From positions 1-36,570 of the forward strand of contig JASJCP010000032.1 in the NCBI GenBank assembly GCA_030065935.1: 36,570 nucleotides of DNA, written 5' to 3'. The notes under the pieces were generated by a model that saw only the letters and a list, made by a program, of their open reading frames with translations, made no database searches and had not been told where the DNA came from. Made by a program: the position numbers and the translations under genes. Origin of the DNA: Xenococcaceae cyanobacterium MO_167.B27 (lineage in GTDB: Bacteria; Cyanobacteriota; Cyanobacteriia; Cyanobacteriales; Xenococcaceae). Position 1 is the first letter of the stretch; every line of letters begins with the position of its first letter. This document shows positions 1 to 36,570 of this stretch, piece after piece.

Positions 1-212
1 ATACTTCTACGATCGCGATTTCAGCCATATTCAATTAAGTGTCTCTAATTTAGCACGATAATCATAGCATTTAGAATGAAATAGCCCTGTATTTGTTATT
101 AGCTTATAAAAACTATAATCTGCCGATAAAATATATTTATTTAAACTTAGAATATTAAAATTTATAAATAGATTAATTTACTCTATAGTTTGACTAATAA
201 ACTAATTAAAAA
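1..212. other. AT-rich left-edge spacer without a supported gene
   Basis: This stretch is strongly AT-rich with stops in all frames. At 26-28 a minus-strand ATG opens nine codons that run off the left edge (MAEIAIVEV). That could be the start of a divergent gene but is too short to identify. I see no hairpin or RNA gene here. Confidence 0.4.
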
Positions 213-240
213 CTAGTTGCTAGTTGCTAGTTGCTAGTCG
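213..240. repeat. Heptamer tandem array (CTAGTTG, four units)
   Basis: Three exact copies of CTAGTTG and a fourth with one change (CTAGTCG) lie head to tail. Seven-base intergenic tandem repeats are a known cyanobacterial class (STRR). The array overlaps the first codons of the reading frame that follows, so it forms that frame's 5' edge. Confidence 0.85.
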
Positions 241-586
241 CTCCTTTATAATAAAGGGAATTTGGCAATATATTCCCCAATCTGAATATAAGTTACCAGT
301 GATTTCAGTGTATCGAAATCTTAATCAATTAGTCTTCTTTGACAAATTGAAAAAAGAGAAGCAAATTCCTTTTTGTCAACCCAATCATGTTCCAGTAATT
401 TGGGATGCGCCAGTAGAACCATTTAAAGCTAATGAATCGGAAGATAAGGCGCAGGATATGCCTAAATATTTTGTACAGGTGAGAGCCAAATTGAAAGATG
501 GTTTATATGTCGTAGAAGAAATGTTGCACGACCCATCCATAGAAATTCCTCCTTTTATTGAAATGCCAAGAGAGGATGCGAGTTGA
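224..586 (+). CDS. Unrecognised 120-residue protein, probably 5'-altered
   Basis: I do not recognise this protein. The frame has a stop at 221-223 and can only begin at a TTG inside the heptamer array, so its first residues are just translated repeat. No ATG occurs before residue 79, and there is no ribosome binding site. From about residue 11 the composition is ordinary for a soluble protein, with several tryptophans and prolines and no membrane segment. It lies 49 bases upstream of the next gene on the same strand, so the two could be co-transcribed. The simplest reading is the remaining 3' part of a gene whose start was lost or overwritten by the repeat. A genuine TTG-started gene is possible but less likely. 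Confidence 0.4.
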   Translation: MLVASRSFIIKGIWQYIPQSEYKLPVISVYRNLNQLVFFDKLKKEKQIPFCQPNHVPVIWDAPVEPFKANESEDKAQDMPKYFVQVRAKLKDGLYVVEEMLHDPSIEIPPFIEMPREDAS

Positions 587-624
587 GAATAAAACATTAT
601 TGATAGAAGCTGTGCTTAAAACAT

Positions 625-630
625 AAGGAG
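625..630 (+). promoter_or_regulatory. Ribosome binding site (AAGGAG) for the 404-residue protein
   Basis: A perfect AAGGAG sits five bases before the ATG at 636 and fixes that start. Confidence 0.75.
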
Positions 631-635
631 TAATT

Positions 636-1850
636 ATGTCAAGTAAACTGAGTTTCAGAGAGTTTATGGAGTATTCAGATGTAAGTGAGTTGTTAACAGA
701 GGATATCCTCGTGTTTTTAGAAAATCTTGCGCCATTGTCTGATAAAGATGTAAGAGTTGTCGCCAAACTTTCTTCAGGGGAGATAGCGCAGTTAATCTCT
801 GTTTCAAAGCCAGAACTGAAGCGCAAATCGATGGCATATGCGATCGAGATTTTGTCAAGACTAAGAGCTGCTGGCTACAAAGAAGAAGACAGAAATGTCC
901 CTTCTGCTCAACAACCCCAACAGTTGGTACTTAAACCCACAATTGAACAAATGGGGCTTCCAGATTTGATCTCCTTGTGCTTTCATGACTTGAGCAAAAA
1001 GCGCGAAGCCTGGGGAATCTTATCCAAGAAGGAAGAGTATATCGCTGCAACTAAAAAAACTTCTGCGCTGGCTTGGGTAATCAATGGCAATCTGGATATT
1101 GAGCGAACCGTTAACTACATTTTCTTGATGAGCGACCCGCTTACCGTAAAGCAGATACCAAAAAGAGACAAAGGGGAAAGACTGATCTCTCTGCCAGAAG
1201 CATTGGGCATCGAAACTCGTTCTTACTTTCATCCCTTGACAGGGAAAGTACTACGAGGACCAGATCAATACGGCATTGACTGGGTAGTGGAATTATCTCC
1301 AGAATATCATCAAGCAGCTATCTGGGCTTTGGTTGACCCCACTTGTCATATACATCCAGGGGATAGTTACAATAATGCACAAGAACTGCTCAAAGGAGAA
1401 GGGGTATGGTCTTTAATTATGGCGCAGTATTGGCAAGCTCTAGATGAAAACAATTCTTATGCCAAGAGCGTGTCCATCTACGCTGACACCAAGACGAATT
1501 TAGATGCAGGAAAGAAAACATACTCTGCCACTCAATCCGTAAAAGTAACGCAAGAAGACGAAAACTATTATAGGGAATTACTATTGGCTCAATCTCTAGG
1601 TAATGAAAGCCTCCGTGGTTACAATAAGAAAATTACAGGTATTTATAACCATTTGAATGTTTCTGGCTACAACCAATATTTGGATCGGGTAGTTTGTTTG
1701 CAAGGATTAAACATATCAGGCTACGACAATAGCGGAACAGTTATTCTTCCTCCTGGTAAAAAGGTATCTAATTCAGGCTACCAAAACAACGTGAACATTG
1801 AAAGGTGTAAAAGTTGGCGCGAGGTCGCAATTCGGGCTGAATTAATCTGA
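636..1850 (+). CDS. Hypothetical protein, 404 residues, family not recognised
   Basis: The start is well supported by AAGGAG at 625-630. I recognise no domain. Residues 1-90 look helical and acidic, a glutamine-rich linker follows at about 98-104, and residues 105-310 form a mixed region with several Trp and His residues. The C-terminal 90 residues repeat a short motif of aromatic and glycine residues (GYNKK, GIYNH, SGYNQ, SGYDN, SGYQN), about one per 10-20 residues, suggesting a small beta-rich repeat domain. There is no signal peptide or membrane span. The gene directly upstream is also unidentified and may share its transcript. It could be a structural or binding protein; I do not assign a function. 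Confidence 0.7.
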   Translation: MSSKLSFREFMEYSDVSELLTEDILVFLENLAPLSDKDVRVVAKLSSGEIAQLISVSKPELKRKSMAYAIEILSRLRAAGYKEEDRNVPSAQQPQQLVLKPTIEQMGLPDLISLCFHDLSKKREAWGILSKKEEYIAATKKTSALAWVINGNLDIERTVNYIFLMSDPLTVKQIPKRDKGERLISLPEALGIETRSYFHPLTGKVLRGPDQYGIDWVVELSPEYHQAAIWALVDPTCHIHPGDSYNNAQELLKGEGVWSLIMAQYWQALDENNSYAKSVSIYADTKTNLDAGKKTYSATQSVKVTQEDENYYRELLLAQSLGNESLRGYNKKITGIYNHLNVSGYNQYLDRVVCLQGLNISGYDNSGTVILPPGKKVSNSGYQNNVNIERCKSWREVAIRAELI

Positions 1851-2375
1851 TTGGCTTCATAACATCAATTAATTGGTTATGTTTACTTTGGTAACAAGTT
1901 GGGGAATAAATAACTGGAAACTAAAATTAAGATTAAGTATGTTCGGTAGTGTGGAATCCGCACTATCTTTTGCAAAGACTGTTAGAGGTTTGGAATACCA
2001 TACCCGCATTTCTCACAAAAAGCGCGTTCTCGAAGAGAACGCGCCCTAAGACTGTAATTTTGTGTATTACATTTAGCCGTGCATAATGAATGGGAGTTTT
2101 AGTCAATCAGCGATCACGCAGTGCCTCGCTTCGCGAGATCGCATACCTAGCCCAATACCATACTACAAAACATATGACAACTTGACGTGCGGAAAGTGAA
2201 TTTAACTCACTTATAAAGAGTTGATGAACCCCATTTACTACCCATTGGAGAGTATGGAAATAATGGAAAAGTGAGGGAATTTTGAGGGAATTATGAGCAA
2301 ATAAGAAATATGGCAATGAGGCTTATGTCGGTGAAAGCCCGAGTTTGCCATAGAAGCAGTTGATTTTATATTTCA
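1851..2375. other. 525-base spacer with hairpins, no gene seen
   Basis: The spacer holds a perfect ten-base-pair hairpin at 2022-2044 and a small CTCGC/GCGAG hairpin near 2127-2139. The latter resembles the short palindromes scattered through cyanobacterial spacers. The only minus-strand open frame here (2107-2316) reads through this palindrome and has no protein-like features. I see no promoter I would defend. Confidence 0.5.
2022..2044. repeat. Perfect GC-rich hairpin
   Basis: GCGCGTTCTC is followed by the loop GAA and its exact complement, giving a ten-base-pair stem. No T run follows on either strand, so it looks more like a dispersed palindrome than a standard intrinsic terminator. It could still end transcription of the gene at 636-1850. 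Confidence 0.6.
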
Positions 2376-2457
2376 TGGGCAAAGTCGGACTCGAACCGAC
2401 ATGACCGAAGTCGCCACATTTTGAGTGTGGTGCGTCTACCAATTTCGCCATTCGCCC
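2376..2457 (-). tRNA. trnL: tRNA-Leu, anticodon CAA
   Basis: On the minus strand the sequence folds as a class II tRNA of 82 bases including the discriminator A. The acceptor stem is GGGCGAA with TTTGCCC. The D-arm contains GGTAGACGC, the anticodon stem-loop is CCACA-CTCAAAA-TGTGG, and the variable arm is long. The T-arm contains GGTTCGAGTCC. The loop CTCAAAA places CAA at positions 34-36, reading the leucine codon TTG. The long variable arm and discriminator A fit leucine. CCA is not encoded. Confidence 0.95.
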
Positions 2458-2587
2458 TAAAGTTTAAGCTATAGCATAATAACTTATTTTATTTTGTTTG
2501 ACAAGTACATAAACCAAAGCTTTTGGAACCATCAGATGCAACCTCAAAAGTTTTAGCATAGAGCAAGGTGAATTTTGCTCTCTTTTC

Positions 2588-4108
2588 ATGACTAAATTCT
2601 GGTTTTTATTGGCTTTAAGTTTATTTATTGCAGGACTGGTAGCAGGAGTCATTACAAACAACTGGTTCATTGTACCTACTGCATTGATTGTAGCTGGACT
2701 GATGTTAGGAATTTGCTCCTTAATCCTGGGACAAAAAAATCCAGCTAAATTTTGGCAAGCAAGAGCAACGGAAGCAGGAATCAACACCATAGTTGCAACT
2801 ATTTCAGTGCTAGTTATTCTGGTTTTGATTAACTTTATGGCAATACGTCATAGTGTTCGTTTTGATCTGACAGAACATAAGCTGTTGACTCTAGCTCCTC
2901 AATCACAGGCGATCGCCCAAAATTTAACTCAACCCCTTAAAGTCTGGGTATTTGACCGCAATATCGACCAGGATTTGAAAAATTTACTGGGAAATTATGC
3001 TCGCTATAGTGAGAACTTTCAATTTGAGTTTGTCGATCCTCAAATCCAAATCGGACTAGCAGAACAGTTTAAAGTTCAGTCTTTTGGCGAGATTTATCTA
3101 GAATATGGTGATAAAAGACAGAAAATAGAAACTATAAATAATGATTTTGGGGCGAATATTTTTGAAATTTCCATCACTAATGCTATTGTCAAAATACAAA
3201 GCGATCGCATCTTCACCATTGATTTTTTACAAGGACATGGAGAGCCTGAATTAGATGCAAGAGAAGGAGGCTTTTCCCAAGCTATCAGCCAATTACAAGA
3301 CCAAGGCTATCGGGTTCGGGGCTTAAATTTAATTACTGAGGGAAAAATACCCAATGATACGGATGTAATTATCATTGCTAAACCGCTCCGAAAATTATTA
3401 GCTCAAGAAGTTACTTTACTGCAACAATATCTCAAAAATGGAGGAAAACTACTGATTATGTTAATGCCTGATATCGATCCTGGTCTAACCCCTATTTTGC
3501 AAGAGTGGGGTATTAACTTAGACAATCGTTTTGTAATTGATGCTTCTGGTGTAGGTAGTACTTGGGGTTTTGGTCCTGGGGTAATTTTTGTGACTAATCA
3601 TGGCAATCATCCCATTACTTCAAGTTTTGGTAGTGGTATTTCCGTCTTCCCTGACTCTAGACCCCTAAATATTGCTGAAAAACCAGACATTACTGCTACA
3701 CCTTTTGTGATTACTGATAATAATACCTGGGCAGAAAGCAACTTAGCTCCTCAAGAAATTGCCTTTAACTCCAAAGAAGATCTACCGGGTCCTTTGAATT
3801 TGGGGATTGCACTTAGTCGGGAGAATAATTCTAATCTCCCCCCATCCCAAATGGTGGTTTTTGGGAATGGACTTTTTGCTACTAATGGATGGTTTCAACA
3901 GCAACTTAATGGCGATATCTTTCTCAATAGCGTTAATTGGTTAATTGGGGATAAAAGTCTCACACTTTCACTTCGTCCCAAAGAACAAACTAATCGTAGA
4001 ATTAACTTGACTCCAGCAGAAGCAGTAATAATTAGTTGGACAGCTACAACAATTATGCCGATGTTAGGTTTTATTGTAGCCGGAGTCATTTGGTGGCGTA
4101 AAAGATGA
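2588..4108 (+). CDS. GldG-like ABC-transporter auxiliary protein
   Basis: This 506-residue membrane protein matches the GldG/ABC_transp_aux family, whose members accompany ABC-2 type exporters and include a gliding-motility component. Two membrane segments lie at about residues 5-48 and a third at 66-86. The family hallmark RFDLTEHKLLTLAP follows at 91-104. The large extracytoplasmic part (about 95-480) contains the GHGEPELD stretch usual in this family. A last membrane segment at about 482-502 ends in a basic tail. The stop overlaps the start of the next gene by four bases (ATGA), indicating translational coupling. In other genomes the ATPase and permease partners usually precede this gene; here a tRNA precedes it. 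Confidence 0.85.
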   Translation: MTKFWFLLALSLFIAGLVAGVITNNWFIVPTALIVAGLMLGICSLILGQKNPAKFWQARATEAGINTIVATISVLVILVLINFMAIRHSVRFDLTEHKLLTLAPQSQAIAQNLTQPLKVWVFDRNIDQDLKNLLGNYARYSENFQFEFVDPQIQIGLAEQFKVQSFGEIYLEYGDKRQKIETINNDFGANIFEISITNAIVKIQSDRIFTIDFLQGHGEPELDAREGGFSQAISQLQDQGYRVRGLNLITEGKIPNDTDVIIIAKPLRKLLAQEVTLLQQYLKNGGKLLIMLMPDIDPGLTPILQEWGINLDNRFVIDASGVGSTWGFGPGVIFVTNHGNHPITSSFGSGISVFPDSRPLNIAEKPDITATPFVITDNNTWAESNLAPQEIAFNSKEDLPGPLNLGIALSRENNSNLPPSQMVVFGNGLFATNGWFQQQLNGDIFLNSVNWLIGDKSLTLSLRPKEQTNRRINLTPAEAVIISWTATTIMPMLGFIVAGVIWWRKR

Positions 4109-4668
4109 AGTTAAAAAAAACTACTTGGTTGTTACTCTTAATAGCAGCTAGTTTGGGGGGATGGGTCTATTTTTACGAAATTAAACTAGAAGCTGAACAA
4201 GTTGCCATTCAGAAGCAAGAACAAAAATTATTTAATTTTGACATTCAGGATATTCAGAGAATTACCATTCAGCAAGGGAATGAATTTCTGGAATTGGTCA
4301 AATCTCAAGATGATACATCTTCTTGGCTGATGAAACAGCCCTCAGCTTCCCCCGTTAACGATGGGGTCATATCTTTTTTACTAAACTTAATAGAACAAGG
4401 AACAAGCGATCGCCGAATCTTAATTGCTCAAGATCAACTATCCCAATACGGGTTAGATCAACCATTAGCGGTAATCACTATCGAATTAAACAATCAACAA
4501 ACCTATCAAATATTACTGGGGAAAGAAACGATCAACCCCAATCTTGTATATGCTCAAATAGCTTCCACAGCAAGAGATTCCTCCACAACAGAAGTCATAT
4601 TAGTCTCCAAAAATTGGCACTATGCAGTAATAAGAGACTTGAAGGAATGGCAAGATTTAAGTCAATAG
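4105..4668 (+). CDS. DUF4340 domain protein
   Basis: This 187-residue protein has one N-terminal membrane anchor (about residues 7-24) followed by an extracytoplasmic domain. The domain has the DUF4340 layout: a short coiled stretch, a beta-rich part with an SSWLM segment, and the QYGLDQPLAVITIEL segment near residues 112-126. DUF4340 proteins are regularly encoded beside GldG-like proteins, and here the two genes overlap by four bases. Their shared job is presumably in an exporter complex. The substrate is unknown. The protein is short compared with longer DUF4340 members, so it carries a single domain copy. Confidence 0.8.
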   Translation: MKLKKTTWLLLLIAASLGGWVYFYEIKLEAEQVAIQKQEQKLFNFDIQDIQRITIQQGNEFLELVKSQDDTSSWLMKQPSASPVNDGVISFLLNLIEQGTSDRRILIAQDQLSQYGLDQPLAVITIELNNQQTYQILLGKETINPNLVYAQIASTARDSSTTEVILVSKNWHYAVIRDLKEWQDLSQ

Positions 4669-4838
4669 GATAGTAATATCAAGTAAGTAGAATTACTTAA
4701 ATTAATTCAATACCAGACTTAATAAACTCAAAATAACCCTTAAAATTAAGTTTTGTAGTTTTTAAGAAACAGTATAGTAACATATTATGTAAGTAATAAT
4801 ACAGAAATTAAACAAAAATTTTTTACAAGATTAAGAAC

Positions 4839-4865
4839 GAAAAGCATTAAAACCAATTGCTTTTC
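4839..4865. promoter_or_regulatory. Hairpin in the leader of the kinase gene
   Basis: GAAAAGCA pairs with TGCTTTTC across an 11-base loop, giving eight base pairs that end 19 bases before the ATG at 4885. It could be part of the kinase leader or a weak terminator for the upstream pair. The role is inferred only from position. Confidence 0.35.
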
Positions 4866-4884
4866 TACATCGAATACTAAAGAT

Positions 4885-7749
4885 ATGTCAGATAAGTTAC
4901 GAACTTCATTACTCAATCCTTCTACTCTGCTTTTGACTCTTCTTATCGCAGCAGGATATGCAGGTAATTATCTTAGTTTTCCCTTTGGTTTTGGAGTTAA
5001 TTTTTTATTTGGCAGTATAGCGGTTTTGACAGTTACTAGCCTCTACGGAATTTGGTGGGGAACTATTGCTTCGGTTATTGCTAGTTCTTATACAATTACA
5101 CTGTGGCAACATCCATATGCTCTGATTATTTTCACCTGCGAGACATTATTTATTGCTTGGAGATTGCGCCGAGGAAATCAGAATTTACTGCTGATAGACA
5201 TAATTTTCTGGTTAGTGATTGGGATGCCTTTGGCTGCTTTTTTTTGTGGCAATATTCTTAAAGTGGGAGCAATTAGCACATTGATTATTGTAGTCAAACA
5301 GCCAGTAAATGGAATTTTCAATGCTTTAGTTGCCAGTTTAATACTGACTTATAAGCCACTTTATCAATGGGCAAACTCCTCTAATAAAAACCCAACCTTT
5401 TTTTTCGAGCAAATCTTACTCAACCTTCTAGTAGCTTTTGTTCTCATTCCTGCCTTAATGTTAATGGTGGTAAATAACCGAGTTGTTATGAAGCATGAAC
5501 AAAATGCACTGATAGCAACTTTGGAAACTTCCAGCCAAAATCTGGCAACCGATTTACTTCAATGGCATCAATCTAGCTTACAAGCTTTGCGGGAGTTAGT
5601 AGAAACTAGTAACGAAACTCCAGTTGTAGTTTCAGAGCATACACCACAAAGTATGGAACTATTGATCAGAAGTTTGCCAATTTTTCGACAGATATACATT
5701 ACTAATGCAGATCAAGAATTAGTTGCCGTAGCTCCTTCTAAAAATCAGAAGAGTGAAAATAATCTGGATTTTTCTCGGCTAGCTCTTCCCAGAAAGCCTA
5801 AAATATTTGTACTATCAAATCCCACAGAAGAGTCTGCTGCAACCTCCCAGCCCAAAATTCTGCAAACTTTACCAATTATTCAGAATAATCACTGGCTAGG
5901 AAACATAATAGCGGAGCTAAACATAGACTTTATCAAGGAATTATTACGAACAGAAACACATAATTCCCTATTGAAAAATACCTTACCAGATGGACGTTGG
6001 CTTCTAATTGCTAGCACTTTTCAACAACTTGATTCCCAACAAGTTTTTAATCGCCATCAAAACGGAGAAATTAATTACATACAATCTGATGAACTAGAAA
6101 ATAAAGTTTATCATTGGCTACCAATTATAGAGGGACAACCCCTAGTAGCCCGTTGGAAAAAATCTTTTTATGGACAAGAGCTTTTAATCAATGAGGAAAT
6201 TCCTTGGACTTTAGTTATGGAAACTTCTGCTGCTCCTTATGTTAATTATCTGCAGTTACTTTATATTAGAAGTCTCACTATTTTGCTGTTAATTACGCTG
6301 AGTTCTATTGTAATTGCTAAAGTTTTCAGTCTCCTTTTAGTTAAGCCAATTTTGAACCTGACAGCATTTACTACTAATCTTCCTCAGCAACTCTTACGAT
6401 ATGAAATAATCAAATTGCCTAGAAGTTCTGTAAAAGAAATCAATGCTTTAGCTGCCAACTTTGAGGTAATGTCCAAGACAATAAAAGATAACATTCAGCA
6501 TATTCAAAAAACCAACCAAGAATTAACAGAGGCAAAAGAAGTAGCAGAAGTAGCCAACAAAGCAAAAGAGCAGTTTTTAGCTAATATTAGTCACGAATTG
6601 AAAACACCTCTGAACAGGATCATCAGCTATATTAGGCTGATTCAAAAAAAGTTAGCTATCAACCATTCCTATACTGATAATAATCTAGAATCAAATTTTA
6701 CAGAATGGCTTACAATTGTCAATCAAAATAGTAATTTTTTATTGTCTATGATTGACGAAATTCTCGAGTTTTCTAAAACTAAAGCTCAGAAAACTAAATT
6801 ATATCCTTCTTTGATTGACTTTTCAGATTTTGTCGAAAATATAGTTAAAATTACTGCTAACCAAGCCAAAGAAAAAAATATTTTGTTTAAATATGAAACT
6901 TCAGGTAATTTACCTACTAATATTTATGCTGATGATAAAAGACTAAGGCAAATACTCCTTAATTTACTCAATAACGCAGTAAAATTTACCAACCAAGGAG
7001 AAATAATTTTAAAAATTAGTCAAATTGATACTATCTCTACTAGTGATAGTGATTTTATCCCTAAAGTCAGTTTGCGTTTCGCTATTATTGATAAAGGAAT
7101 TGGAATTTCTCAACAAGATTTGACCAAAATTTTTCAACCTTTTGAACAAGTAGGTACATTGGAAGCTAACAACGATGGGACAGGCTTAGGTTTAGCAATT
7201 TCCAAAATGTTAGTAGAATTAATGGGAGGAAATTTGAAGGTAAAAAGTGAACCCAACATAGGTTCAATCTTTTGGTTTGATGTAACGTTTCCTAAGCTTC
7301 AATTAACTTCAGAAATCACACCAAAATCCGTTAGACAAATTACTGGATATAAAGGCAAACAAGTTAATATTTTAGTAGTAGATGATGAAAAATCCAGCTG
7401 TTTATTACTTCTTGAGCTACTTAAACCTTTAGGCTTTAAAATTATGACCGCAGAAAATGGCAAGCAGGGATTAGAATTTGCCTTGAAATTTAAACCAGAT
7501 ATAATTATAATCGATTTGTTTATGCCAATTAGAACAGGCTTCACTTTAGTTGCAACACTTCGGAACACAAAAGGTTTTGAAACAGTACCAATTATTGCTA
7601 TCTCTGCTAGCAGTTTTCAGGAAATAGAAAAGCAAAGTCTTGCTGTGGGCTGTGATGCTTTTTTGGCAAAACCAATTGATGATAAAAAGTTACTGAATAT
7701 GTTAGCAAAGTATCAAAACTTAGAATGGACATATAAAATTTTTTCATAG
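4885..7749 (+). CDS. Membrane-bound hybrid sensor histidine kinase
   Basis: This 954-residue protein combines sensor, kinase and receiver. Residues about 12-160 form a multi-span N-terminal membrane module of MASE1-like appearance. Another span at about 176-196, an extracytoplasmic sensor region (about 200-455, probably CACHE-like) and a further span at about 463-485 follow. A HAMP-like linker and coiled coil (about 487-560) lead to the HisKA box ISHELKTPLN, with the phosphorylated histidine at 570. The ATP-binding domain shows the N box (NLLNNAVKF, from 693), DKGIGIS (from 736) and GTGLGLA (from 765). The receiver domain begins near 830, with acceptor aspartate 877 and the conserved lysine in AKPID. 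Output is probably phosphorelay to a separate response regulator, since no DNA-binding domain is present. No partner gene is adjacent. Confidence 0.92.
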   Translation: MSDKLRTSLLNPSTLLLTLLIAAGYAGNYLSFPFGFGVNFLFGSIAVLTVTSLYGIWWGTIASVIASSYTITLWQHPYALIIFTCETLFIAWRLRRGNQNLLLIDIIFWLVIGMPLAAFFCGNILKVGAISTLIIVVKQPVNGIFNALVASLILTYKPLYQWANSSNKNPTFFFEQILLNLLVAFVLIPALMLMVVNNRVVMKHEQNALIATLETSSQNLATDLLQWHQSSLQALRELVETSNETPVVVSEHTPQSMELLIRSLPIFRQIYITNADQELVAVAPSKNQKSENNLDFSRLALPRKPKIFVLSNPTEESAATSQPKILQTLPIIQNNHWLGNIIAELNIDFIKELLRTETHNSLLKNTLPDGRWLLIASTFQQLDSQQVFNRHQNGEINYIQSDELENKVYHWLPIIEGQPLVARWKKSFYGQELLINEEIPWTLVMETSAAPYVNYLQLLYIRSLTILLLITLSSIVIAKVFSLLLVKPILNLTAFTTNLPQQLLRYEIIKLPRSSVKEINALAANFEVMSKTIKDNIQHIQKTNQELTEAKEVAEVANKAKEQFLANISHELKTPLNRIISYIRLIQKKLAINHSYTDNNLESNFTEWLTIVNQNSNFLLSMIDEILEFSKTKAQKTKLYPSLIDFSDFVENIVKITANQAKEKNILFKYETSGNLPTNIYADDKRLRQILLNLLNNAVKFTNQGEIILKISQIDTISTSDSDFIPKVSLRFAIIDKGIGISQQDLTKIFQPFEQVGTLEANNDGTGLGLAISKMLVELMGGNLKVKSEPNIGSIFWFDVTFPKLQLTSEITPKSVRQITGYKGKQVNILVVDDEKSSCLLLLELLKPLGFKIMTAENGKQGLEFALKFKPDIIIIDLFMPIRTGFTLVATLRNTKGFETVPIIAISASSFQEIEKQSLAVGCDAFLAKPIDDKKLLNMLAKYQNLEWTYKIFS

Positions 7750-7962
7750 TCCATTATCAGTTGTTAGTCGGGGCGTTGTTAGTGGTTAGTCGTTAGTCAT
7801 TAATTATCAGTAACTAGTACAAAAGTAATAAATAATAATCACTAATTCCCCAATCTCTTATCTTGCTAAAAAGGGAATAGGCAATAAGGGGTTAATAGAA
7901 AATGTCTTAATCTTTGCACTCTTCTGATATAGCTTTTTAGCAATACGGTGCAATTAACAAGA

Positions 7963-7997
7963 CTACTAACTACTAATTACTAACTACTAACTATCAA
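7963..7997. repeat. Heptamer tandem array (CTACTAA type)
   Basis: Five near-identical seven-base units (CTACTAA, CTACTAA, TTACTAA, CTACTAA, CTATCAA) lie just downstream of the mntB stop. The same unit forms a ten-copy array at 31274-31343. The spacer 7750-7820 holds degenerate, oppositely oriented relatives (GTTAGTC, GGTTAGT). Nothing else is seen in 7750-8003. Confidence 0.85.
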
Positions 7998-8003
7998 CAT
8001 TTA

Positions 8004-8864
8004 TCAGGTGATATTTTCACCGGAGCGCGTTTGACTAAGTAAACCATATTTGGGAGCAAAAATCATTGCAGCAACAAATAAAAGTGTGAGTAAAACAACA
8101 ATACAAGCACCAGTTGCCACATCTAAGTGATAGCTTATGTAAACTCCTAAGATACAAGATAGCAAGCTAGTCGCAACAGAAATAGCTAACATCAGATCAA
8201 AGCGATCGCTCAAAAGATAAGCAGTTGCACCAGGAGTGACAAGCATCGCTATTACTAATATTATCCCTGCGGTTTGTAGAGCAGTAACAGTACTTAGAGC
8301 TAAAACTAATAGTAGGGTATAGTACATCAATTGAGTATTTAAACCAATAGCTTTGGCTTGGTTGGGATCAAAACAAAACAACAATAAATCTTTGCGACGC
8401 ACCAAAATCACTACCAAAGTAACCAAACCAGCAATCAGAGTTTGAATAATATCTCCTTGGGAAATACCCAAGACATTGCCAAATAAAATATGAAATAAAT
8501 CGATGTTGCTAGGGATTTTGGTAGATAAAACTAACCCAAAGGCAAAAAAGCCTGTAAATACCACTCCAATTACCGCATCTTCTTTGAGGCGAGTATTCTC
8601 TTTAACATAACCGATCGCCACTGTTGCACCAAAACCAAACAAGAAAGCACCAACAGCAAAAGGAATACCCAAAGCATAAGCTACTACTACCCCTGGTACA
8701 ACTGCATGAGATACTGCATCCCCCATTAAAGACCAGCCTTTGAGGGTAATGTAACAAGAAAGCACCGCACAAACTACCCCAACAAAAGCACTCACCCAAA
8801 GGGCTTTAACCATAAAACCGTATTGCAATGGTGCAGTAAACCAATTTAATAAGCTCTCAAACAT
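8004..8864 (-). CDS. mntB: Manganese ABC transporter, membrane permease
   Basis: This 286-residue integral membrane protein belongs to the ABC-3 family of Mn/Zn/Fe permeases. It shows the usual run of about eight hydrophobic segments, beginning near residue 18. The conserved stretch GDAVSHAVVPGVVVAYALG lies near residues 48-66 and VTPGATAYLLSDRF near 211-224. It forms the channel through which the ATPase drives metal uptake across the plasma membrane. The gene lies five bases after the ATPase gene on the same strand, so the two are co-translated. The name follows the Synechocystis scheme (MntC binding protein, MntA ATPase, MntB permease). Manganese specificity rests mainly on the MntC features described below. 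Confidence 0.9.
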   Translation of the reverse strand: MFESLLNWFTAPLQYGFMVKALWVSAFVGVVCAVLSCYITLKGWSLMGDAVSHAVVPGVVVAYALGIPFAVGAFLFGFGATVAIGYVKENTRLKEDAVIGVVFTGFFAFGLVLSTKIPSNIDLFHILFGNVLGISQGDIIQTLIAGLVTLVVILVRRKDLLLFCFDPNQAKAIGLNTQLMYYTLLLVLALSTVTALQTAGIILVIAMLVTPGATAYLLSDRFDLMLAISVATSLLSCILGVYISYHLDVATGACIVVLLTLLFVAAMIFAPKYGLLSQTRSGENIT

Positions 8865-8869
8865 ATAAA

Positions 8870-9625
8870 TTACGAATTATGAGGGATGAGGAAATTTCCT
8901 TGTAAACCGCCAAAAGTCATAGCCAAATTTTCTTCAGTAAATACATCTTCCGTTTTTCCAGAAGCTAATATAGTCTGATTGAGCAAAATAACGCGATCGC
9001 AAAAGGTAGAAATAGAGGCTAAATCATGGGTAGAAATCAAGATAGTATGTCCTGCATCTCTTAGTTGCAGTAGTAGATCGATAATAGTCTTTTCTGTTTT
9101 CACATCCACCCCTGTAAAAGGTTCATCTAGTAACATTACTTTACCTTCTTGCGCCAAAGCCCTAGCGAGAAAGGCTCGTTTTTTCTGACCTCCAGAGAGT
9201 TCTCCAATTTGGCGATCGCTATTGTCGGTCATTCCCACCCTTGCTAAACTTTCCCTAACCAAACGACGGTCTTTAGCAGAGGGAATTCGTAACAAATTCA
9301 TGTAGCCGTAGCGTCCCATCATCACTACATCCCACACACTCACAGGGAAATTCCAATCTACTTCATCCGCCTGGGGTACATAAGCAACTAGTTGTCGTTT
9401 TTGCGCTTTGTGAATTGGCAAACCATCAATACTAACTCGCCCCTGATTAGGCTCTAAAAACCCCATAATAGATTTAAAGAGGGTAGATTTGCCCCCACCA
9501 TTTGGACCAACTAAACCAGTAATCGTCCCTGGCTGTACATGGCAACTAGCATTATAAAGAGCTAGACGAGCATTGTTATAAGTGACACTGATATTGTCAA
9601 CGGTAATTCCTAAAGTTTGAGTCAT
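8870..9625 (-). CDS. mntA: Manganese ABC transporter, ATP-binding subunit
   Basis: This 251-residue ABC ATPase has all the expected motifs. Walker A is GPNGGGKST near residue 40, and the signature is [17 protein letters not shown] near 143-159. Walker B is KVMLLDEPF, followed by the H-loop in [10 protein letters not shown]. The [19 protein letters not shown] segment is typical of the metal-transport subgroup. It powers import with the permease encoded immediately downstream. The gene lies 183 bases after mntC; that gap contains only tandem repeats and no clear terminator, so one transcript for all three genes is likely. The frame begins with an ATG and fills the usual family length. Confidence 0.92.
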
Positions 9626-9682
9626 AATTTTCCTACTAATTAATAATTGCTAATGTCTGAGGGATGAGGTAATAGGTAATAA

Positions 9683-9720
9683 GTCAGGGGTCAGGGGTCA
9701 GGGGTCAGAGGTCAGGGGTA
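9683..9720. repeat. Heptamer tandem array (TCAGGGG)
   Basis: About five units of TCAGGGG, one reading TCAGAGG, lie between mntC and mntA. This G-rich array is a different seven-base sequence from the others in the window. Confidence 0.85.
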
Positions 9721-9763
9721 GGGGATATAAGAAGACTGGGGGAATGGGAGACAACGGAGAAAG

Positions 9764-9791
9764 TATTACTTATTACTTATTACTTATTACT
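9764..9791. repeat. Heptamer tandem array (TATTACT, four exact units)
   Basis: Four perfect copies of TATTACT lie 44 bases from the TCAGGGG array and just downstream of the mntC stop. Two unrelated heptamer arrays thus sit in one 183-base gap. Confidence 0.9.
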
Positions 9792-9808
9792 TCCTCATCC
9801 TTCATACC

Positions 9809-10813
9809 TTATCTTTCATCCTTTAAACCATTGGTAATAGTACGGGCATCATATTCTAGTAAGTCAAGAAAGGTAGGGACAGGACCATCTTTAGTAGAAA
9901 GAGAATCAACATAGAGATTTCCCCCAAAACGTGCGCCAGTCTCTTTGACAACTTCTTTTTGACCCTCACTACTCACAGTGCTTTCACAAAACACCGTAGG
10001 TATAGAATTAGCTTTAACTGCTTCAATCACTCCTTGAATCTGTTTCGGAGTAGATTGGGATTCTGCGTTAATAGGCCACATATAAATTTCTTGAAGTCCA
10101 TAATCACGGGCTAAGTAAGAAAATGCACCTTCACAACTCACTAAATAACGCTGTTGTGGCGATAAACGGGCTAAATCTGCTTGCAATTCTTGGTCAATGG
10201 CTTTAAGCTTTTCACTGTAAGCTTCTGCATTAGCATTATAGGTATCTGCATTAGCTGGATCGAGTTCTACAAAAGCCTGACGAATATTCTCGACATAGAC
10301 TAAAGCATTTCGGGGAGACATCCAAGCATGGGGATTAGGCTTGTCTTGATAAGGACCTTCTGCAATAGGTATCGGTTCAATCCCTTCCGTCAGAAGCACT
10401 GAGGACACATCATCTAAATTGTTGTAAAACTGCTCAAACCATCTTTCCAGGTTCATCCCATTGTAGAGTATTAGGTCAGCATCCTGGGCTTTAGTGAGGT
10501 CGCTAGGAGTCGGCTCATAGCCATGAATTTCCGCCCCAATACGAGTAATAGACTCTACTATCAGCTTGTCTCCTGCTACATTACGAGCCATGTCTGCCAA
10601 GATAGTAAAAGTAGTGACCACTTTCTTTTTACTCTTGGTATCTGTTCCATTAACATCCCCAGCAACTTCTTTACTATTAGAGTCAGTAGAGGGGACATTA
10701 CTAGCAGAGTCGCAACTAGCCAGCAACAGTGCCATAACCACTCCCATAGCCAGAGCATAATGCCTTGACTTCGCGGAAACTTTCCTGATTTTCCAAGATA
10801 AAGATGATCTCAT
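9809..10813 (-). CDS. mntC: Manganese-binding lipoprotein of the Mnt ABC transporter
   Basis: This 334-residue protein belongs to the cluster A-I (ZnuA/PsaA/MntC) family of solute-binding proteins. An N-terminal hydrophobic segment ends in the lipobox LLASC with Cys34, so it should be lipid-anchored in the periplasm. Candidate metal ligands are His97, His162, Glu228 and Asp303. These keep exactly the spacing of the ligands in Synechocystis MntC (His89, His154, Glu220, Asp295). Cys227 and Cys276 match, 49 residues apart, the disulfide cysteines of that protein. The agreement makes MntC rather than ZnuA likely; the long His-rich loop common in ZnuA is also absent. It is the first gene of mntC-mntA-mntB. 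In Synechocystis this operon is repressed by the ManS/ManR system under manganese sufficiency; I see no defined ManR site here. Confidence 0.93.
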   Translation of the reverse strand: MRSSLSWKIRKVSAKSRHYALAMGVVMALLLASCDSASNVPSTDSNSKEVAGDVNGTDTKSKKKVVTTFTILADMARNVAGDKLIVESITRIGAEIHGYEPTPSDLTKAQDADLILYNGMNLERWFEQFYNNLDDVSSVLLTEGIEPIPIAEGPYQDKPNPHAWMSPRNALVYVENIRQAFVELDPANADTYNANAEAYSEKLKAIDQELQADLARLSPQQRYLVSCEGAFSYLARDYGLQEIYMWPINAESQSTPKQIQGVIEAVKANSIPTVFCESTVSSEGQKEVVKETGARFGGNLYVDSLSTKDGPVPTFLDLLEYDARTITNGLKDER

Positions 10814-11384
10814 ATAAAACTAATTTACTAAAGCAATTCAACACTGCTTTTCATAATTATCTCATATTTCATATTCTTCTCACAATTTGCCAGTAACAAG
10901 TATTCTTAATATTTCTTAATATTTCCCAAAATACACAAAAAGTAGAGACGTTTAACTGACGGGGTGACAACCACCAGAATTCATATATGACAAGGGAAAA
11001 AACGAGTTTTGTAGCTTAGTAAAAATATCAATCAAATTGACTTAATATTCAATGGCAAAATTTTGGCAATTTACAGAATTCTTAAATTATTCTGGTTTTT
11101 TAACAGCTTGGTTGTAGTTTGTATGTGTAAGTGCGATTAAGCATTACGACCAAGAACGCGCTTTGTTGCTATTACTTATTCTCCTACAGATTTACAATCC
11201 GCGCACGCCAATTGTAAAAAATTGTCAAATCCCTTCTCTTACTGTTTTACGAAGGGTTTACACTCTTTCAATTAAATTATGCCCGCGATTCATGAGGGGC
11301 AGCTCACTTGGGGAAACCCCAAGTGTTTATACGCGGGAGTCCCTTCACTCTAAGTGAGGATATTCTCGCGGAAGAATGATAAAA
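10814..11384. other. 571-base spacer: mntC promoter region and structured repeat
   Basis: The right part (11282-11360) holds nested palindromes described separately. The 200 bases next to mntC must contain its promoter; they are AT-rich but show no motif I can assign. The plus-strand open frame at 11163-11357 reads through the palindromes and has no protein-like character. Confidence 0.5.
11282..11337. repeat. Nested palindrome: hairpin inside a hairpin
   Basis: CCCGCG at 11282-11287 pairs with CGCGGG at 11332-11337. Inside, CACTTGGGG (11305-11313) pairs perfectly with CCCCAAGTG (11317-11325) across an AAA loop. A smaller dyad (TCACT-CTA-AGTGA) follows near 11347-11359. It lies just past the stop of the minus-strand operon, so it could terminate that transcript or be a dispersed palindromic element. 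There is no T run. Confidence 0.7.
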
Positions 11385-14081
11385 TTACATGTTCCATGTA
11401 TCTCTCCAAAGAGTTTTAAGTTTTTGAATTTGTCCTTTTTCTTTTTCTTTGATGGCATCCCAACCATTTTGAATCGCTTGCTTTTCTTTTTTAGTTAATT
11501 TCCAAGAAAGAGGTGGTCGATATTCACCTTGTTCGTTATAAAACTCTGGTGCATCTTCTTGAGAAGGAAAGAAGATAGGAAAGTATTGAATATCAATTTC
11601 TTGTTCTTGGCAGGCTTGGCTTACCTGCTCCCATTTTTTTTGCAAAAGCTCTACTTCAGTGCAGTTACGAGCATTGAAAATTGAATCTCGCACTTTGAAT
11701 ATGGTTAATAATGGACCTAGGGTTGCCATAAATAGACCTCGATTCTTTTCAGCTTCTTGGTTGTCTTCAACTTCTTGATTGTCTTCAGCTTGAGCTGTCG
11801 AAGAATCTTTAGGAAAAGGATTAATTTGCAATAAAAGAACTCTTTTGATTTTGTTTTCTTGGGAGTTTTGTTTGAGCAAATCTATGAGCCATTCTACTGC
11901 TGTCACAAAACCAGAATTGTCGAAATAACCACCATCAGCTACATGATAATTTTTTTGGATATTTAGACTGTCTCGACAAATGGGAGATACATAGGGAAAG
12001 GTGGCGGAAAGCCTGGCAGCAGTGGCAACATTAATATCGTAGCCAGGATAAAGAGTATTAAAATCAAAGAATTTTTTATCAGCAGACTCACCAAAATTCA
12101 TCGGAGTAATTAACAAACGAAAACCGTCTTCAACTAACGTGGAATTAAATACAGGAATGGGAAGTTTGCCTTGAATGATTTGCTGCCGCCAATTGGCTAA
12201 GGTTGTGGTTGGTGCTTTCATTTCACCTTGCCAGTCTGTTTCTAAAGCAGTACCTCGATCAAGTAATCTGGGAGCGAGAATGGGTAAGGCAATAATGCGC
12301 CACAAGTCAGGATAAGCTAAACCCCAACCTACAGCATCTAAACTATCTGCCGTCGCACCATCGAAGATAAGATCTAATTGGTCATCTGGTGGAAAACCTT
12401 CAGGGGAAAAGCGATCGAGATAATACATACTTCCTACTGAGCCACCAGAAACGGAACTAATTAAGTTAATTGCTTTTGGGAATGATGTTCCTAACAGATC
12501 TTTTGCCTGTAAACCAGTTAAAACTTGAGTTGTCCATCCAGCAGCTTGAATTCCACCACCCCTAGCACAGACGATAACTAGGGTTTGTTTGTCCAGACGT
12601 TGTTCGATTAGGGTTTTAAAGTCTGTTAGTTGTTGCGATTGCTGTGTATCTTCTTTAACTTTTTCAATAAGAAAAAAGTGATCGACATTTAATAGCCAAT
12701 ACATCAATCCAGCAATTACTAACCAAAACAAGAATACAGAAACCCGCGAGTAATCGAAAAAAAAGGTGAGACTGCCTAAAAACAATGTTGCGATAGAAAT
12801 TAACAACATTACGTATAACAGTGCAGCTGCTTCTTTTTTTTGTTTGGAAGGGGCTGATTTTGGTCTATAAAGGGCAAAAATGACTATATATACTGCCAGA
12901 AGAACGACAAAGAAAACCAAGGCGTTAAAATTAGCAGTAGTTAAATTACCAGTTACAGGATCGATATAACCTGCGGTAGAGTGATTCGCCAGTAAGGAAA
13001 TGACTTTTACTAAAAAGTGATTTACTCCAGATAATAGCTTGAATACAACAGGATTAGAAGCATTGTCTCTTGAGAGATAGTGTCTTGTTAGCTTGAAGAG
13101 GAATAAAAAGATACCACTCAATGAAACCCCTAAAAACAATCCTTGCCATCTTTTGTTCGGGATTTCTTCTGCTGATAAGTCAATTACAGCTAGAGTAGTA
13201 GGTAAAGCCAGGGCGATCGTTAATAAGTAATACCATAACGGGGGAATTGTTGCTAGGTAAGGCACTCCAAAACGAACAGGTGCTTCATCGAGGATGATTG
13301 CGGTAACAAAGGTTACAGCCATTCCCGCTACAGTTGCCCCCAAAATGGTAAAAGCAATTTGCCAGATACCACGCAGGACAAAAAGATTCTTGAGCATGGC
13401 TGGTAAGAAAAATTCCGCGATCGCAGGAAGAGCTAGCAGTAATATACCCATAACCAGAGGTATCCGAAGGAAAAAGACATATTGCCAAAATATATTAGGG
13501 ATTAGCAGCCATGCTATGACTACTACAACTACGATCACCAGCCACAAAAAGATATTATTTTTCATAATTCGGGAGAATCTTGTAAAGAGAGAATTTAAGA
13601 TGAATTGAATTGATAATTTTACTGAACTTATTAGTTGTCTTGATATATTAAAGCAATAAGATATAAAGTGCGCTAGCTTTAAGAAAAATGATTTTGCTAT
13701 ATTTAATAAATTTCTTAAAAGATTTAATATAATAGAACGATAATCTAAACCAATTTTTGCCCCTCTTCCTTTTAAATTTTGTTCATCTACCGTGGACAAT
13801 CCTCGGTTATTTCTAAACTTAGTACCTTCAACTTCAGTATCATTAAGGTCTGCACCAATAAGATTTGCATTCTTTAAATTAGCTTTATTAAGACTTGATT
13901 CGTCGAAATTAACACTACTAAGATTTGCTCTCTCTAAGTTAGCTTCACTAAGATTTGCTTGACTGAAATTAGCACCATGAAGATCGGTATTTTTCAAATT
14001 AGCTTTACTAAGATTTGCTTGACTGAAATTAGCACCACGAAGATTATCTCCACTAAGATTTTCATTACTTAAATTAGACAT
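11385..14081 (-). CDS. Pentapeptide-repeat / multi-span membrane / patatin-like phospholipase fusion
   Basis: This 898-residue protein has three parts. Residues about 3-92 are pentapeptide repeats (A(N/D)LXX, for example GANFSQANLSKANL) that should fold as a right-handed beta helix. Residues about 178-466 contain about eight membrane spans. The C-terminal 400 residues form a patatin/cPLA2-type lipase domain. It has an oxyanion-hole stretch ARGGGIQAAG (506-515), a nucleophile elbow SSVSGGSVG with Ser545 the likely nucleophile, and DGG at 716-718 giving the catalytic Asp716. The lipase should therefore act on lipids at the membrane that holds it. It is the last gene of a four-gene operon; the gap to the gene before it is 36 bases. 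The domain combination is unusual. Hydrolysis of acyl lipids is inferred from motifs only. Confidence 0.88.
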   Translation of the reverse strand: MSNLSNENLSGDNLRGANFSQANLSKANLKNTDLHGANFSQANLSEANLERANLSSVNFDESSLNKANLKNANLIGADLNDTEVEGTKFRNNRGLSTVDEQNLKGRGAKIGLDYRSIILNLLRNLLNIAKSFFLKLAHFISYCFNISRQLISSVKLSIQFILNSLFTRFSRIMKNNIFLWLVIVVVVVIAWLLIPNIFWQYVFFLRIPLVMGILLLALPAIAEFFLPAMLKNLFVLRGIWQIAFTILGATVAGMAVTFVTAIILDEAPVRFGVPYLATIPPLWYYLLTIALALPTTLAVIDLSAEEIPNKRWQGLFLGVSLSGIFLFLFKLTRHYLSRDNASNPVVFKLLSGVNHFLVKVISLLANHSTAGYIDPVTGNLTTANFNALVFFVVLLAVYIVIFALYRPKSAPSKQKKEAAALLYVMLLISIATLFLGSLTFFFDYSRVSVFLFWLVIAGLMYWLLNVDHFFLIEKVKEDTQQSQQLTDFKTLIEQRLDKQTLVIVCARGGGIQAAGWTTQVLTGLQAKDLLGTSFPKAINLISSVSGGSVGSMYYLDRFSPEGFPPDDQLDLIFDGATADSLDAVGWGLAYPDLWRIIALPILAPRLLDRGTALETDWQGEMKAPTTTLANWRQQIIQGKLPIPVFNSTLVEDGFRLLITPMNFGESADKKFFDFNTLYPGYDINVATAARLSATFPYVSPICRDSLNIQKNYHVADGGYFDNSGFVTAVEWLIDLLKQNSQENKIKRVLLLQINPFPKDSSTAQAEDNQEVEDNQEAEKNRGLFMATLGPLLTIFKVRDSIFNARNCTEVELLQKKWEQVSQACQEQEIDIQYFPIFFPSQEDAPEFYNEQGEYRPPLSWKLTKKEKQAIQNGWDAIKEKEKGQIQKLKTLWRDTWNM

Positions 14082-14117
14082 TTTTTTATTTTTTGATTTG
14101 AATCTTGTAAATTTCTG

Positions 14118-14984
14118 CTACTCAGATGTGGAGAATTCAAGGGTAAAGTTTGATACTCGCTTTTCTCCCAAGTAAACTTGAGCTAGATAAAAGCCTGGTG
14201 CAATTTCCCGCATTTCTTCCTTAACTTTTTTAAAGATGAACGAGGTTTGGGAGTAATCTAAGATGATGGCTTCTCCCTCACAGAACCGACCATTCCCTTT
14301 GTAGATTTCACCTTTGAATGCCCTAATTCCAAAGGGCGGGAGTTTATTAAGAAAAAACTTTTCCTCTCGATAAAAAAATTTTCCCTGCCAAAAAAATAAC
14401 TTACTAATCAATGCCAGCACCTTCACCAAAATAGTTCCAGCAGCAATAATGGCGATACCTTTACCATCTCCATCAGGGATTTCACCCACTGAACCTTGTT
14501 TGTAGAGTTCATCTATTTCCGCTTGAGACATCTTGAGTAAATCCGATGGTTTCAGCGTTGCAGTTGTCAGTTGTTTATCTCCTTGTTCTTGAATTGTTGA
14601 TTTTTTCCACAGTGCTAGAGTTAGGAGGATTCCTTCGACAATGCCAATGCTTAAATCGCCAATACCCAAAGTTAGAAAGCCAGTCGGCATATAAGCGGTA
14701 AATACGCTGATAAAAAAAGTTGTAGCGGGAATTATACGAGCAGCTACTAATAGCCAAGAATTAGCTAGATAGTGAAAAGGATCGTTGGCAGCAGGAATAT
14801 AGAAGCAACTGAGTAAAACTAAAAGAACTGAGTAATTAAAAAGCCAAACGGTAGAATCAGGGGAACCCAATTGTAAGAAGGTAATTAATTGATAGGGAAT
14901 CACAAAAGCGCATACCGCATAGGTAAAATTTGCCAAAATTCCAAACCAAACAACCCGCTTAAACCAAACAGCGTATGTGTTCAT
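14118..14984 (-). CDS. Membrane protein of unknown function, 288 residues
   Basis: I do not recognise the family by name. About four membrane spans lie at residues 12-35, 48-65, 78-100 and 103-127, with a fifth hydrophobic segment at about 178-197. A polar loop rich in Lys, Glu and Gln separates the last two. The C-terminal 85 residues look like a small beta domain with the motifs LDYSQTSF (242-249) and EMREIAPGFYLAQVYLG (257-273). I have the impression of a recurring bacterial domain of the type DEIREVxPGLYLG, but I cannot name it. The gene sits 36 bases before the patatin fusion and 32 bases after the di-heme cytochrome gene, so it belongs to the same operon and probably the same membrane-associated process. 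Confidence 0.75.
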   Translation of the reverse strand: MNTYAVWFKRVVWFGILANFTYAVCAFVIPYQLITFLQLGSPDSTVWLFNYSVLLVLLSCFYIPAANDPFHYLANSWLLVAARIIPATTFFISVFTAYMPTGFLTLGIGDLSIGIVEGILLTLALWKKSTIQEQGDKQLTTATLKPSDLLKMSQAEIDELYKQGSVGEIPDGDGKGIAIIAAGTILVKVLALISKLFFWQGKFFYREEKFFLNKLPPFGIRAFKGEIYKGNGRFCEGEAIILDYSQTSFIFKKVKEEMREIAPGFYLAQVYLGEKRVSNFTLEFSTSE

Positions 14985-15016
14985 GATTTATTCCTCGCAG
15001 TTGTAATTTGTATTCA

Positions 15017-16507
15017 TTAAAGTGTTTTCATGTATTCCACTAGAGCATCTTTATCGTTAGCTGGTAGGTTAGTACCATACAAATGACCGCTATTACTATT
15101 ACCAGGCAAACTGGTATCTAATTTAAAGTATTGTTTACCACTTTCCTCTGCTACGTCAGAGACAAATCCTACCTTGTCGGGATCAAATACATCGTAACCG
15201 CGATAGAATTCTTTCGGTCTATTTTCTGGCGGTTCTAATAAGTCTTTTAAGGTGGGAACTGAACCATTGTGTAAATAGGGAGCTCGTAACCAAATTCCGT
15301 CAAGAGGCATATTGGCATAACCATTAGTTTTTTGGAAGTGCCGAAACTGCTGATCTTCACCTTGATAACTAATACCAGCAAACAACGTCCTTTGATTCTT
15401 GAGGAGTTCCTTGGTATAGGAGTCGAGACGACCTGGATCTGTGCCAATTTCCTCAATAGCTGTTACTGTACCTACTTTTGCTCCATCAAAAGCATGACAG
15501 CTAGCACAGTTATTTTCATAGATTTGTTTTCCCTGAGCAGCTAATTGTTGATTAATCTCATAAGGATAAGCAGGAGGTGGTAATTCCCACAGCCAATCAG
15601 CTACTCGATGAATAGCATCAAAATCAATTGTGGTCGGAGTTACTAAGGCTAGAGCAGCGCTATTATTGCGCTCATTGACCGAGGTGTTATTGCCGTCCCA
15701 GTGTAGTTGCATGCCCTCACGAGGTTTTTGTTGCCAAACGCTAGGAAAATCAGCAATGCCATTGAGTTCTTCTTGGGGTATCTGGTCGGCAGGAACATTA
15801 AACTGACGGGTTTTATAAGAACTAAAAGTATCAACTCGCCCTGGACCATATTCTGACTGCCTATCTAAAAAAGCAAATTTACTTCTTTGGGTAATTAGGG
15901 CATCTCTGGTTTGGGGAATAGCAAAATAGCGATAAATCAACTTTTCTAAAGGATTTAAATTTGCCCCTAATGCCTCAATAGTAGGCATCATTTTATCAGC
16001 AGTAAATCGCTCATCGATCACTACTTCAGAAAGAAATTTAATATATCCCTCTAAATCAACAGTATTAGAAGGCATCGCACTAATAATTTGGGGTTGACTC
16101 TGTGGAGTATCTCTTAGTGTACCTGCATGACAAGTAGCACAGTTTTGGGCGACGCGCTTGAAGCCTATCTTAGCTTGAGAAAAACCAATCGGTAGGTCAT
16201 GTTCTGGTTCTTGAATAAATCCAAAAGAAGCATATCCCTCTCCAGGTAACTTATCGGCAAAAACAACTGGTAGTGCTTGCCAAACCCAATAAGGAATACC
16301 ATTAGCAGCCTCACCACCAATCGAACCATATTTATAATGTTCGTTAATATCTGCATACTTAACTGCACCATTGCCTAACAAGAGTGGTGAAATTAAGTAA
16401 AGCAAAACCGCGACCAGAATAGCTACAATGACTCCTACAATTTTCCACCAAGCTTGCTTTAAATTAAATTCCTTAGATTCTTTAGAACCCTCAATTTCTG
16501 TAGTCAC
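15017..16507 (-). CDS. Membrane-anchored di-heme cytochrome c of the CCP/MauG/RoxA type
   Basis: This 496-residue protein has an uncleaved-looking N-terminal anchor (about residues 21-44) and a periplasmic body with two c-type heme motifs, CATCH at 123-127 and CASCH at 334-338. The spacing of 211 residues fits the two-domain di-heme cytochrome c peroxidase superfamily. After the second heme come WLRAPYLHNGSVPTL (406-420), which is typical of that superfamily, and a C-terminal signature ending in FMN-free segment GTNLPANDKDALVEYMKTL. The same signature ends the 709-residue cytochrome encoded divergently. Possible activities are peroxidase, MauG-like oxidase, or RoxA/10S-DOX-like oxygenase on an unsaturated substrate. 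The sequence alone does not decide. Operon neighbours are a flavoprotein (59 bases upstream) and a membrane protein (32 bases downstream). Confidence 0.88.
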   Translation of the reverse strand: MTTEIEGSKESKEFNLKQAWWKIVGVIVAILVAVLLYLISPLLLGNGAVKYADINEHYKYGSIGGEAANGIPYWVWQALPVVFADKLPGEGYASFGFIQEPEHDLPIGFSQAKIGFKRVAQNCATCHAGTLRDTPQSQPQIISAMPSNTVDLEGYIKFLSEVVIDERFTADKMMPTIEALGANLNPLEKLIYRYFAIPQTRDALITQRSKFAFLDRQSEYGPGRVDTFSSYKTRQFNVPADQIPQEELNGIADFPSVWQQKPREGMQLHWDGNNTSVNERNNSAALALVTPTTIDFDAIHRVADWLWELPPPAYPYEINQQLAAQGKQIYENNCASCHAFDGAKVGTVTAIEEIGTDPGRLDSYTKELLKNQRTLFAGISYQGEDQQFRHFQKTNGYANMPLDGIWLRAPYLHNGSVPTLKDLLEPPENRPKEFYRGYDVFDPDKVGFVSDVAEESGKQYFKLDTSLPGNSNSGHLYGTNLPANDKDALVEYMKTL

Positions 16508-16566
16508 TACTTTTCCCTCAATACTATAAACTACTAACTCCGAACTCCAACGAGCAACCTGATAGT

Positions 16567-18096
16567 CTACATCGGTGGCATATAGGGCTTAGGAGGCGGA
16601 TCGAATACCGTCATTACTTCACGAGTTCTTGCCTTCTCTGCTTCCCTATCTGCCTTATCCCTTTCTTCGCCAGTTAAGTTTTGAATCGAGCGTTGATAAA
16701 AACGGTCTAAGTTATAGCAGCCCATCGGGAGTTCTAGATATGCTCCCAAACAGTCATTGCAATAAGTGCAAGGTCTTTCGGGAATATCCATACCTGACTG
16801 GAATTTATTGACCAGATCGTTATTAGCTACCAACATTCGAGCCATACTTACCCCATCAGTATATCCACCCTCGATCGCAGCATTAATATATGATGCCTGT
16901 TGAAATCCTCCAGTGGTAATAACGGGAATTTCTTTAAGATTTTGCTTAATTTCTTTAGCGTCTCTCAGCACTGTACCTTGGTGTTTATTTAAGAGGTTTT
17001 GAAACTCTTCGGTAGATACATGCTCTCTAAAATATTCATCTAGCTTTTCATCTTCTATCTTTAATCCACTAATTGGCTGCTCATAACGACTCTCTACTTT
17101 TCTAGGTAATCGACTCCAAATCCATTGAAAAATAGGCCATAGGGAAGGATACCGAAATAAAATCACGTTGCGAAAGCTCGCTTTTCCACCACTAGATGTC
17201 ATCGTATCGTAGGTATAGCGAAGCATCCTCAAGGGGAAAGGACCAGAAGGTAATAAGGGATGAGGAAATGTACTGCCACGAGAAACATGAATGGCATCAA
17301 CCCCATCTTCTTCAAGCCACTGACAAATTTGGATGGCTTCCTCAAAAGTATTACCAGACTTTTGCCAGGGAGGAATAATGTTATTGAACTCTCTAACGCT
17401 AATTTTGGCTTGTAGATGAAAGTTATCTCCTACTACTTTACGAATTTCTCGTACAATTTCATGCAGAAATCGATAGCGATTATTGAGATCGCCACCATAT
17501 TCATCTGTACGCTGATTAATAGCAGAACTGAGAAATTGATTAATTAAGTAACCATGAGAGCTATGAAGTTCAATACCATCTAGATTAGCTTCTTTAGCTC
17601 TTCCTGCTGCTTTGGCAAAGTCTTGAACGATCTCTTTGACTTTAGGTGTTGGCATTTTGATGGCAGGTAAACCATTAACTTGATCTGCTTCATCCGTCGA
17701 ACTAGGTGCTGGTTTAGGTTCGATCCCATCCGCCTGAGTCAAAGTATTTTCAATCCCTTCGATGTCTCTCTGACGACCAGAATGACTGAGTTGAAGAATA
17801 TATTTGCAGTCATATCTATGCACTGTTTCCCCGACAGTGTGCCAAAAGGGAATCCGTTCGTCACAGTCTATGGTGACGACATTAGGAGTAATTCGACCTT
17901 CGATCGAGACGGGAGCATAGGAGGAAATAATTGCACCAACTCCCCCCTTTGCAAACTTATTTTCCCAATTCACACGAGCTTGAGTTCCAGAGCCATTATA
18001 GTTATCCCAACGTCCAGTAACACTAGAGCGAAAGATGCGGTTTTTAACTATCAAATGGCGGAATTGCAATGGTTGAAAAATCTGAGCTTTTACCAT
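16567..18096 (-). CDS. Old Yellow Enzyme-family NAD(P)H:flavin oxidoreductase with Fe-S cysteine motif
   Basis: This 509-residue protein has an FMN-binding TIM barrel of the Old Yellow Enzyme family. Visible motifs are QLSHSGRQ (102-109), ELHSSHGYLINQFLS (176-190, with the His178/His181 pair expected to bind the substrate carbonyl), and NQRTDEYGGDLNNRYRF (194-210). FMN-phosphate segments are VITTGGF (392-398) and GVSMARMLVAN (415-425). A C-terminal cysteine cluster, Cys443, Cys446, Cys449 and Cys460 (CX2CX2CX10C), resembles the 4Fe-4S site of the dienoyl-CoA reductase subgroup. The barrel is longer than usual. An extra stretch at about 290-385 includes an aromatic segment (YPSLWPIFQWIW) that could dip into a membrane. 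It is first in the operon with the di-heme cytochrome and patatin genes. Reduction of activated C=C bonds is known for the family; the substrate here is unknown. Confidence 0.9.
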   Translation of the reverse strand: MVKAQIFQPLQFRHLIVKNRIFRSSVTGRWDNYNGSGTQARVNWENKFAKGGVGAIISSYAPVSIEGRITPNVVTIDCDERIPFWHTVGETVHRYDCKYILQLSHSGRQRDIEGIENTLTQADGIEPKPAPSSTDEADQVNGLPAIKMPTPKVKEIVQDFAKAAGRAKEANLDGIELHSSHGYLINQFLSSAINQRTDEYGGDLNNRYRFLHEIVREIRKVVGDNFHLQAKISVREFNNIIPPWQKSGNTFEEAIQICQWLEEDGVDAIHVSRGSTFPHPLLPSGPFPLRMLRYTYDTMTSSGGKASFRNVILFRYPSLWPIFQWIWSRLPRKVESRYEQPISGLKIEDEKLDEYFREHVSTEEFQNLLNKHQGTVLRDAKEIKQNLKEIPVITTGGFQQASYINAAIEGGYTDGVSMARMLVANNDLVNKFQSGMDIPERPCTYCNDCLGAYLELPMGCYNLDRFYQRSIQNLTGEERDKADREAEKARTREVMTVFDPPPKPYMPPM

Positions 18097-18624
18097 TTCA
18101 AAACATCCGTACTAAAAACTTGATAAACTTGATTACATTGCTTCCTTTGAGAAATTTTAAATTCATTATTTAATGCTTCTATTTATTACTATGAAACAAA
18201 TATTTTGTTTTATGCAAAAGAACTTTTTTTTGTTGTATTTCTTTACATAAACTAAGATTTGTCAAGACTGAATAGGGCATAATTCAGTCTTCCCGATTCA
18301 AGATTAAAGCCTCAAATTCCTGAATAGCTATAGTTACAGCGTTTTAATTTGTTCTAATATCTAGAATTACTACTATTGTTTAAAAACAAAATAATTGAGA
18401 ATTATTCTTATTAATTTTAAGATAATGTTGTTAATTTTCTCTAGTTATTTTTTGTGAAAATGAGGGAAAAAGCTTGTGAATAATACAATCTGTATGTTTT
18501 ACAAACTAATGTTAAGTTTTTTGCTCAAGGAAAGCTTTTTTGTATAAAAATTAAAATGAACTTACGTTATAAGAAAAATAAAACTTTTTCAACATAAAAC
18601 ATATGTTGTTTAAAGGAGAAATAT
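18097..18624. other. 528-base divergent promoter region
   Basis: This AT-rich stretch separates the flavoprotein-led operon (minus strand) from the lipoprotein cytochrome (plus strand), so it must hold both promoters. A short dyad, AGAAT-T-ATTCT, lies at 18398-18408 in an ATAATT/ATTCTTAT context. It loosely resembles Fur/PerR-type boxes; that is a weak resemblance, not an assignment. A small AAGACTGAA/TTCAGTCTT hairpin, usable as a terminator-like structure, lies at about 18264-18290. Confidence 0.5.
18613..18618 (+). promoter_or_regulatory. Strong ribosome binding site (AAGGAG)
   Basis: A perfect AAGGAG ends six bases before the ATG at 18625 and fixes the start of the di-heme lipoprotein. 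Confidence 0.8.
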
Positions 18625-20754
18625 ATGACCAAGCCACATCTAGGCATCATTGCCTGTGTGCTGGCGATCGCTTTAATGCTTCTGAGTTGTTCTCCCTATG
18701 AATATCAATCCACATCTGTCGAACGTCTGAGAGAACTAATTGCTGAAGCGGAAGCGAGAAGCAACGCTGTCGATGTTGCCCCATCACAGTCGAACACGCC
18801 AGTCGCTACTCAACCAGCTAATTATGCCAATCAAAGCTACAAAACAAAGCCTGAAGATGAACGCGATCGCGACTATCTTGGCTACGTACCTTCAAAATAC
18901 TATGGTGATCTGACTGAGGCAGAAAAGCGCGGTCTACAGACCTGGTACTTTTGGAATGGCGACAACGAGAAATTCTTCCGCCTGATAGCCAAAAGAACTG
19001 AGGGAATAATAGACTTTTTGGGTCTTGTTGATGCGCGTCCTGACAGTGAGCTTGCTCCAGGCGACAAGCACCACCTTCAACACGATGAGCGTTTTAAAGA
19101 GATTGGAGTGATCAATAACCCTGAGTGTAAGGCGGCGAAAAAGCCGGATGAGTATGGCTTGTGGTTGGATCAGTGCGATCAAGATCCTCATGCCACTGGC
19201 GTCATGGGTGTGGTCAAGTTCAATAATCCCAACTTTGACCCAGAGAAATGGGATGTCGCAAAATATTATGCCGAAGGCGCTCAGATCGAACCTCCCTATC
19301 GCATGGGCATCTCCTGTGGCATTTGCCATATAGCGTTGAATCCTCTTAAACCTCCTGCGGATGCAGAAAATCCGAAATGGGAAAACATAGTTGGAGCCCT
19401 CGGCAACCAATACATTGATGAGGCAGCATTGTTTGGTCGTAACCTTCCAAAGGAAGATTTTGCGAAACAGGTGCTTGACAGTCAGCCACGGGGTACCTCT
19501 GATACCTCTAGGAACGCGACTGATCACATTGACAATCCCAATACGATTAACGCCATTTTTAACTTGGAGGATCGGGTCGCCATCGCCGAGGAAGAAGTGA
19601 TGGATGATGGGACAAAGAGGAAAGTCCCCCACATCCTCAAGGATGGCGCCGATTCCATTGGCGTTCCCGGTGCTTCCCTGCGCGTCTATATCAATATCGG
19701 TATGTGTTCGGAGCAATGGCTGAGGCACCACGACCTGGGAGAAGGACGCTCACCTCAAACACCCTTTAGTATTGCCGAGGCTGAGAAGGAATGCGAAGCC
19801 TGGGGACAGACAGAAGCACGCATGGCAGATGCAGAAGCCTTTCTGAAGACCTTCAAACCTTACCATCTCGAAGATGCACCAGGAGGTAAGGCTTACTTGA
19901 CCAAGGATAAGAAGGTTCTCGAACGCGGGAAAATTGCCTTTGCCGATAATTGCGCGCGGTGTCATTCGAGCAAACAGCCGCCTGCCCAAATCGCTGCGGA
20001 TACTGAACAAGCGAAGCAATGGTATCGAGAGTCAGTGCTAAGTTCTGATTTTCTTGAGCATAACTTCCTGTCGGACGACAAGCGCTATCCGGTGACTGAG
20101 ATTGGCACTAATGCTGCTCGGGCGCTGGCGACCAATGCCAAGAAGGGTCATATCTGGGCAGAATTTTCCTCTAAGACGTATAAAGAATTGCCCTCACCTG
20201 GTACCCTTACCCTTGAGGATCCCTTCGACGAGGATGAACCAATTGAGTTTAAGGTTCCCTCAGGAGGAACAGGTTATTATCGGACCCCATCGCTGATTAG
20301 CCTTTGGTCAAGTGCACCTTTCCTGCACAACAACATGCGCGGCAAATACAATGGCGATCCCTCGGTAGCAGGGCGCATGGAAGCCTTCAACGACGCTATT
20401 GAACAGCACCTTTGGCCTGAGAAGCGCGAGGGAATAATCCAGCGGACATATGAAGATAGCCATTTAGAAATAGGATCTCTGAAAGCGGATGTACCTAAAG
20501 GTACGCCGATTAAGTTACTGGCTAATTTAGACCCCCGTGAGACACCCAAGATTCTCCAACGGAAATTAAACTCTGAATTAGGAGGTAAAGTTTTAAGCTC
20601 TTTGGTTCGCTTTATTCCCGATAAGGTTTTGACTCCGCTGCTGCTGAAATACAATCAAGCTCCTGATTTTATCGAAGATCATGGACATGAATTTGGCACA
20701 GACTTACCCGATGAAGACAAACGAGCCTTAATCGAATTTCTGAAAACTTTCTAG
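18625..20754 (+). CDS. Di-heme cytochrome c lipoprotein, RoxA/oxygenase-like
   Basis: This 709-residue exported protein has a hydrophobic leader with a lipobox-like LLSC at 19-22, so it is probably a lipoprotein. Two heme motifs are present, CGICH at 231-235 and CARCH at 443-447. The 212-residue spacing is nearly the same as in the 496-residue cytochrome encoded divergently. The two proteins also share the C-terminal signature GH-x-(Y/F)-GT-x-LP-x2-DK-x-AL. A typical PSLISLWSSAPFLHNNM segment lies after the second heme. Length and heme spacing resemble rubber oxygenase RoxA and the P. aeruginosa oleate dioxygenase type, but peroxidase activity cannot be excluded. Much of the gene is clearly richer in G+C than its neighbours and uses codons such as CGC, GGC and CTC more. 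This is consistent with transfer, although HIP1 octamers occur near its start. Confidence 0.87.
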   Translation: MTKPHLGIIACVLAIALMLLSCSPYEYQSTSVERLRELIAEAEARSNAVDVAPSQSNTPVATQPANYANQSYKTKPEDERDRDYLGYVPSKYYGDLTEAEKRGLQTWYFWNGDNEKFFRLIAKRTEGIIDFLGLVDARPDSELAPGDKHHLQHDERFKEIGVINNPECKAAKKPDEYGLWLDQCDQDPHATGVMGVVKFNNPNFDPEKWDVAKYYAEGAQIEPPYRMGISCGICHIALNPLKPPADAENPKWENIVGALGNQYIDEAALFGRNLPKEDFAKQVLDSQPRGTSDTSRNATDHIDNPNTINAIFNLEDRVAIAEEEVMDDGTKRKVPHILKDGADSIGVPGASLRVYINIGMCSEQWLRHHDLGEGRSPQTPFSIAEAEKECEAWGQTEARMADAEAFLKTFKPYHLEDAPGGKAYLTKDKKVLERGKIAFADNCARCHSSKQPPAQIAADTEQAKQWYRESVLSSDFLEHNFLSDDKRYPVTEIGTNAARALATNAKKGHIWAEFSSKTYKELPSPGTLTLEDPFDEDEPIEFKVPSGGTGYYRTPSLISLWSSAPFLHNNMRGKYNGDPSVAGRMEAFNDAIEQHLWPEKREGIIQRTYEDSHLEIGSLKADVPKGTPIKLLANLDPRETPKILQRKLNSELGGKVLSSLVRFIPDKVLTPLLLKYNQAPDFIEDHGHEFGTDLPDEDKRALIEFLKTF

Positions 20755-20761
20755 TAAGGTG

Positions 20762-20780
20762 AGGTGGGCAATGCCCACCT
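20762..20780. terminator. Hairpin just after the di-heme lipoprotein gene
   Basis: AGGTGGGCA and TGCCCACCT form a nine-base-pair stem around a single base, starting eight bases after the stop. It lacks a clear T run, so it is either an unusual terminator or one of the dispersed GGTGGGC/GCCCACC palindromes common in cyanobacterial spacers. Confidence 0.5.
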
Positions 20781-20804
20781 TAAAGTTATACTTTGCACGA
20801 TGAT

Positions 20805-20912
20805 ATGAGTTTAAGCGAAGTGATGACAATTGTCATAGCCTTTCATGGTAGCGGTTATAAGACGTTCAAGGAATTCTATACCCTAAAAGTACCACCGCAA
20901 CAGATCAAATAA
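20805..20912 (+). pseudogene. IS982-family transposase remnant (N-terminal fragment)
   Basis: A 35-codon open stretch beginning at the ATG encodes MSLSEVMTIVIAFHGSGYKT, then a Phe/Tyr-rich run ending in a stop. The motif LSLSE(V/I)MTI-x-I-x-FH followed by (Y/F)(K/R)-x-FK-x-(Y/F)Y is the conserved N-terminal region of IS982-family transposases. The full protein is nearly 300 residues, so both the first part and the catalytic DDE part are missing. It is a dead fragment marking an old insertion downstream of the GC-rich cytochrome gene. Confidence 0.75.
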
Positions 20913-21115
20913 AAAAAACCAGTTTTTTTATACAAATATATTGATTTGAAGTTGTACTTCAAAAACACAATTAAAACACTATTAAGACAGTTGGTTTTAT
21001 ACCATTTCTATTTAGACTTGCTACAAATAACCCATCTAATACCAATCTCCTACTTCCCCACTTCCCCCCGGGAGGAGACTTAATATATCTAGGTATTGAA
21101 GCCAAAAGAGGAGGA

Positions 21116-21145
21116 CACGGGTGAGCGGGAGCACGGCTCACCGTG
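21116..21145. repeat. Bulged hairpin
   Basis: CACGG-G-TGAGC pairs with GCTCACCGTG (21136-21145). This makes ten base pairs with one bulged G and a nine-base loop. It lies within a 150-base block bounded on both sides by ACTTCCCC repeats. Confidence 0.65.
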
Positions 21146-21188
21146 TTCGGTGAAGGGTGCGAAGCGATGTCCGTATCGACTTTGTAAT

Positions 21189-21216
21189 GTATCCGCAATT
21201 CATGAATTGCGGATAC
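21189..21216. repeat. Perfect 28-base palindrome
   Basis: Each half is GTATCCGCAATTCA, and the sequence equals its own reverse complement over all 28 bases. It ends shortly before a second run of ACTTCCCC repeats. The spacer 20913-21414 otherwise shows only low-complexity sequence; the minus-strand frame 20971-21237 across it is not a credible gene. Confidence 0.9.
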
Positions 21217-21414
21217 TTCGGTGCCCCACTTCCCCACTTCTTCATATGTAGCTTGACTTTTCAGAATTAGTTTTATTTGGTATTAATTTTTATTTAAGTC
21301 TCGCTAAAAATCGAGAATTATCACATTAGAAACTTTAGTATAAAACTTAATTATGCAGAATGCAGAATCAAATTTTATATAGGATTTTGTATAAAGAATT
21401 CAGGAAAAGTATTT

Positions 21415-22341
21415 ATGCAACATCAAAGATTTAGAGGTTTTAAACCAGCACAACTCATAATATTTACAATGGCTGGTCTTGGCTCAACCGCGATCATGGC
21501 AACTTCTGCTGAAGCTGTTTCTTTGCAGCTCACAATTGAGAATTTAGGCCCAACTGATGGCGCTCTTATCACTCCACTCTGGGTTGGTCTTCATGATGGT
21601 AGCTTTGATACCTTTGATTTTGGTACTTCAGCCTCAACAGGTATTGAAATTATAGCTGAGGAAGGACTCACGGGACTTGAAACTCCTGATTTGTTAAACC
21701 CTTTAGGTATTAATAATTTAGGAGATTTGGGCATTGAGCAAAATTTGACTCTAGCTAGTTTGTTTAATGCTAGTGCTGCTGGTGCAAATGGCGGTTTACA
21801 AGACTTGCTCACTGCTACCCCTATTATTGGAACATTTCCTAGTGAAACCGCTTCAATAATCCTTAATGTAGATCCCAACCAAAATCGCTATCTTAGCTAT
21901 GCTGCAATGTTTTTCCCAAGCAATGATGCCTTTATTGGTAATGAGGATCAGACAGCTATTGAACTCTTTGATGATAGTGGGAACTTCTTGGGAGCTGACT
22001 TTCTCCTCTTAGGAACTGAGGTTTGGGATGCTGGAACTGAAGTCAATGACGAGAGTCTAAACAGTGTTCCGTTTACACTACCAATCATTGGTGAAGGTAT
22101 TGTAGAGGGTGGAACAGTTCAGCCCCATCCAGGCTTGATGCCACCAGGCTCTGGAGGTGTCTTGGATTTTGATAACGGGATCTTCTCTTTTGCCAATGCT
22201 GATTTTCAAGCACCAGGCTATCAAGTCGCACGCATTACAGTGACAGAAGTGGAACAAACCCCAGAACCGTCCTTGCTTTTAGGCATATTGACGTTTATTT
22301 CTGGGATACTTTTCTCACGTCGCAAATTGCCAAATAAGTAA
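21415..22341 (+). CDS. Exported spondin-domain-like PEP-CTERM protein
   Basis: This 308-residue protein has an N-terminal signal peptide with predicted cleavage after Ala34 (SAEA). At the C terminus a PEP-CTERM sorting tail is seen: Pro-Glu-Pro at 283-285, a hydrophobic segment, then a basic end (RRKLPNK). Such tails direct proteins to exosortase-dependent processing and surface or matrix export. The body contains features of the spondin_N family, including ITPLWVGLHDGSFDTFDFG (52-70) and PNQNRYLSYAAMFFPSNDAF near 156-175. Bacterial members are thought to be extracellular or adhesion proteins. No exosortase gene is nearby, which is usual. It stands alone between mobile-element debris and the ClpC-like gene. 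Confidence 0.85.
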   Translation: MQHQRFRGFKPAQLIIFTMAGLGSTAIMATSAEAVSLQLTIENLGPTDGALITPLWVGLHDGSFDTFDFGTSASTGIEIIAEEGLTGLETPDLLNPLGINNLGDLGIEQNLTLASLFNASAAGANGGLQDLLTATPIIGTFPSETASIILNVDPNQNRYLSYAAMFFPSNDAFIGNEDQTAIELFDDSGNFLGADFLLLGTEVWDAGTEVNDESLNSVPFTLPIIGEGIVEGGTVQPHPGLMPPGSGGVLDFDNGIFSFANADFQAPGYQVARITVTEVEQTPEPSLLLGILTFISGILFSRRKLPNK

Positions 22342-22427
22342 CCATACTGCTTACTTTTTATGAATCGCGAGCCTTTATCGTTTATTCCTCATCCCTTGGT
22401 TAACAAGGGAGAGGAAATGTTACAAAA

Positions 22428-24791
22428 TTAGCTGATGGCTGGTGCAAAAACTGGTTGAGTTATAGCAGATATGGTAACTTCTCCAAATTCATTAACATCA
22501 ACTGAAGTGCGATCGCCGTCGTTAATTTGACCAGAGAGGATGGCTTCTGCCAAACTATCTTCCAGAAGTCTCATAATGGCTCTTCTTAGGGGTCTTGCGC
22601 CGTAACTAGGATCGAATCCTTCGGTGATTACTTTTTCGGTAAAGGCTTTGGTTACTTCTATTTCAATATCTCTTTGTTCTTTGAGTCTTTGAGAGATATC
22701 TCCTAACAGGATTTTAGCGATCGCAGAAACTTCAGATTTAGTAAGTTGACGGAAGACAATTACTTCGTCAAGACGGTTGAGAAATTCAGGACGGAAGTAG
22801 TTTTTAAGTTCATCATTAACACGGTCGCAGATTTTTTGATATTCCGCTTCTCCTCTATCTTCAGCAAAAGCAAAACCTAATCCTGTTCCACCTTTTTCGA
22901 TAGCTTTTGCACCGATGTTAGAGGTCATGATGATAATAGTATTTTTGAAGTTTACTACCCGACCACTAGCATCAGTAAGACGACCATCATCTAAGAGTTG
23001 TAAGAAGAGATTAAAGACATCAGGATGAGCTTTTTCAATTTCATCAAAGAGGATTACTGCATAAGGTTTTCTTCTAACTGCTTCGGTTAACTGTCCTCCT
23101 TCGTCATAACCTACAAACCCAGGAGGTGAGCCGATTAATTTAGATACGGTGTGGGATTCCATAAATTCTGACATATCCAAGCGAATCATGGCATCTTCAT
23201 CACCGAACATATAGGTAGCTAAGGCTTTAGCTAATTCGGTTTTCCCTACTCCTGTAGGACCAGAAAAGATGACACTAGCAATAGGACGATTCGGATCGCC
23301 GATACCTGAACGAGAGCGACGTAAGGCTTTAGAGACTGCTTTGACTGCTTCGGTTTGTCCGATAATTCTTTCGTGAAGATGAGCTTCTAAATTAAGTAGA
23401 GTTTCTGATTCTACTTCATCTATCTGATTGACTGGTACTCCTGTCCAAGCGGATACTACTTCCGCTATTTCGGTGACATCTACTACAGGAGTTAGGGATT
23501 GAGGGTTGATGGGTAATACTTCTGAGTCTGCTAATCCCTGATTCATGGCATGTCTCAAATGGACTTTAGAACCTGCTTCATCAATTAAATCAATGGCTTT
23601 ATCTGGTAAAAAGCGATCGCTGATATAGCGGTGGGATAATTCTACTGCTGCGGTAAGAGCCTTGTTACTATATTTAACTTTGTGGAAATCTTCATAGGTT
23701 TTCTGTAATCCCTGAAGAATTGCGATCGCATCTTCTACAGAAGGTTCTCCTACAGAGACTTTTTGGAAGCGTCTTTCTAAGGCTGCATCTTTTTCGATGT
23801 ATTGACGATATTCATCGAGAGTAGTGCTACCAAGACATTGTAATTCTCCTCTAGCTAAAGCAGGTTTGAGCAAGTTCGCAGCATCCATTGCACCACCCAT
23901 TGCACCTGCACCCATCATGGTATGGATTTCATCTATAAACAGGATAATATTGCCAGCCTGTTTCACTTCTTCCACAATGACTTTAAGACGTTCTTCAAAT
24001 TCACCACGGAATTTTGTACCTGATAGTAATAGTCCCATATCAAGACTGATTACTTCTTTGCCTTCTAAAGTTTCTGGTGCTTCTCCTGTAATGATTCTCT
24101 GAGCTAGTCCCTCTGCGATCGCAGTTTTGCCTACTCCAGGCTCTCCTACTAATACAGGGTTATTTTTGGTGCGACGACCTAAAATTTGGATAACTCTAGT
24201 AATTTCTGTTTCTCTTCCCACTACAGGATCGAGTTTTCCTTCTTTGGCTAATTTGGTGAGATTAATACTAAACTCTTCTAACTTGGGTTGGGCTGAAGAA
24301 TTATCCTCTACACCAAAAGCATTAAATCGTTTCTTGTCTCCTGCTCCGACAGCTTCTTTTTCTCCTAGTCTTTTAATAATTTCTGTTCTTAGTTGGTCGA
24401 GATTTAGACCTTGTTCTACCAATACTTTAGCTGCTACTGTATCATTCTTTTTCGCGATCGCTAATAAAATATGTTCGGGACTGATATAGTTGATACTAAG
24501 TTGACGTGCTTCTTGAAAAGCTCGTTCAAAAATACTCTTAACTTTGGGTGTAAAAGGAATATTTGCAGGGCTAAACCCCGCACCTTTACCAACTTTCTCT
24601 TGGATTAATTTGCGAGTTTGATTGGTTTTAATCCCCTGAGCTTCTAATACCTGTGATGCAACAGATGACCCCTCCTCCATTACCCCTAAAAGTATATGTT
24701 CACTCCCTACTAAATTATGTCCTGTGCGTCGGGCTTCTTCTTGAGCCAGAATCACTGTTTTAATCGCTTTCTCATTGAAGTATTCAAACAT
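22428..24791 (-). CDS. clpC: ClpC-like AAA+ unfoldase without the middle domain
   Basis: This 787-residue Hsp100 protein has two Clp_N repeats (about residues 1-145). The first AAA+ module has Walker A GEPGVGKT at 216-223 and Walker B ILFIDEIH. The second has Walker A GPTGVGKT at 511-518 and [13 protein letters not shown]. The ClpP-docking loop is present (GTGLGF, 635-640), so it should feed substrates to ClpP. Between LIDEAGS (402-408) and [10 protein letters not shown] (445-454) only about 36 residues remain. Normal ClpC has some 45 more there, forming the coiled-coil middle (UVR) domain that binds adaptors such as MecA and controls assembly. The total length is accordingly below the usual cyanobacterial ClpC of about 820. 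It is therefore probably a second, differently regulated ClpC paralogue. It is transcribed divergently from ftsH. Confidence 0.9.
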
Positions 24792-25154
24792 AAGTCTTTG
24801 GTTAATCTTATTAATATTTCTTTACCTTGTGACTCTAATGTATCTTGTTTCCTATACTTATCGAAGTGATAAAAACCGTAATTTAGAGGTGTTGATCTAG
24901 ATTTTGATTAGTGCTTTTGTTCTTTGCTAGTTCTAGGGAATAGGCAATCTTGCAATGGGAAGTCCTTGCTTTAAAGATGAGAATTACGTTAAATTTAATT
25001 AAGTTAAAGCCAGCTTGCAATAATAAATATTGACAAAAATTAGAATAAGTGCAACAGCTGCCAGCTTGAAAAGCCCAAAATCAAGGGAAAAGCCCACAGG
25101 TTAAAAAACTGATAAATAATATTAACCAAACTCAACTTCAACAACAATTAGCTT
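24792..25154. other. 363-base divergent promoter region between the ClpC-like gene and ftsH
   Basis: This AT-rich spacer must carry promoters for both divergent genes. I see no clear ribosome binding site before the ftsH ATG, no CIRCE-type inverted repeat and no strong hairpin. Confidence 0.45.
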
Positions 25155-27044
25155 ATGAAAAATTTTTCTTGGAGAGCCTTATTACTTTGGACATTGCCAA
25201 TTTTGATAGTGGGATTTTTCCTGTTTCAAGGAAGTATCTCTACAAACACTGGAAACATCGGCAATAATACAGCTAGCACTCGTATGACCTATGGTCGTTT
25301 CTTGGACTATCTGAATACAGGAAAAGTTGCCAGTGTTGAATTATATGAAAATGGCAGAACTGCTATTGTTCAAGCAATGGATCCTGAAATCGACGAACGC
25401 TTACAAAGATTAAGAGTCGATCTTCCTGCTAACTCACCAGAATTAATTGCCAAACTCAGAGAAGCAAATATCAAATTTGATTATCATCCCGTTACTAACG
25501 ATGGTGCATTGTGGGGATTACTGGGAAATTTAATTTTTCCTATTGTCCTAATTTCTGCCTTATTTTTCTTGTTCCGTCGCTCCAATAATATGCCTGGAGG
25601 ACCTGGTCAAGCAATGAGTTTCGGGAAGTCTCGCGCTCGGTTCCAGATGGAAGCTAAAACTGGCGTGATGTTCGATGATGTAGCAGGTATCGACGAAGCT
25701 AAAGAAGAATTACAAGAAGTTGTAACTTTCCTTAAACAGCCTGAACGCTTTACTGCTGTAGGTGCAAGAATTCCTAAAGGGGTTTTGTTGATTGGTCCTC
25801 CTGGGACTGGTAAAACTTTACTAGCAAAGGCGATCGCAGGTGAAGCTGGTGTACCTTTCTTCAGTATCTCTGGTTCAGAGTTCGTAGAAATGTTTGTGGG
25901 CGTTGGTGCTTCCAGAGTCCGTGACCTGTTTAAGAAAGCTAAAGAAAACGCTCCTTGTCTCATCTTTATTGATGAGATTGATGCTGTAGGTCGTCAAAGA
26001 GGTGCTGGTATCGGTGGTGGTAACGATGAAAGAGAACAAACTCTTAACCAATTGCTCACCGAGATGGATGGTTTTGAAGGTAACAGTGGCATTATTATTA
26101 TTGCTGCAACCAACCGTCCTGATGTCCTAGACTCCGCTTTAATGCGTCCTGGTCGTTTTGACCGTCAGGTAATGGTTGACAATCCTGATATTAAAGGTCG
26201 TTTAGAAATTTTAGAAGTACACTCCCGCAACAAAAAAATCGCTCCTGAAATTTCTTTAGAGGCGATCGCTCGTCGGACTCCTGGTTTCTCTGGTGCAGAT
26301 TTAGCTAACTTACTTAATGAAGCTGCAATTCTCACTGCCAGAAGACGTAAAGAAGCTATCACCATGTCTGAAATTGACGACGCGGTAGATCGGGTAGTTG
26401 CTGGTATGGAGGGTACTCCCCTAGTAGATGGTAAGAGTAAGCGTTTAATTGCTTATCACGAAGTTGGTCACGCGATCGTTGGTACTGTGGTTAAAGACCA
26501 TGACCCAGTACAGAAAGTAACCCTAATTCCTCGTGGACAAGCTCAAGGTTTAACTTGGTTTACTCCCAACGAAGAACAAGGTTTGATTTCTCGCTCTCAG
26601 TTAATGGCTCGTATTGCTGGTGCAATGGGTGGTCGCGCAGCAGAAGAAGAAATCTTTGGTTACGACGAAGTAACAACTGGTGCTGGTGGTGACTTACAAC
26701 AAGTTACAGAAATGGCACGTCAGATGGTGACTCGCTTCGGAATGAGCGATCTAGGTCCGTTATCTCTGGAAGGACAAGGTGGAGAAGTATTCCTCGGTGG
26801 CGGTTTAATGTCCCGTGCAGAATATTCTGAAGAAGTTGCTTCTCGTATTGACGACCAAGTACGTCAGATCATCGAACACTCTCATAATCTAGCGCGAAAA
26901 ATTATCCGTGATAACCGAGAAGTAATCGATCGCTTAGTAGATTTACTCATTGAGAGAGAAACTATTGATGGTCAAGAATTCCGCCAAATAGTTGCAGAAT
27001 ACACTGAAGTTCCTGAAAAAGAACAGTTTGCACCTCAACTGTAA
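25155..27044 (+). CDS. ftsH: FtsH, membrane ATP-dependent zinc metalloprotease (FtsH2 type)
   Basis: This 629-residue protein has two N-terminal membrane spans (about 8-26 and 118-140) enclosing a lumenal domain. An AAA+ domain with Walker A GPPGTGKT at 214-221, Walker B LIFIDEID and the second region of homology follows. The zinc protease domain carries HEVGH at 435-439. Length and sequence from end to end agree closely with cyanobacterial FtsH2 (Slr0228). Features shared with that protein include the N-terminal [12 protein letters not shown] start and the C-terminal [13 protein letters not shown]. FtsH2 works with FtsH3 in the thylakoid membrane to remove damaged D1 during photosystem II repair. 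A strong intrinsic terminator follows at 27069-27100. Confidence 0.96.
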
Positions 27045-27068
27045 TAAATCAATATAGATTTTGAATTG

Positions 27069-27100
27069 GAGGAATGGTACTTAACCATTCCTCTTTTTTT
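27069..27100 (+). terminator. Intrinsic terminator after ftsH
   Basis: GAGGAATGGT pairs with ACCATTCCTC across a five-base loop and is followed at once by seven T residues. This is a textbook rho-independent terminator 24 bases after the ftsH stop. Confidence 0.93.
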
Positions 27101-27262
27101 ATCTCTATTTTTTTATTTAGACAAAGAGATCGCCTTAATAACCACTAGCTCAACCGAGATATCGGTTAACCAGGATGTTTGGTTGCATAGCTGAATTTAA
27201 AACCATTTTATTGAGTAGTTAAGTACCCAAGCAAAATTAGAAAGTACATTCGCCCATTCACT

Positions 27263-27289
27263 ATTGCGGATTGCGGATTGCGGATTGCC
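27263..27289. repeat. Heptamer tandem array (ATTGCGG)
   Basis: Three exact ATTGCGG units and a partial fourth (ATTGCC) lie in the spacer before the toxin-antitoxin pair. Confidence 0.85.
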
Positions 27290-27350
27290 TATCTAAACTA
27301 TCTAATTAATTTTGCATAACTACTTATTTTTAAGTTTCACACAACACAAC

Positions 27351-27366
27351 ACAACAAAATTGTTGT
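27351..27366. promoter_or_regulatory. Inverted repeat, candidate operator of the XRE regulator
   Basis: ACAACAA-AA-TTGTTGT is a perfect seven-base inverted repeat about 100 bases before the toxin-antitoxin pair. It is preceded by direct ACAAC repeats. Toxin-antitoxin operons commonly carry such a site for autoregulation by the XRE partner. The assignment is by position and symmetry only. Confidence 0.4.
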
Positions 27367-27463
27367 ATTATTGAGTTATCCGATCAAGCAATTGGATGTA
27401 TTTCGCTCAAATTATTAACGGAGATTTATTTATGAACCAATTAGTAAACAACAAAGATAAATT

Positions 27464-27901
27464 ATGGTTTTACCAAAGTTTAATGAGGATGGAAATCTAC
27501 CCACAGGAATTCACACTTGCACTTGGGAGGAAGCTAAAAATAAACTAGCTTTTAACCCCCGTCGTCAAGAACTATTCGCAGGATTACAAAGAGCCTGTAA
27601 ATCCTTAAAAAAAGCAGGTTGTCAACGTATTTATATTGGTGGTAGTTTTGCTACGAGTAAAAATACTCCAGGCGATTTTGATGTCTGTTGGGATGATGAG
27701 GATGTCGATTTTCAACTTTTAGAGAAAATTGACCCCGTTTTACTCGATATTGGCAATGACTGTGCTGCACAAAAGACTAAATATGGCGGTGAAATGTTTC
27801 CCGCAAATACACCAACATCTATTGATGGTCGAACTCATCTAGACTTTTTTCAACAAGACCGTAATGGTAATCCCAAGGGGATAGTTGAGATATATCTCTA
27901 G
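27464..27901 (+). CDS. DUF6932-like putative nucleotidyltransferase toxin
   Basis: This 145-residue soluble protein has the minimal nucleotidyltransferase signature. Gly-Gly-Ser lies at 59-61 (YIGGSFATSKNTPGDFD), Asp71 and Asp73 form the DxD pair, and a third carboxylate, Asp127, lies in HLDFF. The N-terminal LPKFNEDGNLPTGIH is characteristic of a small family I know as DUF6932. An upstream ATG at 27432 is out of frame, and the present start gives the natural family N terminus. It lacks its own ribosome binding site, so it may be translated by coupling to that short upstream frame. An XRE-type regulator follows after 32 bases, so a toxin-antitoxin role (target nucleotidylation) is likely but unproven. 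Confidence 0.72.
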   Translation: MVLPKFNEDGNLPTGIHTCTWEEAKNKLAFNPRRQELFAGLQRACKSLKKAGCQRIYIGGSFATSKNTPGDFDVCWDDEDVDFQLLEKIDPVLLDIGNDCAAQKTKYGGEMFPANTPTSIDGRTHLDFFQQDRNGNPKGIVEIYL

Positions 27902-27933
27902 ATAATATTTACTATTAGAATTGATTTTAAACA

Positions 27934-28365
27934 ATGATTTTGAACGAACGCCAATACGGCATTACTAAAACCAAAATCAAAGAATTTGAACAGGCTAAAG
28001 CTAAACTTAGCAATAGTCCTGTTCCAGAAAATCGCAATGAGCAATTGCGTCAGAAAGCCCACCTAGATACCCTCAATAATCAACTTGAGGTATTTAGGCG
28101 GGAAATAAAAGAATACGAAGAACTCAAAAAAGGTGATATTAAGAGTCTAAAATTAGATTCTTTTGAACAATTACCAGAAGCACTAATTAAAGCGAGAATT
28201 ATTCGCGGATGGACTCAAGCTCAGTTAGCGGACATCTTACAGGTTAAGCAGCAGCAAGTTCAACGAGATGAAACTAACAAATATGCTAATGCTAGTTTTA
28301 CTAAACTATTAGGAATCCAGAAAGCTCTCAATCTGGAAGTCAAAGAGGAATTAATTTTTAAATAA
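27934..28365 (+). CDS. XRE-family helix-turn-helix protein, putative antitoxin
   Basis: This 143-residue protein has an N-terminal helical, charged, coiled-coil-like region (about residues 5-65). A helix-turn-helix domain follows at about 82-135, with the typical ARIIRGWTQAQLADILQVK start and a recognition helix in QQQVQRDE. It follows the nucleotidyltransferase-like gene by 32 bases, which suggests a two-gene operon with toxin first and antitoxin second. The helical N-terminal part could bind the toxin while the C-terminal part binds the operator. No metal site, ATPase motif or membrane segment is present. Confidence 0.8.
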   Translation: MILNERQYGITKTKIKEFEQAKAKLSNSPVPENRNEQLRQKAHLDTLNNQLEVFRREIKEYEELKKGDIKSLKLDSFEQLPEALIKARIIRGWTQAQLADILQVKQQQVQRDETNKYANASFTKLLGIQKALNLEVKEELIFK

Positions 28366-28406
28366 TTTCCAACAGCAAATGCTTGTGAAATTATTTACCT
28401 GCCATC

Positions 28407-28451
28407 CCCCCTAGAAACTAATCAGATGGTAACTGCTTAGTTTCTAGGGGG
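28407..28451. terminator. Long stem, probable bidirectional terminator
   Basis: CCCCCTAGAAACTAA and TTAGTTTCTAGGGGG form a perfect fifteen-base-pair stem around a 15-base loop. It lies between two convergent genes and includes the stop codon of the minus-strand gene. The following bases are AT-rich rather than a clean T run. Confidence 0.7.
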
Positions 28452-29471
28452 ATTATTATGTTCCCAACGGTCTAAAATATCTTTGAATAATGCTTCCTCA
28501 ATCCAAGTTTTAGCTACTACAGTCAACGGAAGTGCCAAGAGTAAGCCCATAATACCAAAAGTTTTAGCAAAAAAGATTTGAGCAGTAAGAGTGACAGCAG
28601 GAAGCAGAGAAACTTGTCTCGCCATTACTGTAGGAGAAAGCCAATAGGTTTCTACATTTTGAATAATAAAGTACCAAATCAGAACAGCTACTATTTTCCA
28701 CGGTGCTTCTAATACAGCAATGGATAAAGGAAAGATAACGCTCGTAGCAGGGCCAATATTGGGAATAAAATTTAGAATGCCAGCTAGTAGAGCATGAACT
28801 AATACTAAGCGGATTTGTAAAACTGCTAAACCCAACCCACTAGCAATACCAATAAATAAACAATTAATCAGAATTCCTCTTAACCAATTGCCTAATGCTT
28901 CTTCTGACTGAGATAGAATATAATCTGCTCGTCGGCGGTAAAAAGAAGGAAATAAACTTAATAAAGCTTGACGGTATCCTTGGGGACTAGACAACATCAT
29001 AATGGTTAAAGCAAATATGAGTAATAGTTGCAGTAACACTGTGAGAGAATCGGAGAAGATACCAACAAAACTGCTAATTAGTTCTTGTAGTGGTGGTAAT
29101 TGACTTAATAAATCTCTGCGATTAGGTAAGGTCGGTAAATAGTCTGGTAGCTTTGCTTCTAGTAATTCTACCTCTAAGTCAATTTTTGCCCAAACCTTTG
29201 GTAACTCTTCAATTAGTTTTTGTAACTGCTGACTAAAAGGTGGAACAATTAACCAAATAAAGAGAATAAAAAAAACTATTATTGAGCTTATGGCACACAG
29301 TAAAGCTATTTTACGGTGTAATCCCTTCTTCTGTAGCCATTTGACAAAACGATTGAGAGCAGTAGCCAATACGACAGCAGTAAAAACTAGTAGGAGCAAA
29401 TTACGAATTTGCCAGAGAACAAATAAAGCAATAATTAAACAAATAAAACCACACCACTGACCCAGATTCAT
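28437..29471 (-). CDS. AI-2E family transporter (UPF0118)
   Basis: This 344-residue membrane protein has the family plan. Two N-terminal spans (about 5-38) precede a third at about 57-78. A soluble amphipathic region (80-140) and further spans from about 141 to the end follow. The family motif NFIPNIGP lies at 234-241. Members have been tied to autoinducer-2 export, sodium/proton exchange or small-molecule efflux, and the substrate of cyanobacterial members is usually unknown. It stands as a single gene, convergent with the toxin-antitoxin pair, with its stop codon inside the shared terminator stem. Confidence 0.88.
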   Translation of the reverse strand: MNLGQWCGFICLIIALFVLWQIRNLLLLVFTAVVLATALNRFVKWLQKKGLHRKIALLCAISSIIVFFILFIWLIVPPFSQQLQKLIEELPKVWAKIDLEVELLEAKLPDYLPTLPNRRDLLSQLPPLQELISSFVGIFSDSLTVLLQLLLIFALTIMMLSSPQGYRQALLSLFPSFYRRRADYILSQSEEALGNWLRGILINCLFIGIASGLGLAVLQIRLVLVHALLAGILNFIPNIGPATSVIFPLSIAVLEAPWKIVAVLIWYFIIQNVETYWLSPTVMARQVSLLPAVTLTAQIFFAKTFGIMGLLLALPLTVVAKTWIEEALFKDILDRWEHNNPPRN

Positions 29472-29627
29472 TGTTAACTAAATAATTGCGCTTGATAAAT
29501 GCCTAAGAATAAAATCGCTGATTTAGGCTATATGAATTTTAAAACTAGTAATATTCTTTAGAATACATAATTTGAGCGATAAAAATCCTAAATAAATAAC
29601 AAAGATTTACTTTTTAGTAGAAAGTGT

Positions 29628-30557
29628 TTATTTTTGGGTTGGCTCTAATTTCATAAAATTAGCTATAGCTCTTAAATAAGAATGGCTCTTGGGTTGATAA
29701 ATATTGAAATGGTTTCCTTTAGGGATTAAAAATAATTGTTTAGGTTCAGGAGCAGCATCATATAAAGCTTGACTATGATAATATTTCACTACATTATCTC
29801 TCATGCCATGTAAAAATAAAACTGCCATTTGTAATGATTTGATTTTTCCTATAGAATCAAACTTCTGATTTAAAATTATTTCTAGAGGAAATAGTCTGAG
29901 TTTTTTTATATTTAGATCGAGAACTTGTTGATTCATACTAGTAAAAGAACTTTGAACAATTAAAGCTTTGGCTTGAGGTTTTTTGAGTGCTAAATCTATC
30001 GCCACTGCTCCCCCTAATGATTCTCCATAAATTGTAATTGTTTCAGGATCAATCTTTTTTTCTTGCGTTAAATATTGCCAAGCAGCTTCACTGTCTTGAT
30101 ATAATTTTAATTCTGTTGGGTTGTCTCCTTGACTTTGACCATAACCACGATAATCTATAGCTAATACATTAAATCCTAATTGTAGTAATCCTTGAACTTT
30201 AGCCAAGTTAGTAGAATAGCTTTTATTTCCGCCTCTGCCACAAAGATATAATATAGTTTGATTCTTGATAAGGTTATGAGGTTCATTAGGAATTAGTTTC
30301 ATTGTCTCACTATTGGCTGATGCAGAAAACCACCAACCATGTATTTTATCTTGAGAATTAGGAACAGTAATCCAAACGTCTTGATATATAAAATTAAAGT
30401 CTTTATCCTGTGGATGAGAGTGGAGCTTTTTACTTGGTTGAAGAATCAGATTATCTTGTTGTAAATATAAATAAGAACAACTGGCTAAATAGAACGCACT
30501 AATTCCTAGAATACTAGTTTTTAGTAGTCTAAGTTTGAATCCTTCTTTTTGATTCAT
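29628..30557 (-). CDS. Alpha/beta-hydrolase lipoprotein
   Basis: This 309-residue protein begins with a basic, hydrophobic leader ending in a lipobox (YLASC, Cys27), so it is probably anchored in a membrane as a lipoprotein. The body is an alpha/beta hydrolase of the serine-aminopeptidase-like type. It has an oxyanion segment CGRGGNKS (106-113), nucleophile elbow GESLGG with Ser180, acid Asp254 in HGMRDNVV, and base His283 in GNHFN. DYRGYGQSQG (135-144) is typical of the family. The substrate could be a lipid or peptide ester; none is indicated by its neighbours. It is separated from the AI-2E gene by 156 bases and is probably monocistronic. Confidence 0.87.
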   Translation of the reverse strand: MNQKEGFKLRLLKTSILGISAFYLASCSYLYLQQDNLILQPSKKLHSHPQDKDFNFIYQDVWITVPNSQDKIHGWWFSASANSETMKLIPNEPHNLIKNQTILYLCGRGGNKSYSTNLAKVQGLLQLGFNVLAIDYRGYGQSQGDNPTELKLYQDSEAAWQYLTQEKKIDPETITIYGESLGGAVAIDLALKKPQAKALIVQSSFTSMNQQVLDLNIKKLRLFPLEIILNQKFDSIGKIKSLQMAVLFLHGMRDNVVKYYHSQALYDAAPEPKQLFLIPKGNHFNIYQPKSHSYLRAIANFMKLEPTQK

Positions 30558-30648
30558 TGGTGATTAAATGTTGAGCTTGTAACGATTATACTAATTTCAT
30601 ATTAGTAGAAGAATATCGCGCACAATCTCCCCTTGATACCCCCAATCC

Positions 30649-30690
30649 CCCCGCCTTCAGCACCTCCCTTTCTAAGGGAGGAAGGGGGGT
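30649..30690. repeat. GC-rich palindromic spacer repeat
   Basis: The block contains the hairpin CCTCCCTT-TCT-AAGGGAGG and is flanked by CCCCCC and GGGGGG runs. It resembles the C-run/G-run palindromes of the element at 35599-35823. A partial CGCAAAGGCGTAGAGAG motif follows, related to the repeat at 32701-32730. Confidence 0.6.
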
Positions 30691-30797
30691 AACGCAAAGG
30701 CGTAGAGAGGATAATTATTTTATATTGTAAATATTGTTTATTCTAGTGACCACTTAAAATTACCATCTTTATATACAATATCGATGTAATAAGAAAA

Positions 30798-31256
30798 ATG
30801 AAGATTCTTGATTTTGTTAGAGTCAGAAAGATTGTGCAACAGGTAGCTGCTTACTGTATTGCTATCATGGTTTTTAGTTTATTATGGCTACCAACAGCGT
30901 CAGCTAATCCAGAATTAACAGCAGTTAAAGTTAGTTTGGGTAATAGTGCAGGAGAGTTAAAGTTTTTCCCTAGTAATTTAGAATTTGAAACAGGAAAAGA
31001 ATATCAGCTACTTCTGGATAATCCTAGTCCAACGAAGCACTATTTTACTGCAAAAGATTTTGCTGATGCTAGTTGGACAAAAAAAGTACAAGCAGGAAAG
31101 GTAGAAGTTAAAGGTGCAATTCACGAATTAGAGTTAAAGCCAGGAGCAGTAGCAGAATGGGTATTAACTCCCATGAAATCAGGAAAATATGAATTACACT
31201 GTTCTATTAAAGGACATAAAGAAGCAGGGATGATAGGAGAAATAGTAGTCAAGTAA
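30798..31256 (+). CDS. Exported cupredoxin-like copper protein
   Basis: This 152-residue protein has a signal peptide with likely cleavage after Ala36 (TASA) and a single cupredoxin domain. Type 1 copper ligands are visible as His81 (PTKHYF), Cys135, His140 and Met145 in HCSIKGHKEAGM. The C-x4-H-x4-M ligand loop, the length and the export signal are plastocyanin-like, but the first-ligand region (HYFTAKDFADASWTKKVQ) is unlike PetE. It is therefore better called a plastocyanin-like cupredoxin, probably a periplasmic or lumenal electron carrier or copper-binding protein. A heptamer array follows directly after the gene. Confidence 0.85.
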   Translation: MKILDFVRVRKIVQQVAAYCIAIMVFSLLWLPTASANPELTAVKVSLGNSAGELKFFPSNLEFETGKEYQLLLDNPSPTKHYFTAKDFADASWTKKVQAGKVEVKGAIHELELKPGAVAEWVLTPMKSGKYELHCSIKGHKEAGMIGEIVVK

Positions 31257-31273
31257 TAGTTCTTATCAATCAA

Positions 31274-31343
31274 CCACTAACTACTAACCACTAACTACTA
31301 ACCACTAACCACTAACTACTAACTACTAACTACTAACTACTAA
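31274..31343. repeat. Heptamer tandem array (CYACTAA, ten units)
   Basis: Ten consecutive seven-base units fill exactly 70 bases: six CTACTAA and four CCACTAA. It is the longest array in the window and shares its unit with 7963-7997. It fills most of the gap between the cupredoxin gene and the convergent DUF58 gene. Confidence 0.95.
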
Positions 31344-31347
31344 CAAT

Positions 31348-32670
31348 CTACAATAAACTTCTCCCCTTGAGGTTCAAATATCTATCTACTAATTCTTCAC
31401 TAATCTTATCGCAGGGTGCATCTAAAACTAAGACTCCTTTCTGTTTCAAGCTAGCAAAGGCTGTTTGTCTTTGAGACAATAAATCAAGAGCGACAGCACG
31501 GCAATAGGCATCTTTGATATTATCTGTTGTAGTGTGAGCAATGGTATCAACTTTGGTATCGCCCAGAGTTACACAAAAGGGAAGATAACGGGGAGTTAAT
31601 TTCATCATTGCTCCTAATAATTCTGTAGAAGCGGTAACGTCTATAATATCCGTAATTACAACTACTAAAGCGCGACGGGTTTGTTGGGTTACTACTTTTG
31701 TTACCGCGCCAAGGTAATCTGGTTCTAGTAATACTGGTTGCAATAGGGTTAGACTTTCGATTAGTTTTGAAAGATGAGATTGTCCTCTTTCTGGTGGTAT
31801 CCAAGTGGTAACATCTCGATCAAAAACTGCTACTCCTACTTTATCCCCCCTACTCAACCCAGCTAACGCCAAAGACAAGGTAGCATTTATTCCCCAGTCA
31901 AACCTTTTTAAACCTTGTACTTGGGCAGTCATTAACCGTCCGCGATCTAGTAAGATGAAGAGGGTCTGTTCTTGTTCTGGTTCTAAGACTTTAATTAGAG
32001 GACGATTTTTACGGGCTGTGGCTTTCCAGTCGATAAGACGAATATCATCCCCCTGACTATATTCTCTTAACTCAGCAAATTCTGTACCATTGCCAATTCT
32101 TCTCGCACGACGCATCATACCAGTATTTTCCAGAGTGAGACGAATAGTAAGCGATCGCAATCCGATTAAATCGGGATATACTACTACTGGTTGTTTTGCT
32201 GCAACTTTCCACCGACTCCAAGCTAAACCCCAATTTCCTAGTTGACGTATCTGGATATCTCCCCAAGTGTATTTACCACGACTATTAGGGTGGATATTAT
32301 AGGTTAGGGTTTCTCTAGTGTTACTAGGTAAAACTGCTTGCAGACTATCTTTAGAAACAGGAAACTCTTGGGGATAATTATCTTTTACTTGAATTATTGC
32401 TGGTTGTTGGGTTGTGACTTCTAAAGTTACATGATTATCTTTTCCTACAGATAACTTCCCTAATGGTTTGCGAGTAATCTTTACTTTGTTGCGTCTGACT
32501 CTAATACCATCCCAGAGAGCAAGGATGAGAATAATTAAGTCATAGATGATAGTTGTAATAATACTGGCTTGATTGTTAATGAAAATCGCTAGGATAGCTG
32601 TTAAGGGTAAGCTTAGTAATAATAATAGGTAGCAACGTAAACTAGGTACTATCATATAATTTGAATTCAA
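31348..32670 (-). CDS. DUF58 domain protein (MoxR-associated)
   Basis: This 440-residue protein has two N-terminal membrane spans (about 12-32 and 36-53) and a beta-rich domain. The DUF58 signature EYSQGDDIRLIDWKATAR lies at 203-220. A vWA-like region follows (LFILLDRGRLMTAQVQG, then GDKVGVAVFDRDV). DUF58 proteins are usually encoded with a MoxR-type AAA ATPase that acts as a chaperone for complex assembly or metal insertion. Here the MoxR gene lies about 1.4 kb upstream on the same strand, with a methyltransferase gene and a short fragment gene between them. Confidence 0.88.
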   Translation of the reverse strand: MNSNYMIVPSLRCYLLLLLSLPLTAILAIFINNQASIITTIIYDLIILILALWDGIRVRRNKVKITRKPLGKLSVGKDNHVTLEVTTQQPAIIQVKDNYPQEFPVSKDSLQAVLPSNTRETLTYNIHPNSRGKYTWGDIQIRQLGNWGLAWSRWKVAAKQPVVVYPDLIGLRSLTIRLTLENTGMMRRARRIGNGTEFAELREYSQGDDIRLIDWKATARKNRPLIKVLEPEQEQTLFILLDRGRLMTAQVQGLKRFDWGINATLSLALAGLSRGDKVGVAVFDRDVTTWIPPERGQSHLSKLIESLTLLQPVLLEPDYLGAVTKVVTQQTRRALVVVITDIIDVTASTELLGAMMKLTPRYLPFCVTLGDTKVDTIAHTTTDNIKDAYCRAVALDLLSQRQTAFASLKQKGVLVLDAPCDKISEELVDRYLNLKGRSLL

Positions 32671-32700
32671 AAAGTGATGGGTTATTAAATAATGATTTTA

Positions 32701-32730
32701 TCTCGCGCAGAGTCGCCAAGGCGCAGAGAG
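32701..32730. repeat. Dispersed CGCAGAG/GGCGCAGAGAG repeat
   Basis: The segment reads GCGCAGAGTCGCCAAGGCGC followed by AGAGAG. It contains a GCG(C)/GGCGC dyad and matches a short repeat type I recall from many cyanobacterial spacers. A related copy lies near 30692-30710. Confidence 0.55.
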
Positions 32731-32774
32731 ATTCTAATTTTATAGCTAAATTACTTTAAAAGTCAGCTTAGTAA

Positions 32775-33203
32775 TTATAAGTTACAAATGACTGTTTCAG
32801 AAGCAATTGAATCTGTTAAACCATCATCTACATTACCTTGTAATTGGTTTAATATCTTTTTCTTTAATTGAATTCTTATATTACCTAATAATTTGTCTAT
32901 TAAACTACCAGCAACAGGATTGCCTAAAGAAATATTTTTAAACTTACATTGGTTATCTTGGATTTCATTTAAAATATATTCTAATGCAGCATAAGGAGTA
33001 GCACAAAATAGAATATCTGGCTGGTCTAGATTGATAAACTGATAAGTAGCATTAATAGCTGTTGTTGCAGAAGTACAATCTATTTTTTCGGTTGAAAGAG
33101 CAATTGATTTCCATTTAGTACGATAAACTGGGATTAATGCTTGCTGTTCTGAAGTTAATTGAAATGTATCAAAATTCAACATTTTTTTGTAAATAAATCT
33201 CAA
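32775..33203 (-). CDS. Short protein resembling the N-terminal part of a cyanobacterial repeat family
   Basis: This 142-residue protein probably starts at the second Met (MLNFDTFQL, base 33182) rather than the first. Residues about 16-70 (LTSEQQALIPVYRTKWKSIA, then ALSTEKID and ILFCATPYAALEYIL) match the N-terminal block of a family common in cyanobacteria, often annotated as DUF6745-type. In full-length members this block is followed by repeated SQL-type helical units and a C-terminal domain. Here it ends after about 70 further residues. It is therefore either a short variant or a truncated copy. Function is unknown. It lies between the methyltransferase and DUF58 genes on the same strand. 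Confidence 0.6.
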   Translation of the reverse strand: MRFIYKKMLNFDTFQLTSEQQALIPVYRTKWKSIALSTEKIDCTSATTAINATYQFINLDQPDILFCATPYAALEYILNEIQDNQCKFKNISLGNPVAGSLIDKLLGNIRIQLKKKILNQLQGNVDDGLTDSIASETVICNL

Positions 33204-33232
33204 TATGGCTGAATTTTACAGTCATTGTAATT

Positions 33233-34039
33233 TTATTTGATTCCCGTGGCTCGATAGATAACAGCAGTTACAGCACCATCTGGATTATTTTTGACATTAT
33301 GAAAATCATTTAATCCAGCAGACAAAGATTCAGAATCTTTATTGAATTTTTCTACTATCTGGGGAATTGTGGGAGCTAACCAAGAACTTACATAGTCGAT
33401 GAAACCTGTAACTTTTTTGGGATCTTGACGGGAAAAATAGTGAAATGTCAGAGCATTATTTACTACTGTTTTAAATCCAGATTGAGTTAATAAATTACCT
33501 AAAGATTGTCCCATATAAGGATTTCCTCCAGATTGAATTAACAGTTCACACAAGCTATAGTTTAAATTAAGATAATTTTCTGAGTCTGGACTAATCACAA
33601 TAGTACGGTAGTCAGTTTCAGTGAGGGTAATTGTTCCTCCTGGTTTTAAAACTCTGATTGCTTCTTGGAGGACTTTTAAAGGATTAGAAAGATGTTCTAA
33701 AAACCAGATAGCATAGACATGATCAAAACTATTGTCTTGCCAAGGTAAGTTACTAGCATTCCCAATTTTTAAATCTGCATCTAATCCCAACTGTTTCAGA
33801 TGTTGACTAGCAAAATTAATTTGTTTGGCTTCTAGATCAATTCCTGAGAACTTTAAGCCAGGAAAAGCTGTACCTAAAATTCCTAATACTGCACCTGCAC
33901 CACAGCCAATTTCTAGTAAGCTTTCCCCAGAATTGTAATTAATATCTCGCACAATTAAATCATTCTTCCAGTATTCTGCTTGCTGAATTAATCTTTTTTG
34001 TTCGTCATCAGAATAACCATGTATGTAATCCATATTCAT
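33233..34039 (-). CDS. Class I SAM-dependent methyltransferase
   Basis: I prefer the start at 34039 (MNMDYIHGYS), which gives 268 residues. A longer frame from 34063 would overlap the MoxR gene and adds no conserved sequence. Motif I is LLEIGCGAGAV, motif II carries the acidic SGIDLEAKQ, and a DNSFDHVYAIWFLEHL segment and VLKPGGTITLTE complete the Methyltransf_11/UbiE-like Rossmann fold. The first residues YIHGYSDDEQKRL are typical of small-molecule or lipid methyltransferases of this group. The substrate is not predictable. It starts eight bases after the MoxR stop, so it is co-transcribed with it. Confidence 0.87.
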   Translation of the reverse strand: MNMDYIHGYSDDEQKRLIQQAEYWKNDLIVRDINYNSGESLLEIGCGAGAVLGILGTAFPGLKFSGIDLEAKQINFASQHLKQLGLDADLKIGNASNLPWQDNSFDHVYAIWFLEHLSNPLKVLQEAIRVLKPGGTITLTETDYRTIVISPDSENYLNLNYSLCELLIQSGGNPYMGQSLGNLLTQSGFKTVVNNALTFHYFSRQDPKKVTGFIDYVSSWLAPTIPQIVEKFNKDSESLSAGLNDFHNVKNNPDGAVTAVIYRATGIK

Positions 34040-34046
34040 AATTAAA

Positions 34047-34979
34047 TTACCTTGGAACAGCAACTTGTTGTAAAATAGATGCGATCGCGTTATCTATTTC
34101 TACTCCATCTAATTGGGCTTCTGGTTGTAAAATTAAACGGTGACGCAAGAGAGGAAGTGCTACTGCTTTAATGTCATCTGGAGTAACATAGTCTCTTTCG
34201 GATAACCAACTATAAGCTTTTGCAGCTTGTAACCAAGATACCGCAGATCGAGGTGATGCACCTAAAGCGAGATCGGGATGTTTGCGTGTTCTTTCTATAA
34301 GTGCTAGTAAGTAATCTAGGATATTTTCTTCTACTTGTACTTGTTGTACTTGTTCGCGCCAGGCAATAATATCTTCAACAGTTGCAATAGGTTGCAGTTT
34401 TTCTAAATCAACTCTTTTGGCTTTAAATCCTGCTTGAGAATTTTGCAACATCTGTTTTTCTGCTGCTGTTTCAGGATAGTCTATTACTAGTTTAAAGAGA
34501 AAGCGATCGAGTTGTGCTTCTGGTAAAGGATAAGTACCCTCAAATTCTAAAGAGTTTTGAGTCGCTACTACCCAAAATAGTGGTGGTAAAGCAATAGTCT
34601 CTCCATCTAATGTTATTTGCTGTTCTTCCATTGCCTCTAGGAGTGCAGATTGAGTTTTGGGAGGGGTGCGATTAATCTCGTCAGCGAGTAATATTTCTGT
34701 AAAGATTGGTCCTTTTTTCAGACTAAAGCTGCGACTATTAAGATCGAAGATATTTGTTCCTAAAATATCTGAAGGGAGAATATCAGGTGTGAGTTGAATG
34801 CGTCGAAAATCCGCAGCAATAAGCCGAGATAATACCTTAACGAGTAAAGTTTTTCCTGTTCCTGGTACTCCTTCTATAATGACATGACCGCCACTGAGTA
34901 AGGCAACTAACAACTGTTGCACTATATTAGATTGTCCGATAATAATCTTGTTGATCGCTTCTGTGAGGGTATCTAGCAT
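34047..34979 (-). CDS. MoxR family AAA+ ATPase
   Basis: This 310-residue protein has Walker A GVPGTGKT at 37-44 and the MoxR-specific Walker B region EILLADEINRTPPKTQ, followed by SALLEAMEEQQ. Sensor 1 is in FWVVATQNS, and the C-terminal lid carries LGASPRSAVSWLQAAKA. MoxR ATPases are thought to act as chaperones for assembly of multi-subunit or metal-containing enzymes together with vWA/DUF58 proteins. It is the first gene of a minus-strand group that ends with the DUF58 gene. The intervening methyltransferase and fragment gene make this arrangement looser than the usual adjacent pair. Confidence 0.92.
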   Translation of the reverse strand: MLDTLTEAINKIIIGQSNIVQQLLVALLSGGHVIIEGVPGTGKTLLVKVLSRLIAADFRRIQLTPDILPSDILGTNIFDLNSRSFSLKKGPIFTEILLADEINRTPPKTQSALLEAMEEQQITLDGETIALPPLFWVVATQNSLEFEGTYPLPEAQLDRFLFKLVIDYPETAAEKQMLQNSQAGFKAKRVDLEKLQPIATVEDIIAWREQVQQVQVEENILDYLLALIERTRKHPDLALGASPRSAVSWLQAAKAYSWLSERDYVTPDDIKAVALPLLRHRLILQPEAQLDGVEIDNAIASILQQVAVPR

Positions 34980-35225
34980 AAAGCAATAAATAATAAGTGG
35001 TCGCTACAATAGTTTAGAACTGAGAAGATCAATGCGGTGCTATATCCTGTTCTTCACCCAAGGAAGTCCTATAGCAGTCGAACTATAGATTAGCCTATGC
35101 TATTAATTGAATGGTATCCGCGAAGAGGGAATCGCCCTTACAGGGTTTTTATATCCTAAACCTCAAAGGTATTGCTATATTATTTTGCTATCCACGAAAA
35201 CTTGTTTGCACTTTAAGTATTTCCT
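34980..35225. other. Spacer between the MoxR gene and the tnpB remnant
   Basis: This stretch holds the MoxR promoter region, a CTATAG-CAGTCGAA-CTATAG dyad at about 35070-35089 and a small AGGG-AATCG-CCCT hairpin near 35127-35139. No gene is seen. Confidence 0.45.
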
Positions 35226-35400
35226 ATTGAACCTCCCTCGTCTCTCACGAGGGATTCCCTTTTAGACTCTATCTCACGGCAATAGCCCCCGACAGAACGC
35301 CATCACAGGGCTGTTTGGTCACGGGCGCACCGACCGCAACTAATCCTCTATTACGTACAACCTCGTGCCTCTGCTACATCTGTGTCCTGTTCGTATCCGC
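35226..35400 (-). ncRNA. Candidate omega RNA / right end of the tnpB element
   Basis: In IS200/IS605 elements the guide RNA overlaps the 3' end of tnpB and stops at the right end. Here the minus strand past the zinc ribbon is GC-rich and structured. It ends in the hairpin CCCTCGT-CTCTC-ACGAGGG (35235-35253) next to TTGAA. The position and terminal hairpin fit; expression is unlikely to matter in a broken element. Confidence 0.35.
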
Positions 35401-35629
35401 ACTCAGGACAAAAATGTATTCTTACATTTAATTCTTTTTTCCCAGTATGAGTACCGCAATTAGGGCAGATTTGAGATGTAAAATCTTTATTTACTTTTGC
35501 AAAGAAGGTATCTGTAAGGAAGCACACATACTCTAATATCTCGAAGAATTGACCCAATCCCATATCAAGAGATTGTAAGCTGAATATACCTTTACTCCAT
35601 CCCCCCTTTAGTTCCCCCCACCTCTCCAA
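35269..35629 (-). pseudogene. tnpB C-terminal fragment with frameshift
   Basis: From SKGIFSLQSLDMGLGQFFEI (about base 35596 downward) the sequence is TnpB. It includes the zinc ribbon CPNCGTHTGKKELNVRIHFC with the second CPECG pair, and the last RuvC aspartate in DTDVAEA. The open frame stops at 35351 after ARGCT. Dropping one base near 35365 restores the usual TnpB tail EVVRNRGLVAVG, which then stays open to a stop at 35269-35271. That reveals a one-base insertion. The first residues of the open frame (MERWGELKGG) come from the inserted palindromic element, not from tnpB. Confidence 0.8.
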
Positions 35630-35823
35630 ACCTCTCCAATATAAAAAAAACTATTCCTCTGTCTTCCCCCCTGTAGGGGGGATAGAGGGGGGTGGAGGGG
35701 CTGCGACTGATGTCCCACCTCCCTATAATCCCTCCTGAAAGGAGGGATACGATTGTATCTCCCCTGTAGGGGAGATTATAGAGGGGTAGGGGGACTTATA
35801 GCGGGTAGGGGGGTAGGGGGGAT
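35599..35823. mobile_element. MITE-like 225-base G/C-run element inserted in tnpB
   Basis: The block starts with ATCCCCCCT and ends with its inverted copy AGGGGGGAT. It splits tnpB precisely between the IFVE and SKGIFSLQ segments. Inside are three perfect hairpins: CCCCCC-TGTA-GGGGGG (35666-35681), ATCCCTCCT-GAA-AGGAGGGAT (35728-35748) and ATCTCCCC-TGTA-GGGGAGAT (35757-35776). It has no coding capacity. Terminal inverted repeats and small size suggest a MITE moved by another transposase. Confidence 0.6.
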
Positions 35824-35930
35824 TCTACAAATATCATTCCTACTCCCTCACATAATTGATGAGCAAGTCTGAAATGATAGTCTTTTCTTCTATTAGCTAC
35901 TGCTTCATGTAATAGGGTTACTTTGAAGTT
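35822..35930 (-). pseudogene. tnpB central fragment
   Basis: An open minus-strand stretch without a start codon encodes KVTLLHEAVANRRKDYHFRL followed by AHQLCEGVGMIFVE. This is the conserved TnpB region H-x2-V-x-N-x-R-x-D-x2-H ending at the IFVE segment that carries the second RuvC acidic residue. It is collinear with the C-terminal fragment after removal of the inserted element. Its upstream edge is the junction with the metalloprotease sequence at about 35924-35935. Confidence 0.75.
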
Positions 35931-35966
35931 GATTCTAATGCTGGTTCTATTACTGCTACCAGTATT

Positions 35967-36570
35967 ATGGACTTGTATCGTGTTTCGGTAGAAAGTGAAA
36001 TTTTAGGCATAACAACTTTAACCGAGGGAAAAGCAGCAACTTTTGCCCTTGATAAGCTCGTCTCTGAGTTAGCTTTTGCTACAGGAGCAGACTATCAAGC
36101 TAGTCACTGGATAAATACTGTTCTAGATAGTGGCTTAGGGATTATGAATCCTACATTGGGTCTAGGTGAAAGATGGTCGATATCTGATAATGATCTTACA
36201 GTAATGGATGCGATAGGTTGGGATATAGACTATACAGCAGAAATAGATTTAGAAGCTTTATATAGTTCCGCTCAGTTAACTGTCGAAAATGCTGCCATAG
36301 TAGATCGAGTTAGTGACATTGACACTATTTTAAATACAGAAGCTTATAACTGGAGTAGTCGTAGTAGCACCTCTTCTAGTACTGGCTGGTGGCAAACTGG
36401 ATATTGGTCAACCTATGACATAGAGGATGATACTGTTACGACTTCATCTGAATCTAGCATTAGTGATTTATTAAGCCAAAGCAGCACAACAGAAGAAGAT
36501 ACTCTCCTGACAACAAATACAGAAGAATCTAATAATAGCTATGATTTATCTGGTGATCATAATTCTTGGG
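35967..36570 (+). CDS. 5'-truncated metalloprotease-like protein, runs off the right edge
   Basis: An open frame from 35916 (first ATG 35967) continues past the window end. The stretch SHWINTVLDSGLGIMNPTLG and the following DLTVMDAIGWDI match the end of the catalytic region of a cyanobacterial exported metalloprotease family (NF038122-like). In that family the HExxH zinc site lies upstream of this part. No such site exists here because the sequence changes to tnpB at about 35930, so the gene has lost its front. A long Ser/Thr/Glu-rich tail with a WWQTGYWSTYD cluster follows. It looks like a surface-protein linker. Whether the remaining part is translated is doubtful. Confidence 0.6.
   Translation, partial: MDLYRVSVESEILGITTLTEGKAATFALDKLVSELAFATGADYQASHWINTVLDSGLGIMNPTLGLGERWSISDNDLTVMDAIGWDIDYTAEIDLEALYSSAQLTVENAAIVDRVSDIDTILNTEAYNWSSRSSTSSSTGWWQTGYWSTYDIEDDTVTTSSESSISDLLSQSSTTEEDTLLTTNTEESNNSYDLSGDHNSW

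Follow-up and report, generated by a model that had tools for sequence, protein, structure and literature searches.

A di-heme enzyme gene cluster of cyanobacteria and other bacteria that probably makes or handles oxidised lipids

Introduction

Di-heme oxygenases of fatty acids have, to our knowledge, been characterised as only one protein pair from one species. This pair, the oleate 10S-dioxygenase and 7,10-diol synthase of Pseudomonas aeruginosa (PA2077/PA2078, FadCcp), is encoded by two neighbouring di-heme paralogues, and its second enzyme has been proposed to limit hydroperoxide toxicity. The products of the pair are described as steering motility and biofilm formation (PMC5155153). For Nostoc punctiforme, a heme 10S-dioxygenase with a catalase-related hydroperoxide lyase has been described (PMC9579011). 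The rubber oxygenases RoxA and RoxB are further large c-type di-heme enzymes to which the proteins described below can be compared.

Here we analyse a window of 36,570 nucleotides from Xenococcaceae cyanobacterium MO_167.B27, in which five adjacent genes encode two di-heme proteins and three putative partners. No description of this cluster was found in the literature searched, as judged from titles and the beginnings of abstracts. Because the di-heme enzymes recurrently reside beside fatty-acid-oxygenating enzymes, the cluster is probably an undescribed bacterial system that makes or handles oxidised lipids.

Results and Discussion

Organization and distribution of the cluster

Four genes are located on the minus strand, PAT (11385..14081, 898 aa), MEM (14118..14984, 288 aa), DH1 (15017..16507, 496 aa) and OYE (16567..18096, 509 aa), and they are separated by gaps of 36, 32 and 59 bases, respectively. 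These ORF coordinates and gaps agree with the tight operon of an OYE-family flavoprotein, a di-heme cytochrome, a membrane protein and a membrane patatin that was proposed in the first-pass annotation. A divergent intergenic region of 528 bases (18097..18624), presumed to be the home of both promoters, lies between OYE and the plus-strand gene DH2 (18625..20754, 709 aa). This region can be aligned among the window and three other genomes (G012, G016 and G017), and the alignment revealed no motif worth claiming. DH2 carries a lipobox cysteine and two CXXCH sites, and is thus the divergently encoded di-heme lipoprotein that had been predicted.

The order DH2, divergent from OYE-DH1-MEM-PAT, is found again in four other cyanobacterial genomes, where protein identity to the window locus is 58-90% (G012, G016 and G017) or 40-74% (G052, where DH1 is in tandem and MEM is shorter). 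The check for conservation of the five-gene neighbourhood therefore succeeded, and a core composed of DH1, usually a tandem paralogue DH1', DH2 and MEM modules was identified in 80 further loci. These span at least nine phyla, including Nitrospira and Accumulibacter among the organisms concerned, and so the suggestion of a specifically cyanobacterial pathway did not hold. Among the 80 named loci, DH2 is present in 51, the MEM_N and MEM_C modules in 36 each, OYE in 23 and a GMC gene in 24, and 62 contain at least two DH1 segments. Most proteobacterial loci encode a further protein, CL3, that usually has two CXXCH sites. All locus counts derive from profile searches of six-frame translations, which covered 109 other loci (a few of them overlapping or from one genome). 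In separate counts of strong DH1 and DH2 matches, the E-value limits were chosen after inspection of the lists.

DH1 and its relationship to known di-heme enzymes

DH1 is N-terminally anchored and has heme sites at residues 123-127 (CATCH) and 334-338 (CASCH), a MauG-type His413 within the sequence PYLHNGSVP, and a C-terminal His475. Its two CXXCH sites, together with a score of 204.3 bits against NCBIfam model NF040606, which contains the FadCcp type and has a cut-off of 150, establish it as the di-heme cytochrome c expected in the operon. Close relatives of PA2077 and PA2078 pass the same cut-off with 529 and 488 bits. DH1 has in common with this pair the two CXXCH sites, the P-Y-L/F-H-N-G-S-V motif, the C-terminal His and a predicted location on the periplasmic side, and tandem DH1 genes resemble it in being neighbouring di-heme paralogues. 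In addition, the inter-heme Trp270 of DH1 corresponds to W251 of PA2077 and is a Trp in 14 of 16 aligned rows, the exceptions being a proteobacterial DH1' (L129) with Phe and a PA2078-like row with Ser. We counted this conservation and the synteny in favour of a role in fatty-acid oxygenation.

There are also differences, two of which count against such a role. DH1 lacks the loop bearing a Lys/Phe pair in the PA2077-like protein (the RoxA counterpart in this loop, F317, is essential), and it falls into a separate clade of 47 rows (SH-aLRT 99), whereas the PA2077/PA2078-like pair belongs to another group of 600-aa proteins. The tree contains 75 chosen rows, a subset of the DH1 and DH2 relatives, with PA2077/PA2078 represented by a likely orthologous pair picked by published motifs; two long end branches and the odd composition of both rows from one locus (L151) were flagged. 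DH1 is also approximately 130-145 residues shorter than the PA2077/PA2078 type, and in the window a single DH1 accompanies DH2, together with the partners OYE, MEM and PAT, none of which was found by profile search at the locus of the PA2077/PA2078-like pair (L202).

RoxA (4b2n) is the best PDB sequence match of DH1 (E 4.6e-10), and the two share the c-type di-heme character, the inter-heme Trp and a C-terminal region matching PF21419 (61.9 bits). Thus, the di-heme enzymes might act in RoxA-like fashion on an isoprenoid, carotenoid, hopanoid or sterol, with the nearby fatty-acid enzymes being incidental. GMC oxidases and OYE proteins act also on sterol-like molecules, which we likewise counted for this alternative. 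However, RoxA is longer than DH1 by about 170 residues. DH1 scores only 60.8, 56.4 and 72.4 bits against the RoxA, RoxB and RoxC models, whose cut-offs are 1000, 900 and 900, and in view of these scores we reject RoxA membership. No link to rubber was seen, and the neighbours chosen for Pfam analysis, a minority of all neighbours, included no isoprenoid cyclase or cleavage dioxygenase. Moreover, in several phyla the oxygenases and lipases linked to the cluster are members of families that act on fatty acids or acyl lipids. We consider such another hydrophobic substrate unlikely.

DH2 and the possibility of a role unrelated to lipids

DH2 has heme sites at residues 231 (CGICH) and 443 (CARCH), and its lipobox cysteine, C22, is invariant in six aligned orthologues. 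The protein falls under every Pfam and NCBIfam cut-off, including that of NF040606 (40.6 bits versus 150), and RoxC is the only Rox model listed for it (21.7 bits). When the DH1 and DH2 profiles were compared, the alignment was confined to some 100 columns surrounding heme 2 and the LHN motif. The first-pass annotation had cited RoxA and PA2077/PA2078 as enzymes of this type, but neither window cytochrome is a RoxA, with scores far below the cut-offs, and neither groups with the P. aeruginosa-like pair.

A structure model of DH2, for which 4 of 42 alignment rows with doubtful starts were dropped, suggests that it belongs to the MauG/CCP/RoxA fold superfamily. The model resembles a hydrazine synthase chain (Z 12.3, 237 residues aligned, 5.2 A), MauG (Z 11.4, 255, 4.1 A), RoxA (Z 10.9, 375, 5.0 A) and P. 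aeruginosa CCP (Z 10.3, 224, 4.0 A) about equally, and Foldseek returned no match at E 0.001, the best being MauG at 1.6e-3. This even likeness is what might be seen if DH1 and DH2 were electron-transfer cytochromes, cytochromes that modify proteins in the manner of MauG, or ordinary H2O2 peroxidases, in each case with no lipid role, and the frequent presence of CL3 in proteobacterial loci points the same way. A placement within classical cytochrome c peroxidases had been named beforehand as evidence that would speak against lipid chemistry. It was looked for, but at E 0.01 neither DH1 nor DH2 matches any Pfam model of the classical CCP/MauG type, and we reject this identity. The only characterised members of NF040606 known to us are the fatty-acid enzymes PA2077/PA2078, and lipases and oxygenases are recurrent neighbours, both of which make a lipid-independent function improbable.

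Partner proteins OYE, MEM and PAT

OYE is predicted to be an FMN oxidoreductase, and its score against PF00724 (208.2 bits, cut-off 27) confirms the earlier assignment to the Old yellow enzyme family. The protein shares this domain and an HxxHGYL motif with plant OPR and with bacterial FadH/BaiCD-type enzymes, whereas its best NCBIfam matches remain under the cut-off (168 of 793 bits). It also carries a CxxCxxC cysteine motif that we take to resemble that of the Fe-S subclass. Family searches matched no C-terminal Rossmann domain or second flavin/NADPH domain.

MEM is a fusion of a helical membrane module (MEM_N) with a calycin-like beta-barrel domain (MEM_C). Elsewhere the two modules are separate or are fused to DH1' or DH1. 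The fusions seen (MEM_N-DH1', MEM_C-DH1 and MEM_N-MEM_C) and the likeness of MEM_C to calycin barrels, for which 3 of 24 alignment rows with doubtful starts were dropped, both argue for the involvement of the cluster in fatty-acid oxygenation.

Sequence search, motifs and hydropathy indicate that PAT carries pentapeptide repeats at approximately residues 1-95, about nine hydrophobic segments between residues 177 and 465, and a patatin-like hydrolase domain at approximately residues 505-760. The match to PF01734 is weak, with 18.2 bits for the window copy and 23.1 for the G012 orthologue, both below the cut-off of 27.7. Nevertheless, SVSGG or AVSGG, DGG and GGG, candidate elements of the Ser/Asp dyad and the oxyanion glycines, are kept in all five copies (the window and four orthologues), with the first Gly of GXSXG replaced; in the window PAT the serine lies in SVSGG, DGG is at residue 716 and GGG at 508. 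The four orthologues (G012, G016, G017 and G052) align only from window residue 170-176 onward, and codon 173 of the window gene is an in-frame ATG. The proposed pentapeptide-membrane-patatin fusion is therefore present in the window copy, whereas the pentapeptide part is absent from the four orthologues and was rejected as a core part. PAT itself is found in only 4 of the 109 other loci, and accordingly it was likewise rejected as a core part.

Linked fatty-acid oxygenases and lipases

The genomic linkage of the cluster to fatty-acid oxygenases and lipases is directly observed, as are its gene set, synteny, family placements and heme sites. A lipoxygenase gene ends the Nostoc-type clusters L074, L081, L082, L085 and L086, and in four genomes (G433, G584, G585 and G586) it is the only match to PF00305, a family detected in 56 of 386 cyanobacterial genomes. 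These loci come from a single lineage and thus are not independent, and the Nostoc-type loci L075 and L132 hold no intact lipoxygenase, which counts against our interpretation. An alpha-DOX-type fatty-acid dioxygenase is present in L025, L043, L084, L124, L139, L140 and L151, and among solved structures the L025 protein is closest to plant alpha-DOX (4kvj, E 1.9e-123). In a search that excluded the genome of L124, PF03098 is matched by the cluster dioxygenase alone in G580, G582 and G583, whereas G001, G013 and G581 have additional matches outside the locus, again a point against.

The cluster can be compared with the Nostoc punctiforme system. In G001, DH2 and OYE are separated by an animal-peroxidase-family dioxygenase gene followed by a catalase-like gene; L084 has the same pair ahead of OYE-DH1, whereas the window copy lacks both genes. 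The catalase-like gene adjoins the dioxygenase in L025 and L084, with a fragment in L043, and its relatives are found beside a lipoxygenase in G074 and G235 and, in G140 and G319, in a row that also comprises alpha-DOX, GMC and patatin genes. This gene has no Pfam match, and its L084 copy has no PDB sequence match. The label is based on weak similarity to a domain in L132, on the weak PF00199 match (17.8 bits, cut-off 25) of the gene that occupies the equivalent position in L139, and in part on catalase-related proteins that we presume to be comparable. Between alpha-DOX and OYE, L124 and L151 carry a 302-aa gene that neither resembles the catalase-like gene nor matches any Pfam model.

Cyanobacterial NF040606 proteins nearest to the PA2077/PA2078-like pair adjoin a lipoxygenase, a class-3 lipase or both. 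However, 71 of the 80 loci have no lipoxygenase or dioxygenase nearby, which argues against fatty-acid oxygenation. No lipoxygenase was matched in the window's genome (the control of this search was silent, whereas the same family search detects the 56 genomes noted above), and its sole PF03098 protein, with about 28% identity to locus-type dioxygenases, was rejected as one of them. Thus, the lipid-oxygenation locus envisaged in the first-pass annotation is favoured by the lipoxygenases, alpha-DOX-type dioxygenases, catalase-like proteins and lipases of related loci, but the searches of the window's genome matched neither a lipoxygenase nor a close dioxygenase.

A candidate pathway

We estimate a probability of roughly 55% for a fatty-acid oxygenation (oxylipin) pathway as the function of the locus. 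The substrate, the individual reactions and their order are those we infer for DH1, DH2 and OYE. An unsaturated acyl chain would be freed by a membrane lipase, which could be PAT here and other lipases elsewhere. The anchored DH1 and the lipoprotein DH2, both of which appear extracytoplasmic by simple hydropathy, might then oxygenate the chain or convert its hydroperoxide outside the cytoplasmic membrane, as modelled on the action of the P. aeruginosa pair on oleate. Hydroperoxide formation is probably the task of the lipoxygenase or heme dioxygenase in clusters that encode one, with further processing left to the di-heme enzymes. The barrel domain of MEM, in a putative carrier role, may bind or hand over the hydrophobic intermediate, and OYE would reduce an alpha,beta-unsaturated carbonyl product. 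One problem for this pathway is compartmentation. OYE, the lipoxygenase and the two dioxygenases checked have no N-terminal membrane or export segment by simple hydropathy, and they would therefore act in a different compartment than DH1 and DH2.

The direction of the chemistry might instead be repair or detoxification, wherein lipases excise oxidised chains from membranes, DH1 and DH2 reduce lipid hydroperoxides using a periplasmic electron donor, and OYE reduces reactive enals and enones. The name of the DH1 family, di-heme cytochrome c peroxidase, and the retained inter-heme Trp are compatible with this function, as is the role proposed for the second P. aeruginosa enzyme. Furthermore, no dioxygenase was found near the cluster in Nitrospira and Accumulibacter. 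Linkage to the hydroperoxide makers lipoxygenase and alpha-DOX suggests production, however, and oxidising flavoenzymes occur in several loci (GMC in 24 of 80), leading us to regard detoxification as a rather unlikely alternative to oxylipin synthesis.

Concluding Remarks

On a tentative view that extends beyond the window, DH1, DH1', DH2 and the MEM modules may form the core of an oxylipin system distributed over at least nine phyla. The di-heme proteins would constitute a fourth oxygenase machinery, multi-heme, c-type and extracytoplasmic, that stands beside lipoxygenases, COX-like heme dioxygenases and P450s. Lipoxygenase, alpha-DOX and the catalase-like lyase would serve as interchangeable sources or sinks of hydroperoxides, with a calycin domain as the fatty-acid carrier. 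The family is testable through natural gene sets that include lipoxygenase, dioxygenase, catalase-like and lipase partners. If the cluster indeed makes or processes oxylipins, this chemistry would be widespread among bacteria and would occur in cyanobacteria, nitrifiers and wastewater organisms alike, and hundreds of proteins (559 relatives were found) that now carry the name 'di-heme cytochrome c peroxidase' would gain a likely substrate class.

Genes of the window

All five genes proposed by the first-pass annotation were found where it had placed them. The gaps within the four-gene operon measure 36, 32 and 59 bases, as it had claimed, and the divergent gene lies 528 bases away. The flavoprotein assigned to the OYE family (OYE) indeed matches PF00724 (208 bits), and both presumed di-heme proteins, the anchored cytochrome DH1 of the operon and the divergent lipoprotein DH2, carry exactly two CXXCH motifs. 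In Pfam and NCBIfam scans, DH1 matches NF040606 (NCBIfam, di-heme cytochrome c peroxidase; 204 bits, cut-off 150) and the RoxA-like cytochrome region PF21419 (Pfam, 61.9 bits), all cytochrome matches of DH2 are sub-threshold, and the 288-aa membrane protein MEM falls in no family. The reported pentapeptide-membrane-patatin fusion (PAT) is in frame in the window, where the pentapeptide repeat precedes a sub-threshold patatin match (18.2 bits, cut-off 27.7), but orthologous patatins have no pentapeptide part. The repeats lie at about 13797-14081, and the orthologues begin near the equivalent of Met173.

Downstream, the same scans identify an ordinary metal ABC transporter; past DH2 lie genes for a spondin-domain protein and a ClpB-like ATPase. 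The latter, a 787-aa ClpB-type AAA ATPase (22428-24791), scores 969.8 bits, under the ClpB equivalog cut-off of 1232, and thus is probably a divergent or shortened disaggregase.

Distribution in cyanobacteria

Among 60 relatives' genomes, the window's own included, DH1 matches at E 0.001 occur in 16, counting more distant 600-aa family members, and DH1 proper (E < 1e-90) in 11, so its distribution is patchy. The neighbourhood is conserved, with DH2 divergent from OYE-DH1-MEM-PAT in G012, G016 and G017, where MEM is encoded by two ORFs. G052 has a version with an extra DH1 and only the helical N-terminal half of MEM (MEM_N; the C-terminal barrel is MEM_C). In G001, from the window's genus, PAT is absent and two genes, for a dioxygenase and a catalase-like protein, separate DH2 from OYE. 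Across 386 genomes of the phylum, strong matches to DH2 (E < 1e-40) occur in five and to DH1 (E < 1e-100) in five, with three in common including the window; these limits were chosen after the lists were seen. When the window is excluded, two are common between four and four in 385 (hypergeometric P ~5e-4, limits set post hoc).

A gene cluster in multiple phyla

A search of the genome collection with a DH1 alignment matched at least 583 stretches, and 559 of the matches listed encode relatives. We surveyed the loci of the best 80 of these at least 559 relatives, a choice that biases the set towards window-like DH1. Nine named phyla are represented among these 80: Pseudomonadota (45), Acidobacteriota (14), Cyanobacteriota (10), Nitrospirota (4), Verrucomicrobiota (2), and Planctomycetota, Gemmatimonadota, Kiritimatiellota and Myxococcota (1 each), with one locus carrying no assignment. 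At a threshold of 60 bits or more, the partners present in this best-80 set are DH2 (51/80), MEM_N (36/80), MEM_C (36/80), a further conserved protein called CL3 (31/80), GMC oxidoreductase (GMC; 24/80) and OYE (23/80). At least one of DH2, OYE, MEM_C, MEM_N and GMC occurs in 73 of the 80. Multiple DH1 segments, each scoring above 150 bits, are present in 62, and some of these segments might be pieces of a single gene. Some loci lie on short contigs; among the 60 of at least 15 kb, DH2 is present in 41.

Several gene orders recur, in which DH1' denotes a tandem paralogue of DH1. The order DH2 / OYE-DH1-MEM_N-DH1' is seen in cyanobacteria and Acidobacteria, OYE-DH1-MEM_N-DH1'-DH2-GMC in alphaproteobacteria, DH2-MEM_C-CL3-DH1-DH1' in beta- and gammaproteobacteria and Nitrospira, and GMC followed by MEM_N-DH1' in Pseudomonas, Acidobacteria and one Prochloraceae genome. 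The parts are also linked by domain fusions, which join MEM_N to DH1' (L098), two MEM_C copies to DH1 (L088), MEM_N to a weakly catalase-like domain (L132) and, in the window, MEM_N to MEM_C.

In proteobacteria and Nitrospira, the conserved CL3 (about 650-800 aa) is encoded between MEM_C and DH1 (for example L087:3770-6169, L089:7624-9984 and L129:7902-9929). Two CXXCH motifs are present in 20 of 23 rows, and a Pfam scan of one copy gave no clear family. GMC genes encoding about 1150 aa lie upstream of the MEM_N-DH1' fusion in L154, L156-L160 (Pseudomonas), L142 and others, most of which also have a calcineurin-like phosphoesterase gene; the single GMC protein scanned (L142) contains an alpha/beta-hydrolase domain. 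FAD_binding_4 oxidases beside or near DH1 represent a further flavoenzyme type (L140:4936-6291, Kiritimatiellota; L028:3819-5111, cyanobacterial).

In the structure model of MEM (pLDDT 79.3, pTM 0.57), a helical membrane part at the N-terminus is followed by a C-terminal barrel. The barrel resembles 4mve (Z 14.0, 136 aligned, 2.9 Å); lipocalins, streptavidins and fatty-acid-binding proteins score lower and are less telling. From the predicted fold and the domain fusions, we infer a role for MEM that would involve a hydrophobic ligand.

Association with lipid-oxidizing and lipid-hydrolyzing enzymes

An animal-peroxidase-family dioxygenase (PF03098) is encoded in seven loci (L025, L043, L084, L124, L139, L140 and L151) spanning Cyanobacteria, Halomonadaceae, Alteromonadaceae and Kiritimatiellota. 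All seven proteins carry a YR(M/L)H motif, and the best solved-structure match of the L025 protein is a plant fatty-acid alpha-dioxygenase. The locus copy is the sole PF03098 match in G580 (L084), G582 (L140) and G583 (L151); G001, G013 and G581 have additional matches. By our estimate, a single gene would lie within 10 kb of DH1 by chance in about 0.2-0.5% of 4-9 Mb genomes, a one-gene figure uncorrected for the many families looked at.

L025 and L084 have a catalase-like gene (306-309 aa) after the dioxygenase gene, and L043 has a fragment of it. Its relatives occur in four of 386 genomes: G140 and G319 have dioxygenase, catalase-like, GMC and patatin genes in that order and gave no match in a DH1 search, and in G074 and G235 the relative adjoins a lipoxygenase. 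Nostoc punctiforme has a known heme dioxygenase whose catalase-like partner cleaves hydroperoxides (PMC9579011).

A lipoxygenase gene comes after the operon in the Nostoc-type loci L074, L081, L082, L085 and L086 (PF00305, E 1.2e-64 in L086); the nearest solved structure is 5mef (E 1.7e-127). Four genomes (G433, G584, G585 and G586) have one lipoxygenase match each genome-wide, at the coordinates of the locus, and G171 (L074) has two, one inside the locus. Counting against the link, whole-genome searches gave no lipoxygenase in G393, whose locus (L075) has only a remnant, and none in G587 or its locus L132. The background frequency is 56 of 386 cyanobacterial genomes. Because the Nostoc-type loci are one lineage, they represent one or two events. 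Remnants of the lipoxygenase and of HYD331, a hydrolase gene of the Nostoc-type operon, are seen in L075 (about 6198-6400) and L024 (about 7149), and are signs that partner genes in the cluster are lost and replaced.

Predicted lipid hydrolases recur as well. The patatin occurs in the window and in four relatives. HYD331 is another; of two copies scanned, one weakly resembles Tle3/DDHD and the other does not. Nostoc has a PGAP1/LCAT-like hydrolase adjoining DH2, and G056 a GDSL lipase.

Relationship to known di-heme enzymes

Pseudomonas aeruginosa has an oleate 10S-dioxygenase, PA2077, for which both heme histidines are essential; its product is converted by PA2078 (PMC4496055). A likely orthologous pair (L202) was picked by published motifs (GSHFNLPHD, YRQH, EPTR, ELYR and EQQR; EYD and ESQR), by heme spacings of 245 and 235 residues and by a length of 624 aa for the PA2078 type. 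Its NF040606 scores are 529 and 488 bits.

In a tree of 75 rows and 483 columns, built by a quick method without RoxA, MauG or CCP rows, DH1 and DH1' fall together in one clade (47 rows, SH-aLRT 99), and DH2 makes up a third, distant one. The former has two branches, DH1 (22 rows, support 89) and DH1' (24 rows, support 94), both of which include several phyla; a single row belongs to neither. The PA2077/PA2078-type pair groups instead with other 600-aa proteins. In DH1 the heme histidines are retained, as are His413, His475 and Trp270 between the hemes, but the loop bearing the Lys/Phe pair is missing. Direct similarity to the PA2077-type protein peaks at the C-terminus, with 51% identity in the final 101 residues. 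A profile comparison of DH2 with DH1 aligns about 100 columns, which surround heme 2 and the LHN motif (hhalign probability 99.1%). The DH2 model (pLDDT 80.0, pTM 0.80) is about as similar to hydrazine synthase chains as to those of MauG, RoxA and CCP, and a Foldseek search by itself found nothing at E 0.001.

Nearest the P. aeruginosa-type pair are cyanobacterial NF040606 proteins of about 600 aa from L034, L036 and L037, which share a six-row group with it (SH-aLRT 97). Their neighbours are a lipoxygenase and a class-3 lipase in L034 and L036, and a lipoxygenase in L037; L035, outside the tree, has a class-3 lipase. These three loci belong to the window's own cyanobacterial family, and L036 has two lipoxygenase genes around the NF040606 gene, one incomplete. 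Separately, Azotobacter chroococcum (G427, the genome of L091) encodes a 752-aa di-heme NF040606 protein (L204:6304-8562; 456.6 bits). Its RoxA-like region is strong; the protein is unlike the RoxA, RoxB and RoxC models.

Proposed function

The NF040606 family is already catalogued and the P. aeruginosa pair characterised. In open-licence PubMed Central papers, we found no description of the multi-gene, multi-phylum cluster or of its linkage to lipoxygenase, alpha-dioxygenase and catalase-like genes.

In the most likely pathway, a lipase would free an acyl chain, DH1 and DH2, outside the cytoplasmic membrane, would oxygenate it or convert its hydroperoxide, MEM_C would carry the product, and OYE would reduce an enal or enone product, which is the weakest step. 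A simple hydropathy check predicted no export signal or membrane segment in OYE, and therefore its substrate would need to re-enter the cytoplasm or form there. Likewise, the lipoxygenase and two dioxygenases checked in this way have no N-terminal membrane segment, so products may need to cross the membrane between steps. We consider a fatty acid or its oxidation product to be the probable substrate (probability roughly 0.75), and we lean slightly towards a synthetic role for the pathway over one in repair.
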